From Hymenobacter ginkgonis (GTDB lineage Bacteria; Bacteroidota; Bacteroidia; Cytophagales; Hymenobacteraceae), in NCBI RefSeq assembly GCF_009755225.1, contig NZ_WQKZ01000003.1:930001-994000 (forward strand): a stretch of DNA of 64,000 nt. The letters are read 5' to 3'. Below the pieces are notes generated by a model that was given only the letters and a program-made list of their open reading frames with translations, was not told where the DNA came from and ran no database searches. This document shows positions 1 to 64,000 of the stretch, in pieces; positions within the stretch are counted from its first letter, which is position 1, and each line of letters starts with the position of its first letter. The translations under genes and the position numbers were made by a program.

Positions 1-617
1 ACCGAGCGCACGGCCCCAGTGTAGGTTTGGTACCAGATGCCGCCGCGCTTGTACACGTGCGATTCCTGCTTGCCGCGGGTCGTTTCGGCGTCCATCGTAT
101 CGGCGATGCGCACCGTGAGGCGATTGACGAGGTGCAGGTGCTCTTCGGGTAGCTCGTACGAAAACGAAGTATACTCACCAAAGTGAATTTCTTCGCCCTC
201 AATAGTTTGCAACAAGTGGCCGTTGAGCCACACCCGCGTTTCATAGCCGCAAGCCCCGAAAGTGAGCTGAAACAGCGAACGCGACTGGGCTTCGGCTACT
301 TCGGGCAAGGTGAATTCGCGCTCGTACCAGGCCACAATGCGGTCTTGCCAGGCGGGGCCGACGGCGGTGTGCGCCTGGGCCATGTGCTCCTCAATCGAGC
401 CCGGCCACTGCGCGGTATAGTCGTATTCCTGGCCCAGGGCCCAATCCTGGGCTAGGCCCACGTCGTCGGGGTCGATGGCGAAGCGCCAAGTGCCATCGAG
501 CAGAAAGTGAGCGCCCGGCCGCAGCACGGCGCGGGGCAGCGAGTTGTCAACTTCTTCGGCGGGGTGGGCTTCGGGGGCGGCCGAAAGGCCGTAGTTAGCG
601 TGCGTGAGGTCGTCCAT
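1..617 (-). CDS. Glycoside hydrolase family 2 protein, N-terminal part (partial at left edge)
   Basis: The minus strand is open from an ATG at 617 to the window edge, giving about 205 residues without a stop. The translation shows the beta-sandwich sugar-binding domain typical of the start of GH2 enzymes (beta-galactosidase, beta-glucuronidase and relatives): the stretch FLLDGTWRF near residue 42, WYEREFTLP near 100, a VWLNGHLL segment near 130 and a KRGGIWYQT segment near the edge. The catalytic TIM barrel would lie outside the window, so the substrate cannot be told. No signal peptide is visible at the N-terminus, which suggests a cytoplasmic enzyme or an upstream start. The family call is seen in sequence; the substrate is unknown. 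Confidence 0.8.
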   Translation of the reverse strand, partial: MDDLTHANYGLSAAPEAHPAEEVDNSLPRAVLRPGAHFLLDGTWRFAIDPDDVGLAQDWALGQEYDYTAQWPGSIEEHMAQAHTAVGPAWQDRIVAWYEREFTLPEVAEAQSRSLFQLTFGACGYETRVWLNGHLLQTIEGEEIHFGEYTSFSYELPEEHLHLVNRLTVRIADTMDAETTRGKQESHVYKRGGIWYQTYTGAVRS

Positions 618-851
618 GGGGGTAAGCTAACGGTAGAACGCGAAAAGCAGTATTACAGAGTGAGAGCAATAGCCGGGCCAACGGGCCAGGAAACGGGCGC
701 AAGTAAAAGCCCATCAGTTGTACGCCGGCCATTTTATAATAGCTGAATGAAATAACAACTACCCGAAGGCTGAGGGTGGGCAAGCTTCGCCACGGGCTAG
801 GCCGAGGCGCTGCCCAGGGGGCAAACTTGGCCGAGCTTTTACCTTTACGCC

Positions 852-2018
852 GTGCTGCCGCCTACCCCCCCTTTGCCCACTTACGACGTTGCCCTAGTGG
901 GCGCGGGGCCGGCGGGCACGGCCTGCGCGCTGGCCCTGCGCGGCAGCGGCCTGCGGGTGGCGCTGCTCGACAAGGCCGCTTTCCCGCGCGATAAAATCTG
1001 TGGCGATGCCATTCCGGGGGCGGCGCTCAAAGCGCTGGCGGCCCTTGACCCCGCGTATCGCGTCGCCCTGGCTGGCTTGCGCCCCCAAAGCCCGGCCCGC
1101 CACAGCCGGCTGGTGGCGCCCAGCGGCCGCAGCCTGTGGCTGCACTGGCAAAAACCTAGCTTCAACAGTCCGCGGCTCGATTTTGATGCGGCGCTGCTTG
1201 GCCTGGTGCGCCACCACACCGATACCGTTATTTTGGAAAACACCAGTCTGCTCGAAGTAACCGCCGGGCCCGATGGTGTGCACCTGCGCACTACGCAGGG
1301 CGAGCTGCGCTGCCGCCTCGTGGTGGGCTGTGACGGGGCTAATTCGGTGGTGCGCCGCCAATTGCTGCCTGGCCCTGCCCAGCCGCAGCCCTGCGTGGGC
1401 GTGCGCGCCTATTTCGAAAATGTGGCCGACGCGCCCGACGACACCACCGAATTTTATTTCAGCCGCGACTACCTAGCCGGTTATTGCTGGGTGTTTCCGG
1501 TGGGCAACGGCCGCTACAACGTAGGCCTGGGGTTGCTTACCGAGCTGATTAGCGCACACAAAATCGACCTGAAAGTGCTGCTGCGCGAGTGGCTCGCTAC
1601 CCACCCCGCGCTGGCCGAGCGCTTTGCCCAGGCCCGGCAGCTGGGCCCCACGCGGGGCTTTGGCCTGCCGCTGGGCGGGGGGGTAGGGGCGGCGCTGCCG
1701 GTGGCGGGTACGGGGTTTTTGCTATGCGGCGACGCGGCGGCGCTCATCGACCCTTTGCAGGGCCACGGCATCGATACGGCCGTGGAAAGCGGCATTCTGG
1801 CCGCCGCCCAGGCCCGGCGCTGCTGCGCGGCTGGGGCGTTTGATGCGGCGTTTATGCAGCCCTACACCGACGCGGTGCAGCAGCAGATTGGCGCCAAGCT
1901 GCTGCTGCACCACCGTCTAATGCGCCTGTTCAGTGCCCGGCCCTGGCTGGTGAATGCCGCCGTGCGCGTGGCCGCCGTGCCGCGCCTGCGCCGCTGGCTG
2001 CAAGGGCTGCTGGGCTAA
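852..2018 (+). CDS. FAD-dependent oxidoreductase of the geranylgeranyl reductase family
   Basis: This is a 388-residue flavoprotein. A Rossmann dinucleotide-binding motif GAGPAG lies at residues 17-22, the family-typical PRDKICGD segment at 45-52, and a second FAD-contacting motif LLCGDAAALIDP begins near 290. Relatives reduce prenyl chains or hydroxylate aromatic or lipid substrates; the exact substrate cannot be read from the sequence. The start is a GTG at 852, only a few bases after a near-consensus -7 box (TACCTTTA at 840-847), so the transcript may be almost leaderless. The gene is followed 29 bases later by the peptidase gene on the same strand. Confidence 0.8.
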   Translation: MLPPTPPLPTYDVALVGAGPAGTACALALRGSGLRVALLDKAAFPRDKICGDAIPGAALKALAALDPAYRVALAGLRPQSPARHSRLVAPSGRSLWLHWQKPSFNSPRLDFDAALLGLVRHHTDTVILENTSLLEVTAGPDGVHLRTTQGELRCRLVVGCDGANSVVRRQLLPGPAQPQPCVGVRAYFENVADAPDDTTEFYFSRDYLAGYCWVFPVGNGRYNVGLGLLTELISAHKIDLKVLLREWLATHPALAERFAQARQLGPTRGFGLPLGGGVGAALPVAGTGFLLCGDAAALIDPLQGHGIDTAVESGILAAAQARRCCAAGAFDAAFMQPYTDAVQQQIGAKLLLHHRLMRLFSARPWLVNAAVRVAAVPRLRRWLQGLLG

Positions 2019-2047
2019 ACAGGGGGTAGGACGCCGCCGGCGTAAAC

Positions 2048-3535
2048 TTGTGGCTTAAACTCGTGCTGCTTATGCGCTTATTTCTTCGCTTTTTGCTGCT
2101 AGTGCTGGTCGAGCTGGCGGCCGTGCTGTTGGTGAATACCCTGCGCTTGCCCAACCACCAGTTGGCGGCCGGGCCGCCGGCCCCCGCGCTGGCCCTACCC
2201 CCCGATTCGGCCACGGCCCACCTGGCGGGGGCTTTGCGCATCGCCACCGTGTCGCGCACGCGCTACGCCGAAACCGATACGGTGCCCTTCGACCAGTTGG
2301 CGGCCTACTTGCAGCGCACGTTCCCGCTGGTGCACCAGCGCCTCAAGCTCCAGGCCGTCAATCACTACGGCCGGCTCTACGAGTGGCCCGGTACCGACGC
2401 CGGCCGCAAGCCGCTGCTGCTGCTGGCCCACCAAGACGTGGTGCCCGTGCTGCCCGGCACCGAAGGCCAGTGGGTGCGCCCACCCTTTGCGGGCCAGCAG
2501 GCGGGCGGCTACCTCTACGGCCGCGGCGCACTCGATGACAAACTCAACCTCATCGGCCAACTCGAAGCCGTGGAATACCTGCTGCGCACTGGCTACCAGC
2601 CCCGCCGCACGGTGCTGCTGGCTTTTGGCCACGACGAAGAAACCCAGGGCCTGCGCGGGGCCGCTGCCCTGGCCGCGCTGCTCCGTACGCAGCACCCGCA
2701 GCTGGAAATGGTACTCGATGAAGGCGGCTTGGTTAAGGCCGACGGGGTGGCCGGCCTCACCCAGCCTGTGGCGTTGGTGGGCGTCAGCGAAAAGGGGTAT
2801 CTGAGCCTCGAATTGTCGGCTACCGGGCAGGGTGGGCACTCCTCCATGCCGCCGGCGCTCACGAGTGTGGGCCGTGTGGCTGCCGCTGTAGCGCGGCTCG
2901 AAGCCCAGCCTTTTCCGGCGCGCCTCGATGGCGGCGTGAGCGGCCTGCTGGCTTACCTGGCGCCAGCCGTACCGTTTGGCAAGCGCCTGGTATTTGCCAA
3001 CCAATGGCTGTTTGGGGCGCTTATCAAGAAGTCGTTGGCCGCGACTCCCTCCGGCAACGCCGCCCTGCGCACCACCACGGCGCCCACCATTATGCGGGGT
3101 GGCGACAAAGACAACGTGCTGCCCATCGAAGCCACGGCCACCGTCAATTTTCGCCTACTGCCCGGCGACTCGGTCGCGGCCGTAATGAAGCAGGTAACCC
3201 AGGTTATTGACGACCCGCAAATCCGGGTGAAAATCCTCGGTGAAGGCCGCAACGCCTCGCCCGTTTCGGGCACCGACAACGCGGCTTTTCGGGCGTTGCA
3301 GCGCACCATCGGCAGCGTGTTTCCGCAGGCGCTGGTGGCGCCCTACGTGGTGGTGGGCGCCACCGATGCCCGCGCCTACGCCGCGCTTTGCCCCCAGGCC
3401 ACCTACCGCTTCACGCCGGTGCTGATGGACCAGGCCGCCATCGAGAGCCTACACGGCACCAACGAGCGCCTGCGCCCCGCCGCTTACCAGCAGCTGATTC
3501 GGTTTTACGCCGCGCTTATTCAAAATATGCCGTAG
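2048..3535 (+). CDS. M20-family metallopeptidase, membrane-anchored (carboxypeptidase S type)
   Basis: This 495-residue protein has an N-terminal hydrophobic segment (about residues 9-30) acting as a membrane anchor or uncleaved signal. The M20 zinc-peptidase signature follows: AHQD at 127-130, GRGALDDK at 158-165 supplying the metal-bridging Asp, and HDEE at 195-198 supplying the general base and metal ligand. A dimerisation insert with a GGHSSMPP segment is present in the middle. The length matches Gly-Xaa carboxypeptidase/CPS1-like members rather than small aminoacylases. Translation may start at TTG 2048 or, more plausibly, at ATG 2072, eight codons later. It is probably co-transcribed with the upstream flavoprotein gene. 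Confidence 0.85.
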   Translation: MWLKLVLLMRLFLRFLLLVLVELAAVLLVNTLRLPNHQLAAGPPAPALALPPDSATAHLAGALRIATVSRTRYAETDTVPFDQLAAYLQRTFPLVHQRLKLQAVNHYGRLYEWPGTDAGRKPLLLLAHQDVVPVLPGTEGQWVRPPFAGQQAGGYLYGRGALDDKLNLIGQLEAVEYLLRTGYQPRRTVLLAFGHDEETQGLRGAAALAALLRTQHPQLEMVLDEGGLVKADGVAGLTQPVALVGVSEKGYLSLELSATGQGGHSSMPPALTSVGRVAAAVARLEAQPFPARLDGGVSGLLAYLAPAVPFGKRLVFANQWLFGALIKKSLAATPSGNAALRTTTAPTIMRGGDKDNVLPIEATATVNFRLLPGDSVAAVMKQVTQVIDDPQIRVKILGEGRNASPVSGTDNAAFRALQRTIGSVFPQALVAPYVVVGATDARAYAALCPQATYRFTPVLMDQAAIESLHGTNERLRPAAYQQLIRFYAALIQNMP

Positions 3536-3640
3536 CGCGCCCGGGGTAATGGGTTAATTTGCGCTGGGTCGCCGGCCCTGCCCTGGCCAAACATCTCCTA
3601 CCCCCCGTTTGTCGTACCAATTCGCATACCTCGTATTCCG

Positions 3641-4144
3641 ATGTCTTTCACCTCTGCCCAACCCATCGACCTGCTCTACGATGCTGCCCGCCGCGGCGAT
3701 GTGGCCGAAATTCAGCAGCTCATCCAAGACCCCCAGGTGGATATCAACGCCCAAAACGGCAAGGGCCACTCGGCCCTTATCCTGGCTACCTACGACGACC
3801 ACCTCGAAGCCGCTCGCGTGCTTATCGACGCCGGCGCCGACCTCAACCTGCAAGATGCCAGCGGCAACTCGGCCCTGATGGGCGTGTGCTTCAAAGGCTA
3901 CGCCGACATCGCCCGGCTGCTCATCGAGCGCGGCGCCGACCTCAACCTTACCAATGGCAACGGCGGCACGGCCCTCATGTTTGCTACCCTCTTCGGGCGC
4001 AACGAGTTGGTCAGAATCATGCTCGAAGCCGGCGCCGACACCACCGCCAAAGACGTGCGCGGCCTCACTGCCCTGCACCTCGCCGGCCAGCAAGGCAACG
4101 AAGAAGCCTGGAAACTACTCGGCGGCGCCGAGATTGAGGACTGA
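3641..4144 (+). CDS. Ankyrin-repeat protein
   Basis: This 167-residue protein is built almost entirely of ankyrin repeats. Four units of about 33 residues can be seen with the hallmarks GxSALILA, A.VLIDAGAD, LLIERGAD and ML.EAGAD. Ankyrin repeats mediate protein-protein contacts; no enzymatic domain or signal peptide is visible, so a cytoplasmic adaptor is likely. The partner is unknown. It is convergent with the SDR gene and ends at a strong hairpin terminator. Confidence 0.85.
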   Translation: MSFTSAQPIDLLYDAARRGDVAEIQQLIQDPQVDINAQNGKGHSALILATYDDHLEAARVLIDAGADLNLQDASGNSALMGVCFKGYADIARLLIERGADLNLTNGNGGTALMFATLFGRNELVRIMLEAGADTTAKDVRGLTALHLAGQQGNEEAWKLLGGAEIED

Positions 4145-4157
4145 TAATCAGCTATAA

Positions 4158-4206
4158 GCAAAAAGAACGTCCTGCTTCGACAAGCGCAGCAGGACGTTCT
4201 TTTTGC
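4158..4206. terminator. Bidirectional hairpin terminator
   Basis: A perfect 18-bp inverted repeat (4158-4175 and 4189-4206, ending in TTCTTTTT on one strand and the same on the other) lies between the convergent ankyrin and SDR genes. It has A/T tracts on both sides, as expected of an intrinsic terminator that works in both directions. Confidence 0.85.
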
Positions 4207-4226
4207 TTCGCAACAATGAGCGTGCG

Positions 4227-5015
4227 CTAAATCTGGCGCAGCAGCCCGCCATCGGCGCGCACCGAAGCGCCGGTAGTAGCGGCCGCCAGCGGGCTCACCA
4301 AGTAGGCGGCCGTATTGGCGATTTCGTCTACCGTGATGAAGCGCTGGAGCAACGAAGAGGGCCGGGCATCGCGGAAAAACTCGTGCTCGGCCTCCTCGCG
4401 GGTTTTGCCTTCGCCGGCCAGTTTTTTCAAGAATTCCTCTACTCCCTCCGAGGCAGTGGGGCCGGGCAGCAGCGAATTAACGGTTACCTCCGTGCCTTTG
4501 GTGAGTTCGGCCAGGCCGCGCGCCACGGCTAGCTGGGCCGTTTTGGTCATGCCGTAGTGTATCATCTCGCTCGGCGTCATAATAGCCGACTCGCTCGAAA
4601 TGAATAAGATGCGGCCCCAGCCCTGCTGCAGCAGCAGCGGGAAGTATTGCCGCGCCAGCCGCACGCCGCTCAGCACGTTCACCTCAAAGAAGCGCAGCCA
4701 TTCGGCATCGGTTATTTCGACAAACGGCTTGGGCTCGAAAATACCGATGTTGTTGATGAGAATGTCCACCGTGGGCACCTGCTTCAGCAGGTTGTCTACC
4801 TGGTCGGCTTTTTCAAAATCGACGGCTACCCCGCTGACTTGCGCGCCCGGCGTCTGGGCCAGGATGGCTTTTTTGGCTTCCGCGATGCGTCCGTCGGTGC
4901 GCCCAGTGAGGATAACGGCGGCGCCCTCGGCAGCCAGGCGCTGCGCAATAGCCAGGCCGATGCCGCCCGTCGAGCCCGTAATGAGCGCCGTTTTAGAAGT
5001 GAGTTGTAGGTCCAT
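4227..5015 (-). CDS. Short-chain dehydrogenase/reductase (classical SDR)
   Basis: This 262-residue SDR has the cofactor motif TGSTGGIG at 13-20, the NNIG structural motif near 88-91 and the catalytic Ser near 140 with Tyr154 and Lys158 (YGMTK). The arrangement is that of classical NAD(P)-dependent dehydrogenases. The substrate is not deducible. The ATG at 5015 gives the normal SDR N-terminus beginning just before the first beta strand. It stands alone between a shared terminator and the DUF1304 gene on the same strand. Confidence 0.88.
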   Translation of the reverse strand: MDLQLTSKTALITGSTGGIGLAIAQRLAAEGAAVILTGRTDGRIAEAKKAILAQTPGAQVSGVAVDFEKADQVDNLLKQVPTVDILINNIGIFEPKPFVEITDAEWLRFFEVNVLSGVRLARQYFPLLLQQGWGRILFISSESAIMTPSEMIHYGMTKTAQLAVARGLAELTKGTEVTVNSLLPGPTASEGVEEFLKKLAGEGKTREEAEHEFFRDARPSSLLQRFITVDEIANTAAYLVSPLAAATTGASVRADGGLLRQI

Positions 5016-5068
5016 GAGAAGGGAAAAAATAGCGTAGCTTCTTTAACACCTACCCCCCTCTTTTTGAT

Positions 5069-5431
5069 TTAGGCTAGCCACAGTGCCCCCAGGGCCAGCA
5101 GCGCCGGCAGCGTTTGCACCAGCAAGATGCGCCTACCCGCCGTAGCCGCGCCATACAGGCCTGCCACCGCTACGCAGCCCAGAAAAAAGCTGCCCACGTA
5201 GCGGTGCCAGGCCGGCTCGGCTATGAGCAGCGCCCAACCCAAGCCCGCCGCCAAAAAGCCATTATACAAGCCTTGGTTGCCAGCCAGCGTCTTGGTCGGT
5301 TCAAAGAGCGCGGCCGGTAAGGTCCTAAACACCTTCGGCCCCCGCGTGGTCCAGGCAAACATCTCCAGCCACACGATATACCCGTGGATAAGGGCCACTA
5401 GCCCAATGAGTATTTGACTGAGCAGGTGCAT
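5069..5431 (-). CDS. DUF1304 family small membrane protein
   Basis: This 120-residue protein has four predicted transmembrane helices. It shows the conserved features of DUF1304 proteins: an early Glu-Met-Phe-x-Trp motif (LEMFAWTT near 23-30), a GNQGLYNGFLA motif near 52-62 and the repeated glycine-rich helices. Members are small integral inner-membrane proteins of unknown function. It lies 53 bases upstream of the SDR gene on the same strand and may be co-transcribed with it. Confidence 0.8.
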   Translation of the reverse strand: MHLLSQILIGLVALIHGYIVWLEMFAWTTRGPKVFRTLPAALFEPTKTLAGNQGLYNGFLAAGLGWALLIAEPAWHRYVGSFFLGCVAVAGLYGAATAGRRILLVQTLPALLALGALWLA

Positions 5432-5490
5432 AATAGGAGGGGGGGGTAGGGGGTGAAAACACCCAGAGAAAATACGCCAAAAAGTAGAAA

Positions 5491-5511
5491 GGCCCGCCGG
5501 TGGGGCGGGCC
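5491..5511 (-). terminator. Hairpin terminator after the GerW-like gene
   Basis: An 8-bp GC stem (5491-5498 with 5504-5511) is followed on the minus strand by a T-rich run. It lies about 70 bases past the stop of the minus-strand GerW-like gene. Confidence 0.65.
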
Positions 5512-5579
5512 AGTTCTTAATTTGCTACGCTCATTCAGGCACGAAGCAGCACAGCGGAATGGGTGCGCTTGTAAGGCGC

Positions 5580-5969
5580 CTAACTATAATTAGCCCCGCG
5601 CTTGCCGAGCAGCCGAGGCACGCTTTGCAGCAAGAGCCAGGCGATAGCGCCGCTTACCGCCACCAGCGGCACCACCGACGACCGGATGGGCCGAAAGCGG
5701 CTGCGCCCCTGTCGTAGCTCGATGTAGCCTATCGGGGTGAGCGCCACGCCGGCCCCGGCGCCAGCGCCCGAGCCGGCTTTTTCGTTGGTTTCGGTACCGC
5801 TACCCCCGCCACCGCCGAAGCCGTAGTAGGCGCGCGCTACCGGAATAACCGTGACGCCGTCGCGCTCAACGGGCTGGCCGTAGATAGTCTGGGTCGAGGT
5901 GCTAAGCTGCTGGCCCAGGCGTTCGAGGAGGGAAAGCACCGGTTCAGTGGCAGAAGTGAGCGTCGTCAT
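5580..5969 (-). CDS. GerW/YtfJ family protein
   Basis: This 129-residue protein has the organisation of the GerW (YtfJ) sporulation-protein family: a short helical N-terminus, a strand containing the GQPVERDGVTVIPVARA segment (near 31-47), a glycine-rich YGFGGGGGSG stretch near 49-58, and a second conserved block IGYIELRQG. A hydrophobic helix lies near residues 103-117. The family is named from Bacillus but is also widespread in bacteria that do not form spores, where its role is unknown. The homology is by eye and fairly convincing; the function is not known. Confidence 0.72.
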   Translation of the reverse strand: MTTLTSATEPVLSLLERLGQQLSTSTQTIYGQPVERDGVTVIPVARAYYGFGGGGGSGTETNEKAGSGAGAGAGVALTPIGYIELRQGRSRFRPIRSSVVPLVAVSGAIAWLLLQSVPRLLGKRGANYS

Positions 5970-6040
5970 AACAAAAACGGAAAAAGTAGTGAGGTATTAC
6001 CCGCAAATACCGTCCCGGCAAGTACGGGGCGGCCCTTAAA

Positions 6041-6080
6041 AATAGGGGGTAGGGCCGACTAATAGGGGGTAGGGCTGACT
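6041..6080. repeat. Tandem 20-bp duplication containing the GGGGGTAG motif
   Basis: Two adjacent 20-base units (6041-6060 and 6061-6080) differ at one position. Each contains the octamer GGGGGTAG that is scattered throughout the chromosomal part. They lie just downstream of the stop codon of the mutase large subunit. Confidence 0.85.
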
Positions 6081-6103
6081 AAAAGAAGGGCCTAAGTGCT
6101 CCG

Positions 6104-8218
<2,115 letters not shown>

Positions 8219-8290
8219 AGAGCAGCGAATAAGTCTTATACAGCAGTGAGCAATTACGGTCCTTGTTATAAGGCAAAGACAAAGCAGGTT

Positions 8291-10096
8291 TTATCGCCCT
8301 TGCAGCCGGGCCAGCACCTCCTCGGTTCTGTGGCCTTCAACTACAAATTCCTTAAACCCAAATACCCGCACGGCTTCCAGCAAGGTGGCCAGGTCGGAGG
8401 TAATGAGGGAAGGAATGTCGAATACATGGTCTGTGGGCACCTGCTGCACCACCCGCGCCAAGTGGTCAAATTGCTCGGGGGTCGCGTACATGAGGGTTGC
8501 TTCCTCGGGTTTCGAAAAGAGGACCGAATAAGCGTCGGGTGCCACGGCGGGCGCGGGCACTTCGTCGGCGCGCTGGCTGGGGTGCAGCAAGTGCCAGAAG
8601 GCATCGGCAATGTCTTCATTCACGCGGGCATTGCCGAGCAGCACCAGCGTAGCCTGCTTGTCTTGGTTGGCGCGGCGCTCGAAGTGCAAGGCCGTGGCCA
8701 GGCGCAGCACCTCGCTGGGGTAAGTGGCGCGGGTGGTATCGAAGTCACGCGAGCGCAACAGTTGCTTGGGCTGAAAGTCGAATTTCTCGTGTGGGTTCTG
8801 GAAGCGGTTGGTGCCTACCACCACATCCTGGCCAGTGGCAATGCGCTTAAACTTCTCTAAGCCCGCCTGGCTGATGGCCTCTAGGGCGCGCGCGCGGGCC
8901 CCGAGCATGCCACCCTGCGCCTCCAGCGCCTGAAACTCGGCCCAGGCAGCGCGGGCCAGCTCATCGGTCAGCGTTTCGATAAAATAAGAGCCCGCAGCTG
9001 GGTCGGCCACCCAGTCGAGGTGCGCTTCTTGGCTAAGCATGAGGGGTAGGTTGCGCGCCAGGCGGGCACTGAACTCGTTGGCCGCCTGGTACAGGCAATC
9101 AAATGCCGCCACCTGAATAGAATCGGCCCCACCGAGCACGGCGCTCATCGCCTCGGTGGTGTGGCGCAGCAGGTTGGTGTGGGGGTCGAGGGTAGTCTGC
9201 GTCCAGGTCGAGGTAGTGGTGTGGATGGGCAGCGCCACCGCGCCCTGGGGGGGTAGGCCGTAGGCCTGCAGCAGCGTGGCCCACAGCCGGCGCGCCGCCC
9301 GCAGCCGGGCCATTTCGGGGAAATAGCTGGGCCCAATGGCAAAATCAAGGTGCAGCGCCTGTGCTACGTCGACCAGCGAAAGCCCGGCCGCTTCGTCGGG
9401 CAGCTCCGCCAGCATCGCAGCCGCCGTGCTTAGGCTGAAAGCCAGTTGCTGGGTAAGCGTGGCCCCGCGGTTGCCAAAATACGTGCCGTTCACGGCCAGC
9501 GACGAGAAGTCGGGCCAGCCTTGGGCCAGCAGCAAGCAGCGCCGCAGCGTAGCCCGAAACGGCAGCAGCTCGGCTCCCTCAGGCACGGTAGTAGGCATAA
9601 AGCGCAGAAAGCCCCGCAGGGGCTGGCCCGCATTGGCGGCGTGCAAGCGCTCTAGCAACTGGTCGGGGTGCTGGGGCACGCTGTAGCCCAGCCAGGTAGT
9701 GGCCAGCGGCAGGCGCGCCGCCAGCTCGGCCGCGGCAAAGGGGGTAGGGTCGCCGCTGAAAACGAAGTGCAGGCCATCGGCCCCGCGGGCCAGCGCATCG
9801 GCGCCCTGCTCTATTTGAAGGCGGCCATCGGTGCCGGTGGGCACTGTCAGTGCCACCACGTTGCGGCACGGGGCGGGGCGGGGGGGTAGGGGCGCTGGCG
9901 CGCCACCTAGCTCGGTGAGAGCTTCGCGGTGGTAAAAGGGCTCGGCCACCAGGCCGTCGGGCAGCGTCCAGCGCAGGCTGGCCGGGTCGGTGCCTTTGAG
10001 TTCGCGGGCCAGCTGGGCCTGCCACTGGGCCGTGGTGACGGGCGCAAACTCAGGAAACGAAACCGGCGGAGTGGGAAGCGGGGAAGAAGCAGCCAT
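8291..10096 (-). CDS. mutA: Methylmalonyl-CoA mutase small subunit
   Basis: This 601-residue protein is homologous to the mutase large subunit across the TIM barrel (for example ADPAAGSYFIETLTDELA, parallel to [14 protein letters not shown] in the partner). Its C-terminal domain lacks the cobalamin-ligating DxHxxG motif, as expected of the non-catalytic subunit of the heterodimer. It lies immediately upstream of mutB on the same strand, with 72 bases between them. The ATG at 10096 gives a start matching the usual PEFAPVTTAQWQA opening. Confidence 0.92.
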   Translation of the reverse strand: MAASSPLPTPPVSFPEFAPVTTAQWQAQLARELKGTDPASLRWTLPDGLVAEPFYHREALTELGGAPAPLPPRPAPCRNVVALTVPTGTDGRLQIEQGADALARGADGLHFVFSGDPTPFAAAELAARLPLATTWLGYSVPQHPDQLLERLHAANAGQPLRGFLRFMPTTVPEGAELLPFRATLRRCLLLAQGWPDFSSLAVNGTYFGNRGATLTQQLAFSLSTAAAMLAELPDEAAGLSLVDVAQALHLDFAIGPSYFPEMARLRAARRLWATLLQAYGLPPQGAVALPIHTTTSTWTQTTLDPHTNLLRHTTEAMSAVLGGADSIQVAAFDCLYQAANEFSARLARNLPLMLSQEAHLDWVADPAAGSYFIETLTDELARAAWAEFQALEAQGGMLGARARALEAISQAGLEKFKRIATGQDVVVGTNRFQNPHEKFDFQPKQLLRSRDFDTTRATYPSEVLRLATALHFERRANQDKQATLVLLGNARVNEDIADAFWHLLHPSQRADEVPAPAVAPDAYSVLFSKPEEATLMYATPEQFDHLARVVQQVPTDHVFDIPSLITSDLATLLEAVRVFGFKEFVVEGHRTEEVLARLQGR

Positions 10097-10200
10097 ACAG
10101 TAGTCAGCAAACGCGGGAATGGCACAGCCAGCCCAAATACGCCGAAAGATACCGTGCCAGCTGCATACGCTGCCTGCACCACCAGGTAAGGGTAGGGCTC

Positions 10201-10208
10201 TACCTTTG
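10201..10208 (+). promoter_or_regulatory. -7 promoter box (TACCTTTG)
   Basis: This is an exact match to the Bacteroidota -7 consensus TAnnTTTG, placed 34 bases before the GTG start of the beta-barrel gene. No convincing TTG element is visible 19-21 bases upstream, so the call rests on the -7 box and its position. Confidence 0.55.
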
Positions 10209-10242
10209 CCAGCCTTTGCCTAATCCCATTGTTTAAAATTGA

Positions 10243-11529
10243 GTGAAGAAAAATTACTTTGCCGCCGCATTTTTACTTGCAGCAACCCTTAGCAGCACCG
10301 CCGCACGGGCCCAAGCCGATTTTCGGCCCGGCTACATTATGCGCCCCGCCGGCGACACAGTGCGCGGGGATATAGACTACCGCGGCGCCCACCGTGGGGG
10401 GCAGCAGTGCTTGTTTCGGCCCGCCGCTGGCGCGACAGCTACCTGGCTGCCTGCACAGCTGCGGGGGTACGGCCTGGCTAGTGGCGAGCACTTCATCAGC
10501 CAGCTAACGCCTATGCCGGCGGTCGCCCCAGTGGCTGCCGCCCCGCGTCAACTGTTTTTAGAAGTTCTGGCCGACGGGCCCGCCTCGCTGCTACTCTGGC
10601 GCGATGAAACAGGCCAGGAGCACTTTTACGTACAAAAAATGGGTGCCCCGCTACCCACGGAGTTGGTGCAGGTGCGCCAGCGAGTACTAGAAGGTAATAT
10701 CAGCCGCGAGCAAGTGTTGCCAGTCTTCCGCGGCACTCTCACCGAGCAGTTTGCCGACTGCCCCGCCGTATTGCTGAGCATGAGCAAAACCGAGTATAAG
10801 GCCAGTGCGCTAGTGGCAGCCGTGGAGCGTTATAACGCCTGCCGCGAGCCCAACCGACTCGCCAAAGTACATCAATCGCGCACAGCAACGGACCTGGAAA
10901 TAGTGGTGGGTGGTCAGGCCAGCCGCACAATGTTTACTACCCCCACGGCCGATGCTACCCTCCCAGCGGGCCTAGCCCCAGAGGTTGGCGTGGCCCTGCA
11001 GCTAGGTCGCCGGGTGCTTCGGCAAAAGCTGGCGGTGCGCGCCGAGCTGCATTACGCGCGGCAAGTAGCCGAGGGCAGCTACCAGCAGCAGGAATACCAG
11101 CCTGGCGGCGGCCTCACTATTACGCAGCACTACGACCTGCGCTTTACTACCGCTTACCTGCGGGTGCCGGTGCTGATACGCTACACTATGCCCGGCAAAA
11201 AACTGCGGCCCTTTGTAGAAGTGGGCGGCAGTTTTAACTACGCTATCACTATCGACCCCCAGGTACGCTCCACCGCTAGCAACGGCACTAGCACCGATTG
11301 GTATACCTTGTTCAGCAACCAACAATTTCTGGCCAATTCATTCCGCAACTACGAATTCGGGCTACTGGCGGGGGTAGGACTGCAACTGCCCGCCGGCTTA
11401 GCCGGGCATACCATCTCCCTGCTGGGCCGCGCCGAGCGCAGCGACGGCTTTATGCGGGTCGTTTCCTACAGCACGCCGGTAGTGCGTGGCAGCGTGTTGG
11501 TCAGCTTCGATTTAACGAAAGCGCGCTAG
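10243..11529 (+). CDS. Outer-membrane beta-barrel protein
   Basis: This 428-residue protein has a clear Sec signal peptide (MKKN then a hydrophobic core, cleavage after ARAQA near residue 26). The C-terminal half shows alternating beta strands with aromatic girdles (AVRAELHYARQVAEG, LRVPVLIRYTMP, RPFVEVGGSFNYAI) like the PorT/OmpW-type barrels annotated as outer-membrane beta-barrel proteins in Bacteroidota. The N-terminal 200 residues are a periplasmic or surface domain of unknown type. The start is a GTG at 10243, chosen because it gives the signal peptide. Confidence 0.75.
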   Translation: MKKNYFAAAFLLAATLSSTAARAQADFRPGYIMRPAGDTVRGDIDYRGAHRGGQQCLFRPAAGATATWLPAQLRGYGLASGEHFISQLTPMPAVAPVAAAPRQLFLEVLADGPASLLLWRDETGQEHFYVQKMGAPLPTELVQVRQRVLEGNISREQVLPVFRGTLTEQFADCPAVLLSMSKTEYKASALVAAVERYNACREPNRLAKVHQSRTATDLEIVVGGQASRTMFTTPTADATLPAGLAPEVGVALQLGRRVLRQKLAVRAELHYARQVAEGSYQQQEYQPGGGLTITQHYDLRFTTAYLRVPVLIRYTMPGKKLRPFVEVGGSFNYAITIDPQVRSTASNGTSTDWYTLFSNQQFLANSFRNYEFGLLAGVGLQLPAGLAGHTISLLGRAERSDGFMRVVSYSTPVVRGSVLVSFDLTKAR

Positions 11530-11606
11530 CTCTGGAGGCAAGGGGTAGCTGCTACCGGGGCCGGGGCCAAGGCGCGCTGCCACACGGCCGGCTCATGCCT
11601 GCGTGT

Positions 11607-11614
11607 TAATTTTG
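11607..11614 (+). promoter_or_regulatory. -7 promoter box (TAATTTTG)
   Basis: This exact TAnnTTTG match lies 33 bases upstream of the ATG at 11648. It overlaps the region that would be coding if an upstream GTG were used, which supports the ATG. Confidence 0.55.
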
Positions 11615-11647
11615 CGGTTCTTTACAAAAGCTGCTTTCCTGCGTCGT

Positions 11648-12394
11648 ATGCGATTTATTCCTCTTTTGGCCGCTAGCGTGCTCTTGCTGAGTGCTTGCCA
11701 GCGCGGCCCGCTCGTGGCCACGGCCCATTTGCCGGCTGCTACCAGCCAGCCCGTTGGCAGCGCGGTGGTCCCCGACGCCGGCGCTGCCGACTTCATCAAG
11801 CCTTTCCACGACCAGGTAGAGCGCCAGATGCAGGTGGTAATTGGCACGGCCCCGGTGGCGCTAGGCAAAAACCCCGGCGAAAACCCCATCGTTAATTTCG
11901 TGGCCGACTTGCAGCGCTCCTCGGCCAGCAAGTATTTCAACGGGCAACCCATTGACCTGGGCGTGATGACCAACGGCGGGATGCGCAACGCGCTGCCCGC
12001 CGGCCCCGTCACGCTGGGCAACGTGTTCGAACTCATGCCCTTCGAGAACGAGCTACTGGTGCTCGACGCGCCCGGCCCGGTAGTAACGCAATTATTTGAC
12101 TTCGCCGCGCCCCTGCACATGGCTGTGTCGGGCGCCACCTACACCGCTACCCCCGAGGGCCATGCCCAGAACATCCGCATCGGCGGCCAGCCCTTCAACC
12201 CAGCCAAGACCTATTCTATCGCCATCTCGGACTACCTAGCTGGCGGCGGCGACCACATGGAGTTTTTGAAGGCGGCTACTGTTCGCCACACGGGGTTGCT
12301 GCTGCGCACCGTTATCGTCGACCACATCAAGGCCCTCACGGCTGCCGGCCAGCCCGTAACGGCCAAAGTGGAGGGTAGGGTGAAAGTTATGTAA
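11648..12394 (+). CDS. 5'-nucleotidase C-terminal domain lipoprotein
   Basis: This 248-residue protein starts with a lipoprotein signal (MRFIPLLAASVLLLSAC, lipobox Cys at residue 17). The mature part is the C-terminal substrate-binding domain of UshA/5'-nucleotidase enzymes, recognisable by the MTNGGMRNALPAGPVTLGNVF-type segment (about residues 108-128), the FELMPFENEL segment and a late KTYSIAISDYLAGGGD motif. In UshA this domain follows a metallophosphatase domain in one chain; here the metallophosphatase is encoded by the next gene. The ATG at 11648 is chosen over an upstream GTG because it gives the lipobox. Confidence 0.82.
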   Translation: MRFIPLLAASVLLLSACQRGPLVATAHLPAATSQPVGSAVVPDAGAADFIKPFHDQVERQMQVVIGTAPVALGKNPGENPIVNFVADLQRSSASKYFNGQPIDLGVMTNGGMRNALPAGPVTLGNVFELMPFENELLVLDAPGPVVTQLFDFAAPLHMAVSGATYTATPEGHAQNIRIGGQPFNPAKTYSIAISDYLAGGGDHMEFLKAATVRHTGLLLRTVIVDHIKALTAAGQPVTAKVEGRVKVM

Positions 12395-12501
12395 CCGTGA
12401 GCAACTAGCAGTGGGCCAGGAACAGTCATTGGTAAAGGGTTCACTGGGCACTTGCCTGCCGCTACCTGCTCTCTGCTCCTTATTACTTGTTAACTAAAAC
12501 T

Positions 12502-13428
12502 ATGCAGCGTCGCGACTTTCTTCAGAAATCCCTGCTCGGCACCGCGGGCCTCAGCTTGCTCGGCCCCAACCTAGTAGCCGAGGCGGCTAGCGGCCCAGCC
12601 AAGCTCACCATCTTGCATACCAACGATATGCACTCGCGCATCGAGCCCTTTCCCGACAACGCCCCGCAGTGGGCGGGCCTTGGGGGCATGGCCCGGCGCG
12701 AGGCCCTCATCGACAGCGTGCGCAAGCAGGAGGCCAACGTGCTGCTGCTTGACTCGGGCGATATCTGGCAGGGCACGCCGTACTTCAACTTCTTCCAGGG
12801 CGAGATGGAGTATAAGCTCATGAGCCGCATGAAGTACGACGCTTCTACCTTCGGCAACCACGACTTCGACAACGGCCTCGAAGGCTTGCAAAAGCAGCTG
12901 CCTAATGCTGGCTTTCCGTTTCTCATCGCTAACTACGACTTCACGAGTACTATGCTGGCGGGCCGGTTTCAGCCCTATAAAGTGTTTGAAAAAGGTGGCG
13001 CCCGTATTGGCGTTTTTGGCCTGGGCATTGAGTTGAAAGGCCTGGTAGCCGACAAAAATTTTGGCACTACCCAGTACCTCGACCCCGTAACGGTGGCCAA
13101 AGCCCAAGTACAACAACTGCGTCAAAACGAGCGCTGCGACATGGTTATCTGCCTCTCGCACCTCGGCTACCAGTACGAAAGTGAAAAACTTGACGACCGC
13201 AAGCTCGCCGCGCAGGTGGGCGGCATCGACCTGATTTTGGGCGGCCACACCCACACCTTTATGCCCGCCCCCGAACCCATCACGGGTCCCAACGGCCACG
13301 TTACCCTTATAAATCAGGTAGGTTGGTCCGGAATTAACCTCGGCCGCATCGACTACGAGCTGCGGCGCGGGGCCCGGCCCGTGCGCGCTACCAGCGCGCT
13401 CGTGCTGCCAGTTGGGGCTACCTGCTAG
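12502..13428 (+). CDS. 5'-nucleotidase metallophosphatase domain protein, probable Tat substrate
   Basis: This 308-residue protein begins MQRRDFLQKS, a twin-arginine signal, followed by a hydrophobic core. The calcineurin-like phosphoesterase motifs follow: HTNDMHSR (metal-binding DxH), GDIWQGTP, GNHDFDNG and GGHTHTF. This is the catalytic half of a UshA/NadN-type 5'-nucleotidase. The substrate-binding half is encoded by the lipoprotein gene 107 bases upstream, so the pair probably reconstitutes one periplasmic nucleotidase. The ATG at 12502 is preferred to TTG 12487. Confidence 0.85.
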   Translation: MQRRDFLQKSLLGTAGLSLLGPNLVAEAASGPAKLTILHTNDMHSRIEPFPDNAPQWAGLGGMARREALIDSVRKQEANVLLLDSGDIWQGTPYFNFFQGEMEYKLMSRMKYDASTFGNHDFDNGLEGLQKQLPNAGFPFLIANYDFTSTMLAGRFQPYKVFEKGGARIGVFGLGIELKGLVADKNFGTTQYLDPVTVAKAQVQQLRQNERCDMVICLSHLGYQYESEKLDDRKLAAQVGGIDLILGGHTHTFMPAPEPITGPNGHVTLINQVGWSGINLGRIDYELRRGARPVRATSALVLPVGATC

Positions 13429-13583
13429 CCGCCCGATAAAAGCAAGCTTTTGGCAGCTTTTTTGTCTGCTGGTTTATGCGCAAATTTGTCCCCCCCAAGC
13501 GCGGCCGGTAGCGTGCCGGCCGCACTTGAGGCGCTTTATTTCGCCGCCGGCTGCTCGTCCGGGCTTGTTTTTTTTCCCACCTC

Positions 13584-15113
13584 ATGCCGCAGGATTTTCG
13601 CACCGTTTGGGCCAGCTGCCTGCGCGCTATCCGCGCGGAAGTGGGCGAGCAGAGCTTCCGCACATGGTTTGAGCCCGTGGTGCCAATCGAGCTGCAAGGC
13701 AAGGTGCTCACCATTCAGGTGCCCAGTGTGTACTTCTACGAGTTCCTCGAAGAACACTACGTGGAGGAGCTAAAGCGCGCCATCTACCAAGAGCTAGGTT
13801 CCGAAGGCCGCCTCGAATACAGCGTAGTAGTAGACCAGGGCAACGCCCAGGCCTCAGCCAAGACCATGCACCTACCCCCCGCTCGCAAGGCGGCACCCGG
13901 CAACCCCTCCTCCGAAGGCCGACCTACCTACGGCTCGCCGGCCAGCGGCAGCCACCCCCTGCGGCCGGCCGCGCCCGCGGCGCGCCACCTGGTGCCCGGT
14001 GCCAACCAAGCGAGCGCTGCCGCGCAGGCTGCCACCACCTTGCGCAACCCCTTCGACGCGGCCAAAACGATGGACCGCAACATTGTGCCGTCGCAGCTCA
14101 ATACCACTTATACCTTTGATAACTACGTAGAAGGCGACTGCAACCGCTTGGCGCGCTCGGCGGGCCTTGCGGTTGCCAACAAGCCCGGTACCACCGCCTT
14201 CAACCCCTTGATGGTATACGGGGGGGTAGGGCTGGGCAAAACGCACCTCGTGCAAGCTATCGGCAACCACATCAAGGCTACGAATACTGAAAAATTCGTG
14301 CTTTACGTGTCGGCCGAAAAGTTTACCAACCAGTTTATCGAAAGCCTGCAACGCAACGCCGTGCAGGATTTTGCCAACTTCTACCTGCTCGTCGATGTGC
14401 TTATTCTCGACGACGTGCAGTTCTTGGCTAATAAGGGCAAAACGCAGGAGATGTTTTTCCACATCTTCAACCACTTGCACCAGGGCGGGCGCCAGATTAT
14501 CATGACGTCGGACCGCCCACCACGCGAGCTCAGCGGGCTGGAAGACCGCCTGCTATCGCGCTTTAAGTGGGGCCTCACGGCCGACGTGCAAAGCCCCGAC
14601 TTCGAAACGCGCATCGCCATCATCCAAAACAAGGCGCAGCAGGACGGGATGGAAATCGCGCCGCAAGTGGTAGAATACCTGGCCCACTCGGTGCCAACCA
14701 ACGTGCGCGAACTCGAAGGTGTGCTCACTACTCTGCTGGCTCAGAGCGTGTTGACGCGCCGCGACATTGACCTCGAAATGGCCAAAGGCGCCCTGCGCCA
14801 CATCATTGAGGAAGTAGAGGCCGAAGTCAACGTTGATTTTATCCAGAAAACCGTGGCCGATTATTTCGGCGTGCCGGTAAACTTGTTGAAGGATAAAACC
14901 CGCAAAAAAGAAATCGTGACGGCGCGGCAAGTCGCCATGTATTTCACCAAGGAGCACACCAATCATTCGCTCAAAACTATTGGCTACCACTTTGGGGGTA
15001 GGGACCACGCCACCGTCATTCACTCGGTGCAAACGGTGTCGGATTTGATTGATTCCGACAAAAAGTTTAAGGAGCAGATTACGGAACTGCGCAAGAAATT
15101 CGTGCAGAAATAA
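13584..15113 (+). CDS. dnaA: Chromosomal replication initiator DnaA
   Basis: This 509-residue DnaA has the expected domains: an N-terminal DnaB-contacting domain (1-85), a long Pro/Ala-rich linker (about 90-160), an AAA+ domain with Walker A GGVGLGKT at 213-220 and Walker B LILDDVQF, and a C-terminal HTH domain ending with the DNA-contact signature GGRDHATVIHSV. It binds DnaA boxes and opens oriC. No cluster of TTATNCACA boxes is visible in the flanking intergenic DNA, so the origin is probably elsewhere, as is common in Bacteroidota. Confidence 0.98.
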   Translation: MPQDFRTVWASCLRAIRAEVGEQSFRTWFEPVVPIELQGKVLTIQVPSVYFYEFLEEHYVEELKRAIYQELGSEGRLEYSVVVDQGNAQASAKTMHLPPARKAAPGNPSSEGRPTYGSPASGSHPLRPAAPAARHLVPGANQASAAAQAATTLRNPFDAAKTMDRNIVPSQLNTTYTFDNYVEGDCNRLARSAGLAVANKPGTTAFNPLMVYGGVGLGKTHLVQAIGNHIKATNTEKFVLYVSAEKFTNQFIESLQRNAVQDFANFYLLVDVLILDDVQFLANKGKTQEMFFHIFNHLHQGGRQIIMTSDRPPRELSGLEDRLLSRFKWGLTADVQSPDFETRIAIIQNKAQQDGMEIAPQVVEYLAHSVPTNVRELEGVLTTLLAQSVLTRRDIDLEMAKGALRHIIEEVEAEVNVDFIQKTVADYFGVPVNLLKDKTRKKEIVTARQVAMYFTKEHTNHSLKTIGYHFGGRDHATVIHSVQTVSDLIDSDKKFKEQITELRKKFVQK

Positions 15114-15145
15114 ACACGGCATACTGGCTGGCAGCGAGATAGCGC

Positions 15146-15153
15146 TATTTTTG
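15146..15153 (+). promoter_or_regulatory. -7 promoter box (TATTTTTG)
   Basis: This exact TAnnTTTG match lies 22 bases before the start of the DoxX-like gene and just after dnaA. Confidence 0.5.
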
Positions 15154-15175
15154 GTTTTAACTGAAAACCAGCCTT

Positions 15176-15802
15176 ATGCCCGTAAAAATAAGTGCCCGCC
15201 TGTGGGACTTTTTTATCCTGAGTGCCCGAGTATACTTGGCCGTGATTTTCATTGCCTACGGAGGCGCTAAGCTCAGTGGTCACCAATTTGGCATTACCCC
15301 AGCCGAAACTACCCAGCCAATAAGCCAGCTCAGTCTGTTCAGGCTTTATTGGTATCTGTGTAGCTTCGAGCCGTTTAAGTCATTTATCGGGATTTCTCAG
15401 GTCGTGGCCGCCCTGCTGCTGCTCTGGAACCGCACGGCGCTACTCGGGGCATTGCTACTGCTGCCCATCGCAGTTAATATTCTTATTGCCGACATCACCT
15501 ACCTGAAAATGGAGGAGTTTTATTGGCGGCTGCCTTACTACCTCGGGCTAATTTTCCTGATATTCTGGCACTACCGTGACCGGATGCTGGCCGCTTACCG
15601 CGCACTTACCCAAAGACTAACCACTCGGTTCAGCTACGCTTGGCGAGCGTGGTTGCTACTGCCGCTTGGCCTGTTGGCGGTAGAGTGGGTAGGGCGCTTG
15701 CCCCAACTACTCTACCGCACCAGCACCGACCCAGCTTATCTGGCCCATTATTTCGACTACTTAGAGCGCTATTACGCTACCCTGTGGCACTACTGGCACT
15801 AG
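15176..15802 (+). CDS. DoxX-like integral membrane protein
   Basis: This 208-residue protein has about five transmembrane helices. The first helices resemble the DoxX family: ARVYLAVIFIAYGGAKLSGHQFG near residues 17-39, then QVVAALLLLWNRTALLGALLLLP near 73-95. A Tyr/Trp-rich C-terminal tail follows. DoxX-like proteins are small inner-membrane proteins linked to redox or efflux functions in some bacteria; no specific role can be assigned here. It is convergent with the HD-domain gene, with only 12 bases between stops. Confidence 0.6.
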   Translation: MPVKISARLWDFFILSARVYLAVIFIAYGGAKLSGHQFGITPAETTQPISQLSLFRLYWYLCSFEPFKSFIGISQVVAALLLLWNRTALLGALLLLPIAVNILIADITYLKMEEFYWRLPYYLGLIFLIFWHYRDRMLAAYRALTQRLTTRFSYAWRAWLLLPLGLLAVEWVGRLPQLLYRTSTDPAYLAHYFDYLERYYATLWHYWH

Positions 15803-15814
15803 CAGCGCGCCGGC

Positions 15815-17044
15815 TCACAGAATTTCCTTGGGGTAGCAGATATAAAATTTCTGCACCTTCTGGCTCAGGGCTCGGATGTTGGGCAGGTCCGAGGCCTCCG
15901 TCACGTTCACTACTTTGCCGAGCTTCGTCAGAATATCGATGGTTTCGTGGCCGTTGGAGTCGTAAGCGGTGTTGCTGAGGCGGCCGGTTATCATGAGTTG
16001 GCGCGCCTCGTCCAAAGGCAATTGGAAACTTTCGGCGATTAACTCCACAATACCCAGCTGAAACTCCTCGTCGTAGGGCTCGGGCCGGATAACGATTTTG
16101 AACAGCTGCCGATTGAGCAGGCTTTTAGCCAAAAAGCTCAGCACTTTATCGGGGTGGCTGGTCCAGGATTTGATAGCGCCCCAGATGTCGATGTCATCTA
16201 GCTGCACGAAATGACTCAGAATTTCGGGGTTTTCTTCGAACTCGATGAGCGTGACGGCACGGCCCAGAAAGTAGGTGAGGCAGCTGCTGCCGGGCACCGC
16301 CACGCCAGCACGGGCCAGGTCGCGGGCCCGCTGCATCACGCGGATAACCATCTGCTCAGCGCTCGTAACTGTCTTGTGCAGATATACTTGCCAGTACATC
16401 AGCCGACGGCTTACCAAGAAATTCTCGACCGAATACACGGCTTTCTCTTCCAGCACCAGCCGCTCGTTGGCTACTTGCAGCATCTTGATGAGGCGGTCGG
16501 CGCCGGGCCTACCCTCCTCCACACCCGTGTAGAACGAGTCGCGGTTGAGGTAGTCGAGCCGGTCCATATCCAGCTGGGAGCTAACCAATTGGTGAAAGAA
16601 TGGCCGCTCATAATCGCCCTGAAACATGCGAATGGCTAGGCTCAGTCCCCCACTAAACTGCTCGTTGAGCCGCTCCATCAGGTACAGCGAGAGCTGCTCG
16701 TGGGGCACGTCTTGAAAAATGGACGTTTCGAGGGCGTGCGACAGGGGGCCGTGGCCGATATCGTGCAGCAAGATGGCAATTTGCGCCGCCTCGCCTTCGG
16801 CTGCCGAAATTTTTACTCCCTTATCTTTGAGTGTGCGCAGGGCCAGCTGCATGAGGTGCATGGCCCCCAGCGCGTGGTGAAAGCGCGTGTGCAACGCCCC
16901 TGGATACACGAAGTTAGTGAGCCCCAACTGCTGGATACGCCGCAGCCGCTGAAAATACGGATGCTCAATCAGGTCAAACAACAACTCCGTGGGCACGGTG
17001 ACAAAGCCATACACGGGGTCGTTAAATATCTTTTTTTTGTTCAT
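15815..17044 (-). CDS. HD-domain phosphohydrolase (dGTPase-like, YwfO type)
   Basis: This 409-residue protein begins MNKKKIFNDPVYGF, the usual opening of the YwfO/dGTPase-like family. The HD metal-binding residues are seen in HTRFHHALGAMHLM and LLHDIGHGPLSHALE, with the downstream LDMDRLDYLNRD motif. Members hydrolyse nucleoside triphosphates or related nucleotides; the substrate of this one is not known. The ATG at 17044 is chosen; a seven-codon upstream extension lacks family similarity. Confidence 0.85.
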   Translation of the reverse strand: MNKKKIFNDPVYGFVTVPTELLFDLIEHPYFQRLRRIQQLGLTNFVYPGALHTRFHHALGAMHLMQLALRTLKDKGVKISAAEGEAAQIAILLHDIGHGPLSHALETSIFQDVPHEQLSLYLMERLNEQFSGGLSLAIRMFQGDYERPFFHQLVSSQLDMDRLDYLNRDSFYTGVEEGRPGADRLIKMLQVANERLVLEEKAVYSVENFLVSRRLMYWQVYLHKTVTSAEQMVIRVMQRARDLARAGVAVPGSSCLTYFLGRAVTLIEFEENPEILSHFVQLDDIDIWGAIKSWTSHPDKVLSFLAKSLLNRQLFKIVIRPEPYDEEFQLGIVELIAESFQLPLDEARQLMITGRLSNTAYDSNGHETIDILTKLGKVVNVTEASDLPNIRALSQKVQKFYICYPKEIL

Positions 17045-17268
17045 TGGAGCGAAGCAGCCTGGCACCGGCTGGGCAAGGCGTTAGCAGATAAGGGCATCCC
17101 GTCTGCCGACTAAATTGTTCTTATACGAACCTAAACGCCGGATTTCCGGTAAAGCTACGGCGGGCTTGCCCTCTGGGATACTACCGGAGCAACCGCCACC
17201 GTTAGCTACGCTAACACTTACAAATCCTATTTACCTCTTCGCGAAGCGCAAGCTTGGCGTCCCCGCTT

Positions 17269-18837
17269 ATGCAACGATACTCCATTCTTTGGGCCGACGA
17301 CGAAATTGACCTGCTCAAGCCCCATATCTTATTCCTGAAAGAGAAGGGCTACGACGTCACGCCCGTCAATTCGGGCGCCGATGCCTTGGAAGAAGTGCAG
17401 GAAAACGCTTACGACCTGGTTTTTCTGGATGAAAATATGCCGGGCCTCACCGGCCTCGAAACGCTTACTGAAATCAAGGTGGTGCGTCCCACGGTGCCCG
17501 TCGTGATGATTACCAAGAGTGAGGAAGAGCACATTATGGAAGGCGCCATTGGCGCCAAAATCGCGGATTACCTGATTAAGCCAGTCAACCCGAACCAGAT
17601 TTTGCTGTCGGTAAAGAAAGTGCTTGATAACAAGCGTCTTATTACCGAGACCACCAACTCGGGCTACCAGCGCGATTTCCGCCAGCTCGGCATGCAGCTC
17701 TCCGACCGCCTATCCCCCTCGGAGTGGGTAGACGTATATAAGAAGCTGGTATACTGGGAGTTGGAGATTAATGAAACCGAAGGCAAGAGCATGGCCGAGG
17801 TTTTCAATATGCAGAAGGACGAAGCCAATACGTACTTCGGCCGCTTCATTATTGAGAACTACGAGGACTGGGTGAACGGCCGCGACAAAGACGCGCCGCT
17901 CATGTCGCACCAATTGTTTAAGGAGAAGGTATTTCCGCTGATGAAGCAAACCGGTGATACGCCCGTGTACTTCGTGCTCATCGATAACCTGCGCTACGAC
18001 CAGTGGAAAGTGCTGGAACCCATTATTGCCGAGCTGTTTACGGTTGACTCGGAAGAGCTGTACTACAGCATTCTGCCTACTACCACGGCCTATGCCCGTA
18101 ATGCCATCTTCGCGGGCATGATGCCGGGCGAAGTGCAGAAAAAATACCCCAACCTCTGGGTGTGGGATGAAGACGAGGAAGGCAAAAACCTCCACGAGGC
18201 CGAGTTCATGGAAATTAATTTCCAGCGCAACAACCAAAAGGCTAAGCACAGCTACCACAAGGTAACTAACCTACAGGCGGGTAAGGATTTGCTAGGCAAG
18301 ATGACCAACTTGCACAACAACTACAAGTTGAACGTCATCGTCTACAACTTCGTGGACATGCTCTCGCACGCCCGCACCGACATGGCGATGATTCGCGAAC
18401 TGGCCGCCGACGAAAGTGCTTACCGTAGCCTCACGCGCTCGTGGTTTTTGCACTCGCCGCTCTACGAAATGCTCCAGACCATTGCCGAGAAAAAGGGCAA
18501 GCTCATCATCACCACCGACCACGGCACCATTCGCGTAAAGCGCCCGTATAAGATTGTGGGCGACCGCAATACCAATACCAACCTGCGCTACAAGCACGGC
18601 CGCAACCTAGGCTTTGACGAAAGCCGCGATGTGTACGTGGTGCGCAAGCCGGAGAGCATTTTCCTACCCCGCGAAAACGTGAGCACGGCCTACGTCTTTA
18701 CGCTCGGCGACTATTTCTTCGCCTACCCCAACAACTATAACTACTACGTGAACTACTATAAGGACACGTTCCAACACGGCGGCGTATCGTTGGAGGAGTG
18801 CATTATTCCCTACATCACGCTGACTGCCAAGGGCTAA
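17269..18837 (+). CDS. porX: PorX, response regulator/alkaline-phosphatase-fold regulator of the type IX secretion system
   Basis: This 522-residue protein has an N-terminal receiver domain (acidic pocket ADDE at 9-12, phosphoacceptor Asp near 54 in FLDENMPG). It is followed by a long PglZ/alkaline-phosphatase-superfamily domain with TTDHGTIRVKRP near 420. This two-domain layout is that of PorX, which pairs with the PorY kinase to control T9SS genes and hydrolyses signalling nucleotides in Porphyromonas. The ATG at 17269 begins MQRYSILWADDE, matching family starts. It indicates a host with T9SS and possibly gliding. Confidence 0.93.
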   Translation: MQRYSILWADDEIDLLKPHILFLKEKGYDVTPVNSGADALEEVQENAYDLVFLDENMPGLTGLETLTEIKVVRPTVPVVMITKSEEEHIMEGAIGAKIADYLIKPVNPNQILLSVKKVLDNKRLITETTNSGYQRDFRQLGMQLSDRLSPSEWVDVYKKLVYWELEINETEGKSMAEVFNMQKDEANTYFGRFIIENYEDWVNGRDKDAPLMSHQLFKEKVFPLMKQTGDTPVYFVLIDNLRYDQWKVLEPIIAELFTVDSEELYYSILPTTTAYARNAIFAGMMPGEVQKKYPNLWVWDEDEEGKNLHEAEFMEINFQRNNQKAKHSYHKVTNLQAGKDLLGKMTNLHNNYKLNVIVYNFVDMLSHARTDMAMIRELAADESAYRSLTRSWFLHSPLYEMLQTIAEKKGKLIITTDHGTIRVKRPYKIVGDRNTNTNLRYKHGRNLGFDESRDVYVVRKPESIFLPRENVSTAYVFTLGDYFFAYPNNYNYYVNYYKDTFQHGGVSLEECIIPYITLTAKG

Positions 18838-18850
18838 GTTCTTTTAGCTA

Positions 18851-18965
18851 ATAACCGTAAAACGTCATTCCGAGCTTGCCGCGGAATCTCACTTGCATCG
18901 TCCAGAAATCCTGGGTGGCGCGAGTGAGATTCCTCGACAAGCTCGGAATGACGTTTTACGGTTAT
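18851..18965. repeat. 115-bp MITE-like palindromic element
   Basis: Arms of 46 bases (18851-18896 and 18920-18965) are inverted copies differing at only three positions, with a 23-base loop. The terminal segment ATAACCGTAAAACGTCATTC is exactly inverted at the other end. It sits between the convergent porX and the next gene, so it may also act as a bidirectional terminator. Elements containing GTCATTCCGAGC-type arms are known as dispersed repeats in many bacteria; copy number here cannot be judged from one window. Confidence 0.8.
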
Positions 18966-18976
18966 TGCTATATGAC

Positions 18977-20242
18977 TTAGGTTTTTTGCTTCTTCTTCTT
19001 CGCCGCCGGAAATAGCACGTTATTCAAAATCAGTCGATACCCCGGCGAATTAGGATGCAATGACAAATCGGTTGGCTCTTCGCCTACCAAGTGCTGGTAG
19101 TCTTCAGGGTCGTGGCCGCCGTAGAACGTCCAGGTGCCTTTGCCGAGCGTGCCGTGCATGTAGCGCACCTCGCCATCCTGCTTGGTTTCGCCCATGACAA
19201 TGACGTCGGGCTTGATGAGATTTTTACGAAAGGCCGTCGTTTGGCCCATAAAGCCGTGGATGGTTTTCTCGTGGTCCTGCGTCAGCATCGTCGGCACCGG
19301 GTCGTACTTAGCCGAAAAGGTAAAGAGTTGGAAATAATCGTTTTGCTCGTATAAGCCGCGCTCGCCGGGCTGCATGTCGATGTTGGAGTACTCGTACTCC
19401 ATAGGGTTGGTTTTCAGCTGAAAGTTCTGAAAAGCCAGCGTGCGGTTGAAATTGAGCTTGGCCTGCGCATTGGGGTCGGCGGGGTCGCCGTCGTACATGC
19501 TCTCGGCCATATCAACGCCCAGGCCCGCCAGCGCAATGTCGTAGCTGTCGGTGGCCGAGCACATGGCAAACATAAACCCGCCGCCGGCGATAAACTCCTG
19601 CATTTTTACGGCTTCGGCCGCCTTCATCTGGCTCACTTTGCCAAAGCCGTTGCGCTTGGCCGCCGCTTCGGCCTCGCGCACTTGTTGCTGGTACCAGGGC
19701 GCGTAGCGGTAGGTGCCGTAAAACTTGCCGTACTCCCCCGTAAAATCTTCGTGGTGCAGGTGCAGCCAGTCGTACTTGGGCAGCACGCCTGAAAGCACCT
19801 CATCGTCATAAATCTTATCGTACGGAATTTCGGCGTAGGTGAGCACCATCGTCACGGCATCGTCCCAGGGCTGCTTGCCCTTGGGCGTGTACACCGCGAT
19901 TTTGGGCACTTTCTCCAGCTTCATCACGTCCATGTTGGCGTTGGGGTCGGCGATGGCCGAGAGGATGCTGGTGTACTGCGCCTCCGAAATGGTTTGGAAG
20001 GTAATGCCGCGCACATTCAATTCATTTTCAATCGCCGGCTGCGCATCGCAGGCAAAAGAACCGCCGCGGTAATTCAGCAGCCAATCCACTTCAATTTGCT
20101 TGCTCAACGCCCAGTAGCACAGGCCGTAAGCCTTCAAGTGCTCCTTCTGGGTTTCATCCATCGGGATGAACAAGTGGTTGGCGTGGGCTGCCAGGGTAGG
20201 GGCCAGCAAGACAAACAGCAGGGCAAGACGCTTTAAAAACAT
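18977..20242 (-). CDS. Secreted Bacteroidota protein of the group often labelled asparagine synthetase B
   Basis: This 421-residue protein has a Sec signal peptide (cleavage near AAHAN at residue 21). The opening of the mature part, FIPMDETQKEHLKAYG followed by a VDWLLNYRGGSF segment, is typical of a conserved Bacteroidota family frequently auto-named asparagine synthetase B. I see none of the AsnB hallmarks: no N-terminal Cys nucleophile and no PP-loop SGGxDS motif. The asparagine synthetase name is therefore doubtful. The segment FIAGGGFMFAMCSATDSYD near 195-215 resembles a ThuA/GATase-like fold. The role is unknown; it is probably periplasmic. Confidence 0.65.
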   Translation of the reverse strand: MFLKRLALLFVLLAPTLAAHANHLFIPMDETQKEHLKAYGLCYWALSKQIEVDWLLNYRGGSFACDAQPAIENELNVRGITFQTISEAQYTSILSAIADPNANMDVMKLEKVPKIAVYTPKGKQPWDDAVTMVLTYAEIPYDKIYDDEVLSGVLPKYDWLHLHHEDFTGEYGKFYGTYRYAPWYQQQVREAEAAAKRNGFGKVSQMKAAEAVKMQEFIAGGGFMFAMCSATDSYDIALAGLGVDMAESMYDGDPADPNAQAKLNFNRTLAFQNFQLKTNPMEYEYSNIDMQPGERGLYEQNDYFQLFTFSAKYDPVPTMLTQDHEKTIHGFMGQTTAFRKNLIKPDVIVMGETKQDGEVRYMHGTLGKGTWTFYGGHDPEDYQHLVGEEPTDLSLHPNSPGYRLILNNVLFPAAKKKKQKT

Positions 20243-20392
20243 ACTTTTGGGGCCAGATTAACCAGCAGAGCAAACGAGCCCGCCGCAACCGTAGTTCAAG
20301 GTACGGGCGTAGCGCCGAAATTTGCAGCGTTCCGCCCGTCCTACCCCCCGGCGTTGCGCCAATCTGCGCCATCCGTCTCCCTCTGTGATTTT

Positions 20393-21640
20393 ATGAGTTT
20401 CCTCGAAAACATCCGCGAAGCGCTGCGTTCCATCTCGGGCAATTTGCTGCGTACCATCCTCACCGCCCTCATCGTCAGCATCGGGCTAATGGCACTGGTG
20501 GGCATCCTCACGGCCATCGACGCCATGCGCAGTTCCATTGGCGATACGTTTGCCAGCCTGGGGGCTAATGCGTTTGAAATCAAGGCTAAGGGGTACAGCA
20601 ACCGCTTCCGGCGCGGCGGCGTACAGGGCAAGCAGTATCCGGCGCTTAGCTACCTGCAAGCCAGCCTGTACAAAAAAGAGCTGAGCCGCCGCGAGCCCTC
20701 GGCTGTGGTGGGCTTGTCGGCCTTCATCAGCGGGGCCACCGAAATCAAGGCCAACGGCCAGAAAACCAACCCCAACATGCAGGTAGTGGCCGGCGATGAA
20801 AACTACCTGCGCATTCAGAGCTACACCCTCACCCAGGGCCGCACCTTCTCACCCGCCGAGCTGCAAACCGGCGCCAACGTGGCCATCATCGGCCAGGAAA
20901 TGAAGGATAAGCTTTTCCCTAGTCAAAGCCCGGTCGGCCAGTACATCTACTCGCTGGGCCGGCGCTTTCAGGTGGTGGGCTTGCTCGAAAAAAGTGGCAG
21001 CACCATGGGCGGCTCCGGTGCCGACCGCCTACTGCTGGTGCCCCTCGAAACCGGCAACCAACTACCCCGCCAAGGTGCCCTCACCTACGACGTGAAAACG
21101 GCTACTACCACCGCCAGCGCGCTTGCCTTTTTGCAGAGCCAGGCCACCGGCGTGATGCGCGCCGTGCGCCACGACCGCCTGGGCCAGGAAGACTCGTTTG
21201 ATATTGAAAGCCCCGATTCGCTCACCGGCGAACTCGACTCGCTTACCGGCAAAGTGCAAGTGGGCGGTGGCTTGGTGGCATTCATCACGCTACTCGGGGC
21301 CAGCATCGCGCTCATGAACATTATGCTGGTTTCGGTAACGGAGCGCACCCGCGAAATCGGCATTCGCAAGGCGCTGGGGGCTACTTCGCGGCAAGTGCGG
21401 TTGCAATTTCTTATTGAGGCCATCGTCATCTGCGTGATGGGTGGCTCGCTGGGCATCTTGCTGGGCATTGGCATGGGCAATGGCGTGGCAGTGCTAGCGG
21501 GCAGCAAGTCGTTTTTAGTGCCGTGGCTGTGGGTGGGGGTAGGGCTGACCATCTGCGTAACGGTGGGCCTGCTGGCTGGCTCGTACCCTGCGGGCAAAGC
21601 CGCTGCCCTCGACCCCATCGAAAGCCTGCGCTACGAGTAG
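20393..21640 (+). CDS. ABC transporter permease, MacB/FtsX type
   Basis: This protein of about 415 residues has one N-terminal transmembrane helix (near 20-43), a large periplasmic MacB-type domain, and three C-terminal helices containing the conserved FtsX segment ERTREIGIRKALGA. It would form the membrane part of a MacAB-like exporter or lipoprotein/peptide transporter. The ATPase partner is not in the neighbouring genes. The ATG at 20393 (MSFLENIREAL) is the usual start for this group. A terminator follows directly. Confidence 0.87.
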   Translation: MSFLENIREALRSISGNLLRTILTALIVSIGLMALVGILTAIDAMRSSIGDTFASLGANAFEIKAKGYSNRFRRGGVQGKQYPALSYLQASLYKKELSRREPSAVVGLSAFISGATEIKANGQKTNPNMQVVAGDENYLRIQSYTLTQGRTFSPAELQTGANVAIIGQEMKDKLFPSQSPVGQYIYSLGRRFQVVGLLEKSGSTMGGSGADRLLLVPLETGNQLPRQGALTYDVKTATTTASALAFLQSQATGVMRAVRHDRLGQEDSFDIESPDSLTGELDSLTGKVQVGGGLVAFITLLGASIALMNIMLVSVTERTREIGIRKALGATSRQVRLQFLIEAIVICVMGGSLGILLGIGMGNGVAVLAGSKSFLVPWLWVGVGLTICVTVGLLAGSYPAGKAAALDPIESLRYE

Positions 21641-21665
21641 ACAAGGCCTGCTTAGTAGTTTATTG

Positions 21666-21700
21666 AAAGGCCTGGCCGCTGCAAAGTGGCCGGGCCTTTT
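21666..21700 (+). terminator. Terminator of the permease gene
   Basis: A 12-bp GC-rich stem (AAAGGCCTGGCC paired with GGCCGGGCCTTT) with a short loop and a following T run lies 26 bases after the permease stop. It runs directly into the promoter of the next gene. Confidence 0.8.
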
Positions 21701-21707
21701 ACATTTG
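21700..21707 (+). promoter_or_regulatory. -7 promoter box (TACATTTG) of the XRE gene
   Basis: This exact TAnnTTTG match lies 21 bases before the ATG at 21729. It overlaps the left arm of the perfect palindrome described separately. Confidence 0.65.
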
Positions 21708-21730
21708 CACAACTTTCCATTTGTGCAAAT
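21703..21730. promoter_or_regulatory. Perfect 10-bp palindromic operator over promoter and start codon
   Basis: ATTTGCACAA at 21703-21712 is exactly inverted as TTGTGCAAAT at 21721-21730, with 8 bases between. The left arm overlaps the -7 box and the right arm overlaps the ATG of the HTH gene. The layout is that of an autorepressor operator. Confidence 0.7.
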
Positions 21731-22286
21731 GCCTACCCCCTCGTCCATCGGCCAACGCTTTACCCAACTTATTCAGCACCTTGGGTTGAGTAAAAACGCC
21801 TTCGCACAGTCGTTGGACAAGACGGCCACCGTCATTCAGCACCTGGTAGACGAGCGCAACAAGCCCGGCTACGACCTGCTGTGTAAGGTGTTTGAGGTTT
21901 ACCCAAATGTCTCGAAAGACTGGCTGTTGCTAGGCCAAGGCCCTATGATGGCCGACGAGGCACCCCCGCTGGCGGCTTCGGCACCCACCTCCGGGCCCGT
22001 GGCTCCACTGCCGGCGCCTGCCGCGCCGGAGCCCCTGGTAGCTGCTCCCGTGGCTGCGCCTACCCCCCCCGCACCAGCAGCCGCAACCGCGCCGGCTCCC
22101 CCTGCGCAAGTAGAAGCGGCGCCCGCCCTACCCCCGCTTCCCGATGCTAGCTACTTGGCCACGATTCTGAACACGCAGCACCTTCAGCACCAACTAGCGC
22201 TGGCCGAGCAGCGCAACCAGCACCTGCTGGAACAGCAACAGCTTATGCAACAAATGGTGGCGATGTTGCAGAGTCGCCCAGCTTAG
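21729..22286 (+). CDS. XRE-type helix-turn-helix regulator with Pro/Ala linker and C-terminal coil
   Basis: This 185-residue protein has an N-terminal helix-turn-helix region (7-70, including LSKNAFAQSLDKTATVIQ and a DWLLLGQGPM end typical of Bacteroidota XRE repressors). A low-complexity Pro/Ala linker (about 78-145) and a Gln/Leu-rich helix (150-185) likely to oligomerise follow. It probably binds the perfect palindrome at its own promoter and represses itself. The start at ATG 21729 is supported because the upstream alternative lies inside the preceding terminator. Confidence 0.75.
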   Translation: MPTPSSIGQRFTQLIQHLGLSKNAFAQSLDKTATVIQHLVDERNKPGYDLLCKVFEVYPNVSKDWLLLGQGPMMADEAPPLAASAPTSGPVAPLPAPAAPEPLVAAPVAAPTPPAPAAATAPAPPAQVEAAPALPPLPDASYLATILNTQHLQHQLALAEQRNQHLLEQQQLMQQMVAMLQSRPA

Positions 22287-22300
22287 CTGAAGTTCAAGAA

Positions 22301-22358
22301 CTACCCCAAAGCAAAGCCGGCTCCCTGCGCATAGGGAGCCGGCTTTGTTTTGGGGTAG
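22301..22358. terminator. Long bidirectional terminator hairpin
   Basis: Arms of 26 bases (22301-22326 and 22333-22358), inverted with one mismatch, separate the convergent XRE and mtaB genes. The stem contains the CTACCCC sequence at its base and a GCCGGCTCCCT core. Confidence 0.85.
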
Positions 22359-22371
22359 GAGGTAATTAAGG

Positions 22372-23736
22372 CTAAACCTGCGGCAGGTGCACAAAATCAG
22401 CCAAGATGCCCACTTCCTCCGCTTCCATTAATCCTAGTGCATTTACTTCGGTGAGACGCAACGGGCGAATGGCGCCGACTAGCAATGGGTCGTACTTGGC
22501 CGCCACGCGGATGTAGTTGGGCGTGTAGCCCTCGACGCGGCCGTCGGTGATGTCGTCTTCAAACAGCACTTCCGTTTCGAAGCCCGCGTGCTGTTCGTAG
22601 AAAAAGCGCTTTTTCTTTTCGGACAAGCTGCGCAGCTGCGTGGTGCGCTCGGTGCGCACGCGCTCGGGCACCCGCCCGACCAAAGTAGGCGCAAGGGTAT
22701 TGGCCCGCTCCGAGTACGGAAAAACGTGCAAGTAGCTTATCGGCAGTTCGTTGAGGAAGTTATAGGTTTCCAGAAACTCCGCCTGGGTTTCGCCGGGAAA
22801 GCCCACAATCACATCCACGCCAATGCCCGCATGGGGCATCAGTTCTTTGATGCGGGCCACGCGTTCGGCGTAGAGGGCGCGGCGGTAGCGACGGCGCATG
22901 AGGCCCAAAATCTTGTCCGAGCCGCTTTGCAGCGGCAGGTGGAAATGCGGCATGAAGCGCTGCGAGGCCGCTACGGTTTGGATAATTTCGTCGGTGAGCA
23001 AGTTGGGCTCGCACGAGCTAATGCGGAAGCGGCGAATGCCTGCTACTTGGTCGAGCGCGCGTACCAGCTGGGTGAAATCTTCCACTCGCTGGCGTTCGGG
23101 GCCCTGCAAACCAAAATCGCCCAGGTTGACGCCCGTAAGCACGATTTCTTGCACCCCTTGGGCCGCCAGTTTTTCAACCCGCTCGACCACCGAGGCCACA
23201 CTGCCCGAGCGGCTAGCCCCACGCGCCAGCGGAATAGTGCAAAACGAACACGAGTAGTCGCAGCCATCCTGCACCTTCAAGAAAGTGCGGGTGCGCTCGC
23301 CCAGCGACTGCGCCGGGTGAAACTCGGTAGCCTCCGAAATGGGCGAGGCAAACACTCGGCCGGGGGCTGGCAATGCTGCTGGCTCGGGCAATTCCAACTC
23401 GCTGAGAATTTCGGCTAGCCGAAACTTCTCGGCGGCTCCTAGCACGGCGCCTACCCCCGGAATAGTAGCAATCTCTTGGGGCTTGAGCTGCGCGTAGCAG
23501 CCTACAATGGCCACGAAGGCCCGCGGGTTATGCTTGAGGGCTTGCTGCACTACGCGCCGACATTTGCGGTCGGCATGGTCGGTGACGGAGCAGGTATTAA
23601 CAACGTATACGTCAGCGCCTTGCTCAAACTCGACGCGGCGCACGCCGCGCTCCTCAAACTGCCGGCCTAGGGCCGACGTTTCGGAGAAATTGAGCTTGCA
23701 GCCCAGCGTATAAAAGGCAACGGTTTGTGGAGTCAT
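22372..23736 (-). CDS. mtaB: tRNA threonylcarbamoyladenosine methylthiotransferase MtaB
   Basis: This 454-residue radical SAM enzyme adds a methylthio group to t6A37 of tRNAs reading ANN codons. The N-terminal UPF0004 domain supplies cluster ligands Cys13, Cys49 and Cys80. The radical SAM motif is CxxxCxxC at 159-166 (CDYSCSFC), and a C-terminal TRAM-like region ends the protein. Opening with YTLGCKLN distinguishes MtaB from MiaB and RimO. The ATG at 23736 lies 7 bases after a perfect -7 box. Confidence 0.93.
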   Translation of the reverse strand: MTPQTVAFYTLGCKLNFSETSALGRQFEERGVRRVEFEQGADVYVVNTCSVTDHADRKCRRVVQQALKHNPRAFVAIVGCYAQLKPQEIATIPGVGAVLGAAEKFRLAEILSELELPEPAALPAPGRVFASPISEATEFHPAQSLGERTRTFLKVQDGCDYSCSFCTIPLARGASRSGSVASVVERVEKLAAQGVQEIVLTGVNLGDFGLQGPERQRVEDFTQLVRALDQVAGIRRFRISSCEPNLLTDEIIQTVAASQRFMPHFHLPLQSGSDKILGLMRRRYRRALYAERVARIKELMPHAGIGVDVIVGFPGETQAEFLETYNFLNELPISYLHVFPYSERANTLAPTLVGRVPERVRTERTTQLRSLSEKKKRFFYEQHAGFETEVLFEDDITDGRVEGYTPNYIRVAAKYDPLLVGAIRPLRLTEVNALGLMEAEEVGILADFVHLPQV

Positions 23737-23743
23737 CAGCCTA

Positions 23744-23751
23744 CAAAGATA
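23744..23751 (-). promoter_or_regulatory. -7 promoter box of mtaB (TATCTTTG on the minus strand)
   Basis: This exact TAnnTTTG match on the minus strand ends 7 bases before the mtaB start codon, which would make the mRNA leaderless or nearly so. Confidence 0.6.
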
Positions 23752-23806
23752 CGAAAGCCCTGGCGGAGCGGCGGCGAATTTCTGTAGCTCCTAGGGTAGG
23801 GCCGCG

Positions 23807-25054
23807 CTACTGCGGGCGCAGTAGCTCCTCGGCAGCGGCTAGTACCCGGCTGGGCACAATTTTGCGTAGGTCGGGGTCGCGGGCGGGCGGGCTGAAATCG
23901 CCCTGCGCAAAGCGGGTTTCCTGGCTAGGCGGAAACAGGCAACGGCAGGCCGCCCGCAATAGGTGGGGGGGGTAGGGAAAAAACTTGCCGTAGTTTTCGC
24001 CCATCAGCAGCACCAGGCAGGGCGTGCCGGCTTGGGCCGCTAGGTGTGCCGCTACGGTGTCGTTGCTAATTAAAAGTTGTGCACCGGCCACTAGTTGGGC
24101 CAACCCCGGCAGGTCGGTTTGGCCGCAGTGGTTTTCGAGTGGCACCCCCGGCCCCGCCGCCTGCTGAATCTGGCGGGCGTAGGTGGCATCGCCGGGGCTG
24201 CCGGCCAGCACCAGCCGGTAGTGCCCAGCGTAGCGCTGGTGCAAGGCCACCGCCAGGAGAGCAAAGTGCTTGGTCGGCCAACGCTTTTGCCGAGCACTAG
24301 CCCCCGGAAACAGCACGAGGTAGGGAGAACTTGAGGCCGTTGAGGGGGTAGCCATTACCACCAGCGGAAGCCGAAGCGGCGGTGCATCTAGCTCGGGCGA
24401 GGGGGTAGGGGCCTGGCTGGCTAAGACCAGCGGGCTGGCCATGGCCGTCACTGTCGTCAACCACTTACCAAAAAACTCTCCGTTGCGGTCGTATTCAAAA
24501 AGCACTTGCCGGGAAGTGGGCAGCAACTGGGTATAGCCCGCGTTGAGGGTAGTAAACCAGGCATCGTGGTGGTGCTCGCCTTGGCTAGCCACGCGTACCG
24601 GCGCTTCCATAAACCGGATAAAATTCTCAACAGTCGGCTCGCGCACGTGCAGCGGATAAATCACCTCGCCGTAGCCGCCGGCGCCAATGCGGCGCAGCAT
24701 AGCAGCGCGGTAAGTCAAATCGGTTGTAAACCGCCCAAATTCCACCACCAGCAGCTCGTCAATCACGTCGCCATCCCAGGCTTGGGCAAGTGGCGCCCAC
24801 AGCGCATTGGCCGCTAAGGTGAGGCGCTGGCCGCGGCCGCGCACTACGTGGCTGAGCTGCCGCAGCCACGGCCGAAAAAGCAGGTAATCGCCAATCGAGT
24901 CGTTGCGCAGCACCAGCACCCGCGTGGGGTCGGGCACGGCTTGCTGGACGAGCGCGGCCGCATCGGCTGTGCTAAGGCTGGCAAACAAATGCCGCCGCCG
25001 CCGCTGGCGGCGCATCTGGCGAAAGCGGGCGAGCAGTTCGACGAGCATGGGCAC
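23807..25054 (-). CDS. Glycosyltransferase family 9 (heptosyltransferase-like)
   Basis: This 415-residue protein has the GT9 hallmarks. The N-terminal Rossmann part has VLVLRNDSIGDYLLFRPWL near 44-63, a LVLFPGASARQKRWP segment near 255 and the late NDTVAAHLAAQAGTPCLVLLMG segment near 335. GT9 enzymes transfer heptose or related sugars onto lipopolysaccharide core. It lies 24 bases after the LtaS-type gene on the same strand, suggesting a cell-envelope operon. Confidence 0.85.
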   Translation of the reverse strand: MPMLVELLARFRQMRRQRRRRHLFASLSTADAAALVQQAVPDPTRVLVLRNDSIGDYLLFRPWLRQLSHVVRGRGQRLTLAANALWAPLAQAWDGDVIDELLVVEFGRFTTDLTYRAAMLRRIGAGGYGEVIYPLHVREPTVENFIRFMEAPVRVASQGEHHHDAWFTTLNAGYTQLLPTSRQVLFEYDRNGEFFGKWLTTVTAMASPLVLASQAPTPSPELDAPPLRLPLVVMATPSTASSSPYLVLFPGASARQKRWPTKHFALLAVALHQRYAGHYRLVLAGSPGDATYARQIQQAAGPGVPLENHCGQTDLPGLAQLVAGAQLLISNDTVAAHLAAQAGTPCLVLLMGENYGKFFPYPPHLLRAACRCLFPPSQETRFAQGDFSPPARDPDLRKIVPSRVLAAAEELLRPQ

Positions 25055-25078
25055 AAAGGTATTGGGTGGCCGCAGGGC

Positions 25079-26938
25079 TTAGCGACGAGAAAAATCGAGC
25101 AGCGACTCTTGCTCGTAGGCCTGCCCGCGCTGCTGCTGCTGGGCGGGTACGCCGGGCGTGCGGCTGGTTTCGCGGCCAGATACGTTGTCGAACGTCGTGA
25201 CTCCTGCCGGCCCCACGGCCCCAAAACCATCGTCGTAGCAATAGTAAGCAAAAGGCACCGCAATGGGTCCGAGTAAGTTACGGCCCCACTTATACGACGC
25301 AGTGGGCAGCGCCAACTGCCGCAGCAGGGTAGTGGCCACGTCGGTTTGCGAACCCAAGGTAGACACCACCCTACCCCGCACCTCGGGCCGCAGCGCCCCG
25401 CCCGCCAGCAGCAGCGGAATATGAAACTTGGAAGGTGCCTCATTAGCCGAGCCACCGGGCAGCGGGTGGCCGTGGTCGGCGCACAGCACAACCAGCGTAT
25501 GTGCCCACCAGGGCTGCTGCTGCGCCGCCTTCAGGAAGCGCCCTAAAGCCCAATCGGTGTACCACACCGAGTTGCGGTACAGGGAGGTTTCGTCGGTGCC
25601 GGGGTAGTGGCTGGCAATTGGAATCTCGAACGGCTCGTGGCTGCTCAGCGTAAAAGCCGTCACGAAGAAGGGTGCCCGCTGCTGCCCCAGGTCGGCCAGC
25701 AACCGGTTGAACAGCACGTGGTCGTGGGCGCCCCACTTCGAATTTTGGTCGCGGGCCGCAAAGTCGGAGCGGCCAATTAGCCGCTCGTAGCCGGCCGTGC
25801 GCAGGTAGCTCTGCATATTGGCAAACGCCAACTCGCCCCCATAGTAATAGGCCGATGAGTAGCCCGCCGCGCCCAGCGAACGGCACAAGTGAGGCAGGGT
25901 TTCAATCTTGTGCTGGTACTTGATAATGCTGGTAGTGGGCTGGTTGGGGTAGCCCGAGAGCAGCGCCACCAAGCCCTTCTGGCTACGGTCGCCGGCCGCG
26001 TAAATATTGTTGAAAAGTACACCGGAGCGCGCTAGGCTGTCGAGGTTGGGCGTCACGCCGGGCTCGCCGCCTACGCTCCCCACTAGCTTCGCCGTGAAGC
26101 TTTCCAGGATGATAAACAGCACATTGGGCCGTGGCTCGCTCAGTAGCTCAATACTGGGCGAGGGGGTAGGGGTCTTTGGGTGCGGGTACAGCTCCTGCAC
26201 CAACTGGCGGGCTGAGCTAGCCGGCATGAAGTGCGGCACCGGGTGCTCGTCGCCCTGCCGGAGCACGGCATCCAAAAAATTCCAGGCCGCATTCACCGCC
26301 GCGTGGTTAGCAAACGAATACGTTGAAAAATAAACGTCGCTCTGGTTAACGGGTATTTGCTGCACTCCGCCGCGCAGCGGCACAATGAGCAGGATTAGGT
26401 AGAGCAGCCCTACCAGGGCCGCGCGGCCCCGCCCAAAATAGGGGGGTAGGGGCGGTAGCCGGCGCACCAGCAACCGATAGAGCAGGCAGCCCGCTAGCCC
26501 CAACTCAGCTAAGGCCAGCAGCAGGCGGCCCAGCGGGGCACTGCCCGTCGAGGCAATCAATTCGCGCGGGCTACTTAAGTATTGCAGCACCGTGGTATCC
26601 AGCCGGAAGCCCCACGCCTGGTACAAACCTAGGTCGATGGTAAGCAAGGCGATTACGGCCGCCCCCAGCAAAAGAGTGTAGCCCGCCACCAAGCGTTTTA
26701 GCGCATCGCCGGGGCCCACCAAGCTAGTAAGGCTGAAAACCGCGATGGGCACTATACTTAGGTACGCCGCCACCGAGGCATCGAGCCGCAGCCCGTAGCC
26801 AAAGGTGCCTAGCAGCGTAGCCAGGGGTAGGGCAGCTGATTTACTCCAGAAATAAACCAAGAATACTGCGCGTCCTACTTCCAGGAATAGCAACCAACCC
26901 AAAAAATAGCGTAATGGAAACGCAACACGACTCTTCAC
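25079..26938 (-). CDS. LtaS-type phosphoglycerol transferase/sulfatase-family membrane enzyme
   Basis: This 619-residue protein has five N-terminal transmembrane helices (about 1-210) and a C-terminal alkaline-phosphatase-fold domain. That domain has the metal site NVLFIILESFTAK (Glu ligand), the nucleophile-bearing GDRSQKG region and VVLCADHGH. This is the layout of lipoteichoic acid synthase and OpgB-like phosphoglycerol transferases; in Gram-negative Bacteroidota such proteins modify envelope glycans or lipids. The start is GTG 26938, placed 5 bases after a perfect -7 box, consistent with leaderless translation. Confidence 0.85.
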   Translation of the reverse strand: MKSRVAFPLRYFLGWLLFLEVGRAVFLVYFWSKSAALPLATLLGTFGYGLRLDASVAAYLSIVPIAVFSLTSLVGPGDALKRLVAGYTLLLGAAVIALLTIDLGLYQAWGFRLDTTVLQYLSSPRELIASTGSAPLGRLLLALAELGLAGCLLYRLLVRRLPPLPPYFGRGRAALVGLLYLILLIVPLRGGVQQIPVNQSDVYFSTYSFANHAAVNAAWNFLDAVLRQGDEHPVPHFMPASSARQLVQELYPHPKTPTPSPSIELLSEPRPNVLFIILESFTAKLVGSVGGEPGVTPNLDSLARSGVLFNNIYAAGDRSQKGLVALLSGYPNQPTTSIIKYQHKIETLPHLCRSLGAAGYSSAYYYGGELAFANMQSYLRTAGYERLIGRSDFAARDQNSKWGAHDHVLFNRLLADLGQQRAPFFVTAFTLSSHEPFEIPIASHYPGTDETSLYRNSVWYTDWALGRFLKAAQQQPWWAHTLVVLCADHGHPLPGGSANEAPSKFHIPLLLAGGALRPEVRGRVVSTLGSQTDVATTLLRQLALPTASYKWGRNLLGPIAVPFAYYCYDDGFGAVGPAGVTTFDNVSGRETSRTPGVPAQQQQRGQAYEQESLLDFSRR

Positions 26939-26943
26939 GGCCG

Positions 26944-26951
26944 CAAAAGTA
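26944..26951 (-). promoter_or_regulatory. -7 promoter box (TACTTTTG on the minus strand)
   Basis: This exact TAnnTTTG match lies 5 bases upstream of the GTG start of the LtaS-type gene. Confidence 0.55.
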
Positions 26952-27136
26952 ACCAGTCGGGCAAGGTAAAGCAGAACCAGAAATAAGCCGGACGATTAAA
27001 TTGCGAAGCATTTAACCAAGATTCTCGGCGCCCCAAGCCTGTTGACAGACAAGGCTTCGTCGGGATTTTGGGGCTGTTTACCCGGTAGTTGGTGCCAATT
27101 AGAGAGGGATAAGGCAAAGAATTATCTCTTTTGGCG

Positions 27137-27144
27137 TACTTTTG
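27137..27144 (+). promoter_or_regulatory. -7 promoter box of glnN (TACTTTTG)
   Basis: This exact TAnnTTTG match lies 30 bases before the glutamine synthetase ATG. Confidence 0.6.
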
Positions 27145-27174
27145 CCTTGAAACCGATACCCATCCTCTCATTTC

Positions 27175-29364
27175 ATGGCAATTCTTCGCTTCAAAGCTCT
27201 CGAACTTGTGGACCAGCGCCAGCCGCTGACGGTGACGCCCGAAAAAGGCCGCCGCTCCGACTCGTTTGGGCAAAACGTGTTTAATCTCGAAGCTATGCGG
27301 GCCAACATGCCCGGCGAGTATTTCAAGAAGCTACAGGCAGCTATCAAGCAGGGTACGCCCGTAGAGCGTTCAGTTGCTGATGCCGTAGCATCGGCCATGA
27401 AAACGTGGGCCATGGCCAAAGGGGCCACCCACTACACGCACTGGTTTCAACCCCTGACCGGCGCCACCGCCGAAAAGCACGATTCCTTTTTCGACCTCAA
27501 CTCAGATGGTCGGCCAATTGAGAATTTCAAGGGCTCGGCCTTGGTGCAGCAGGAACCCGATGCATCGTCGTTCCCCAATGGCGGTATCCGCAATACCTTC
27601 GAGGCCCGCGGCTACACCGCCTGGGACCCCACTTCGCCCGCTTTCATCATTGAAACGGTAGGCGCCAAAACGCTGTGTATTCCTACCATTTTTGTGGCGT
27701 ACACCGGCGAAGCGCTTGACTACAAAGCGCCGCTGCTTAAGTCGTTGGCAGTACTGGAAAAAGCCGCCGTTGACGTGTGCCAGTACTTCGATAAAGACGT
27801 GCAGCGCGTGAACACCACGCTCGGCATCGAGCAGGAGTACTTCCTGGTTGACAAGGCGCTCTTCGACGCTCGCCCCGACCTCGTAATGACTGGCCGCACG
27901 CTGTTTGGCCACGCTCCCGCCAAAGGCCAGCAGCTCGAAGACCACTACTTCGGCTCGATTCCACCCCGCGTGCACGCCTTCATGCTCGAGTTTGAGGAAG
28001 AGGCCAACTCGCTGGGTATTCCGCTGCGTACGCGCCACAACGAGGTGGCACCCAACCAGTTTGAGTGCGCTCCAACCTTCGAGGATGCTAACCTAGCCAT
28101 CGACCACAACCAGCTGCTGATGGATGTGATGGACCGCGTGGGCCTCAAGCACAACTTCAAGGTGCTGCTGCACGAGAAGCCTTTTGCCGGCGTCAACGGT
28201 TCGGGCAAGCACAACAACTGGGCAATGAGCACCGATACTGGTGTAAACCTGCTCGCCCCCGGCCGTCGGCCTAAGGAAAACCTCCAGTTCCTAGCGTTCT
28301 TCATCACTACCGTGAAGGCCGTGCACCGCTACGGCGACTTGCTGCGGGCCAGCATCGCCTCTGCCAGCAACGACCACCGTCTTGGCGCCAACGAAGCGCC
28401 GCCGGCTATCATGTCGGTATTTTTGGGCTCGATGCTCGACGGCGTGCTCGACGAGCTAGAGCGCACTGCCAAGCTGCCGCTCGACAAAGGCGACAACATC
28501 TACCTCAAGCTCGGTATTGATAAGATTCCGGCCATTTTGCTTGACAATACTGACCGTAACCGCACCTCGCCTTTTGCCTTCACCGGCAACAAGTTTGAGC
28601 TGCGTGCCGTAGGCTCGTCAGCCAACTGCTCGTCGGCCATGACCACGCTCAACGCTATTGTGGCCGACCAGCTCATCGACTTCAAAACTGAGGTAGACGA
28701 GCTTATCAACCAAGGCAAGAAGAAAGAAGTAGCCATCGTAGACGTGCTACGCAACTACGTCATCAGTTCAAAAAATATCCGCTTCGAAGGCAATGGCTAC
28801 TCGGACGAGTGGAAGGAAGAGGCAGCCCGCCGCGGCCTAGCCAACGTGCCTACCACCCCCCAAGCACTCGACGCGCTGGTGCGCGACGACGCTGCCGAGC
28901 TGTTCATGCGCCACGGCATTTTCTCGGAAGTAGAGCTACACGCCCGCCACGAGATTTTGCTGGATGAGTATATCAAGAAAATTCAGATTGAAAGCCGTGT
29001 GCTGGGCGACTTGGCTGTTAACCACGTCATTCCCACTGCGATATCGTATCAAACCAAGCTGGTGCAAAACGTGCGCGGCCTGCGTGAGCTAGGCCTTGAC
29101 GACGAAAACAGCGAAGTAACCGTAGAGATGATTAAAGCAATCTCGCGTTATGTATCGACTATTAAGAGCACGGTTGATGAAATGACCAACGCTCGTAAAG
29201 ACGCCAACAAAATTGAAGATGCCCGCGAGCGTGCCATTGCGTACTGCGACACGGTAAAGGAAAAATTCGCGGTTATTCGCCGCGCGACCGACAAGCTCGA
29301 ACTGCTTGTGGCCGATGAGGACTGGCCCCTGGTGAAGTACCGTGAACTTTTGTTCCGGCACTAG
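27175..29364 (+). CDS. glnN: Glutamine synthetase type III
   Basis: This 729-residue enzyme makes glutamine from glutamate, ammonia and ATP. The length of about 730 residues and segments such as GGIRNTFEARGYTAWDPTSP, GIEQEYFLVD, RTRHNEVAPNQFE and the NDHRLGANEAPPA region identify the type III (GlnN) form characteristic of Bacteroidota and cyanobacteria, rather than the 470-residue type I. Codon use is highly biased, as expected for a highly expressed gene. It is the last chromosomal gene before the prophage and ends at its own terminator. Confidence 0.96.
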   Translation: MAILRFKALELVDQRQPLTVTPEKGRRSDSFGQNVFNLEAMRANMPGEYFKKLQAAIKQGTPVERSVADAVASAMKTWAMAKGATHYTHWFQPLTGATAEKHDSFFDLNSDGRPIENFKGSALVQQEPDASSFPNGGIRNTFEARGYTAWDPTSPAFIIETVGAKTLCIPTIFVAYTGEALDYKAPLLKSLAVLEKAAVDVCQYFDKDVQRVNTTLGIEQEYFLVDKALFDARPDLVMTGRTLFGHAPAKGQQLEDHYFGSIPPRVHAFMLEFEEEANSLGIPLRTRHNEVAPNQFECAPTFEDANLAIDHNQLLMDVMDRVGLKHNFKVLLHEKPFAGVNGSGKHNNWAMSTDTGVNLLAPGRRPKENLQFLAFFITTVKAVHRYGDLLRASIASASNDHRLGANEAPPAIMSVFLGSMLDGVLDELERTAKLPLDKGDNIYLKLGIDKIPAILLDNTDRNRTSPFAFTGNKFELRAVGSSANCSSAMTTLNAIVADQLIDFKTEVDELINQGKKKEVAIVDVLRNYVISSKNIRFEGNGYSDEWKEEAARRGLANVPTTPQALDALVRDDAAELFMRHGIFSEVELHARHEILLDEYIKKIQIESRVLGDLAVNHVIPTAISYQTKLVQNVRGLRELGLDDENSEVTVEMIKAISRYVSTIKSTVDEMTNARKDANKIEDARERAIAYCDTVKEKFAVIRRATDKLELLVADEDWPLVKYRELLFRH

Positions 29365-29428
29365 CCATTGGGTTGGAGCCACGGACCAGCGCTGGGTGGG
29401 AATTCTCGCTGCGTCCGGGTTTGGAAAG

Positions 29429-29457
29429 GGTCGTGCCGGGTGGCGCGGCCTTTTTTT
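29429..29457 (+). terminator. Intrinsic terminator of glnN
   Basis: A 9-bp stem (GGTCGTGCC with GGCGCGGCC, including G-T pairs), a 4-base loop and seven T residues lie about 65 bases past the glnN stop. Confidence 0.85.
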
Positions 29458-29536
29458 ATGTGCCTACTACACTGGCTCGCTTTAAACTAGCGTAGAGGCT
29501 CTTTTTAGGAAAAGGCGCCGGCCACAGCAGGCCAGG

Positions 29537-30907
29537 CTAGGCCACGTTTTTCACGGATTTGCCACCCTTTTCTGCCACCCTTTTGGTAGCGGGTTCCCCC
29601 GTGCGGGCCGTGCGCCGGTAGGACTCGACTAGCTCGTGCTCGTTGATGCCCAGGTAACGGTTGAAGTTGGCCTCCGTCTGGTGGCCAGTGGCCATCATCA
29701 CCTGCGAGCGCGGCACGCCCTGGTAAATCTTAAGAGTAGCAAACGTCTTGCGGCCAATGTGCATGCCCAGGGGCAGGCGCGTGAAGCCCAGGAGCTGCTG
29801 CAGCAGGGGCAAGTACTTCCAGGGGTCGCGCACCCAGGGCAAATAAGTATCGAGGCCTAGTGGGGCGTACTTGGCCAGCAGGGCTACGGGCTTAAATACG
29901 TCGTCGTCGAGCAGGGGCACCCGGCAAATAATCTCGGTTTTGCCCGCGCGCATGCGCAAGAGTTCGCCCTGCACGTGGTGGGGCGCCAGCTTATCGGCAT
30001 CCGAGAGGCGCAGACCGGTGTAGGCGCAGAGCAAAAACTTATCGCGGGTGTACTCGAGCCGGTCGCGGTGCTCTTCGTGCGTGAGCGAGCGCCGCTCGTA
30101 GGTCAAGGGGAAGCTTTGGCGCACCAGCTCCAGGGCGGCGGGGCTGCCCAGGTCGAGCGCGGCCACTGCCAGCAGCTCGGGGGCTGTGAGGGCCTCCACG
30201 CCCACGTAGCCGGGCACCAGGCGCAACACGCGCCGGAAACGGGGGTTGACGGGCAAGTCCTGTTCCTCGGCCCAGAATAGGAACTGGCGCAGCTGCTTGA
30301 GAAAGCCGTTGAAGGTGCGCGGCGAGCGGCCGGCTGAGCCGAGCACGTAGTTGCGAAACTGGTCGTAGAAGGCCGGGTCGATGCCGTGCAGACTTAGCCC
30401 GGCGCCGGTGGCTAGCTGGAACCGGCCCAGCTCGTCGCGCAGCTGGTTGTGGGAGTGGATGACGTCGCGGCTCAAGCGCCGGCCCGTGCGCACGGATACC
30501 TTGGTGGCCTCGGCGTCGATCCAGCGCTGGAAGTGCTGCATAAACGTGGGCGCGGCCAGCGAGGGTGGGGGAGGTAGCTCCGCGGCGGGACCGGCCGTGA
30601 GCCGGGCGAAGCGGTATTCGATTTCGGCTTTCATGGCCGGCTTGTCGAGTCGGCGGCCACTCATCTTGGCCTCGTGCGCGGCGCTGGTGGCCGCGTCCGC
30701 ATAGCGGTTGAGCACCGTGTTGATGTCGTCGAGGTAGGTGCCGGGCTTGGCTTTGACCCGCTCGCGTTTGTCATCCCAGTCTTTTGGGAGGCACTTCTGG
30801 CCGGAAGCTAAACGTAAGCGCAGGTTGTCCCAGCAGAAGGTGAGTTGAATGCGGGCCAGACCTTTCTTACTGACCCGCTCAGTGAGGAGCTGGCGGGTTA
30901 CTTCCAT
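29537..30907 (-). CDS. int: Tyrosine recombinase (phage integrase)
   Basis: This 456-residue integrase has an arm-binding N-terminus, a SAM-like core-binding domain (about 120-220) and a catalytic domain with Arg300 (AYTGLRLSD), HxxR at 383-386 (HIGR), His409 and the Tyr418 nucleophile (FNRYLGI). The lineage is the Bacteroidota phage/conjugative-element integrase type with an N-terminal Arm-DNA-bind domain. It faces the host glnN gene, as is usual for an integrase next to attL. It should catalyse both integration and, with a directionality factor, excision. Confidence 0.93.
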   Translation of the reverse strand: MEVTRQLLTERVSKKGLARIQLTFCWDNLRLRLASGQKCLPKDWDDKRERVKAKPGTYLDDINTVLNRYADAATSAAHEAKMSGRRLDKPAMKAEIEYRFARLTAGPAAELPPPPSLAAPTFMQHFQRWIDAEATKVSVRTGRRLSRDVIHSHNQLRDELGRFQLATGAGLSLHGIDPAFYDQFRNYVLGSAGRSPRTFNGFLKQLRQFLFWAEEQDLPVNPRFRRVLRLVPGYVGVEALTAPELLAVAALDLGSPAALELVRQSFPLTYERRSLTHEEHRDRLEYTRDKFLLCAYTGLRLSDADKLAPHHVQGELLRMRAGKTEIICRVPLLDDDVFKPVALLAKYAPLGLDTYLPWVRDPWKYLPLLQQLLGFTRLPLGMHIGRKTFATLKIYQGVPRSQVMMATGHQTEANFNRYLGINEHELVESYRRTARTGEPATKRVAEKGGKSVKNVA

Positions 30908-31238
30908 TGGTTGGTAAGGTAGCTTGGTATCTCGGAAGTAGGAGAATCATGAACCTCTAAGTTGTCTAGCCATGGCAAAGTTACATTGGTTAAGTGGACC
31001 GCTTAGGCGGCTACATCGTGCTGCTAAGAGTGCTAGCGGTTCAAATTAATAAGGAAGTGAAAGTATCTACGAACTTAGGCGAGTCGTTTCCTCAAATAGG
31101 GAGAATTGGGAACTGCGGTCGGTCATAACACAAAGCTACCAAACAGTGGGGAGTACTATACAAAGCAAAGCGCTTCTACCTATGTCAGCAGGAGCGCTTT
31201 GCTATGATAATTTCGGAAAAGTCACGAATTGTAAAGCA
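30908..31238. other. 331-bp intergenic region between integrase and the PHP-ATPase gene
   Basis: No ORF of useful length is seen on either strand. Base composition falls here from GC-rich to AT-rich, marking the edge of the cargo block. The only clear structure is the hairpin at 31165-31202. Integrase arm-binding sites or the integrase promoter may lie in the first 200 bases but cannot be recognised by eye. Confidence 0.6.
31165..31202 (-). terminator. Hairpin terminator after the PHP-ATPase gene
   Basis: A perfect 10-bp inverted repeat (GCAAAGCGCT at 31165-31174, inverted at 31193-31202) lies 37 bases past the stop of the minus-strand gene. The T run on the minus side is short, so it is a moderate call. 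Confidence 0.6.
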
Positions 31239-34100
31239 CTAGGTATTTACAATAGATGAGTATTTATTACTTCTCATTGCAAAAGCAGGCATAGTACCCT
31301 CTAGTACTTTAACGATTCTACCGTTAATGACCGAATTCTCAATAGCCCCGCTTATAATCTCAACCTTATTTCCATCGAATTTATCTATTGATGTGCTTAT
31401 TACCTGTTCAGAATCACATACTACGGCAATATTAGGATTATGAGTAACTATTATTATCTGCCTATTTAATTTTGCTTTTTTAATAAAAGGAACAAGAATC
31501 TCATATACACTCTGGTTATCCAGATTTTCCTCTGGCTGGTCTATGAGCAAAGGAGTATCTGCCTTATCTAGTGTTAGATAAAAAATTAATAGCAAAGCAC
31601 CTTTTTCCCCAGGAGAAAGCTGAGAAATATCCTTGTCAGCTAACATTAGTGCATAGGTGGGCTCTAAATAATCTAACTCGAAAAGAAAATTATAAAAGGC
31701 AGTTTCTTTAGCTATCCGAATTTGACTGTGAATTTCTCGAGGTGCATTATTTAAATCAGGCCGAGTATCAAATTCAAGATTACTGACTGCTGCATCTAAA
31801 AAGGATTGACAGCCTACAAAAGTACTAAAATCACAATTTCTTAAAATGCTTTTGAGCTGTTCTTGTCCAGTTTCTCTACCACAAAAGCTGCCTTTAGCAC
31901 TATGTGTAACGAAGCTAAAGAATTCAGCTTCTAGGTCCTTTTGTTTTAAAGAAACATTCAAGGATATAGGATAATTTTTTAAAATATCCCTGTACTTGTC
32001 CATGAATAACGTTACAGGCTGATAAAGCTCTGAGTATATTTCGGTAAGCTTGAGTTTTATGTTAAAAATTTCTTTTGCCACTTCTAAGCGCTCTGCTCTT
32101 TTCGCATCAATTTCTATTCGCAGTTCTTCTTCAATATATCTTACCTGTTCCTCATAATAGGTAATAGTGCCATCTTGCGTGGCATGACCTTGTATTTTAT
32201 CAATCCTGCTTCGCCAAGCTAGGTAATCAGTTAAGTATTGTTGATAAGCCTTTGATGGAGCATCGAGCAATTGCTCTAATCGGTTCTTTTCTGCTTGAAG
32301 TAGATTTAACTGGGCTAGTAAGCTTGGCTCTCCATGTACATCAAGGGAGGCTTCTATCCCCGTGTTATTTTGCTTCAGCTTAAGTATTTCAGCTTTTATA
32401 GGTTCTTTGTTAGTAGTTATATGAATTAACTGTTCAAAGGACATGGATGTTCCTTGTAAAAGCTTGGCAAAATTCGTCTTGTGGTTTTCATAAAGAGTAA
32501 CAAAGCTATCTACTTCTTGGAGCATTTTTTGTAAATTCCCTAAGATGGTGTTATTTCTCTTTCTGCTTTGTTGTTGTTGAAAAATCTTGTGGTTTATGTC
32601 ACTAATACGATCAATGATTTCCGTTATTTTAGCACTAATAGCAGCTGTTGCTGATGTATCATTGCTAAGAGCTGGGTCTAGTACCTCTTCAGGCATTAGT
32701 GCCTCAACAGCTAATAGTTCTTGTTTCTTGTTAGTCAGTAAATTTCGTAAACTTTGAATGTGTTCGCCAGAAGTCTTTTTTTCGAGCGAGACTATAGTGG
32801 TATTCACATGGTTTAGTTTCAGTTTAATCGTTTCAATATCTCCTAATAAAATTTCTGACTTATTACTAAGTAATTCATCAATAGTAACAGTATTTTGTCT
32901 TAATTCATCCGGAATGTGAGAGAAAATAACCTTTTTCAATTCACTCAGGAATTCAGCCTCTTGTTCATTGCAAAGTTTTTCTAAGAATTGTTGTGGTATG
33001 TATTTGACTCGTTCGATTGAGCTATTGTCAGGTGTATAGTCTAATGGCCTTTCTTGCCCATTGCCGTCGTGCCAAATGATCTCGGCCTTAAAATTGCTCG
33101 CTTTATTGTTTCTTTTAAATCGCGCATTGGTTAGAAAGGAATACTTATCTGTCCCCTTTACATTGCCTAGTAAGGCTACAATATCCAGTAAAGCGCTTTT
33201 CCCATGGCCTTTATTTCCAATAATAGTTACTAATTCAGAATTGATATCGATGCTTATGTTCTCAAACCATTTTTCCTTAGTCTTAGCATCAGAAATTCTG
33301 GAGACTTTAATAGTCTTAATGTATTTAGTGGGATTGTTTTTAACCCGTCTTAGAATCTCTGGTGTTTCACCTACAAATACTCTATCTGTCTCATGGATTA
33401 TTTGCTTTAGTCCCTCGAATGTATTATCAGCTTTAATCCATAAAGGTGCTTTTATAGAATAATTACGTATATCGTGGTTGTCTGAGCAAAGTATTAATGG
33501 TAGTCGCTTGGAAAGGTGAGGAAACACTTTTTGCTCATACATTTCAATATCACTGGTTTGACCAATTTCATAGATATCAATGTGGTCAACCATGTCACGT
33601 TTTTGCGCCATTTTATGACTTAAGGCGCTAGTTATGCTTTCTACACTATTAGATTTTTTTCCTGCATGAATAGATACTAGGCCGCCGAGTTGGTGAATGA
33701 CAGCGCAGATAGGCTCGAATAAGCAAAAGAACCCTTCATCCCCACCCTTGGCTGCAATGTCAGCAGGTGTTATACTAAGCTTCGTCCAGACGTGGTCGAG
33801 ATTACAATCTTCTGGAAAAATACCAATAAAATGAATAGAATCTGATCCACCTTTATCTGAACGGAGTTCAATACCTGGGAAGATGGTAATATCTACTGCT
33901 TTACCTAGCTGCTGTAGCTCTCTAATACGAGCAACATCCATTGTGTGATGATCTGTTATAGCGACAGCAGCTATCTCATTTTTTTGTAGTGTTTGGATAA
34001 TTTCCTCGTTGGTAATACTCTTATTTTTATAATCGAAAGACGCGGGTGTATGAAAATGTAAATCCCATTTTTTCCAGGTGGAACCTTGTGATTTTTTCAT
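31239..34100 (-). CDS. PHP phosphoesterase fused to an SMC/RloC-like ATPase (TrlF-type)
   Basis: This is a 953-residue two-module protein. Residues 10-215 are a PHP metal-dependent phosphoesterase with all motifs: HFH 15-17, DHH 50-52, Glu78, His145 and DNH 207-209. Residues 285-953 are an ABC/SMC-class ATPase with Walker A GNKGHGKS 295-302, a long coiled-coil middle (about 390-730), signature LSPGE 828-832, Walker B LLIDQPEE 851-858 and switch His887. This layout matches proteins named TrlF family AAA-like ATPase and resembles the nuclease-ATPase defence protein RloC. I infer a nucleic-acid-cleaving defence or exclusion role. The gene is AT-rich, unlike the rest of the prophage. Confidence 0.82.
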   Translation of the reverse strand: MKKSQGSTWKKWDLHFHTPASFDYKNKSITNEEIIQTLQKNEIAAVAITDHHTMDVARIRELQQLGKAVDITIFPGIELRSDKGGSDSIHFIGIFPEDCNLDHVWTKLSITPADIAAKGGDEGFFCLFEPICAVIHQLGGLVSIHAGKKSNSVESITSALSHKMAQKRDMVDHIDIYEIGQTSDIEMYEQKVFPHLSKRLPLILCSDNHDIRNYSIKAPLWIKADNTFEGLKQIIHETDRVFVGETPEILRRVKNNPTKYIKTIKVSRISDAKTKEKWFENISIDINSELVTIIGNKGHGKSALLDIVALLGNVKGTDKYSFLTNARFKRNNKASNFKAEIIWHDGNGQERPLDYTPDNSSIERVKYIPQQFLEKLCNEQEAEFLSELKKVIFSHIPDELRQNTVTIDELLSNKSEILLGDIETIKLKLNHVNTTIVSLEKKTSGEHIQSLRNLLTNKKQELLAVEALMPEEVLDPALSNDTSATAAISAKITEIIDRISDINHKIFQQQQSRKRNNTILGNLQKMLQEVDSFVTLYENHKTNFAKLLQGTSMSFEQLIHITTNKEPIKAEILKLKQNNTGIEASLDVHGEPSLLAQLNLLQAEKNRLEQLLDAPSKAYQQYLTDYLAWRSRIDKIQGHATQDGTITYYEEQVRYIEEELRIEIDAKRAERLEVAKEIFNIKLKLTEIYSELYQPVTLFMDKYRDILKNYPISLNVSLKQKDLEAEFFSFVTHSAKGSFCGRETGQEQLKSILRNCDFSTFVGCQSFLDAAVSNLEFDTRPDLNNAPREIHSQIRIAKETAFYNFLFELDYLEPTYALMLADKDISQLSPGEKGALLLIFYLTLDKADTPLLIDQPEENLDNQSVYEILVPFIKKAKLNRQIIIVTHNPNIAVVCDSEQVISTSIDKFDGNKVEIISGAIENSVINGRIVKVLEGTMPAFAMRSNKYSSIVNT

Positions 34101-34151
34101 TATAGTTAATGCAGAATGGGTTCAAGAAAGGTGTTTTGTAAGACGAGAATA

Positions 34152-34173
34152 CTATTTGTGTTTTTGCAAATAG
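34152..34173. promoter_or_regulatory. Inverted repeat in the divergent region before the PHP-ATPase gene
   Basis: CTATTTG at 34152-34158 is exactly inverted as CAAATAG at 34167-34173. It lies between the PHP-ATPase gene and the divergent small gene and is a possible operator. Confidence 0.35.
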
Positions 34174-34215
34174 CTGGTAAACAATGATATATTAAGTCAA
34201 TTTTCTTTGAAGGAC

Positions 34216-34398
34216 ATGTCCAATGACAAGCAACAAGTAGCCGCGACTATTAAGCGCCTAGTGGAGGAATTACAACTAGAACTGGTTAAAGCTCAGCAAG
34301 CTGGCTTGATAGTAAAGCTTACCCCTCCGTGCACCTACTCCCTAGACGACAGGGCAGGGGAGGTGCATGTGGAAGTGTGGGAAAAGGTTATTTACTGA
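34216..34398 (+). CDS. Small hypothetical protein in the cargo block
   Basis: This 60-residue protein opens with an ATG at 34216; a TTG nine bases upstream is less likely. An amphipathic helix spans residues 7-30 (ATIKRLVEELQLELVKAQQAG) and a short beta-rich tail follows. I do not recognise a family. It is divergent from the PHP-ATPase gene and shares its promoter region, so it might be regulatory or an antitoxin-like partner, but nothing in the sequence proves this. Its 3' end overlaps the convergent 109-residue gene by 11 bases. Confidence 0.5.
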   Translation: MSNDKQQVAATIKRLVEELQLELVKAQQAGLIVKLTPPCTYSLDDRAGEVHVEVWEKVIY

Positions 34399-34717
34399 GG
34401 CTATTGACCGTATGCTTAATTTGCCTAACATCCTTTATCAACTCATCTTGGTCACGTCCTATGATAAGCTCGTTGCGAATGCTCACGCCCATATCATCTT
34501 GCAACGTTTCGAGCCTTGATATGACCAGCCGTACATTGTGGTCGACGACGTCAAGATTTTTGAGCGTCTTTTTCAGCATGCTTCTTAGGTCATCGTATTC
34601 CTCCTTGCTCATGACCCAGGCTGGCACCTCCTCAGTTTGTTCTGGTGCTACCGACTCCGGTGAACTTGGGACTTCATCGCTAGAATGAGAACTGCGAAAT
34701 ATAGAAAACAGAGACAT
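34388..34717 (-). CDS. Hypothetical coiled-coil protein
   Basis: This 109-residue protein has an acidic, Ser/Glu/Pro-rich N-terminus (about 10-32) followed by a predicted coiled coil from residue 38 to the end (EEYDDLRSMLKKTLKNLD and similar). No enzyme motif or membrane segment is visible and I do not recognise the family. It belongs to the AT-rich cargo block and is convergent with the small upstream gene. Confidence 0.5.
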   Translation of the reverse strand: MSLFSIFRSSHSSDEVPSSPESVAPEQTEEVPAWVMSKEEYDDLRSMLKKTLKNLDVVDHNVRLVISRLETLQDDMGVSIRNELIIGRDQDELIKDVRQIKHTVNSLSK

Positions 34718-34843
34718 TTATAAGACGGAAAAATGATTGGAAGGGACAATTAGCAAAAGTGCGAGTGAATATACAGTACAGTACTAAGTAAAGATTCTTT
34801 ACTTATTCAATTAGCTATTTTTTGCTGTTTAGTTTCATAACAA

Positions 34844-34875
34844 AAAGGCCCTTGCTGATATCAGCAAAGGCCTTT
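34844..34875 (-). terminator. Hairpin terminator after the MtlR-like gene
   Basis: AAAGGCC and TTGCTGA are each inverted to the right of a central TA, making a long stem with a one-base bulge and T residues on the minus strand. It lies about 50 bases past the stop of the minus-strand gene. Confidence 0.7.
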
Positions 34876-34923
34876 AGCTTGGGAAGTTAGCCCTATTGGT
34901 TCTCGTTGGCAGGAGCAAAGAAA

Positions 34924-35618
34924 TTAGCAGTGTGGCGAGACAATATATCTGCTGCAGCAATAACATCTCTGGGGCAAGCCGTTGCCGACCGAAGAGTCTT
35001 GAGCATTCAGAAATAGCCTACTTGTCATGTGAACGATGTTTTGGTACTGCGCCTTTCCCTCTGGGCTATCTTTAAATTTGCGTAACTCTTCAATGAGAGT
35101 GCTGAGTGTAGGGTTTCCCTCAAGCGCAAGGGCTTCGGCAATTGTCTCTTGGGTTGACTTTGGAAGAGTTGGCCGCTTGATATCTGTTCTGCGAAGTAGA
35201 AGGCGCGAGGCAACGTTGCGGGCCGATTCGATAAAGCTGCGCCGCACGGCGACTGAGCTACGATTAGGTAGCGGTTCGAGAAACAGGATGCTAAGTTCTT
35301 CTACTTGGTCGGCAGTGGTTGTGGAGTCAAATAGTACATCAAAGCCCCGCAGACCGAGCGCTTGAGCTAGGAGTAGGCGAGCGTGAAGGGTGCCAGCTGG
35401 TTGCCCATGCTTCAATATGCCAGCAGCTAACGTGTCGGATACGCAGGCCCCAGTGATGAGTATGCCTAATATCTCGTCTAGGTATGCACCGAGAATGAGA
35501 ATCACTCCCCGGTCTGACTCTAATTCAACTAATTCAGTGATGCGCTAAGTAGTAATAAGCGCTCTTCCTCTTTCGATCGCTCTTTAGGATTAGACTGTTT
35601 TTGTGACGAAGTAGCCAT
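34924..35618 (-). pseudogene. MtlR-like protein gene interrupted by a frameshift
   Basis: A first reading frame starts at ATG 35618 (MATSSQKQSN..., 29 residues) and stops at 35529. A second frame, open from about 35546 to 34924, continues with ITELVELESDRGVILILGAYLDEILG. The joined product of about 230 residues would carry an MtlR-like/DUF-type helical domain (DRGVILILGAYLDEIL and ARLLLAQALGLR are the recognisable blocks). A single missing base near 35535-35546 would restore one frame. Either the gene is broken, or the downstream part is translated alone from the GTG at 35505, or frameshifting occurs. The family match is weak. Confidence 0.55.
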
Positions 35619-35670
35619 GTATCAGGACTAATATAGGCGAACGGAGGAGGTGCTAACTGATAAAGCAATA

Positions 35671-36702
35671 CTAAGACTTTTTTATATCAGGGCTAGTAGG
35701 ATATGAGCAGAGTAGACTAAGCATTTTTGGTAGATACCATTCACGGCAAATCTCCTCATACATGCTTGCGAGATTCGTCAAGTGGTGCCAAGTCATAAGT
35801 ATCTCACCAAAAAGGACCTCAGCTTTTTCATCAGGCTTTGGGTGCAACAGATTGCTTTTTAATGCAAGTAACTCCGCCTTGCTATCAGCCAATGGTTTCC
35901 AAGCAGAATACTCCCAAATATCCAAATACTCAATTTGATTTATAAACAGTAGCAGTATATCATCTATCGTTTTTCCATCTATTGTAGATCCATCAGTGTC
36001 AGCTCTTGCGTGCTCTAGTTGCTCCCTGTATGTGTGAACAGGCCACGTTTTGAATTGGAATATGTGTGCAATCTCATTCTTCTGATAGAAGAACTTAGAA
36101 AAAGCGGCTAGCAGCTTTGCTCGTTTGCCATAAAATCCAAAGGCTGCTTGGGTGACTTCTTTGTCTTTTAGATTATTATAAGCTGGGATAGTAACTGTTA
36201 CTGAGGCTTGTTTCTCGTAATCAGGAGTCTTGGGTAAGAGGAGTTTATCAATGTAATCGTTCATGCAAATGAAGTAGGCATCTTCAGTTGTAATGTTGAC
36301 TACAAGTAGTAAGACTGATACACTTGCTCCCCAAGTCTGGATAGTATAGATGGAGTTTGTGTCAAAAGGATATTTTATCACAGGTATTTCTATGTGCTCA
36401 GACCTGTTTTCTCTCCATTCTGCTTTTGCCACATTGCCAACTGGATATATTTTTTCTGGCGTTTCCTCTAAATCAGTGACTGATTTGACTTGCACATAGA
36501 TAAACTCTCCCAACGTCTCGGAATATCGCTCATCTATTTTGTCAAATAGTTCAATAACTAAGTCTATCCCATAATCGGGCTGGTTAAATGGCCTAATGAC
36601 CCACTCTTTAGGGAGATGCTTTTTGATTACATCATAAGAGCCATCCTCCATAATATGTTGGATGACACGTCTTTTCCTCCGTGCCTTGTAAGAATCATCC
36701 AT
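35671..36702 (-). CDS. DUF4365-type protein with a PD-(D/E)xK-like nuclease core
   Basis: This is a 343-residue protein. Its N-terminal domain carries the pattern PDYGIDLVIE (Asp43, Asp47, Glu51) followed by FIYVQVKSV (Gln71, Lys73), the arrangement of restriction-endonuclease-like DUF4365 domains. The C-terminal 200 residues are helical and unrecognised. DUF4365 proteins often occur in defence islands; a nuclease activity is inferred, not shown. It ends 3 bases from the repressor gene start side on the same strand, so both may be transcribed from the repressor promoter and expressed during lysogeny. Confidence 0.65.
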   Translation of the reverse strand: MDDSYKARRKRRVIQHIMEDGSYDVIKKHLPKEWVIRPFNQPDYGIDLVIELFDKIDERYSETLGEFIYVQVKSVTDLEETPEKIYPVGNVAKAEWRENRSEHIEIPVIKYPFDTNSIYTIQTWGASVSVLLLVVNITTEDAYFICMNDYIDKLLLPKTPDYEKQASVTVTIPAYNNLKDKEVTQAAFGFYGKRAKLLAAFSKFFYQKNEIAHIFQFKTWPVHTYREQLEHARADTDGSTIDGKTIDDILLLFINQIEYLDIWEYSAWKPLADSKAELLALKSNLLHPKPDEKAEVLFGEILMTWHHLTNLASMYEEICREWYLPKMLSLLCSYPTSPDIKKS

Positions 36703-36705
36703 TAG

Positions 36706-37194
36706 TTAGGTGTTAGGTCGATTAAACGCAGCCTTAAGCAGATCAATAGTCTCCTCCTTCGAGGCAATAAGCGCATCCTTCGTAGCTAGTTGGGCTTGCA
36801 GATGCTCTACCTGTTGCTGGGTCTTATCGAGTTGCGCTTTTAAGATGTCGCGCTCCTTCTCGCAGTCGGAGAGGCCATCGTTTTTCTGGATAGCCTTGCC
36901 GTTTTTGCCGCTCGCTACATTATTTCTGTCCCCAGAAATATTAGTCTGAGTCACCGAGCCTTCATCATCGCTTATAAAAGGCTCTTCTCTACCTGTGATG
37001 AGCCATACCAGATTCACCTGCCTGAAAGTGTTGGAAATCTTTTCTAATACTTCTGAGCTAGGTTTAGCTGTTCGGTCGATATAATTACGAACTGTTGTTT
37101 CGCTCAATTCTAGGGCACGTGCAAAGCTGCCCGCCTTCATTCCTAGTTCTTTAAGCAGAAAATTTAGGCGCTGATTAATAGTCGTTTCCGACAT
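36706..37194 (-). CDS. CI-type phage repressor with HTH and coiled coil
   Basis: This 162-residue protein has an N-terminal XRE helix-turn-helix (about 6-66, containing GSFARALELSETTVRNYID and an LVWLITGREEPF end). A linker with an NISGDRNN motif and a C-terminal coiled coil (about 100-155) follow. It lacks a LexA-type S24 protease domain, so induction is not by simple self-cleavage. It is divergent from the early operon, and repeated operators lie immediately upstream of its start. It is the best candidate for the lysogeny repressor. Confidence 0.75.
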   Translation of the reverse strand: MSETTINQRLNFLLKELGMKAGSFARALELSETTVRNYIDRTAKPSSEVLEKISNTFRQVNLVWLITGREEPFISDDEGSVTQTNISGDRNNVASGKNGKAIQKNDGLSDCEKERDILKAQLDKTQQQVEHLQAQLATKDALIASKEETIDLLKAAFNRPNT

Positions 37195-37195
37195 A

Positions 37196-37247
37196 ATTAG
37201 GAAGTTTTATCAATGTTTTATTCCTGATTAGGAAGCACTATCAGGAA
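37196..37247. promoter_or_regulatory. Repeated operators in the phage immunity region
   Basis: A 17-base unit ATTAGGAAGnnnTATCA occurs twice as a direct repeat (37196-37212 with one extra difference, and 37227-37243), 31 bases apart or about three helical turns. The second copy is embedded in a perfect 8-bp inverted repeat TTCCTGAT (37221-37228)/ATCAGGAA (37240-37247). They lie between the repressor start and the early promoter. Confidence 0.65.
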
Positions 37248-37256
37248 GAATACCCG

Positions 37257-37264
37257 TATGTTTG
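37257..37264 (+). promoter_or_regulatory. Early promoter -7 box (TATGTTTG)
   Basis: This exact TAnnTTTG match reads toward the early genes. The operator pair lies where the -33 region would be, so repressor binding should block it. The first early gene starts 66 bases downstream. Confidence 0.6.
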
Positions 37265-37330
37265 TGGCGTGTACAGTACTGAGTGGCTGCAAGAAAGCAA
37301 CTGCCAGGTGAATTGTGCCAAACATGAGCT

Positions 37331-37573
37331 ATGACCGAGCGCCAGAAGTACCTGCGGTTGCTGTCCATTGTCATCGAGGACCTACCCACTAGCGCCATCG
37401 ACGCGCTGATTCGAGACGACTACAAGTCGTCAGCCTCGATGCTCAACAACGTGCGCATTGGGCGCTCGCATCACCTGGGGCACCTGGTGGCGCTGGTGCG
37501 CGTGGGTCTGCCCAAGTACCAGATTCCGGCCGAGCTGCTGCCGGCTCCCACGCCCGCCCCGCTGCTGGCGTGA
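37331..37573 (+). CDS. First early gene, small hypothetical protein
   Basis: This 80-residue protein has a helical, mildly basic N-terminal part (residues 5-60, including ALIRDDYKSSASMLNNVRIGRSHHLGHLVALV) that could be a small DNA-binding fold, placed where a Cro-like protein would be expected. I do not recognise a family. Its stop overlaps the next start as TGATG, which indicates translational coupling. Confidence 0.55.
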   Translation: MTERQKYLRLLSIVIEDLPTSAIDALIRDDYKSSASMLNNVRIGRSHHLGHLVALVRVGLPKYQIPAELLPAPTPAPLLA

Positions 37574-37938
37574 TGGAAGCGCGCGCTCCTTACCACACGC
37601 CGGCCCCTAACGCCCTGCGCAACCTGGCACAGCCCATTGCCGCCTGGCTGCGCACGCAAGGCTTTACGGCCACTGAGCACCACCAATACACCGTGCTGGT
37701 GGCGCACTGGACGGGCAGCCGCGGCGAACACTTCCAGTTTACCTACGACTGGGTGGCGGGCACTAGTCCCGACGCTACCTGTCGGCTGCAGGTGTACCAG
37801 CCCGGTGAGGCGCGCTACGACGTCCTGTTCACCGCCCAGCGCGTGCGCCGGCTTCGCGACGTGCGCCGGCTACTACTCGGTAACGTGCGCTACGCCAATG
37901 CTCGCACCCTGGCCACCCTGCCTCATCCGGCCCTGTAA
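37573..37938 (+). CDS. Hypothetical early protein
   Basis: This 121-residue protein starts at the ATG overlapping the preceding stop. It appears alpha/beta, with segments HHQYTVLVAHWTGSRGEHFQF and CRLQVYQPGEARYDVLF suggesting a small beta-sheet domain. No family is recognised. It is part of the GC-rich early operon. Confidence 0.55.
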   Translation: MEARAPYHTPAPNALRNLAQPIAAWLRTQGFTATEHHQYTVLVAHWTGSRGEHFQFTYDWVAGTSPDATCRLQVYQPGEARYDVLFTAQRVRRLRDVRRLLLGNVRYANARTLATLPHPAL

Positions 37939-37958
37939 CCTTCTTTTTCAGCACACCC

Positions 37959-38447
37959 ATGCCCGAAAATTCCCTCACTGTCTCCTGCACCCCCGAGCGC
38001 CAAGCCCTCTTGCAAGGCCTGGCTCAGCAAGCCGCTGCCTGGTGGCGCAAGCGCCTCGAAGGCCACGGCTACCTGAGCGACTTCGACAACGGCGACCATA
38101 GCCGCGCCGGCGAAACCGCCCAGCTCATGGCCAGCATGGCCGCGCTGCGCACGCCCCGGCCCGAGCCCAGCCGGTTGGAGGGCTTCGAGCAGCTGCTCCG
38201 CGAACTAGTAGTCACGCGGCTTTGGCGCGAGCCAGTGCCAGCCAGAGCCTACTCGCTGGTGCTCAGCGTGGACTACGGGCCCGAGGGCCTGCTGCGCGAG
38301 GTGGCCCAGGAAGCTGGCGTGACGGGCTTTCCTTGGAAAACCACGATGTGGGTCTGCTGGGCCGCCGACCCGGCTCAGTGCTACGTGGAAGTGCGCGCCG
38401 GCTACGGCCGCCCCACCGAGCGCCTGCCCGCGGTAGGAGGGGAGTAG
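37959..38447 (+). CDS. Hypothetical early protein
   Basis: This 162-residue protein has no recognised family. The N-terminal third is helical (QALLQGLAQQAAAWWRKRLEG) and the C-terminal half alternates short strands (YSLVLSVDYGPEGLL, TTMWVCWAADPAQCYVEV). It is unlikely to be a membrane or secreted protein. The gene follows the previous one by 20 bases. Confidence 0.5.
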   Translation: MPENSLTVSCTPERQALLQGLAQQAAAWWRKRLEGHGYLSDFDNGDHSRAGETAQLMASMAALRTPRPEPSRLEGFEQLLRELVVTRLWREPVPARAYSLVLSVDYGPEGLLREVAQEAGVTGFPWKTTMWVCWAADPAQCYVEVRAGYGRPTERLPAVGGE

Positions 38448-38498
38448 GCCCCTCATCGTCTCTAATCAGTCTTTCACACACCTAATCGCTTCTCTGCC

Positions 38499-38759
38499 AT
38501 GCACCTGAATACTACCCCCGACTTGCCGCTCGCTAAGCCCTGCATCCGCGATTTGCACGAGCTGCTGCACCAGCACCTAAGCCCGCAGCTCGTAATGCTT
38601 ACCCCCCTGCCGGAGCTGGAGCGCCGCCTGCACGAAATCGCCGCCCAGCACCCGCGCTTTCGCGAGGAAGCGCCACTAGTGCTCAGTGGGGAGGCCCGCC
38701 GCCGCCACCGCTACAGTGGCGGGCTGGGGGTGACAGGTAAGGCCAGCCAGGTAGCCTAA
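38499..38759 (+). CDS. Hypothetical small early protein
   Basis: This 86-residue protein is His/Leu-rich and mostly helical (IRDLHELLHQHLSPQLVMLTPLPELERRL). No family is recognised. It is in the early operon. Confidence 0.45.
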   Translation: MHLNTTPDLPLAKPCIRDLHELLHQHLSPQLVMLTPLPELERRLHEIAAQHPRFREEAPLVLSGEARRRHRYSGGLGVTGKASQVA

Positions 38760-38828
38760 ACTCTTCTGAATCTACGCCTTTTGCTTCTTTCTACTCATCC
38801 CTCTCTCACCCTTCTCGCTCCTTCCCTT

Positions 38829-39143
38829 ATGCCCAAGCACCTGCAGTTTCCCCGTGTTTCGCTCACCGATGCCCGCACCGGCAAGCGGGTGCGCGTGTCC
38901 GCCTTCGTCCCCGGCGACGCCGTGGTGCCCGTCCCCCAGCCGCAGCCCATTTTGGGCTACTGCTACCAGGCCGGGCACCTACGGGTGTACGTGCAGGGCA
39001 CCATGCCGCCCGCCCTGCGCACGGCGCAGGAAGAAGGGTGCCTAGACCAGGAAGTGCTGCTCGTGGCGGAGCTGCCGGCCGGCATTCAGGAAATTGACTG
39101 GACGGACTGCCGGCGCGAGTTCAGCCTACAAAAAGCGGCCTAA
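38829..39143 (+). CDS. Hypothetical early protein
   Basis: This 104-residue protein uses the ATG at 38829 (MPKHLQFPRVSLTDA); an upstream in-frame ATG would add 16 residues that look like untranslated leader. It seems beta-rich (GYCYQAGHLRVYVQGTMP, EVLLVAELPAGIQEI). No family is recognised. Its stop overlaps the stop of a minus-strand gene. Confidence 0.5.
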   Translation: MPKHLQFPRVSLTDARTGKRVRVSAFVPGDAVVPVPQPQPILGYCYQAGHLRVYVQGTMPPALRTAQEEGCLDQEVLLVAELPAGIQEIDWTDCRREFSLQKAA

Positions 39144-39508
39144 TGCGCAGCCAACGCTCGTTTGGCGGCCCGTTGCCGGCGCGCCGCCCGGTACAGGACC
39201 CGCGTCCGGCCCAGGGCCTGGCCCAGGGGCAAGCGCTCCCGCACGGCCTGGCAGCAGCACTCCTGGCTCAGCAGGGCCGAGAGGGCGTTCTCCGTCAGCT
39301 CGCGGGCCCGCGCCGCCGACACGCAGTAGCTCGTCTGCATCAGGCCATGGGTGCGGAGCCAGAGGGCATCGAGTCGGGCCGACAGGCCGGCCGGTTCCGG
39401 GCGCAGCTCCGGGGTGCCGCTGGCCAGCAGCAGGCGCACCAGGCAGTGGAGCTGGGTACTCAGCAAACTCGCGCGCCGGGGGTGGCAGCAGGAGAAAGTA
39501 GGGCACAT
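39140..39508 (-). CDS. Hypothetical protein on the opposite strand within the early region
   Basis: This 122-residue ORF starts at ATG 39508, with a possible longer start at TTG 39589. It is Leu/Arg/Ala-rich and cysteine-containing, with helices such as LHCLVRLLLASG and TENALSALLSQE. Two other frames are also open here, so coding strand choice is uncertain. The minus frame is favoured because it has the most protein-like composition and leaves a divergent AT-rich promoter region (39590-39638) shared with the next gene. No function can be proposed. Confidence 0.4.
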   Translation of the reverse strand: MCPTFSCCHPRRASLLSTQLHCLVRLLLASGTPELRPEPAGLSARLDALWLRTHGLMQTSYCVSAARARELTENALSALLSQECCCQAVRERLPLGQALGRTRVLYRAARRQRAAKRALAAH

Positions 39509-39638
39509 GGGCAGGAAAGGGGCGGGAAAGTACACCCAACGGTGGGTGCGCCCGGCCCAGGTTAAGAATTGTACCAGAGTGCCGTTCAAGACGAGCTTAC
39601 TAAAAGTTTATTTTTCGTTCAATTTCTAGCACTTTTTT

Positions 39639-40070
39639 ATGACCGCTGCCGACCTGCCCACCGTGGGCTACCTCGACCACTGGTTTCGGGCCCTGCTCGC
39701 CCGCGTCGAAGCCCCCGCGGCGGCCGCCGCGGCACCGGCCGCCAGCGACGTAGTGCTCTACAGCGTCCAAGCGCTCGCCGAGGTGCTCAGCGTGGACCCC
39801 GGCACGGTGCGCCGCTGGCTCAAGGTGGGCAAGCCGGACCCACACGACCCCCAGAACGCGGCCCAGAACATTCGCCTGCAGGCCTTCTACTTCAACTCCG
39901 AGGCCCGCATCCCCTGGGCCGCGGTGGTCGCCTACGAGCGGGGGCTGCGCTTCGAGCTGGCCACGCTGCCCCCGCCCACGGCGGCCCCACCCAAGCCTGG
40001 CACCGTGGCCCCGGTGCCGGCCCCGCCAGTCGCGAACGGCGAGCCGCCCGGGCTGCGCCTGGCCTCCTAA
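39639..40070 (+). CDS. Helix-turn-helix protein, possible excisionase-type regulator
   Basis: This 143-residue protein has a recognisable HTH segment (residues 44-60, YSVQALAEVLSVDPGTVRRWL, as in MerR/excisionase-type helix_turn_helix_17 domains), a wing-like region to about 100 and a Pro/Ala-rich tail. It could be the recombination directionality factor or an early regulator. It starts 29 bases after an AT-rich stretch containing a near -7 box at 39609-39616. Confidence 0.6.
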   Translation: MTAADLPTVGYLDHWFRALLARVEAPAAAAAAPAASDVVLYSVQALAEVLSVDPGTVRRWLKVGKPDPHDPQNAAQNIRLQAFYFNSEARIPWAAVVAYERGLRFELATLPPPTAAPPKPGTVAPVPAPPVANGEPPGLRLAS

Positions 40071-40095
40071 GTCTTTACCAGTCAATTCCCTTTTT

Positions 40096-40386
40096 ATGTC
40101 GATTGAAACCCTCACCGGCGACGAGTTTGCCCAGCTGACCGTGGCCGAGCACCAGGAGGCCCTGGGCCTGTACTCGGTCGCCGTTACCGTGCAGGCGCTG
40201 CAGCTGCGCCAATTGGAGCCCCGCTCCACCGTCCACGAGGACTGCTTGGACAAGATGGCCCGGCTGCTCACCATCCGCAAGGTGCACCAGGTGCGCCTGA
40301 ACGAAATGCAGGACGACGCGCGGGCTCCGCGCCTGCGCCTAGCCTCGCAGCAGTACGACCACAACGAATTAATTCCCATCAGCTAA
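40096..40386 (+). CDS. Hypothetical helical protein
   Basis: This 96-residue, almost all-helical protein (GDEFAQLTVAEHQEALGLYSV, QALQLRQLEPRSTVHEDCLDKM) has no recognised family. Its stop overlaps the next start as TAATG, indicating coupling to a short gene. Confidence 0.5.
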   Translation: MSIETLTGDEFAQLTVAEHQEALGLYSVAVTVQALQLRQLEPRSTVHEDCLDKMARLLTIRKVHQVRLNEMQDDARAPRLRLASQQYDHNELIPIS

Positions 40387-40565
40387 TGCCGCGCGTCAAC
40401 GTCTATTCGTCCGCATCGGTCAGCACGAAGCTGGCCTGCGCCTTCCAAGAACTCAGCCGCCTGGGCGTGGAGGTCGTGCTGCGGCCCCTTTCCGAGTTGC
40501 CGCCCGCTGCTCGCCCGCTGGCCAGCAAAGCAATCCCCACGAAGCGGGTAGGGGAGCCGCAGTAA
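40386..40565 (+). CDS. Short hypothetical protein (59 residues)
   Basis: A 59-residue ORF starts at the ATG overlapping the preceding stop and ends at TAA 40565. It begins MPRVNVYSSASVSTKLAC and continues with a helix FQELSRLGVEVVLRPLSEL. The start/stop overlap and codon use like its neighbours support it as a real gene. Function unknown. Confidence 0.5.
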   Translation: MPRVNVYSSASVSTKLACAFQELSRLGVEVVLRPLSELPPAARPLASKAIPTKRVGEPQ

Positions 40566-40618
40566 GCTTTCCGCAAGTAATTATTTCCCCTTCGTCTAAC
40601 GAAGACGTGCGGTGGTGC

Positions 40619-40751
40619 GGCCCCTAAGGGATTCCGGTCCGCTTAGGGGCCCCGGCCACCCGCCATGCCGGCTCGACGCCGGCCGGGGAGCACAGGGCCT
40701 GCACGCAGGTTCGACCGGGGGTGGATTTTGGCGTCCATACCGCCCCCGGTC
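40619..40751 (+). ncRNA. Candidate structured RNA: four hairpins in the leader before the replication gene
   Basis: A compact series of stems fills this gap. A perfect 10-bp stem lies at 40619-40628/40642-40651. A stem CCCCGGCC/GGCCGGGG at 40650-40657/40681-40688 encloses GCCGGC/GCCGGC (40667-40672/40678-40683). CCTGC/GCAGG lies at about 40698-40709, and a terminator stem ends the series. No protein frame here is convincing. It could be an attenuator or a trans-acting RNA; this is inference from structure only. Confidence 0.45.
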
Positions 40752-40768
40752 ATCTTTTTTCTTTTTTT
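40713..40768 (+). terminator. Terminator before the replication gene
   Basis: A perfect 9-bp stem (GACCGGGGG at 40713-40721, inverted at 40743-40751) is followed by two T runs. It lies 24 bases before the replication gene start, so read-through or antitermination may be needed for that gene. Confidence 0.75.
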
Positions 40769-40791
40769 AACCTCAACAGCCCCCTTCCAGC

Positions 40792-42144
40792 TTGTTGCCG
40801 CTTCCCTACACCCTGCGCTCCGCCTACAGCCGGTTAGCCCAGTTTCTCAAGACCCTGCGCGCCCAGATGCCGCTGGTGGTGCGCACCCGCACCGTGCGGG
40901 GCAAAACAGAGCAGTACCTGGTGCGCCCCAAGGCCCTCTCCGACGGCGCCCAGGCTACGGCCCGCGTGCTACTCGTCTGGGCCATCGACGCCGTGGAGCA
41001 GCTGCGCCGCGTGCCCCTGCTGCTGGAGCCCGCCACCGACGCGCGGCCCACGCCGCCCCCGGTGGCCACCAACAACGAGCAGCTCGCCGCCTTTCGCCAA
41101 GTCTCGTCCCGGGCCATTCGGGACCATTTGCGCGAATTGCAAAAAATCGGGTTCATCGCCCGCAAAGTCTTCCGCGGTACAAAGGCCAATTTCGAGGTTT
41201 ACCTCAACGCCGAGTTCGTCTGGAAAACTGCCAATAAAACCTCTAATAGTCCATTTAAGCCCAAAAATGCTCAGGCCGCCCCGGCGGCGCCAGCGCCCGC
41301 CTCGGCGACAAATCTTCCGCTTATTGTATCACTGGAAAAACAGGATAATAAGGAAATAGAAATTGCCCAGGTGGATAAGTTAGTAACCCCCGAGGCCACT
41401 GGCGGCGCGGGTGCCTTGACTGGCAACACAGGGCCGCAGGCAGGGGCAAAACCGGCCCCCACGCCGCCTGTAGCGCCCCGCCAGGCGACGAAAGCAGGGC
41501 AGGGGGGGCGGGCGGCGCCCCTGGCGCCGGCCGGGGGCACTGCGGCCGCGGCCCAGCTGCAGGCCGAGCGCCTGGCGCTCACGGCCCAGGCCTGGCACTA
41601 CGCCTGGAAGCGGCTCTACCCGAGCTGCGCCTTCGACGAAACCGAGCAGCAAAAAGCCATGCGGGCCATCTGGTACGGGGTATACCGGGGCTTCGGGCCG
41701 GTCCTAACCCCCGAGCAGTGGCAGCGCTACCACGACCAGGTGCTGCAGCGCATCGATTTGGCGGCGGCCTACTTCCAGCGCTACCCCAACAAGTTCGCGC
41801 CCAGCCCCTTTGCCGAGTTCGTGACGGGCAGCGGCTACTTCGACGCCGAGAACAGCCGCGGCTTTGTGGGCACCGAGGCCTGGCTGGCCCGCCAGGAGGC
41901 CAACCAGCGCCAGCGCAACATCACCCGCGCCCTGCTCACGGCCCGCCGGGCCCTGAAGGCCCACCGCCTGGGCCTGGCCCCGAAGCGCACCCAGGTCCTG
42001 AGCAGCCTGCAGCTCTTCCGCTACCACGAAGCCAAGCTCAAAGCCTACGGCCCGGACGCGCTGCAGCGCTACTACGCCCAGGTCGCCCAGCCGGGCGTGC
42101 CGAGCCCGCACCGTATTGCCTTTACTGCGATTGCTACCACCTAA
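40792..42144 (+). CDS. Probable phage replication protein with winged-helix N-terminus
   Basis: This 450-residue protein has an N-terminal region (about 1-150) resembling a winged-helix module used by phage replisome organisers and plasmid initiators (FRQVSSRAIRDHLRELQKIGFIARKVFRG near 102-130). A low-complexity Ala/Pro/Gly linker (about 160-250) and a C-terminal helical domain with aromatic residues (AWHYAWKRLYPSCAF, QRYHDQVLQRIDLAAAYFQRYPNKF) follow. The linker-joined two-domain form is typical of initiator or helicase-loader proteins. The start is TTG 40792 or 40795; a later ATG at 40867 is possible. The role is inferred. Confidence 0.55.
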   Translation: MLPLPYTLRSAYSRLAQFLKTLRAQMPLVVRTRTVRGKTEQYLVRPKALSDGAQATARVLLVWAIDAVEQLRRVPLLLEPATDARPTPPPVATNNEQLAAFRQVSSRAIRDHLRELQKIGFIARKVFRGTKANFEVYLNAEFVWKTANKTSNSPFKPKNAQAAPAAPAPASATNLPLIVSLEKQDNKEIEIAQVDKLVTPEATGGAGALTGNTGPQAGAKPAPTPPVAPRQATKAGQGGRAAPLAPAGGTAAAAQLQAERLALTAQAWHYAWKRLYPSCAFDETEQQKAMRAIWYGVYRGFGPVLTPEQWQRYHDQVLQRIDLAAAYFQRYPNKFAPSPFAEFVTGSGYFDAENSRGFVGTEAWLARQEANQRQRNITRALLTARRALKAHRLGLAPKRTQVLSSLQLFRYHEAKLKAYGPDALQRYYAQVAQPGVPSPHRIAFTAIATT

Positions 42145-42189
42145 TTCCTTTTCCCTCCCATTGCTACTACTTCCCCCCGCTCTGCCTCC

Positions 42190-42435
42190 GTGCAGCAATT
42201 CATTGCCAAGGCCCACACGAAGCTGCTCGTCTACTACTTCGACGGGGGCGTGCGCACCTGGTACGGGCGCAATAATCTGCCCGAGGGCCGCCTGGCGGCT
42301 GACCCGCGCGCCGTGGAAATCAAGCGCCACGACCGCTACGTGGCTAAAACCGCCCCCAGCATCAAGGTGGCGCTGCTCTACGACCAGCACACGGGCGAGG
42401 AGATTCGGCGCTTTAAAAACGGGACCTGGTCGTAA
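42190..42435 (+). CDS. Hypothetical small protein
   Basis: This 81-residue protein uses a GTG start at 42190. It is beta-rich (KLLVYYFDGGVRTWYGRN, IKVALLYDQHTGEEIRRFK). No family is recognised. Its stop overlaps the next start. Confidence 0.5.
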   Translation: MQQFIAKAHTKLLVYYFDGGVRTWYGRNNLPEGRLAADPRAVEIKRHDRYVAKTAPSIKVALLYDQHTGEEIRRFKNGTWS

Positions 42436-42797
42436 TGCGCCTGCCCCACCTCGACCAGCGCATCCACTTGCCCTGGGGCGAGGCCGGGCAGCTGGCCCAG
42501 GCCATCGAGTGGGTGCTGTGCCGGCAGCTCGAGCCCCCGGCCCGGCCGACGCTGGCCCTGGTGCTCAGCTTCGGCCCGCTCTACCGGGTGCGCGGCCGGC
42601 TGCTGGCCCGCCACTGGGTCGAGCAGCACCACGTAGGCGAGCGCCCGCGCCGGCCCTGGCGCCTGAGTTTGCGCTACGAGGAAGTGGCGGCGCTGCTGCT
42701 CATCTGGGAGCAGGCCCCGGCCGCCGGCGGGGCGTGGGGCGAAATCCAGCGGGTGAGCCTGAATCTGACGCGCTACGTGGACTTTGATAAGCGCTAG
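42435..42797 (+). CDS. Hypothetical protein
   Basis: This 120-residue protein is coupled to the previous gene by a TAATG overlap. It is helical in the middle (QLAQAIEWVLCRQLEPP) and has short strands (LALVLSFGPLYRVRG, VSLNLTRYVDFDK). No family is recognised. Confidence 0.5.
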   Translation: MRLPHLDQRIHLPWGEAGQLAQAIEWVLCRQLEPPARPTLALVLSFGPLYRVRGRLLARHWVEQHHVGERPRRPWRLSLRYEEVAALLLIWEQAPAAGGAWGEIQRVSLNLTRYVDFDKR

Positions 42798-42864
42798 GTA
42801 GGGCAGGAGTAATAGCCGAGCTTAAGGCTGGTAGACAAAGTTTTAGCGGGACCATTCAGCATAC

Positions 42865-42896
42865 TTGGTAAACAGGTATAGTTCACGGTATATTTA
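42865..42896 (+). promoter_or_regulatory. Possible promoter before the iteron-bearing gene
   Basis: TTG at 42865-42867 is separated by 21 bases from TATATTTA at 42889-42896, one mismatch from the -7 consensus, 31 bases before the ATG at 42928. Confidence 0.4.
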
Positions 42897-42927
42897 CAAA
42901 ACCGCTCGTCTGTGCCCGCTTTTCTGC

Positions 42928-43707
42928 ATGCCTTCTTCTTTACGCACTTCCCGGCTTTCTACTGCTTCCCCGTCCTTTTGCCCGCCCGCCCCTAACGCTA
43001 GGTTTGAGCAGCCTAAGCCCGCGCCCGCCGTGAAACGCATCGACTTTCCCATTAAGCCGCACCTGCTCAAATACCTGCAGGTGCACCTCAAACTCCAACG
43101 CCTGCAGGACTCGCCCATCTTGGTGGAAGACTATTTGCTTTCCAAAACCAACCGCTTTGGCTTTGCCCTTAACCAGCTGCTGCGCAAGCCCGCCAAGAGC
43201 GCCCGCCACGAGGGCAGCAGCGAGGAGTGCACGGCCGTGCTGGGGGTGGATCTGCGCAATTTCAACGCCGCCTACTACGACCTGCTGCGCGGCAAGCTCA
43301 CGAGCTACGTGGTGTTTCAGTTCAACGACTTTGTCGACGACAATTTCAAGGACACGCTCTACTGGTGGGTGCGCGAGCACCGGGCGCGCGGCTCCACCAT
43401 CAAGGACGCCATCCGCTCGTTCATGGTGTTCTACGACCTCACGGAGGACGACGTGGCCTACGAGACCCTGCGCAAAGCCGTGCAGCGCAACGCCGGCCTC
43501 GGGCCCAGCAAAAAAAAGGCGGCTAAAACGGGCGATTTTCCGATGAATCTGTCCCAAAAAACGGGCGGTTTGTCCCAAAAAAAGGGTAAAGTGTCCCAAA
43601 AAACAGGCGTTTTGTCCCAAAAGGACACCTTTTTAGCTGTGCGTCAAGAGCTTATGAAGCTGCCTCTGCACCTGTTCGAGACCGAATTCTTCCATGCTGC
43701 CCGCTAG
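42928..43707 (+). CDS. Possible replication initiator with iteron-like repeats in its coding sequence
   Basis: This 259-residue protein uses the ATG at 42928 (MPSSLRTSRL). After a Pro-rich N-terminus it has an alpha/beta domain (about 35-205: IDFPIKPHLLKYLQVHLKL, YYDLLRGKLTSYVVFQFNDFVDDNFKD, RARGSTIKDAIRSFMVFYDL). The C-terminal tail repeats L-S-Q-K four times at seven-residue steps, reflecting four DNA repeats of 21-bp period. A replication protein with its origin inside the gene, as with lambda O, is the hypothesis. I do not recognise a named family. It overlaps the next gene by 14 bases. Confidence 0.45.
   Translation: MPSSLRTSRLSTASPSFCPPAPNARFEQPKPAPAVKRIDFPIKPHLLKYLQVHLKLQRLQDSPILVEDYLLSKTNRFGFALNQLLRKPAKSARHEGSSEECTAVLGVDLRNFNAAYYDLLRGKLTSYVVFQFNDFVDDNFKDTLYWWVREHRARGSTIKDAIRSFMVFYDLTEDDVAYETLRKAVQRNAGLGPSKKKAAKTGDFPMNLSQKTGGLSQKKGKVSQKTGVLSQKDTFLAVRQELMKLPLHLFETEFFHAAR
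43551..43622 (+). repeat. Four iteron-like direct repeats, 21-bp period
   Basis: GTCCCAAAA occurs at 43551, 43572, 43593 and 43614, each exactly 21 bases apart, i.e. two helical turns. They lie within the 3' end of the preceding coding sequence. Spacing this regular is typical of initiator-binding iterons. Confidence 0.75.
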
Positions 43708-44353
43708 CGCCTACCAACTGCGCAACGTGGCGCAGCCCCCGGACGAAAACACCGGCGGCATCGAGGCGCTCTGGTACGCCTTGGCCAGCGACCTGGTTGA
43801 CTTCCCCGCCGAGGGCGAGCTGGTCATCGACCAGCTCACGCTCCAGCCCGGCGCCTACTGGTACCAGCTGGTGAGCACCCGCGGCACGGTGCGCTACAAG
43901 CAGACCCCCAAGGACCTCGGCCGCCACGGCACGAGCCAAACGCAGAAGCTCGTCGGCGTGCTGGCCCGCCACACGCCCGACCTGGCTAAAGGCTTGGAAG
44001 CACTCGAGGGCCAACCCCTAGTGGTGCTCTACCGCGACTTCAACGGACACGTGCAGCTGGTGGGCACGCCCGAGCAGCCCCTGGCCTGGACCGACAGCTA
44101 CGACTCGGGCCAGGACCCGAACCAGCGCAACAACTACGACTGGACGCTGGCCGGCGAAACGCCCCGGCGCGCCCGGCCCTACCTGGGCACCTGGGAGGTC
44201 AGTGAGCGCGGCCTGCAAAGCGGCCTGCAGCTGGGCACTTCGGGCGGCCTGGTCGAACTGCGCACTGAAAAGGGCCGGCTACTGGCCAGAGTGCCGGCCG
44301 GCAAGAGCGTGGTGCTGCGCTCCGGATTTGGACTTGATTATCAGATAGTATAA
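43694..44353 (+). CDS. Phage structural protein candidate
   Basis: This 219-residue protein appears beta-rich throughout (GELVIDQLTLQPGAYWYQLVST, PLVVLYRDFNGHVQLVGTPEQPL, GGLVELRTEKGRLLARVP). A mid-protein block with Asp, Asn and Arg (WTDSYDSGQDPNQRNNYDW) is followed by PRRARPYLG. No named family is recognised, but the composition suits a tail or baseplate component. It is coupled to the next gene by an ATG/TAA overlap at 44353. Confidence 0.5.
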   Translation: MLPASAYQLRNVAQPPDENTGGIEALWYALASDLVDFPAEGELVIDQLTLQPGAYWYQLVSTRGTVRYKQTPKDLGRHGTSQTQKLVGVLARHTPDLAKGLEALEGQPLVVLYRDFNGHVQLVGTPEQPLAWTDSYDSGQDPNQRNNYDWTLAGETPRRARPYLGTWEVSERGLQSGLQLGTSGGLVELRTEKGRLLARVPAGKSVVLRSGFGLDYQIV

Positions 44354-45327
44354 TGACCGCAGCCTTTTTTAAGCAGAAGTGGAACGCGCGTTTCCAGGAT
44401 AACGACGACTTCAAAATCAAGGAGAAGGACCTGCGCGAGTTCAAGGACGACGTCGCGGCCCTGGGCGGGGGCGCCACGGCGCAAACGGACCTAATCGTGA
44501 GCCTCTCCAACGGCAAAACGATGGGCACGCTCCAGTCCGGCGACCTCATCGCGGCTGGCACCCCGTTCGACGATGCCTTCTTTCGGCGCGTGCTCGTCGA
44601 GGCTATCTACCCCACCTACGCTACTGCAGGCCTGAGCCTAGCCCAATCGGCTGACCAGGATGGGGAAGTAGGGGAGTCAGTGGCCAACACGCTCACGGCT
44701 AACTTTTACCAGCGCGATGCCGGCGCGCTCACGGCCATTCGCATCGTTAAGAACGGCGCCCAAATCAGCTCAGGTGGCACCAGTTCGCCGTTTGTGCGCA
44801 ACTCCAACGTCGTGCGCGTGCTCGGCAGCCTCGTGTTCCAGGCCTTCGTCAGCTACGGTGCCGGCGATGCCAAGCTCGTGCCCCCGGCCAACCAGGCTGA
44901 CACGCGCCCGCCAGCCGTGCGTAACCCCGACGCTCCCCAGGCGGCCGAAACTGACTTGCCTAGCAACCAGGTGCTGCTCATCGGGTACAACAAGTTATTC
45001 TTCGGGGCCACTGCCGCGGCGCCGGCCGACTCGGCAACGGTGCGGGCCTTACCCCAGTCGCAGCTCACGAACGTCGGCCACGTCGGCCAGCTCACCACCG
45101 GCACCAGCGCAACCCGGTTTGCTATTGCCCTACCCCCCGGCTACCAGCTGCTCAACGTCACGGACGTCGATAACCAGTCGGCCAACGTCACGGCCGCTTA
45201 TGCCTCTCAGGGCACGCTCAGCGTGCAAGACCCTAGCGGAACCCCTTATAACTATACCCTTTACCTCTATACGGCGGCCACCCCCTACGCGACGTCGGCG
45301 CGCCACCTCTTTACTTATGGCACTTAG
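44353..45327 (+). CDS. Putative tail fibre or receptor-binding protein
   Basis: This 324-residue protein has an N-terminal coiled region (FFKQKWNARFQDNDDFKIKE) and then Ala/Thr/Ser-rich beta segments typical of fibre and host-contact proteins (AGLSLAQSADQDGE, TLYLYTAATPY). The coding sequence overlaps the next one by 11 bases. No specific family is recognised. Its position next to the glycine-rich fibre gene supports a tail-tip role. Confidence 0.5.
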   Translation: MTAAFFKQKWNARFQDNDDFKIKEKDLREFKDDVAALGGGATAQTDLIVSLSNGKTMGTLQSGDLIAAGTPFDDAFFRRVLVEAIYPTYATAGLSLAQSADQDGEVGESVANTLTANFYQRDAGALTAIRIVKNGAQISSGGTSSPFVRNSNVVRVLGSLVFQAFVSYGAGDAKLVPPANQADTRPPAVRNPDAPQAAETDLPSNQVLLIGYNKLFFGATAAAPADSATVRALPQSQLTNVGHVGQLTTGTSATRFAIALPPGYQLLNVTDVDNQSANVTAAYASQGTLSVQDPSGTPYNYTLYLYTAATPYATSARHLFTYGT

Positions 45328-46921
45328 CCCGCAGGACATCGGTACCACCTTGCCCGGTGGCTACGTCAACTCCCTCGGTGGACCAGCCGACGCCTACTAC
45401 GCCCACCGCGATGGTACGCCCTACGCCACGGCAGCCGAGGCCTGCGCCGCCGTGCCGGTGCCGGCCCGCAAGTCGCGCACGGTGAATGTAGCGGGCCTAG
45501 AATACCAGTGGCTGAGCGACACGAGCGATGCGGGCCTGAAGCTAAAAGTAGCCGCGCCCGGCGTTGGTGGCAACGTCATTGCCCTTAGTGGCGCCGGCGT
45601 GGCACAGGTGTACGAGTCGCTGGGCGCCTACGCGGCGGTGGGCAGCGCCAGTACGCTGATTCTCAACAAGGAAACGCCTGCTGCCGGCCTTTCGGTGAGC
45701 GCCAGCATTCTGCGCGGCAATGCCACTAGCGTGGCGGGCACGCCGCAGAGTCCGGTGGTCGTGAACTGCGGCTACTGCTACGACGGCGCCTTTACCAACG
45801 CCAAGTTCGGCGCGGTGGTGGCCTTCAACACCCGCTTCAATCAGAGCGAGTTAACCCGGGGTATCTACAGTGCCTGCGTGCTGAGCGGGGATTTTAAGAT
45901 CAGCGGCGACATTACGCTCGGGGCCGGCACGCAGGTGCCTGATAACTTCCTGGCTGCCGGCACGAAGAACGCCAACGGCACCTACACCATGCCGGCCGGG
46001 GGCATCGTCACGGATGCGCGCGGCGTAGGGGGGGCGGCTCCCGCTGCGGCGGGTGGCACAACGACGGTGCAGGTATTCACCGCCTCGGCGACCTGGACGA
46101 AGCCGGCCGGTGCCAAGCTCGTGCGCGTCATTGCCATCGGCGGTGGCGCCGGGGGCGGCTCGGGCTGCATGGACGGCAACGGGTCCGAAACGGGGGGCGG
46201 CGGTGGGGGTGGGGGCGCGCGCAGCGAGCGCACGATTGATGCGGCCCTGTTGCCGGCCACCGTCGAAATTGCGGTAGGGGCTGGCGGCGTTGGCGGCGCT
46301 GGGCCAACTAATAGCAACGTAGCGGCACCCGGCTCTTTCGGGGCGGAAGGGGGCATTTCGCAGTTCGGCACCTTTTTGCGGGCCTTCGGGGGTAATCCCG
46401 GGGTGGGGGCCCTCAAGCAAGTATACTCGGCCCAAACGATGCCCGCCCGCGGTACCGCGCCCGGCGGCACCGGTGGCGGCGGCGGGGCCAACCAGAGCAA
46501 CGCCTACGACGGGGCCCCGCAGCAGGTGGACGAGTTCGGCGCCGGCAGCGCCGCGGGGGGTGGGGGCGGTGCCGCCACGGACGGCACTGGCCAGGGTGGC
46601 AACGGCGGCAGCGGCGGGGTGAGCAGCGGCGGGATGCTGCTGGGCCAAACCACGCCCGCCCTGGGGGGCCAGGCGCACGCCAGCGCCAATGGCACCAGTG
46701 CCGCCGATCTGCCCGCCCGCGCCGGGCTGGGCGCTAACGGGGGCGGGGGTGGGGCTGTGGGCAATGCCAGTTGGGACTACACCGCCGGCATCGGCGGCAA
46801 GGGCGGTTTTCCCGGGGGCGGGGGCGGGGGAGGGGCCGGGGGCATCATGGGCCAGCCGGGGCCAGCGGGCAACGGCGGCAAGGGCGGTGACGGCCTCGTG
46901 CTCGTCTACACTTACTTCTAA
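45317..46921 (+). CDS. Tail fibre protein with glycine-rich (polyglycine) domain
   Basis: This 534-residue protein starts at the ATG overlapping the preceding gene; longer frames upstream are shadows. The first 250 residues are beta-rich (TVNVAGLEYQWLSDTSDAG). From about residue 250 a segment VFTASATWTKPAGAKLVRVIAIGGG opens a long glycine-rich region of GG, GGGGGG and GAGG runs, ending GDGLVLVYTYF. This matches glycine-rich fibre domains that form polyglycine-II sheets and serve as receptor-binding tips. It is followed by a terminator, so it ends a transcription unit. Confidence 0.75.
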   Translation: MALSPQDIGTTLPGGYVNSLGGPADAYYAHRDGTPYATAAEACAAVPVPARKSRTVNVAGLEYQWLSDTSDAGLKLKVAAPGVGGNVIALSGAGVAQVYESLGAYAAVGSASTLILNKETPAAGLSVSASILRGNATSVAGTPQSPVVVNCGYCYDGAFTNAKFGAVVAFNTRFNQSELTRGIYSACVLSGDFKISGDITLGAGTQVPDNFLAAGTKNANGTYTMPAGGIVTDARGVGGAAPAAAGGTTTVQVFTASATWTKPAGAKLVRVIAIGGGAGGGSGCMDGNGSETGGGGGGGGARSERTIDAALLPATVEIAVGAGGVGGAGPTNSNVAAPGSFGAEGGISQFGTFLRAFGGNPGVGALKQVYSAQTMPARGTAPGGTGGGGGANQSNAYDGAPQQVDEFGAGSAAGGGGGAATDGTGQGGNGGSGGVSSGGMLLGQTTPALGGQAHASANGTSAADLPARAGLGANGGGGGAVGNASWDYTAGIGGKGGFPGGGGGGGAGGIMGQPGPAGNGGKGGDGLVLVYTYF

Positions 46922-46927
46922 GCGAAG

Positions 46928-46954
46928 GCCCCGCCTCACCCGGCGGGGCTTTTT
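46928..46954 (+). terminator. Terminator after the glycine-rich fibre gene
   Basis: A perfect 8-bp GC stem (GCCCCGCC/GGCGGGGC) with a 6-base loop and five T residues lies 6 bases past the stop. Promoter A follows at once. Confidence 0.9.
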
Positions 46955-46956
46955 GA

Positions 46957-46992
46957 TGTCCTTTTTGTGGGCTGAGGCGCCGGCCAGCTTTG
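46957..46992 (+). promoter_or_regulatory. Phage late promoter A
   Basis: TGTCCTTTTT is followed after 18 bases by CAGCTTTG. This is one of five copies of a shared motif (TCCTTTTT, then 17-19 bases, then CAnCTTYG), each next to a unit start. It lies 22 bases before the protease gene. Confidence 0.65.
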
Positions 46993-47014
46993 CATCGATT
47001 CTTACCCGCTATCG

Positions 47015-48379
47015 ATGCTGACTTACCCCACACTCACCTCTATGCTGCAAGCCCCCGTCCTGTTGGAAGGCCAGGGGGTGCAGGTGCTCTACGCGCAAAT
47101 TGCCCAGTTGCTAGCTGGCAAAACGGGCGGCGCCAGTGAGCCGGAGCGCGAGGTCATGCAGCTGGGCTTCTCGGCCTTTACCCCGCACGCCGCGGCCCTG
47201 GGCGTCACGCGCTACTCGTCGCTCGACGAGGTGCCCGCCGGCTCGATCGCCGTGCACACCATCGCGGGCGTCATGATGCCCTTCGACTCCTACTACGCGG
47301 TTGGCACCGGCACGATCGGTCTGCGTGTGCAGCAGGCCGACGCCCACCCCAGCTTCATCGGCCACGTCGGGGTGTTCAACACGCCTGGCGGCAGCACAAT
47401 GGGCCTGGAGGACTTTGCGAACGTCATCGCCGGCACCCAAAAGCCCTTCGTCTCCTTGGTGCAGCAGGCCTGCTCCGCTGGCTACTGGAGCGCTAGTGGC
47501 GGCAACGTGGTGATGCTGGCCGGCAAGACGGCCATGTGCGGCTCGATCGGCACGATGGCCGAGTTCCTGGACTTTACGGGCTACTTCGAGCAACTGGGCA
47601 TCAAGACGGTAACCGTCAACGCCTCCAAGTCTGTCAACAAAAACGCCTCCTACCAGGCCGCCATCGACGGCGATCCTGAGCCGCTGCGCGCGGAAATCCT
47701 CGACCCGCTTAACGAGGTGTTCCTGAGCACCGTGACCACCAACCGCGGCGACAAGATTCCGGCCAAGCAGCTGGAGCTGGTCACCAGTGGGATGGTCTTC
47801 GTCGGGGAGGCTAACCTCAGCAACGGCCTGGCCGACCTGATGGGCAGCCTGGACGAGGCGGTCGCCCTGGCCGAGCAGCTGGCCACCGAGGCCGATTCTA
47901 TTGATTCTTCCCTTTCATCTTCTAAAAATCACATGTCCCTTTTTGCGAAAAAGCTGGTTTTGGGCGCTGCTGCGCACGCCCTGGTCACGGCCGAAACCAT
48001 CACCCCCGAGCAGCTCACGGCCGCCAATGGTGAGCTAACGGCGGCCGGCGTGACCGGCGCCCAACTCATTGCCGAGGCTGCCTACAGCGACCTGAGCGCG
48101 CGCGCTGGCCGTGCCGACACGGCCGAGGCTACGGCCAGAGGCTTCACCGATGCGCTGGCGGCAGCTGGTGTCACCGACATCGCGGCCCTGGTAAGCCAGC
48201 GCGATGCCTTCAAGCTGAAGGCCGACCTCTACGACAAAGGCCCTGGGGCGGCCCACACCGACCCGACCCTGGTGGCCGGGGCCACCGACGTGGACAAGGA
48301 GGCGGATGCCAATCAGAAGCTTATCGCCCAGCTGCCCCACAACCAGGCCCTCGACAACAACCCCCTCTTCAACAACTAA
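47015..48379 (+). CDS. S49-family prohead protease with C-terminal scaffold domain
   Basis: This 454-residue protein has an S49/SppA-ClpP-fold protease domain (about 60-290): FNTPGGS near 121-127, the nucleophile region SAGYWSASGGN at 154-164, CGSIGTMAEF and a candidate catalytic Lys in SKSVNKNASY (about 204-213). From residue 307 a helical, Ala-rich scaffold-like domain begins at an internal Met. Such proteases cleave scaffold and capsid N-termini during head maturation. The gene leads the unit with the major capsid protein 74 bases downstream. Confidence 0.82.
   Translation: MLTYPTLTSMLQAPVLLEGQGVQVLYAQIAQLLAGKTGGASEPEREVMQLGFSAFTPHAAALGVTRYSSLDEVPAGSIAVHTIAGVMMPFDSYYAVGTGTIGLRVQQADAHPSFIGHVGVFNTPGGSTMGLEDFANVIAGTQKPFVSLVQQACSAGYWSASGGNVVMLAGKTAMCGSIGTMAEFLDFTGYFEQLGIKTVTVNASKSVNKNASYQAAIDGDPEPLRAEILDPLNEVFLSTVTTNRGDKIPAKQLELVTSGMVFVGEANLSNGLADLMGSLDEAVALAEQLATEADSIDSSLSSSKNHMSLFAKKLVLGAAAHALVTAETITPEQLTAANGELTAAGVTGAQLIAEAAYSDLSARAGRADTAEATARGFTDALAAAGVTDIAALVSQRDAFKLKADLYDKGPGAAHTDPTLVAGATDVDKEADANQKLIAQLPHNQALDNNPLFNN
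47933..48379 (+). CDS. Nested scaffold protein, in-frame internal start
   Basis: An in-frame ATG at 47933 (MSLFAKKLVLGAAAHALVT) would yield a 148-residue helical protein corresponding to the C-terminal domain of the protease. The 40 bases before it are markedly AT-rich within a GC-rich gene and look like the leaders in front of other starts here. This mirrors lambda C/Nu3, where the scaffold is made from an internal start. The internal start is inferred. Confidence 0.5.
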   Translation: MSLFAKKLVLGAAAHALVTAETITPEQLTAANGELTAAGVTGAQLIAEAAYSDLSARAGRADTAEATARGFTDALAAAGVTDIAALVSQRDAFKLKADLYDKGPGAAHTDPTLVAGATDVDKEADANQKLIAQLPHNQALDNNPLFNN

Positions 48380-48453
48380 AAGCCAGCAGTTGAGGAGCTA
48401 GACGCTCGGCTAATTATCAGCTTATCACCTATTTATTTTTCTATCGCTAGCTA

Positions 48454-49440
48454 ATGACTATCGCAGCCATTATCGCCGAATTCGGCGCCTATTACCTCAA
48501 CAACGGCCAGAACGCCACGCGCCTGGTTCGCCTGTTGTTTCGCCCGGCTGTCACCGAGCAACTCTTCGTCCCCCGCGTGTCGGACGATACGCTCTACCAG
48601 GCCTCGCAGACCCGGCTGGGCCGCATCCTGCAACCCTTCCACAAGAACTGGACGCCGCTGGGCGCGCTCGAAGCGCTGCCTATCGTCATCAAGCAGTTCA
48701 AAATGAAGGCGGACCTGGAGGAAACGCCGGACGATTTGGAGGCAACCTGGTTGGGCTTTTTGGCGGGCGACAGCCTCAACCGGACGGAGTGGCCCTTCGT
48801 GCGCTGGTTCATTGAGGTGCACGCCTTGCCCCAGATTCAGGAGGATTACGAACTCAACGAAATCTACCTGGGCAAGCGCGTCGAGCCCAACGGCACGACG
48901 CCTGGCGCCGCTGGCACCGCGATGGACGGCATCCGCACCCAGATCAACGGTTTCATCACGGCCGGCCGCACGACGCCGGTGGTGCTCGGGGCCATCCCGA
49001 CCGACCCGAAAGCCTTCTGCGAGTACGTGGAGGCCTTCGCCCACGGCACCCTCAAGCGCTACCGCAACGTGCCCATGTTCATGTCCATGAACGAGGACCT
49101 GGCCCTGCGCTATGCCATCGGCCGCGATGCCAAATACAACCTGGCCACGACCCCGGTGGTGACGGCTACGCCGGACGGCAATGACCCCCTGACTACGTCG
49201 GTGGCCATTCAGCACAGCCGGCAGCGCGTGATCGGACTGCCCTCAATGGGCGACTCGCCCAAAATCTGGATGACGCCCGCCGACAACGCGATCCGCCTGG
49301 CGAAAAAGACCCAGAACATGGGCCAGTTCCAGGTGGAGAGTGTGGACCGCAAGGTGAAGCTGTTCACCGACTTCTACAAGGGCGTCGGCTTCCTCATCCC
49401 CCAGGCCATTTTCACCAACGACCAGGACCTGGACGCCTAA
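48454..49440 (+). CDS. Major capsid protein
   Basis: This 328-residue protein has length, position (after protease/scaffold) and sequence style typical of an HK97-fold major capsid protein. An extended N-arm, a helix-rich middle (EATWLGFLAGDSLNRTEWPFVRWF) and a late GDSPKIWMTPADNAIRLAKKT segment reminiscent of the capsid A-domain are visible. The sequence is divergent and no family profile was tested, so the assignment is from context and composition. It is probably the most abundant virion protein. Confidence 0.78.
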   Translation: MTIAAIIAEFGAYYLNNGQNATRLVRLLFRPAVTEQLFVPRVSDDTLYQASQTRLGRILQPFHKNWTPLGALEALPIVIKQFKMKADLEETPDDLEATWLGFLAGDSLNRTEWPFVRWFIEVHALPQIQEDYELNEIYLGKRVEPNGTTPGAAGTAMDGIRTQINGFITAGRTTPVVLGAIPTDPKAFCEYVEAFAHGTLKRYRNVPMFMSMNEDLALRYAIGRDAKYNLATTPVVTATPDGNDPLTTSVAIQHSRQRVIGLPSMGDSPKIWMTPADNAIRLAKKTQNMGQFQVESVDRKVKLFTDFYKGVGFLIPQAIFTNDQDLDA

Positions 49441-49459
49441 GCCAGCCCCCCTGCTTCTC

Positions 49460-49487
49460 AGCCGGCTCCTGCAAAGGGGCCGGCTTT
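49460..49487 (+). terminator. Hairpin after the capsid gene
   Basis: A 7-bp GC stem (AGCCGGC at 49460-49466 with GCCGGCT at 49479-49485) lies 20 bases after the capsid stop. The following T run is weak (TTTG), so it may be only a partial terminator tuning downstream expression. Confidence 0.55.
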
Positions 49488-49532
49488 GTAGGTGCCAACT
49501 TATTCATTTTTAAATTCTAACGCCCCATTACC

Positions 49533-49826
49533 GTGGCTGACAAAGAACCAACACTGACGCTCGATCAGCAAATCGAGGCCCTCAAGCAGCAACTGGCTGA
49601 GCAGAATTCCATCATCGAAGGCCAGGCCGAGCAACTCAAGGCGGCCGAAGCGCAGGGCGCGGGTGCCCTGCCGGTGGTTACCCACGAGAAGAAGCGCTAC
49701 CAGGTGCTAGCGCGCAAATTCATCCACAAAGAGGTGGAGATTGACGCCAACTCGCTCAAGACCGACAAGGACCTGGTGAAGGCCCTGGTGGAGTCGGGCA
49801 CCGGCATCCTGAAGGCGCTCGACTAA
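49533..49826 (+). CDS. Small structural-region protein with coiled coil
   Basis: This 97-residue protein uses GTG 49533 (MADKEPTLTL). Residues 10-40 form a coiled coil (DQQIEALKQQLAEQNSIIEGQ), followed by a compact alpha/beta part. It could be a head-decoration or head-completion protein; no family is recognised. Confidence 0.5.
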   Translation: MADKEPTLTLDQQIEALKQQLAEQNSIIEGQAEQLKAAEAQGAGALPVVTHEKKRYQVLARKFIHKEVEIDANSLKTDKDLVKALVESGTGILKALD

Positions 49827-49890
49827 GCACCTCAGCCCCCGCTACGATTTATAGTTTATCCTAGTCCACTATTATTTTAAGTTATTCAGT

Positions 49891-50427
49891 ATGAATACTT
49901 TCAGCTTAACCCACTTGAAGGGTCCGCAGGGAGACGACAACACGCCTGGCCTGCTGGGCTACGTGCTGGTCGCCCGCGAGGACGCCTTCTCGAAGATTGC
50001 CAAGGCGCCCAAAACCGGCACCACGGCCGGCGAGACGGCCATCATCACCGACAACCACACCTTTACCAATGCCGATGATGGTTTCGCTAAGGTGTACCTG
50101 ACGCTGGACTCCAACATGCTCAAGGCTGCCATCACCGGCGAGCGCGACGGGCGGGGCCTCAAAATTAGCTTTGAGGGCTTCCACCCCGGCAATAACGCCG
50201 AGGCGCTCGAATTCATGCGCATCGTCAAGAACCTGGGCCTCATCATCTTGGTGCCCGACGCCGATGGTACTTACCTGCAGGTAGGCGCTGAGGGCCTGCC
50301 GGTGGAGTTTGCCCCTGACTACGACTCGGGTAAACTCAGCTCGGGCCGTCGCGGCTTCACCGTGAAGGGCGAGGCTTACGCCAACGGCATGTATATCTAC
50401 GCCGGCACCGTTAAGTACAAAGCATAA
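49891..50427 (+). CDS. Structural protein, possible tail tube or head-completion protein
   Basis: This 178-residue protein is beta-rich (FAKVYLTLDSNMLKAAITGERDG, EFMRIVKNLGLIILVPDADG, RGFTVKGEAYANGMYIYAG). The repeated strand-turn pattern and Gly/Asp turns would suit a tail-tube-like beta barrel. Function is inferred from position in the structural unit. Confidence 0.45.
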   Translation: MNTFSLTHLKGPQGDDNTPGLLGYVLVAREDAFSKIAKAPKTGTTAGETAIITDNHTFTNADDGFAKVYLTLDSNMLKAAITGERDGRGLKISFEGFHPGNNAEALEFMRIVKNLGLIILVPDADGTYLQVGAEGLPVEFAPDYDSGKLSSGRRGFTVKGEAYANGMYIYAGTVKYKA

Positions 50428-50429
50428 CG

Positions 50430-50648
50430 ATGGCGTCGCCCCTTCCTCAACTCCAGCCCGAAGTAGCCGAGAAGTTCCGGAGCACCGTCATCCCCTGTAG
50501 GATTGAAATGCCCCGGCTCGGGCTCACGTTTGACTTGCGCACGCTGACCTTGGCCGAGGCGCTGGAACTGATGAAAATTCCGGACTTCACCTACTTAGTC
50601 CCGCGACCAAAGCGTCGAAAAGCGGCGAGTTCTAGTACGTCGAAGTAA
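50430..50648 (+). CDS. Small protein ending structural unit A
   Basis: This 72-residue protein follows the previous stop by 2 bases. It has a central LGLTFDLRTLTLAEALELMKI segment and a basic, Ser-rich C-terminus (PKRRKAASSST). It ends at a perfect terminator. The basic tail may bind nucleic acid; the function is unknown. Confidence 0.5.
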   Translation: MASPLPQLQPEVAEKFRSTVIPCRIEMPRLGLTFDLRTLTLAEALELMKIPDFTYLVPRPKRRKAASSSTSK

Positions 50649-50649
50649 G

Positions 50650-50689
50650 GTAAAAAAGCCCCATTGCCCCCGCAATGGGGCTTTTTTAC
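50650..50689. terminator. Perfect 18-bp terminator
   Basis: GTAAAAAAGCCCCATTGC at 50650-50667 is exactly inverted at 50672-50689 with A and T runs on either side. It could act in both directions and leads straight into promoter B. Confidence 0.92.
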
Positions 50690-50690
50690 G

Positions 50691-50724
50691 TCCTTTTTTA
50701 CCGTGGCCGGCCGCGGCAACTTCG
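50691..50724 (+). promoter_or_regulatory. Phage late promoter B
   Basis: TCCTTTTTT is followed after 17 bases by CAACTTCG. The ATG of the next gene lies 4 bases after this box, so the transcript would be leaderless. Confidence 0.65.
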
Positions 50725-50728
50725 GGGC

Positions 50729-51457
50729 ATGAAATTGTCCGACATCCGCGACTGGCTGGTTTCTGGCCAGGACTTTACCGAGGGGGTAGCCCTCTACGCT
50801 CAGGTAGGCACCAGTAAGACCTACCAGCGCTTATTTGCCCTGGGTGCCACGGCCTACAGCCAGGGCGTGCTGCAGCGGGAGTTGGCCCAGCTGGTGGAGG
50901 TCGTCGGGGAGGAAATAAGCCACCTGGACCAGGACCTGCGCCCGGTGCCGGTGCCCCCTGCGGCCCCGGTGATGCCCGAGCCGGTGCCAGTAGTGCCTGA
51001 GCCGGCGCCAGTGGCGCCCGTAGCCACCCCGGTGCACTTGGCTTTCAACCAGCCCCTAGAGGAGCTGCTCGACGCAGCCGAGCAGTACGCCGCGCAACTG
51101 CTGGCCGAGCTGAGCCAGCAGCTGCGCCAGGTGCGCGACGAGCGCAGCCACCTGCACCCCCAGCTGACGGCCAAGGGCCTCTCCCGAAAGGCCCGCCTGG
51201 TCCTGGCCCTGCAAATCGTCGGCCTGACCAGTGAGGAGGCCAAAATCAAGGCCCTGCAGGCGCACGTGCGGCAGCACGGCAAGCTGCCTGGCCCGGTGGC
51301 CAGCGCGCAGCTCAACGACCAGGGCCAGCTGCGCCAGCGCCTGCAAAACCGGCTCAGCTACCGCTGCAAGCTGCGCAAAAAGCAGCCCGCCAAGGCCGCC
51401 CAGCTGGCCGTGGTGGAGGCTGAAATCGTGCTTATCCGTTCAAAATTAACTAGTTAA
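50729..51457 (+). CDS. Conserved phage protein before terminase
   Basis: This 242-residue protein uses ATG 50729; an upstream ATG lies inside the terminator. The N-terminus (MKLSDIRDWLVSGQDFTEGV and then a YAQVGTSKTYQRLF segment) is a pattern seen in small Bacteroidota phage proteins located near terminase. A Pro/Val repeat linker (about 92-118) and a helical C-terminal half rich in Gln and Arg follow. The function is unknown; a role in packaging is suggested by location. Confidence 0.55.
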   Translation: MKLSDIRDWLVSGQDFTEGVALYAQVGTSKTYQRLFALGATAYSQGVLQRELAQLVEVVGEEISHLDQDLRPVPVPPAAPVMPEPVPVVPEPAPVAPVATPVHLAFNQPLEELLDAAEQYAAQLLAELSQQLRQVRDERSHLHPQLTAKGLSRKARLVLALQIVGLTSEEAKIKALQAHVRQHGKLPGPVASAQLNDQGQLRQRLQNRLSYRCKLRKKQPAKAAQLAVVEAEIVLIRSKLTS

Positions 51458-51462
51458 TCGAT

Positions 51463-52134
51463 ATGAGTGACTTATTGCCCAGCCTCACTAGCCTGACGGG
51501 GGCAGCGCTATTGCCCCCGCCCCGCAAAACGGGCATAGAGCGCATTTTTGCCGCCTACCAGCAGGAGGGCGGCGCCGGCCTCAAGGCTCTGAGCAAGGAG
51601 GACAAGCTGCTGCACCAGCAGCTGGAGTCGGCCTACGCGCTGCTGCTCAATTATAAGACCTTCGAGTCGGCCTGGCCCCTGCTGGCCGGCGCCTACGACA
51701 TCAGCCGGGCCACGGCCTACCGGCGCCTGCGCGAGGCGCAAAACCTGTTTGGCGACGTCAAAAAGGTCAAAAAAGAGGGTCGACGGTCGGTCTTGATTGA
51801 AAAGGCCAACCAAATCGCCAATCTGTGCATGCTGCTGAACCCACCCGACTACCGCGGCGCCCTGGCCGCCATGAAGTTCGAGGCCTCGCTCGCCGGCCTG
51901 CTGCGCGTCGACGCCCACGGCGAGGAAAGCGCTGCCGAAGTGGGTAACACCTCCTACGTCCTGAACCTGACCGTGGAGGGCCGCAAACCGCGGCAATTCG
52001 ACCTCACCCGGCCGCAGGACATCACCGACGTCGACTTCGAGCAGGTCCTGGAGGCCGTGAGCCAGAACGTGGTCGACGGCGACGAGATGGCCCAGCTCAT
52101 CCGCGAATCGAAGGAAGGGAACGGCAAGCTATGA
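51463..52134 (+). CDS. Terminase small subunit candidate
   Basis: This 223-residue protein has an HTH-like segment (about 75-92, AYDISRATAYRRLREAQ), expected of a DNA-recognition terminase subunit, a helical middle and an acidic C-terminus (about 175-215) that could contact the large subunit. It overlaps the large terminase gene by 4 bases. The assignment is from position and HTH content, not from a recognised family. Confidence 0.65.
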   Translation: MSDLLPSLTSLTGAALLPPPRKTGIERIFAAYQQEGGAGLKALSKEDKLLHQQLESAYALLLNYKTFESAWPLLAGAYDISRATAYRRLREAQNLFGDVKKVKKEGRRSVLIEKANQIANLCMLLNPPDYRGALAAMKFEASLAGLLRVDAHGEESAAEVGNTSYVLNLTVEGRKPRQFDLTRPQDITDVDFEQVLEAVSQNVVDGDEMAQLIRESKEGNGKL

Positions 52135-53891
52135 GCGTCCTCAACCGAGAGCAGCTGCAGTTTAACCAGCCGCAGCAGCGCTACATCACGGCCCGCGGTA
52201 AAAAGCAGGGCATCAGCATCTGGGGCCGGGGAACGGGCAAATCCAGCGTCATCGCCTGGGATATCCACCAGATTGTGACCACCATGCCCCGTAGCTGCTG
52301 GGTCATCGTCGGCTCGACCTATAAGCAGGTGCTCACCAGGACGCTACCCAGCACCGTGGCCGGCCTGGAGCGTCTGGGCTACCGCCTGAACCGCGATTTC
52401 TACATCGGCCGCAAGCCGCCACCCACCTTGAATTGGGAGCGCCCCTTCGAAGGCCCCCTGAGCTACGACCACTTCATTGTTTTCAAGAACGGGACGGGTT
52501 TTCACCTGGTCTCGCTCGATGCCGGTGGTAGTGCCAGCCGGGGCCTGAACGTGGACGGTTTTATTGGCGACGAAGCCTTGCTTTTCGACAAGACCAAGCT
52601 CGACGCCGACTTGTCGGCCACCAACCGCGGCAACGGGCAGTATTTCGGCAAAAACCCGATGCACCACGGCGTTTTCCTGTTTTCGTCCATGCCCTGGGGC
52701 GATACGGGCCGCTGGCTGCTGGATAAGAGCAAATACTACGAAAACGAGGGCATCAACCTGGAAGAGCGTCAGAATGAGCTGATTGACGCGCAGGTCCGCT
52801 TCCTGGATGCGCCCACCGACGAGGAAAGGCTCCACATCTGGGGCGAGGAGGTGGTGCCGCTCATGAAGGCCGTGCGCTACTTCCCCAGCGCCCCCAGCCA
52901 CGGCACCTTCTACTCGGAGGCCAATGCCTTCGACAATATCAAGAACCTGGGCCTGCAGTACCTGGTCGACCAGCGGGCCTTCATGACGGACTTCACGTTC
53001 CAGATTGAGATGATGAACCGCCGGCCCACCACGGTCGAGGGGGGCTTCTACCCGCAGCTCAACCAGGCTCTCCACGTGGTGGAGTGCGCTAACGACGACT
53101 TCGTGCTGGGCCTGGCGCTGGGCGACGAGTACACCTCGCCCAAGGCGCCGGGCAATGCCAAGGGCAAGGGCGGGGGCCTGAACCTGGAGAAGCTCACGGC
53201 GGCCGGCGGCGCCCGCTTCCTGGGCGACGTGGACTTCTCGGATAGCCGCGGCGACAGCGACTGCCGCTCCCACCAGGCCCTGCGCCTGAGCGTCGACTTC
53301 GGGGGCGGCATCACCACGGTGCTCATGGGGCAGCCGCACCTGGACAAGCGCGAGTATCGGGTGCTCAAGGGCTTCTACGTCAAGCATCCGGCCTTCATCA
53401 ACGCCCTGGTCGAGCAGGTCACGACCTACTACGCCTACCACCTGCGCAAGGAGATTGAGTTCCTGGCCGACGAGGAGTACGGCGACTCGCGGCGGCCGGA
53501 TAGTGAGTTCACCCTCAACGAGACGCTGATGGCGGCCTTTCGCAAGAAGAACTGGCGCATCCAGCGCTACGGCCTGGGCCGTACCTCGGGGCAGGGCACG
53601 CGCTACCTGGTAGCCCAGGAGCTGCTCGGGGAGCAGAACCCCAACCTGCTGCGCATCCGCATCAATAAGGTCAACTGCAAGGACGTGGTGACCGCCCTGC
53701 TGCTGGCCCCGGTGAGCCAGGACTCGAAGGGGCGCATCATCAAGGTCAAGAAGAGCGAGGGCAAGAAGAACTTCCCCCAGGAGCACGCCACCCACTATAC
53801 CGACAACTTCGACCTGCACCTGGCCAGCTGCGGCACCGAGATTGTCAACGCGGCCATCGACTTCAGCCAGCTGCTCATCGTCAGCCGCTGA
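52131..53891 (+). CDS. terL: Terminase large subunit
   Basis: This 586-residue packaging motor has an ATPase domain with Walker A GRGTGKSS at 32-39 and a Walker B region GFIGDEA near residues 142-148. The C-terminal nuclease domain has an acidic strand LSVDFGGGI near 385, an EEYGDSRRPDS block near 445 and a late Asp cluster. It drives DNA into proheads and cuts concatemers. It is coupled to the small-subunit gene and ends at a terminator. Confidence 0.9.
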   Translation: MSVLNREQLQFNQPQQRYITARGKKQGISIWGRGTGKSSVIAWDIHQIVTTMPRSCWVIVGSTYKQVLTRTLPSTVAGLERLGYRLNRDFYIGRKPPPTLNWERPFEGPLSYDHFIVFKNGTGFHLVSLDAGGSASRGLNVDGFIGDEALLFDKTKLDADLSATNRGNGQYFGKNPMHHGVFLFSSMPWGDTGRWLLDKSKYYENEGINLEERQNELIDAQVRFLDAPTDEERLHIWGEEVVPLMKAVRYFPSAPSHGTFYSEANAFDNIKNLGLQYLVDQRAFMTDFTFQIEMMNRRPTTVEGGFYPQLNQALHVVECANDDFVLGLALGDEYTSPKAPGNAKGKGGGLNLEKLTAAGGARFLGDVDFSDSRGDSDCRSHQALRLSVDFGGGITTVLMGQPHLDKREYRVLKGFYVKHPAFINALVEQVTTYYAYHLRKEIEFLADEEYGDSRRPDSEFTLNETLMAAFRKKNWRIQRYGLGRTSGQGTRYLVAQELLGEQNPNLLRIRINKVNCKDVVTALLLAPVSQDSKGRIIKVKKSEGKKNFPQEHATHYTDNFDLHLASCGTEIVNAAIDFSQLLIVSR

Positions 53892-53923
53892 GCCACGAGC
53901 CGCTTTACTGCCGGCAACTGCCC

Positions 53924-53953
53924 GCCCCGACCTGTCCCAGGTCGGGGCTTTTT
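53924..53953 (+). terminator. Terminator after terL
   Basis: A perfect 11-bp stem (GCCCCGACCTG/CAGGTCGGGGC) with a 3-base loop and five T residues lies 32 bases past the terL stop. Confidence 0.93.
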
Positions 53954-53999
53954 GTTTGGCCGCGCCCCCCCCGCCTCAGGCAGATATCACCGAGGCAGC

Positions 54000-54017
54000 T
54001 TTTGGCAATTGCCAAAA
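54000..54017. promoter_or_regulatory. Perfect 18-bp palindrome
   Basis: TTTTGGCAATTGCCAAAA is a complete palindrome in the 317-base gap between terL and the next gene. It has no loop, so it looks like a dimeric protein-binding site rather than a hairpin. The rest of the gap has no convincing gene; its right end carries promoter C. Confidence 0.55.
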
Positions 54018-54166
54018 CGCGACAGTGCAAGCCGGGGTCGCGCGCTCGACTCCTGAGACTCCGAATACCTGATTTCGTCAAAAAACGGCGTTTCCAGCGT
54101 CCAAACAGTGATACGACTGAGATTGGCTTTTTGGGTCGTTTCCAGCGCGTAGGGGCCGTTTTTGTG

Positions 54167-54200
54167 TCCTTTTCCCTGCCTCGGTGGCGCCGGTACTTCG
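54167..54200 (+). promoter_or_regulatory. Phage late promoter C (divergent copy)
   Basis: TCCTTTT is followed after 19 bases by GTACTTCG, 8 bases before ATG 54209. It matches copies A, B, D and E in its TGTCC start and ACTTCG end but is the least conserved and has no clear hairpin directly in front. Confidence 0.5.
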
Positions 54201-54208
54201 GCCAACCA

Positions 54209-54616
54209 ATGGAAAAGCGAATACCTACCCCCGCCCCGCCCCAGCCGGCCGCCGTGATTCGACTCAAGGACGCGCTGGCCCTGCTCGATGGCCCCGCGCC
54301 GGTGGCCGTGCGCTGGGTCAAATGTGACGTGCGCCGCCAAACCGGCGGCGACTTCGGCAGCCTGCCGGCCGCGCGCCTCGGCCGCGGCAACCGGCCGGCC
54401 GTGGCCCAGCTGCGCACCCCCACCGCGGCCGAGGAAACCGAGGCCGACCGCGCCGACGTCGCGGCCGACGGCCAGGTGCCGGTGCCCACCGGCACGAAGG
54501 ACCCCGCGCACTGGCACAACGCCACCCGCAACCTGGTGAATACGGCCACCGGCAAGCTGGTCAAAGTCCACATCTACCTGCTCACGCACGTCGCGGGCCG
54601 CAAAGTCTACCTCTGA
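54209..54616 (+). CDS. Hypothetical protein before portal
   Basis: This 135-residue protein uses ATG 54209 (MEKRIPTPAPPQPAA); the longer frame upstream runs through the promoter. It has an alpha/beta composition with an Ala/Glu/Asp-rich middle and a C-terminal strand pair (KLVKVHIYLLTHVAGRKVYL). It precedes the portal gene by 1 base. No family is recognised. Confidence 0.5.
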   Translation: MEKRIPTPAPPQPAAVIRLKDALALLDGPAPVAVRWVKCDVRRQTGGDFGSLPAARLGRGNRPAVAQLRTPTAAEETEADRADVAADGQVPVPTGTKDPAHWHNATRNLVNTATGKLVKVHIYLLTHVAGRKVYL

Positions 54617-54617
54617 T

Positions 54618-55982
54618 ATGCAGCAACTTGTATTCTCCAGCAACGGCCTGGGCTACCATCGCGGCCTCAGGGCCGCCGTGCGCCTGGGTGGCGCCCTCGG
54701 CGCGGCCAGTGGCGCCGCTGCGCCGGCCAAGACCGGGGGGGCGCAGCCCACTTCGCCGGTGGACAAGACCACGACCACCGGCGTCATCGCGCCGTGGGGG
54801 CCGGGCAACGACTTCCCGCAGCAGGTGATGGCCGAAATCGCCAAGAGCACCATCATCGGGCCGGTGCTGGACTGGAAAACCCGCGCGGTGTACGGCGAGG
54901 GCATCATCTACGGCAAGGTGATCGACTATAAACCAGATGGTTCGGAGATATTTCAGCGCGTAAAGGACCCGGTGGTCGAGGCCTTCTTCCGCAAATCGAA
55001 GCTCACGCGCTACGGTTTCGAGGGCATCCAGGGCCTGCAGTACTTTGCCAACGCCTTCCCCGAGCTAATCGTCAGCCGCGACCGCAGCCTGATTACCAGC
55101 CTCTGCATCCAGGACACCTCGTTCTGTCGCTACTCGGCCCAGGCAGCCGGCCAGGCCGTGCCGGCCAGCGTGCATATTTCCGCGAACTGGCCGGCCGCGC
55201 AGCCCGGCGACGGCTACACCACCACCGTGCCAGTGCTCGACCCCTACCACGACCCGGTGGAGGCCCTGCGCGCAGACAAGCGGGGCTACAAGTACATCTA
55301 CCCGCTGTCCTTGCCCTCGCCCGGCCAGGCGCTCTACCAGGTGGCGGCCTGGAACCCGATTCGCAAGTCAGGCTGGCTCGACGTGGCGCAGGCTATCCCC
55401 GAATTTAAGAAGCAGCTCTTCGTCAACCAGCTCTCCATCAAGTACCTGATTGAGGTCGACATCCGCTACTGGGACTGGAAATACCCCGACTGGAAGGAGA
55501 AGAAGGAGGACCAGCGCAAGCAGATTATTGGCGAGGAGCTGGACGCCTTCGAGGAGACGATGAGTGGCACCAACGGCGCGGGCAAGACCGTCATGGCCGT
55601 CACCATGCCCGACCCGCAGAACCCCGGCGGCACCATCAAGGTGTTCACCGTCACGGCCATCGATGACAAGCTCAAGAGTGGCATGTACGTGGAAGACTCG
55701 CAGGAGGCCAGCAGCCACATCTACACCGCCCTGCAGGTAGATCCGACCCTGAGTGGTATCAGCCCGGGGAAGGGCATGGGGTCCGGCAGTGGCTCCGATA
55801 AGCGCGTCGCCTTCAATGCCTTTGTGGCGACCCATCGCTTCCACCAGGACCTGATCCTGGAGGTGCTCTACTTCATCCGCGACTACAACGGCTGGAATCC
55901 GGAGCTGGAGTTCCGCTTTCTCAGCCCCCAAATCAATACGGCCGACAAACCGACCGAGCAATCGGCTAACCCTACTCCCTAA
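54618..55982 (+). CDS. Portal protein candidate
   Basis: This 454-residue protein lies after terL, the usual portal place. Features include an N-terminal wing with VIAPWGPGNDFPQQVMAEIAK near 56-76, a conserved-looking WKTRAVYGEGIIYGKVID segment near 86-103, a central helical stem (about 280-310, YWDWKYPDWKEKKEDQRKQ), and a C-terminal part with RFHQDLILEVLYFIRDYNGWNPELEFRF. These resemble portals of Bacteroidota siphophages. It overlaps the next gene by 1 base. Confidence 0.72.
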   Translation: MQQLVFSSNGLGYHRGLRAAVRLGGALGAASGAAAPAKTGGAQPTSPVDKTTTTGVIAPWGPGNDFPQQVMAEIAKSTIIGPVLDWKTRAVYGEGIIYGKVIDYKPDGSEIFQRVKDPVVEAFFRKSKLTRYGFEGIQGLQYFANAFPELIVSRDRSLITSLCIQDTSFCRYSAQAAGQAVPASVHISANWPAAQPGDGYTTTVPVLDPYHDPVEALRADKRGYKYIYPLSLPSPGQALYQVAAWNPIRKSGWLDVAQAIPEFKKQLFVNQLSIKYLIEVDIRYWDWKYPDWKEKKEDQRKQIIGEELDAFEETMSGTNGAGKTVMAVTMPDPQNPGGTIKVFTVTAIDDKLKSGMYVEDSQEASSHIYTALQVDPTLSGISPGKGMGSGSGSDKRVAFNAFVATHRFHQDLILEVLYFIRDYNGWNPELEFRFLSPQINTADKPTEQSANPTP

Positions 55983-57001
55983 TGGCCTTGCTCAAAACTA
56001 TTGACGAGCTGAAGCGCTACGTCGCCGTCGACACGAAATCTATCATGCCCTCCTGGGCCATCGAACTGGCCGATACGGAGTCGACTACTATTGCCCAGGT
56101 GCTGGGCCCAGCGCTGCTGAGGTGGATCCAGGCGGCCTACGACGCGCCGACTTTCAACCCGGCCGGCACGGACCTGGCCACCCAGCTGCTGCGGGCCGTG
56201 CAGGCCCCGCTGACGCGCCTGGCCATGACCACCGGCGTGACCATGCACCAGGCCAGCATCGACGGCACCGGCGTGCACATCGTGAGCACCGACCAGATTA
56301 AGACGGCCTTCCAGTGGCAGTCCAACGCGCTGCAGGTCGCACTCTGGAAAAAGGGCCACAACGGCCTGGACGCCTTAGTGCAGTGGCTGGAGGACCACCT
56401 CGACGACGCGCCCGAGCTACAGGCCTGGGCCATCTCCCTCGCCGGCCAGCGCCACCGGCGTGAGCTGTTCACCTGCACCGCCGACTTCCAGGAGTACGAG
56501 AATATTTCTGATTCGCGCATCGTCTTCCAGGCCCTGGCCCCGACGCGGCGCCGGCTGGAGAATTTCGCGCTGGGGCCGGTGCTCGGGCACGAGTTCCTGC
56601 AGGAGCTGCGCGACCAGGTGCGCACCCGCACGCTCACCAGCGAGAACGAAAACCTGCTGCGCACCTACGTCTACCCGGCCCTGGCCAGCCTCACCATCGG
56701 GCACGCCGTGCCGGAGTTGGGGCTGAGCCTGAACGGCGACGGCATCGACCTCACCATCGCCCGCATCGACGACAGCAACGCGAAGGAGGCCGACGCCGGC
56801 CTCGACCAGCTGCTGCAAAACAAGGTCAACACGGCCCTCATGAGTGGCGCCCGCTACCTGCGTCAGCTCACCGACTACCTCGACCGCACGGCCTCAGCCA
56901 CCCGCTTCACCACCTACTTCAACTCCCCGACTTATACGGCGCCTAATCAGGAGATTACGCCCATCAACACCGCTACTTCTAAAATCTATAAATTCCGCTA
57001 A
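55982..57001 (+). CDS. DUF6712-type head-tail connector protein
   Basis: This 339-residue protein begins MALLKTIDELKRYVAVDTKS and has mostly helical segments (about 30-180) with a C-terminal TYFNSPTYTAPNQEIT tail. It resembles the DUF6712 family found next to portals in Bacteroidota phages, proposed to be head-tail connectors. The family call is by memory of pattern and moderately certain. Confidence 0.6.
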   Translation: MALLKTIDELKRYVAVDTKSIMPSWAIELADTESTTIAQVLGPALLRWIQAAYDAPTFNPAGTDLATQLLRAVQAPLTRLAMTTGVTMHQASIDGTGVHIVSTDQIKTAFQWQSNALQVALWKKGHNGLDALVQWLEDHLDDAPELQAWAISLAGQRHRRELFTCTADFQEYENISDSRIVFQALAPTRRRLENFALGPVLGHEFLQELRDQVRTRTLTSENENLLRTYVYPALASLTIGHAVPELGLSLNGDGIDLTIARIDDSNAKEADAGLDQLLQNKVNTALMSGARYLRQLTDYLDRTASATRFTTYFNSPTYTAPNQEITPINTATSKIYKFR

Positions 57002-57005
57002 TACA

Positions 57006-57317
57006 ATGGCTACGACTTCTATTATTTCGCTTATCGGGGGCGTCTTGTTCGGCCTTCTTGGCTTTCTGCTTAAGCGCACCCTCGATGCGGTGGATAAGAA
57101 AATGGACTCGACTTGCCAGAAGGTCGACACCGCCTGCAATGCTGTCAACGACATGCGCATGGAAATGAGTGGCTTTCAGCAGCTCGTGCAATACCTGCGC
57201 GCCGACGTGGTGGACCTCAAGGGCCAGAACAACTCCTTACGCGAGGCCCATGCCCACATCGACAAGCACATCGCTGTGCTAACTGACCGTCGGGAGCGCG
57301 CTCAAACTGCCACCTAA
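57006..57317 (+). CDS. Small membrane protein with coiled coil, holin-associated candidate
   Basis: This 103-residue protein uses ATG 57006. One transmembrane helix (about 4-22, SIISLIGGVLFGLLGFLL) is followed by a coiled coil (28-95, AVDKKMDSTCQKVDTACNAV and RADVVDLKGQNNSLREAHA). A single N-terminal membrane helix with a long coil resembles phage XhlA/haemolysin-type lysis accessories. Position directly before the lysis genes supports this. Confidence 0.6.
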   Translation: MATTSIISLIGGVLFGLLGFLLKRTLDAVDKKMDSTCQKVDTACNAVNDMRMEMSGFQQLVQYLRADVVDLKGQNNSLREAHAHIDKHIAVLTDRRERAQTAT

Positions 57318-57353
57318 TTACCCATTTACCAATTATTTATCTACTACCTATTT

Positions 57354-58034
57354 ATGTTCACCCCGCTAAAATTAATTCGCTTAGTAGCCCTTGCCTGGCT
57401 GCTCTGTTTCGTGGTCAGTCTGCTGGCCACGTCGACCCACTGCTTCGGCTTTTCCAGTTTCCTGCAAGGCATCGACTGCCTGTGTCTGGTCCTCTTTCTC
57501 GGCCTGAAGGTCTACTTCGGCGAGGCCGCCACCTCGCCCCTGGTGCCCCGCTTCACCTGGCCTGAGCTGCCCACCTTTTCGCCCGGTGGCCGCGTCGCCA
57601 CCTTCGGCCTGGTCGCGCTGCTCATCTTCTTCGGCCTGCCCCACGTGCTGCGCTGGTTTGACCCCACGGCCGGGGGCTTCGCGCCCGATACCGTGAACGC
57701 CGCGGCCCTGGGCGCCTTCCACTACTTCGCCGCCCTGAGCATGGCCTACGCGTCCTGGCGCTGGCTCTTTCCGGACCTGCATGCCTACGCCGTCGAGACG
57801 ATGGAGGGCAAGCTGCTCAAAAACCTGACGGACGACCTGGAAAAGCTCTTCTACGACCGTAGCTGCAAGCTGCGCGCCGTCACTGAAAAACGTCACATTG
57901 CTCAATTTCAATTTCTTATCCGATGCGTTCGATTCGTACTTGCCTTATCGCCCTTCTTATTCTTTTTGCTGCTGGCCAATCACGCGCTGACGGCCGCGCT
58001 GACAGCAGTGCCAGCCGCCGCGTCCGCGTTGTAA
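57354..58034 (+). CDS. Multi-pass membrane protein, possible holin
   Basis: This 226-residue protein has about five transmembrane helices (near 8-26, 36-52, 80-96, 118-138 and 195-225) and a cytoplasmic segment with a charged ETMEGKLLKNLTDDLEKLFYD block. It lies between the coiled-coil membrane protein and the endolysin. It is larger than classical holins, so the holin call is tentative. Its 3' end overlaps the endolysin gene by 112 bases. Confidence 0.5.
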   Translation: MFTPLKLIRLVALAWLLCFVVSLLATSTHCFGFSSFLQGIDCLCLVLFLGLKVYFGEAATSPLVPRFTWPELPTFSPGGRVATFGLVALLIFFGLPHVLRWFDPTAGGFAPDTVNAAALGAFHYFAALSMAYASWRWLFPDLHAYAVETMEGKLLKNLTDDLEKLFYDRSCKLRAVTEKRHIAQFQFLIRCVRFVLALSPFLFFLLLANHALTAALTAVPAAASAL

Positions 58035-58495
58035 GCATCGCCCGCAGCCTGGTCGGCATCCGCGAAGTCGGCCGCAATGCCGGTGCCGCGGTGGAGCGCC
58101 TTATCCAGTTTGCCGGGGGCAAAGTAGGCGATGCCTACTGTTCCTGGACGGTGGTCTATAGCATGCGCAAGGCGGGCATCCTGGTGCCGCGCTTCGGCAA
58201 GGCCAGGAGCTGGTTCGACGCCGCCCACACCATCTGGCGCGCCGGCCGGCAGCTGGTCGGCAAGCTGGCCCCGCAGCCCGGCGACGTGCTCGGCTTCACC
58301 TGGGGCCACCCCGACATCTGCCACGTCGAGACGCTGGTGGCGCCCTGGGGAACCGGCCCGAGCGTGCGCGCGGTCGGGGGCAACACCGGCGGGGGCGGCG
58401 CCCTCAAGCGCGAAGGGGAGGGGGTCTACGAGAACTGGCGCCTGAAACGCCTGATCGCCGCCGTCGCTAACCCAATCGATAATCCTACGTATTAA
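57923..58495 (+). CDS. Endolysin with CHAP-like amidase domain and signal peptide
   Basis: This 190-residue protein has an N-terminal hydrophobic signal (about 5-18) with a cleavage-like site after AGQSRA, and a CHAP/NlpC-type domain: Cys73 in GDAYCSWTVVYSM and His134 in ICHVETLV, with PQPGDVLGF between them. It would cut peptidoglycan at lysis and may be exported by Sec rather than through a holin. The ATG at 57923 lies well inside the preceding gene; the long overlap is unusual but the signal peptide supports this start. Confidence 0.75.
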   Translation: MRSIRTCLIALLILFAAGQSRADGRADSSASRRVRVVSIARSLVGIREVGRNAGAAVERLIQFAGGKVGDAYCSWTVVYSMRKAGILVPRFGKARSWFDAAHTIWRAGRQLVGKLAPQPGDVLGFTWGHPDICHVETLVAPWGTGPSVRAVGGNTGGGGALKREGEGVYENWRLKRLIAAVANPIDNPTY

Positions 58496-58498
58496 CTT

Positions 58499-58948
58499 AT
58501 GCGCTATATCTTCTTATTAATTAGCATCTTATTGCTAAATGGGTGCGCCCTGCTTGAAGCTGGGCAAGCCTGGCACCCGCCTCTGGTACTGCCCGTTGTG
58601 ACGGACTCTGACTCGACCGGCGTACCTGGCACGACCATGATCGTCGTGGCCAAGAACTTCTACGCCGGCACTTACAAGGACCGCAGCGACCGCCGGGCTG
58701 CCGGTGGCGGCACCTTCGTGGCCAAGGCCAACGCGCCGGTCGCCACCGGCACGAGCCAGGCGCAGGACTTCACCAGAGCTGGCCAGCAGGGTGGGGCCTT
58801 GTCGACAGCGCCCGGCTCTACGGCGGGGGCCACCACCCGCACCGGCGTGCCGCCCTGGGCGCTGGTGGCAGCAGGAGTCGTGCTGCTCTTGCTGCTGGTA
58901 GTGGGGCTGGTGCTCTACTTCCGAAAACGTCTCCCTACCATTTTATAA
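58499..58948 (+). CDS. Candidate unimolecular spanin
   Basis: This 149-residue protein has a lipoprotein signal with lipobox LLLNGC (Cys16) at the N-terminus, a Gly/Ala/Thr-rich periplasmic stretch of about 100 residues, and a C-terminal transmembrane helix (120-140) followed by a basic FRKR tail. An outer-membrane lipid anchor plus an inner-membrane helix in one chain is the definition of a u-spanin such as phage T1 gp11. It directly follows the endolysin, as expected for the final lysis step. Confidence 0.65.
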   Translation: MRYIFLLISILLLNGCALLEAGQAWHPPLVLPVVTDSDSTGVPGTTMIVVAKNFYAGTYKDRSDRRAAGGGTFVAKANAPVATGTSQAQDFTRAGQQGGALSTAPGSTAGATTRTGVPPWALVAAGVVLLLLLVVGLVLYFRKRLPTIL

Positions 58949-58961
58949 CTACTTGCTTAGC

Positions 58962-59270
58962 ATGGCTACTGCTGCAAAAGACCAGAAGCAAAAGGCGCCC
59001 CCCATCGGGTTTGGCCGCACGCCGACCGTCATCGAGCCGGATCCTTTTGACGAGGCCCCCGACCCGGTCGAGGACCCGCCAGAAAGCGACATCCCACTGC
59101 CTCCACCCCCGCTGGCTCAGCCGATTTTTGTGGGCGAAATGGCCCGCTATGAATTGTTTGCGCGCTACGACATCCGGCCGCTGGCGCCTACCAGCGTCTT
59201 TGAGATGCAGCTAATTCAAATCATTGCTGGCCTGGAAAAGCGCGTGCGCGAGTTGGACCCCGACTTATAA
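58962..59270 (+). CDS. Hypothetical acidic protein
   Basis: This 102-residue protein uses ATG 58962 (MATAAKDQKQKA). A Pro/Asp/Glu-rich disordered middle (about 24-54) precedes a short helical C-terminus (EMQLIQIIAGLEKRVRELD). No family is recognised. It ends transcription unit C. Confidence 0.45.
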   Translation: MATAAKDQKQKAPPIGFGRTPTVIEPDPFDEAPDPVEDPPESDIPLPPPPLAQPIFVGEMARYELFARYDIRPLAPTSVFEMQLIQIIAGLEKRVRELDPDL

Positions 59271-59298
59271 AAACTATCCTTTACGCCCACGTTTGATA

Positions 59299-59330
59299 AG
59301 CCCCGTTCCCTTCCAGGGCGGGGCTTTTTT
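59299..59330 (+). terminator. Terminator ending unit C
   Basis: AGCCCCG is paired with CGGGGCT through an interrupted GC stem, followed by six T residues, 28 bases after the stop. Promoter D follows at once. Confidence 0.82.
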
Positions 59331-59333
59331 GTG

Positions 59334-59367
59334 TCCTTTTTAACCGTGGCAGGGCCTGGCAACTTCG
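59334..59367 (+). promoter_or_regulatory. Phage late promoter D
   Basis: TCCTTTTT is followed after 18 bases by CAACTTCG, with ACCGTGGC and TGGC between as in copies B and E. The DUF2829 gene starts 26 bases downstream. Confidence 0.68.
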
Positions 59368-59393
59368 GGGCATCGAAACCCCTAAGCCCCTTT

Positions 59394-59747
59394 ATGGAAA
59401 GCACCTTTAACTTCCCCACCGTCACTTATGCCCAGGTCCTGGAGGCCGTAGCCAAAGGCCTGTGCGTAGCCCGCCTCAGCTGGAATTGCGCTGGTAATTA
59501 CTTGTTCATGCGCCCAGCTGATGAGATTCCTGTGCGCTACATCAGCCGGGCAAGTTCGTTGCCCGCGTCGGTTAGAAGGTATTTAGAAAAGCGCACCAAA
59601 GGCGAGACCCACCGCCACACCGGCGAGGAAATTACTATTTCGTTTGGCGCTTACCTGTGCCTGGTGACGGCTGACCTTCGCATCGTTAACGGCTGGGCGC
59701 CCTCGCAGGAGGACATGTTCGCCACCGACTGGATTATCCTCGACTAG
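59394..59747 (+). CDS. DUF2829 protein, Tad2-like anti-defence candidate
   Basis: This 117-residue protein uses ATG 59394; an upstream GTG is inside the promoter. It has the DUF2829 pattern: TYAQVLEAVAKGLCVARLSWN at 11-31, YLFM at 36-39, and the C-terminal block ending APSQEDMFATDWIILD at 102-117. Tad2 of phage SPO1 belongs to this family and sequesters the Thoeris signal 1''-3' gcADPR; some relatives also bind CBASS nucleotides. It is about 25 residues longer than small Tad2 proteins, owing to an insert near 45-78. It stands alone between two terminator-promoter cassettes. Confidence 0.75.
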   Translation: MESTFNFPTVTYAQVLEAVAKGLCVARLSWNCAGNYLFMRPADEIPVRYISRASSLPASVRRYLEKRTKGETHRHTGEEITISFGAYLCLVTADLRIVNGWAPSQEDMFATDWIILD

Positions 59748-59795
59748 TTCTAGTGCCGAAACCACGAATCAGCCCCTGAAATAGTCGTTAGCTGA

Positions 59796-59826
59796 AGCCT
59801 CGGCCTTTCCAGGTCGGGGCTTTTTT
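59796..59826 (+). terminator. Terminator after the DUF2829 gene
   Basis: A 10-bp stem with two G-T pairs (AGCCTCGGCC/GGTCGGGGCT), a short loop and six T residues lies 48 bases after the stop and leads into promoter E. Confidence 0.82.
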
Positions 59827-59829
59827 ATG

Positions 59830-59863
59830 TCCTTTTTCACCCTGGCAGGCGCTGGCAACTTCG
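59830..59863 (+). promoter_or_regulatory. Phage late promoter E
   Basis: TCCTTTTT is followed after 18 bases by CAACTTCG, with ACCCTGGC and TGGC between. The next ATG is 4 bases after the box, suggesting a leaderless transcript. Confidence 0.68.
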
Positions 59864-59867
59864 CCCC

Positions 59868-60680
59868 ATGGAAACCCTGCAAATTGGCGCTATCACCCGG
59901 CAAGTGCCCGCTACCTGGAACGAGCTAACGCGCAAGCAGCTGCTGCGCGTGCTGGCCGAACTCTACGCGGCCCCGCGTCCTGGCCGGCAGCTGCGCCTGC
60001 TTCATCTTCTCACCGGCTTCCCTTTGCCCTTGCTGGCCACTCAGCCGGTAGTCGTGCTGGCCCAGCTGCTACCCCTCACGCACTGGCTCAACTCGGAGGC
60101 CCACCTGCTCACCGAGCAGCTGCTGCCGAGCCTGGTCATCCCCGGCCGGCGCCTAAGTGAGCCAGCTACCACCTGGCACGGCCCCCGCGGCTACCTGCAG
60201 AACCTGCTTTTTGGCGAGTTCATGTTTGCTGACACCTTCTTCGTGCTCTATTGCCTGCACGGCACCCAGGACCTACTGGACCAATTCCTGACGGTGCTCT
60301 ACCGCCCCGCGCGGCGCGGGGCCAGCCCAGAGGACGACGACTGGAATGGCGACGTGCGCCTGGCTTTCAACGAGCACCAGCTCGAAACCCGCACCCCGCG
60401 CGCTTTCCGCATCGACGCCCTGCAGAAGCTGGCTGTCGTGACCTGGTACCGCGGCTGCCGCGCGCTGCTGGCCCAGGAGTTCCCCGACGTGTTCGTGGCC
60501 GCCGACGAGGATGACAAAACCCGCGCGAAGCAGGCCCCCGACTGGAGCCGCGTGCTGCGCCAGTTTGCCGGCGGGGCCTTCGGGCCGGTCGAGAATACAG
60601 CCCGCCAGCCCCTGCGCCTGGTGCTAGCCGACATGCAGGATGCCGCGGCTGAAGTAAACCGTCTCAAAAACAAGAAATAA
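59868..60680 (+). CDS. Tail-region protein of unknown function
   Basis: This 270-residue, mainly helical protein (WNELTRKQLLRVLAELYA, WLNSEAHLLTEQLLPSLVIPG, FRIDALQKLAVVTWYRGCRAL) ends with a Lys-rich helix. The size and position at the head of the tail module would suit a tail assembly chaperone or similar, but no motif proves it. It starts at the ATG directly after promoter E and precedes the next gene by 1 base. Confidence 0.5.
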   Translation: METLQIGAITRQVPATWNELTRKQLLRVLAELYAAPRPGRQLRLLHLLTGFPLPLLATQPVVVLAQLLPLTHWLNSEAHLLTEQLLPSLVIPGRRLSEPATTWHGPRGYLQNLLFGEFMFADTFFVLYCLHGTQDLLDQFLTVLYRPARRGASPEDDDWNGDVRLAFNEHQLETRTPRAFRIDALQKLAVVTWYRGCRALLAQEFPDVFVAADEDDKTRAKQAPDWSRVLRQFAGGAFGPVENTARQPLRLVLADMQDAAAEVNRLKNKK

Positions 60681-60681
60681 C

Positions 60682-61218
60682 ATGCGTAACGCTACCTACG
60701 AGGGGCTTTTCTACCGCCTGGCCCAGGCCCATAACCTCATCCGCCATAAAGACGACTCGCCGCGCTTTGCCCGCATCATTGTCTCCGTGGACCCCATCCA
60801 GAAGCAGGTCGACCTGATGGAAATGCAGGAAACCCTGCTTGGCCGTGAGCTGCAGCCCGGCGCTGGTGAGCAGGTCCTGGTGCTGGAAAGCCTGCAAACG
60901 GCCTACGAGGATAACAAGGGCGATAACTACCAGCACCGGCGCCGCGGGGCCTTTTTCGTGCTGGAGCAGGTGGCCCACAAGGATCAGGCCTGGCAGGTGC
61001 TCGACCGCACGGAAATCACCGGTGAGGAGCTGCTCGGGGCCGTGCTGCACGAGTACCAGGACCAGCCCAAGGTGCGCTGGCAGGTGGGCAGCTTCCAGGC
61101 CGACGCCATCGGGCCGGTCGGCTCGGACGGCACCTGGTACGGCACCCGCTTCGACTTCGAGTTTTTCACCCCCGCCACCGGCGCGCTGCGCTATAAGCCC
61201 GCCGCTTTCTCCTTCTAA
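60682..61218 (+). CDS. Tail structural or completion protein
   Basis: This 178-residue alpha/beta protein has strands ARIIVSVDPIQKQVDLMEM and GTRFDFEFFTP, and a conserved-looking HRRRGAFFVLEQVA block. Its location between two tail genes (3 bases to the next) suggests a tail completion or baseplate role. No family is recognised. Confidence 0.5.
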   Translation: MRNATYEGLFYRLAQAHNLIRHKDDSPRFARIIVSVDPIQKQVDLMEMQETLLGRELQPGAGEQVLVLESLQTAYEDNKGDNYQHRRRGAFFVLEQVAHKDQAWQVLDRTEITGEELLGAVLHEYQDQPKVRWQVGSFQADAIGPVGSDGTWYGTRFDFEFFTPATGALRYKPAAFSF

Positions 61219-61221
61219 CTG

Positions 61222-63273
61222 ATGGCTAACGAACGCTATACCAAACTCGTCGTCCGCGTCTCCTGGGATATTATTTCCAGCATCCGCGGTGACCAGACTC
61301 AGCAGGTGCAGTTCAAGCTCGGGGGCGTGTGGGAAACCTACCGCCGCGGGGGCAACGCCGACGAGTACGTGGTGCCCGACCCCACGGACTACCCCGACCG
61401 CACGGAGGGCTACCGCCTCTATTTAATGGAGGGCGTCGCTAACCTGCTCAAGCTGGTGCGCCAAACCATCGCCCGCCGCGGCCTGGCCTACCAGGTGACC
61501 GGCCCCTATAACTACGTAGGTGACCCTAACCTGGGCAACAGCGTCGACTTCGACATCGTGGCCAGCCAGTACCTGGGCGCCGAGTCCGACCTCAACTTTC
61601 GGGCTTCCACCTCGCAGGTGCCCTCGGGCTGGACGATTCTGAGCCAGGTCAACGGCGTGCGCCCGGTCTTCGTCGACTACGACGTCACGCCCGCCCTGGT
61701 CTACGGCTCGGCCACCGGCGCCATTACCCTGCGGCCCAGCAACGGCACGGTAGGTATTTATACGTACTCCTGGGCCGACCAGGCCCCAACGCCCGGCATC
61801 GAGCGCCGCACCCAGCTCGTCGGGCCGGCCACCTACACCGTGCTGGTTACCGACGCGAGTGGCGCCACCACGACGGTGCCCATTCGCGTCGGCTCTGACC
61901 CGCGCCTGGAAGTCACTACGATCACTACCGACTCCGACATTACCCTGCTCGTGCGCGGGGGCGTCGGTCCCTACACCTACTTGTGGGCGGACGGTAAAAC
62001 GACCGCTAACCGCACCGGCTTAAAGGCGGGTAAGTACTACTGCACCATTACCGATAGCCACGGTGCGACCGTGGAAGTGGAGGTCAACCTAGTGCCCAAC
62101 CGCTTCTACTGGAGCCGCAACCCCATCCTGCTGGCGCTCGATGCCGGCGAGGCCTACCGCCTGGACCCCACCACCAAGCCTAACCTGACCTTTTTGGTCG
62201 ACGTGTTCCTGGAGCTGGAGTACCTGAGCGGCGACTTCGTGCAGATCGGCACCTCGCTGGAGCAGCCCGCTGACCGCCAGGGGCGCACCACGTTTCAGGT
62301 CGAAGGCCTGCTCGATGCCTTTCTGGAGTGGCACGTGCCGCAGGTGGGCGCCAGCACGCCCGAGCTGGCCGGCCCGCTGTTCCGGCGCTTCTATTTGCAG
62401 CACGCCGAGCAGTTTGGCCAGGAGCCGGTGCGCGGGGCCACGACGACGCTGGAGCACAAATACGTCGTGCGCGGGGGCCTCAACTTCTACGAGTCGCAGG
62501 CCCTGACTTGGTTCCAGAGCTACCAGCCCGCGCAGCTGCCCTTTCTCACCTGGGAACCCAACGCCAAATACGTGCTGGCCGACCAGCCGGAGTACTTGTA
62601 TTACATGGTGCTGGGCGCGCCGGGCAACTTCCGCACGATGGTGCGCGTGGGCTTCAGCGACCACACCAGCCAGGTTTTCATCCGCCAGGGCGCCGATGAC
62701 GTGCGCAACTACGAGGTGTACTGCCTGCCGGTGAGCTACCAGGCCCTGGAGCTGGCCAGCCTCGTGACGGCTACCCAGCAGGTAGTCTGGTGGGAGGTCT
62801 ACGTCACGACCGACGACCAGGCCACGGTGCTGAGCGAAACCCGGCGCTTTTACCTCAACGCTCGGCGCTTCCCGCACCGGCGCTACCTACTGTTTGCCAC
62901 GAGCCTGGGGGGCATGGCCACCTATGCGGCGCTGGGCGAAACACAGCTCGACGTGGAGGTCAAGGGCGACGAGACGGCCCTGAGCCTGGGGCCGAGCTAC
63001 GACGTGCTGGCCGGCGACGTGGCCGTCAACGAGCGCACGCTGCGCCCCGTCGTCAAGCTGGCGGCCGGCCCGCGCAGCCAGGGCCAGCTGGTGGCCTCGC
63101 AGGACCTGCTGCTGAGTCGGCGCGTGCTGCTGCTGCACGAGCGGGGCCAGCGCTGGCTGCCGGGCTTCATCAAAACCAAAACCGTGACCCTGCTCGATGA
63201 GAGCAAGCAGGTGCCCACTCAGGAAGTGGAGTTCTACCTCACCACCGAACGCTTTCACACTCCTTCCTTATGA
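61222..63273 (+). CDS. Large tail protein with two SprB-like repeats
   Basis: This 683-residue protein has an N-terminal domain (1-160) starting MANERYTKLVVRVSWD. Two tandem immunoglobulin-like repeats follow at about 163-222 and 238-290, with the SprB-repeat signature I-T-L..(G)..YTY-W-A-D...G-Y-TV-T-DA.GA (for example ITLLVRGGVGPYTYLWADG and DASGATTTVPI). The C-terminal 390 residues are beta-rich, with Arg/Gln patches. SprB repeats are known from gliding adhesins of Bacteroidota; here they would lie in the virion tail. It overlaps the next gene by 4 bases. Confidence 0.65.
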   Translation: MANERYTKLVVRVSWDIISSIRGDQTQQVQFKLGGVWETYRRGGNADEYVVPDPTDYPDRTEGYRLYLMEGVANLLKLVRQTIARRGLAYQVTGPYNYVGDPNLGNSVDFDIVASQYLGAESDLNFRASTSQVPSGWTILSQVNGVRPVFVDYDVTPALVYGSATGAITLRPSNGTVGIYTYSWADQAPTPGIERRTQLVGPATYTVLVTDASGATTTVPIRVGSDPRLEVTTITTDSDITLLVRGGVGPYTYLWADGKTTANRTGLKAGKYYCTITDSHGATVEVEVNLVPNRFYWSRNPILLALDAGEAYRLDPTTKPNLTFLVDVFLELEYLSGDFVQIGTSLEQPADRQGRTTFQVEGLLDAFLEWHVPQVGASTPELAGPLFRRFYLQHAEQFGQEPVRGATTTLEHKYVVRGGLNFYESQALTWFQSYQPAQLPFLTWEPNAKYVLADQPEYLYYMVLGAPGNFRTMVRVGFSDHTSQVFIRQGADDVRNYEVYCLPVSYQALELASLVTATQQVVWWEVYVTTDDQATVLSETRRFYLNARRFPHRRYLLFATSLGGMATYAALGETQLDVEVKGDETALSLGPSYDVLAGDVAVNERTLRPVVKLAAGPRSQGQLVASQDLLLSRRVLLLHERGQRWLPGFIKTKTVTLLDESKQVPTQEVEFYLTTERFHTPSL

Positions 63274-64000
63274 TTGGCTTTCAAGTCGATGCCGGCGCCT
63301 TGGAGCTGGCCGAGGGCACGATTTCGATGGAAATCAGCAGCCCCTATTTCTCGCTCGATTCGGTGCCCGGCACCATCACCTACCCCTTCGGCCTGCCGCG
63401 CTCGCCGGCCAACCAGGTGCGCCTCAACTTCCCCGAGGTGCGGGCCGACCAGGGCGAGAAAATCGCGCCTCTGCCCACCCAGCTCTTCATCGACGGCGTG
63501 CTGCGCTGGGTCGGCGCCCTGGTGTATTTGGACTACGACGAGGAAAAGCAGCTCTACGCGTACAACTTCGTGGCCGACGCGGCCGACCTGGCCAGCCGCA
63601 TCGACGGCGTCTCGCTCCGGAGCCTGGACCTGGGCACGGTGCCGCTGGAGCTGGTGCCCGATGCGCCCGACTACGCGCTGCCCTGCCTGCGCAACTCGTT
63701 GTTTTATGACCAGGACAAGGTGGCGGCCTACTGCCACGTGGTGAATTACTACCGCGGGGGCTACCAGCTGGCGCCGGGCGGCAAGCGCTCGCCCATCGTG
63801 CCGTTTCTGCGCCTGATTCCGCTGCTGCGCCGCGTGCTGGCGGCGATGGACTACGCCCTGAGCGGCCCCTGGCTGGACGAGGTGGAGGCCCAACAGCTCA
63901 TCATCTACTCCGACCGCGCGGCCGAGGATGCCACCGGCAACGTGCTAACCGAGTTCCCGCTCAACCGCCACGTGCCGGATATGCAGCTGGGCGACGTGCT
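63270..64000 (+). CDS. Tail protein, partial at right edge
   Basis: The frame is open from ATG 63270 (overlapping the preceding TGA as ATGA) to the window edge, giving at least 243 residues. The opening MIGFQVDAGALELAEGTISME and segments SLDSVPGTITYPFGLPRSPAN and LYAYNFVADAADLASRIDG suggest a beta-rich baseplate or tail-tip protein. The family cannot be named from the visible part. Confidence 0.6.
   Translation, partial: MIGFQVDAGALELAEGTISMEISSPYFSLDSVPGTITYPFGLPRSPANQVRLNFPEVRADQGEKIAPLPTQLFIDGVLRWVGALVYLDYDEEKQLYAYNFVADAADLASRIDGVSLRSLDLGTVPLELVPDAPDYALPCLRNSLFYDQDKVAAYCHVVNYYRGGYQLAPGGKRSPIVPFLRLIPLLRRVLAAMDYALSGPWLDEVEAQQLIIYSDRAAEDATGNVLTEFPLNRHVPDMQLGDV

Follow-up and report, generated by a model that had tools for sequence, protein, structure and literature searches.

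The window analysed here is a 64-kb stretch of Hymenobacter ginkgonis DNA, and it contains the left end of a 42.3-kb prophage that lies beside glnN and is bounded by 24-bp att repeats. The features of this prophage that concern us are as follows, with positions given in the window except for the last.

29433..29456, plus strand: left attachment core of 24 bp, 69 bp beyond the glnN stop codon, with an exact repeat 42,282 bp apart
29537..30907, minus strand: tyrosine integrase, with a Pfam Arm-DNA-bind_5 match at the cut-off and a weaker Phage_integrase match
31239..34100, minus strand: TrlF, identified by its NF045780 match, conserved motifs, structure model and fold matches
34152..34173, no strand assigned: 7-bp inverted repeat with an 8-base loop upstream of TrlF, read by eye
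34216..34398, plus strand: 60-aa ORF, ATG start at 34216, divergent from TrlF (63 aa if started at TTG 34207)
34388..34717, minus strand: ORF of 109 aa that converges on the 60-aa ORF
34924..35505, minus strand: damaged ORF, the remains of a gene from an unnamed family
35671..36702, minus strand: DUF4365 protein of 343 aa, presumed PD-(D/E)xK nuclease
36706..37194, minus strand: Cro/C1-type repressor (Pfam HTH_3)
37331..37573, plus strand: 80-aa gene, the first across the switch, with homologues adjoining the repressor in many sister loci
G000:C22:1001715-1001738, outside the window: second att copy, the same 24-bp exact repeat

The initial annotation had described an AT-rich block of about 6 kb between the integrase and the repressor, encoding a 953-aa protein, a DUF4365 protein, two small ORFs and a damaged one, and both its composition and its gene content hold. 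In a GC sliding window, the six lowest 1-kb steps of all 64 kb are exactly those from 31001 to 37000 (0.356-0.459), the next lowest being at 0.519. The integrase-repressor interval itself, from 30908 to 36705 (5.8 kb), has a GC content of 0.398 against flanks of about 65% (0.646 for the integrase and 0.659 for the 3 kb past the repressor).

Judged by its sequence, the 953-aa protein is a full-length member of the TrlF family, combining PHP and SMC-like ATPase parts. It matches the NCBIfam model NF045780 with 631.5 bits (cut-off 350), residues 6 to 947 aligning to positions 2 to 943 of 944, and it has the layout of that family, with a PHP domain at approximately residues 7 to 246 followed by an SMC-like head and coiled coil at approximately 259 to 937. 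An alignment of 52 sequences, this TrlF among them, shows no variation in the PHP residues H15, H17, D50, E78, D207 and H209 and little or none in the Walker A, Q-loop, signature and Walker B motifs, in agreement with the earlier description of a PHP-SMC-like ATPase with intact catalytic motifs. The structure model (pLDDT 87.7) matched PHP and SMC folds, with no solved chain matching both the PHP and the ATPase parts. As for the RloC-like label also given to the protein, RloC was absent from the 17 PADLOC families listed, and PADLOC itself may hold no RloC model. The inverted repeat upstream of the gene is a possible operator. TrlF matches were present in 7 of 50,697 phage records, none reaching 80% cover in one place, and in viral contigs as nine relatives of 24-38% identity. 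Some match occurs in 1,125 plasmid records, nine of them at 80% cover, with a best identity of 35%.

The family name matches that of trlF in the temperature restriction locus of Photorhabdus. In the accessible part of the report on the Photorhabdus trl operon, the phenotype is temperature restriction, and selected mutations were located in trlG, with trlF free of them (PMC7554251). Temperature restriction is also the only phenotype of the operon found in the available portions of the trlF literature. An operon of the Photorhabdus type also has a small regulator, trlR. Unlike in that operon, TrlF is here adjoined by no trlG-type gene and lies in a prophage cargo slot. The TrlG-like protein of locus L155, trlG being a combination of AlbA_2 and HATPase_c_4, gave no match at E 1e-3 when used as a query against ORFs of at least 60 aa in the interval of the window and in those of 17 sister prophages. 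A second point of comparison is Ppl, an anti-phage protein that carries PHP at one end and an ATPase at the other end of a single chain. TrlF shares this one-chain layout but belongs to a different family, as it scores 122.4 bits against the Ppl model (NF042955, cut-off 1000) in a partial match at the C-terminal ATPase. With 166 bits and its best stretch again C-terminal, it also misses the cut-off of 475 for the Spaf_1101 family AAA-like ATPase (NF045781). Nothing on TrlF came up in literature searches on phage defence that covered PHP domains, SMC proteins, Ppl and histidinol phosphatases, and a search for Hymenobacter prophage defence returned no paper on the subject.

The second full-length gene of the block encodes the DUF4365 protein, which had been placed directly downstream of the repressor. 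Its Pfam match scores 58.3 bits (cut-off 24.3), and its placement is confirmed by a start three bases after the repressor stop codon. Its structure model, built from three sequences, has a pLDDT of 40.9, and no solved structure was matched (best E 0.12). Copies 74-76% identical to it are present in G019 and G049, both without TrlF and with differing gene surroundings. At E 1e-20, one of 395 genomes of the same class gave a match, its own. Among plasmids, two of 72,556 records gave one, from Pedobacter and Gluconobacter, with no TrlF listed within 5 kb on either side of these two plasmid genes. Separately, the Gluconobacter plasmid carries a short PHP-domain gene approximately 3.5 kb from its DUF4365 gene. 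The DUF4365 domain is shared with SPARDA, presented in the accessible text as a short Argonaute with DUF4365-APAZ (PMC10810196). Unlike in SPARDA, no Argonaute was matched by Pfam among the ten ORFs of 29.5-38.4 kb.

The remaining ORFs are less well preserved or have few relatives. The 60-aa and 109-aa ORFs have one homologue each among 119 other genomes of the genus, both in the same genome, in the same arrangement and without TrlF, and the 109-aa protein had no plasmid match at E 0.01. The damaged ORF lacks its N-terminal part and approximately 26 internal residues when compared with three intact homologues of 271-299 aa in sister prophages L087, L088 and L103. Pfam matched neither the damaged ORF nor these homologues, and its assignment to a named family was rejected on this ground; its RNKAAHF motif may hint at an MltR/HEPN-like identity. 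A clearly broken ORF and small ORFs almost devoid of homologues are what one would see if the cargo were decaying and non-functional. This reading is quite improbable, however, as TrlF and the DUF4365 protein are full length, free of stops, and have conserved motifs or close homologues.

The initial annotation had further suggested that the block might be an undescribed multi-gene defence module or, alternatively, a pair of independent ones. Adjacency and a common AT-richness would suit a joint module of TrlF, the small proteins and DUF4365. Among 84 other TrlF loci (81 distinct), however, a search at E 0.01 with the 63-aa, 109-aa, damaged and DUF4365 proteins found no homologue of any of them beside TrlF, within flanks of up to 8 kb and with many contigs shorter than that. 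The closest TrlF (57% identity) likewise has none of these neighbour genes within the 19 kb around it. Within the genus, both the 60-aa/109-aa pair and DUF4365 recur without TrlF. In the block itself, the 60-aa gene is in the opposite orientation, and the GC content of the pieces is unequal (TrlF 0.36, DUF4365 gene 0.40, broken ORF 0.51). A lack of co-occurrence in other genomes, which the initial annotation had named as speaking against its proposal, is what these loci show, and the joint module, rejected on co-occurrence, is scarcely credible. The alternative of independent genes fits these distributions.

Homologues of the integrase were found in 29 of 120 genomes of the genus, counting its own, and homologues of the repressor in 17 of 27 sister loci. 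In the 17 sister prophages, four of which were seen at glnN, the integrase-repressor interval ranges from 1.7 to 9.7 kb and carries differing cargo. Across 18 such intervals, the contents differ to the point that the commonest protein family occurs in four, and all 18 have a GC content below that of their own integrase and of the far side of the repressor. No TrlF is present in any other sister locus examined (L074-L107). The repressor-proximal position is held by DUF4365 here and by RelA/SpoT-domain proteins in two sisters. The integrase-repressor interval is a variable cargo slot whose contents differ between sister prophages. A defence scan that covered 12 of the 17 sister intervals found matches to Gabija, Lamassu, PD-Lambda-2-like, Mrr-NACHT or type II methyltransferase genes in seven, and no strong defence match in five. 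The methyltransferases may belong to the phage itself; when lone ones are set aside, four of the 12 intervals carry defence-type genes. The earlier view of an AT-rich exclusion cargo beside the lysogeny switch is in line with the recognised defence genes that several sisters hold in the same slot. A cI-integrase hotspot has already been described for K139-like prophages of Vibrionaceae and, in the accessible part of that report, resembles the present slot in its position and in having cargo that can be swapped, with restriction systems and further kinds of defence among it (PMC9122126). It differs in phage family and host group, the prophages here being glnN-linked and from a Bacteroidia genus.

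We also looked at the surroundings of TrlF elsewhere. Restriction-type genes lie near 19 of the 84 TrlF loci (18 of 81 distinct) and in none of 40 control regions, counts for which the families were chosen from the test loci themselves and the controls were all Bacteroidota. Because the first neighbour families came from the test loci, a separate PADLOC scan with its own control was made without family picking. It matched 245 models for TrlF neighbours (115 of 132 proteins, omitting the near-duplicate loci L131, L134, L136 and L184 and the two proteins of L151) and 7 for the control (115 of 116 ORFs). From this abundance of restriction genes, unlike in controls, we infer that TrlF may act against phages. 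It might instead be a stress or growth-control ATPase whose prophage location is unrelated to phage exclusion, as the phenotype of the trl operon in the accessible part of the Photorhabdus report (PMC7554251) and the AlbA_2-type (TrlG-type) partners adjoining some TrlF genes elsewhere would suggest. We consider this rather unlikely, since the block has no TrlG-type gene, TrlF neighbourhoods are rich in restriction genes, and the same slot holds defence-type cargo in sisters. A growth-arrest protein can double as an abortive-infection protein, so that the two readings overlap.

Taken together, the block is probably the current filling of a variable slot in a temperate phage family and comprises two separate single-gene systems, TrlF and DUF4365. 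The slot would take independently acquired, mostly self-sufficient genes that are active during phage dormancy and would mainly exclude other phages. TrlF would act alone, its SMC/Rad50-like head and coiled coil binding or sensing DNA in an ATP-dependent manner and gating the N-terminal metal-dependent PHP hydrolase. The PHP site would hydrolyse nucleic acid, and the outcome would be either an attack on phage nucleic acid or a shut-down of the cell. DUF4365 would be a separate nuclease whose gene shares a transcript with that of the repressor, and the 60-aa/109-aa pair and the broken ORF would be other or leftover cargo rather than subunits. More tentatively, and with somewhat less than even confidence, TrlF could be a self-contained anti-phage machine in which a single protein joins an SMC-type DNA sensor to a PHP nuclease, and prophages of the genus with the same integrase and repressor could shuttle such systems via one exchangeable slot whose repressor-proximal position is read from the repressor transcript. 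Cargo on that transcript would place exclusion genes in the on state exactly during phage dormancy.

A widespread ATPase family, for which the sole phenotype encountered in print is an effect of its operon on growth in heat, is tied here to a defence-type slot and to restriction-rich neighbourhoods. The role of TrlF becomes testable with a single gene, and, in a bacterial group that has received little study, the integrase-repressor interval of these prophages is a place to seek more defence genes.

Scanned in 1-kb steps, the window has its lowest GC in the six consecutive kilobases 31001-37000, which bears out the AT-rich cargo block proposed in the initial annotation. GC content is 39.8% across the 5,798 bp that separate integrase from repressor (30908-36705), versus about 65% in both flanks. 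The gene list given for the block proved right on re-examination and comprises, with its neighbors and one inverted repeat:

29537-30907, minus strand, integrase
31239-34100, minus strand, TrlF, 953 aa, frame free of internal stops
34152-34173, CTATTTG-N8-CAAATAG inverted repeat lying upstream of TrlF (by eye), a possible operator
34216-34398, plus strand, 60-aa ORF (63 aa from an upstream TTG)
34388-34717, minus strand, 109-aa ORF
34924-35505, minus strand, broken ORF
35671-36702, minus strand, DUF4365 protein, 343 aa
36706-37194, minus strand, repressor

Compared with intact sisters, the damaged gene has lost its N-terminal part and some 26 residues further in; the sisters keep the RNKAAHF motif, which falls within the missing internal stretch. 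The DUF4365 gene lies directly downstream of the repressor, starting three bases past its stop codon, and is therefore probably expressed whenever the prophage is dormant.

A 24-bp core at 29433, in a region that by eye resembles a terminator (stem and T-run), lies 69 bp beyond the end of glnN, and a second copy is located 42,282 bp rightward, outside the window. The two copies enclose the integrase and the repressor. Ten ORFs between them were scanned against PHROGs, and four gave matches:

PHROGs matches between the core copies (E-value)
Head protease, 5e-35
Portal, 2e-7
Terminase, 2e-6
Head decoration protein (weak), 6e-5

Allowing up to 2 mismatches, 19 of the 120 genus genomes contain the core. 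It is present as two copies 22.8-42.3 kb apart in the window's own genome (G000), G027, G054 and G106, as two copies separated by 4.4 kb in G082, as three copies on different contigs in G108, and as a single copy in the other 13. Integrase homologues occur in 29 of the 120 genomes, own counted, and 27 sister loci were fetched around them. The integrase is adjoined by glnN in 8 of these; the remaining 19 show no glnN within the short stretch covered past the integrase. We read the element as a prophage whose family only partly uses the glnN site. In G118, glnN lies next to a decayed integrase fragment, within a prophage remnant (L074:8736-11287) that also holds an HTH gene and a pair resembling the 109- and 60-aa ORFs.

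A repressor homologue is found in 17 of the 27 sister loci, four of them beside glnN (L078, L084, L089, L091). The 18 integrase-repressor intervals, including that of the window, span 1.7-9.7 kb with a GC content of 0.40-0.58; in every case the integrase and the sequence on the far side of the repressor at the same locus are richer in GC. The most widespread protein family occurs in 4 of the 18, and TrlF in none of the sister loci. Twelve of the 17 sister intervals were sampled, 30 of their ORFs being searched with PADLOC and a subset with Pfam.

Defence-type cargo in sister intervals
L078: GajA and GajB
L094: LmuA and LmuB
L101: PD-Lambda-2_C and PDC-S59
L077, L079, L092: type II methyltransferases
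L087 (second such prophage in the window's own genome): Mrr_cat-NACHT protein

Defence-type matches were thus obtained in 7 of the 12 intervals; the methyltransferases may belong to the phage itself, and leaving them aside the count is 4. No strong defence match came from L084, L091, L096, L102 or L103, L102 having QueC at 59 bits. The proposed cargo hotspot beside the lysogeny control region is supported by this variable, defence-type cargo at the same place in sister prophages, and a cI-integrase hotspot with such cargo is described for Vibrionaceae prophages (PMC9122126).

The L087 region (G000:C22:1061038-1062438 onward) encodes, besides the 1106-aa Mrr_cat-NACHT protein, an undamaged member of the family to which the broken ORF belongs. 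One family is common to three slots (L077:10448-11500, L078:9673-10734, L096:11749-12831); because its L077 and L078 copies carry a RelA/SpoT domain and lie right behind the repressor, where DUF4365 stands in the window, it may be a growth-arrest exclusion gene. L084:6457-8502 and L091:8239-10299 encode homologous 681- and 686-aa proteins lacking PADLOC matches, the L084 copy also lacking a Pfam match.

The 953-aa protein belongs to the TrlF family, matching end to end at 631.5 bits (cut-off 350), versus 166 bits for the Spaf_1101 model (cut-off 475) and 122 for Ppl (cut-off 1000). TrlF is sporadic (9/120 genus and 16/395 class genomes, own counted in each). The catalytic motifs had been reported intact; across 52 aligned sequences, PHP residues H15, H17, D50, E78, D207 and H209 indeed do not vary, and the ATPase motifs show little or no variation. 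The AlphaFold2 model (pLDDT 87.7, pTM 0.69) comprises a PHP domain (residues ~7-246) and an SMC-head-like part (259-937).

Structural matches to the TrlF model, closest ones for the PHP domain and examples for the SMC head (Z, rmsd, residues aligned)
PHP domain: PHP phosphoesterase TM0559, 17.5, 2.8, 192
PHP domain: endonuclease Q, 17.2, 3.4, 218
PHP domain: RNase AM, 15.3, 3.2, 197
SMC head: 4i99, 15.3, 4.2, 262
SMC head: 5h68, 14.9, 4.0, 267

Foldseek also matched Rad50, JetABC, Lamassu and PARIS AriA chains, with low whole-chain TM-scores, and a sequence search of solved chains found none matching across the PHP and ATPase parts together.

The initial annotation left open an undescribed multi-gene defence module or a pair of independent ones, and proposed a survey of whether the PHP-ATPase co-occurs with the 60- and 109-residue proteins. 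We surveyed 84 other TrlF loci (81 distinct; flanks of at most 8 kb, many shorter). The 63-aa, 109-aa, broken and DUF4365 proteins have no homologue there at E 0.01, so that co-occurrence is 0/84; the sole matches to block or switch proteins are one weak HTH-repressor match (E 0.008) and integrase-like proteins at 21-26% identity. Within the 19 kb around the closest TrlF (L029, 57% identity), none of the other block genes has a homologue. The small pair occurs together in a single genome, G118, out of the 119 others of the genus, in the same convergent orientation as in the window and near the decayed integrase and glnN, and DUF4365 copies 74-76% identical are found in G019 and G049; none of these three genomes has TrlF. 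The absence of a shared partner argues against the module and for independent parts.

Type I or Mod-type restriction genes or DUF1016 lie near 19 of the 84 TrlF loci (18/81 distinct) versus 0 of 40 control regions. Because these families were picked from the test loci themselves, a separate, unselected nearest-neighbor PADLOC scan was performed. At 1e-20, 115 TrlF-neighbor proteins matched 245 models, versus 7 for 115 control ORFs, a contrast exaggerated since a single protein matches many related models, with controls from Bacteroidota only and TrlF loci from many phyla. The commonest of the 25 models listed are for type III methyltransferases, matched by 6 proteins, and for type I specificity subunits, matched by 5. 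Slot and neighborhood thus favor a putative defence role for TrlF. Counting against it, the one phenotype found in print is temperature restriction, described for the Photorhabdus trl operon as a whole (PMC7554251); the mutations selected there fell in trlG, and none in trlF.

AlbA_2-like proteins forming one single-linkage cluster recur near TrlF in 9 of the 84 loci. The L155 member, the one Pfam-scanned, has the AlbA_2 and HATPase_c_4 layout reported for Photorhabdus TrlG (PMC7554251). In two Bacteroidales MAGs (L155:12-1367 and L170) such a TrlG-type gene sits immediately upstream of TrlF, and trlF-trlG pairs therefore extend into the subfamily of the window's TrlF. The window's block has no AlbA_2 or TrlG-type gene.

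By analogy, the SMC-like head of TrlF would load onto or sense DNA using ATP, and the DNA-engaged head might then switch on the PHP site. Candidate substrates are phage DNA, RNA or nucleotides; among the closest solved relatives of the site are one endonuclease acting on DNA and one RNase. The block is real and well observed, and its parts are independent of one another. The slot it newly occupies is of a known kind, and its TrlF belongs to an already known family whose role is only putative.
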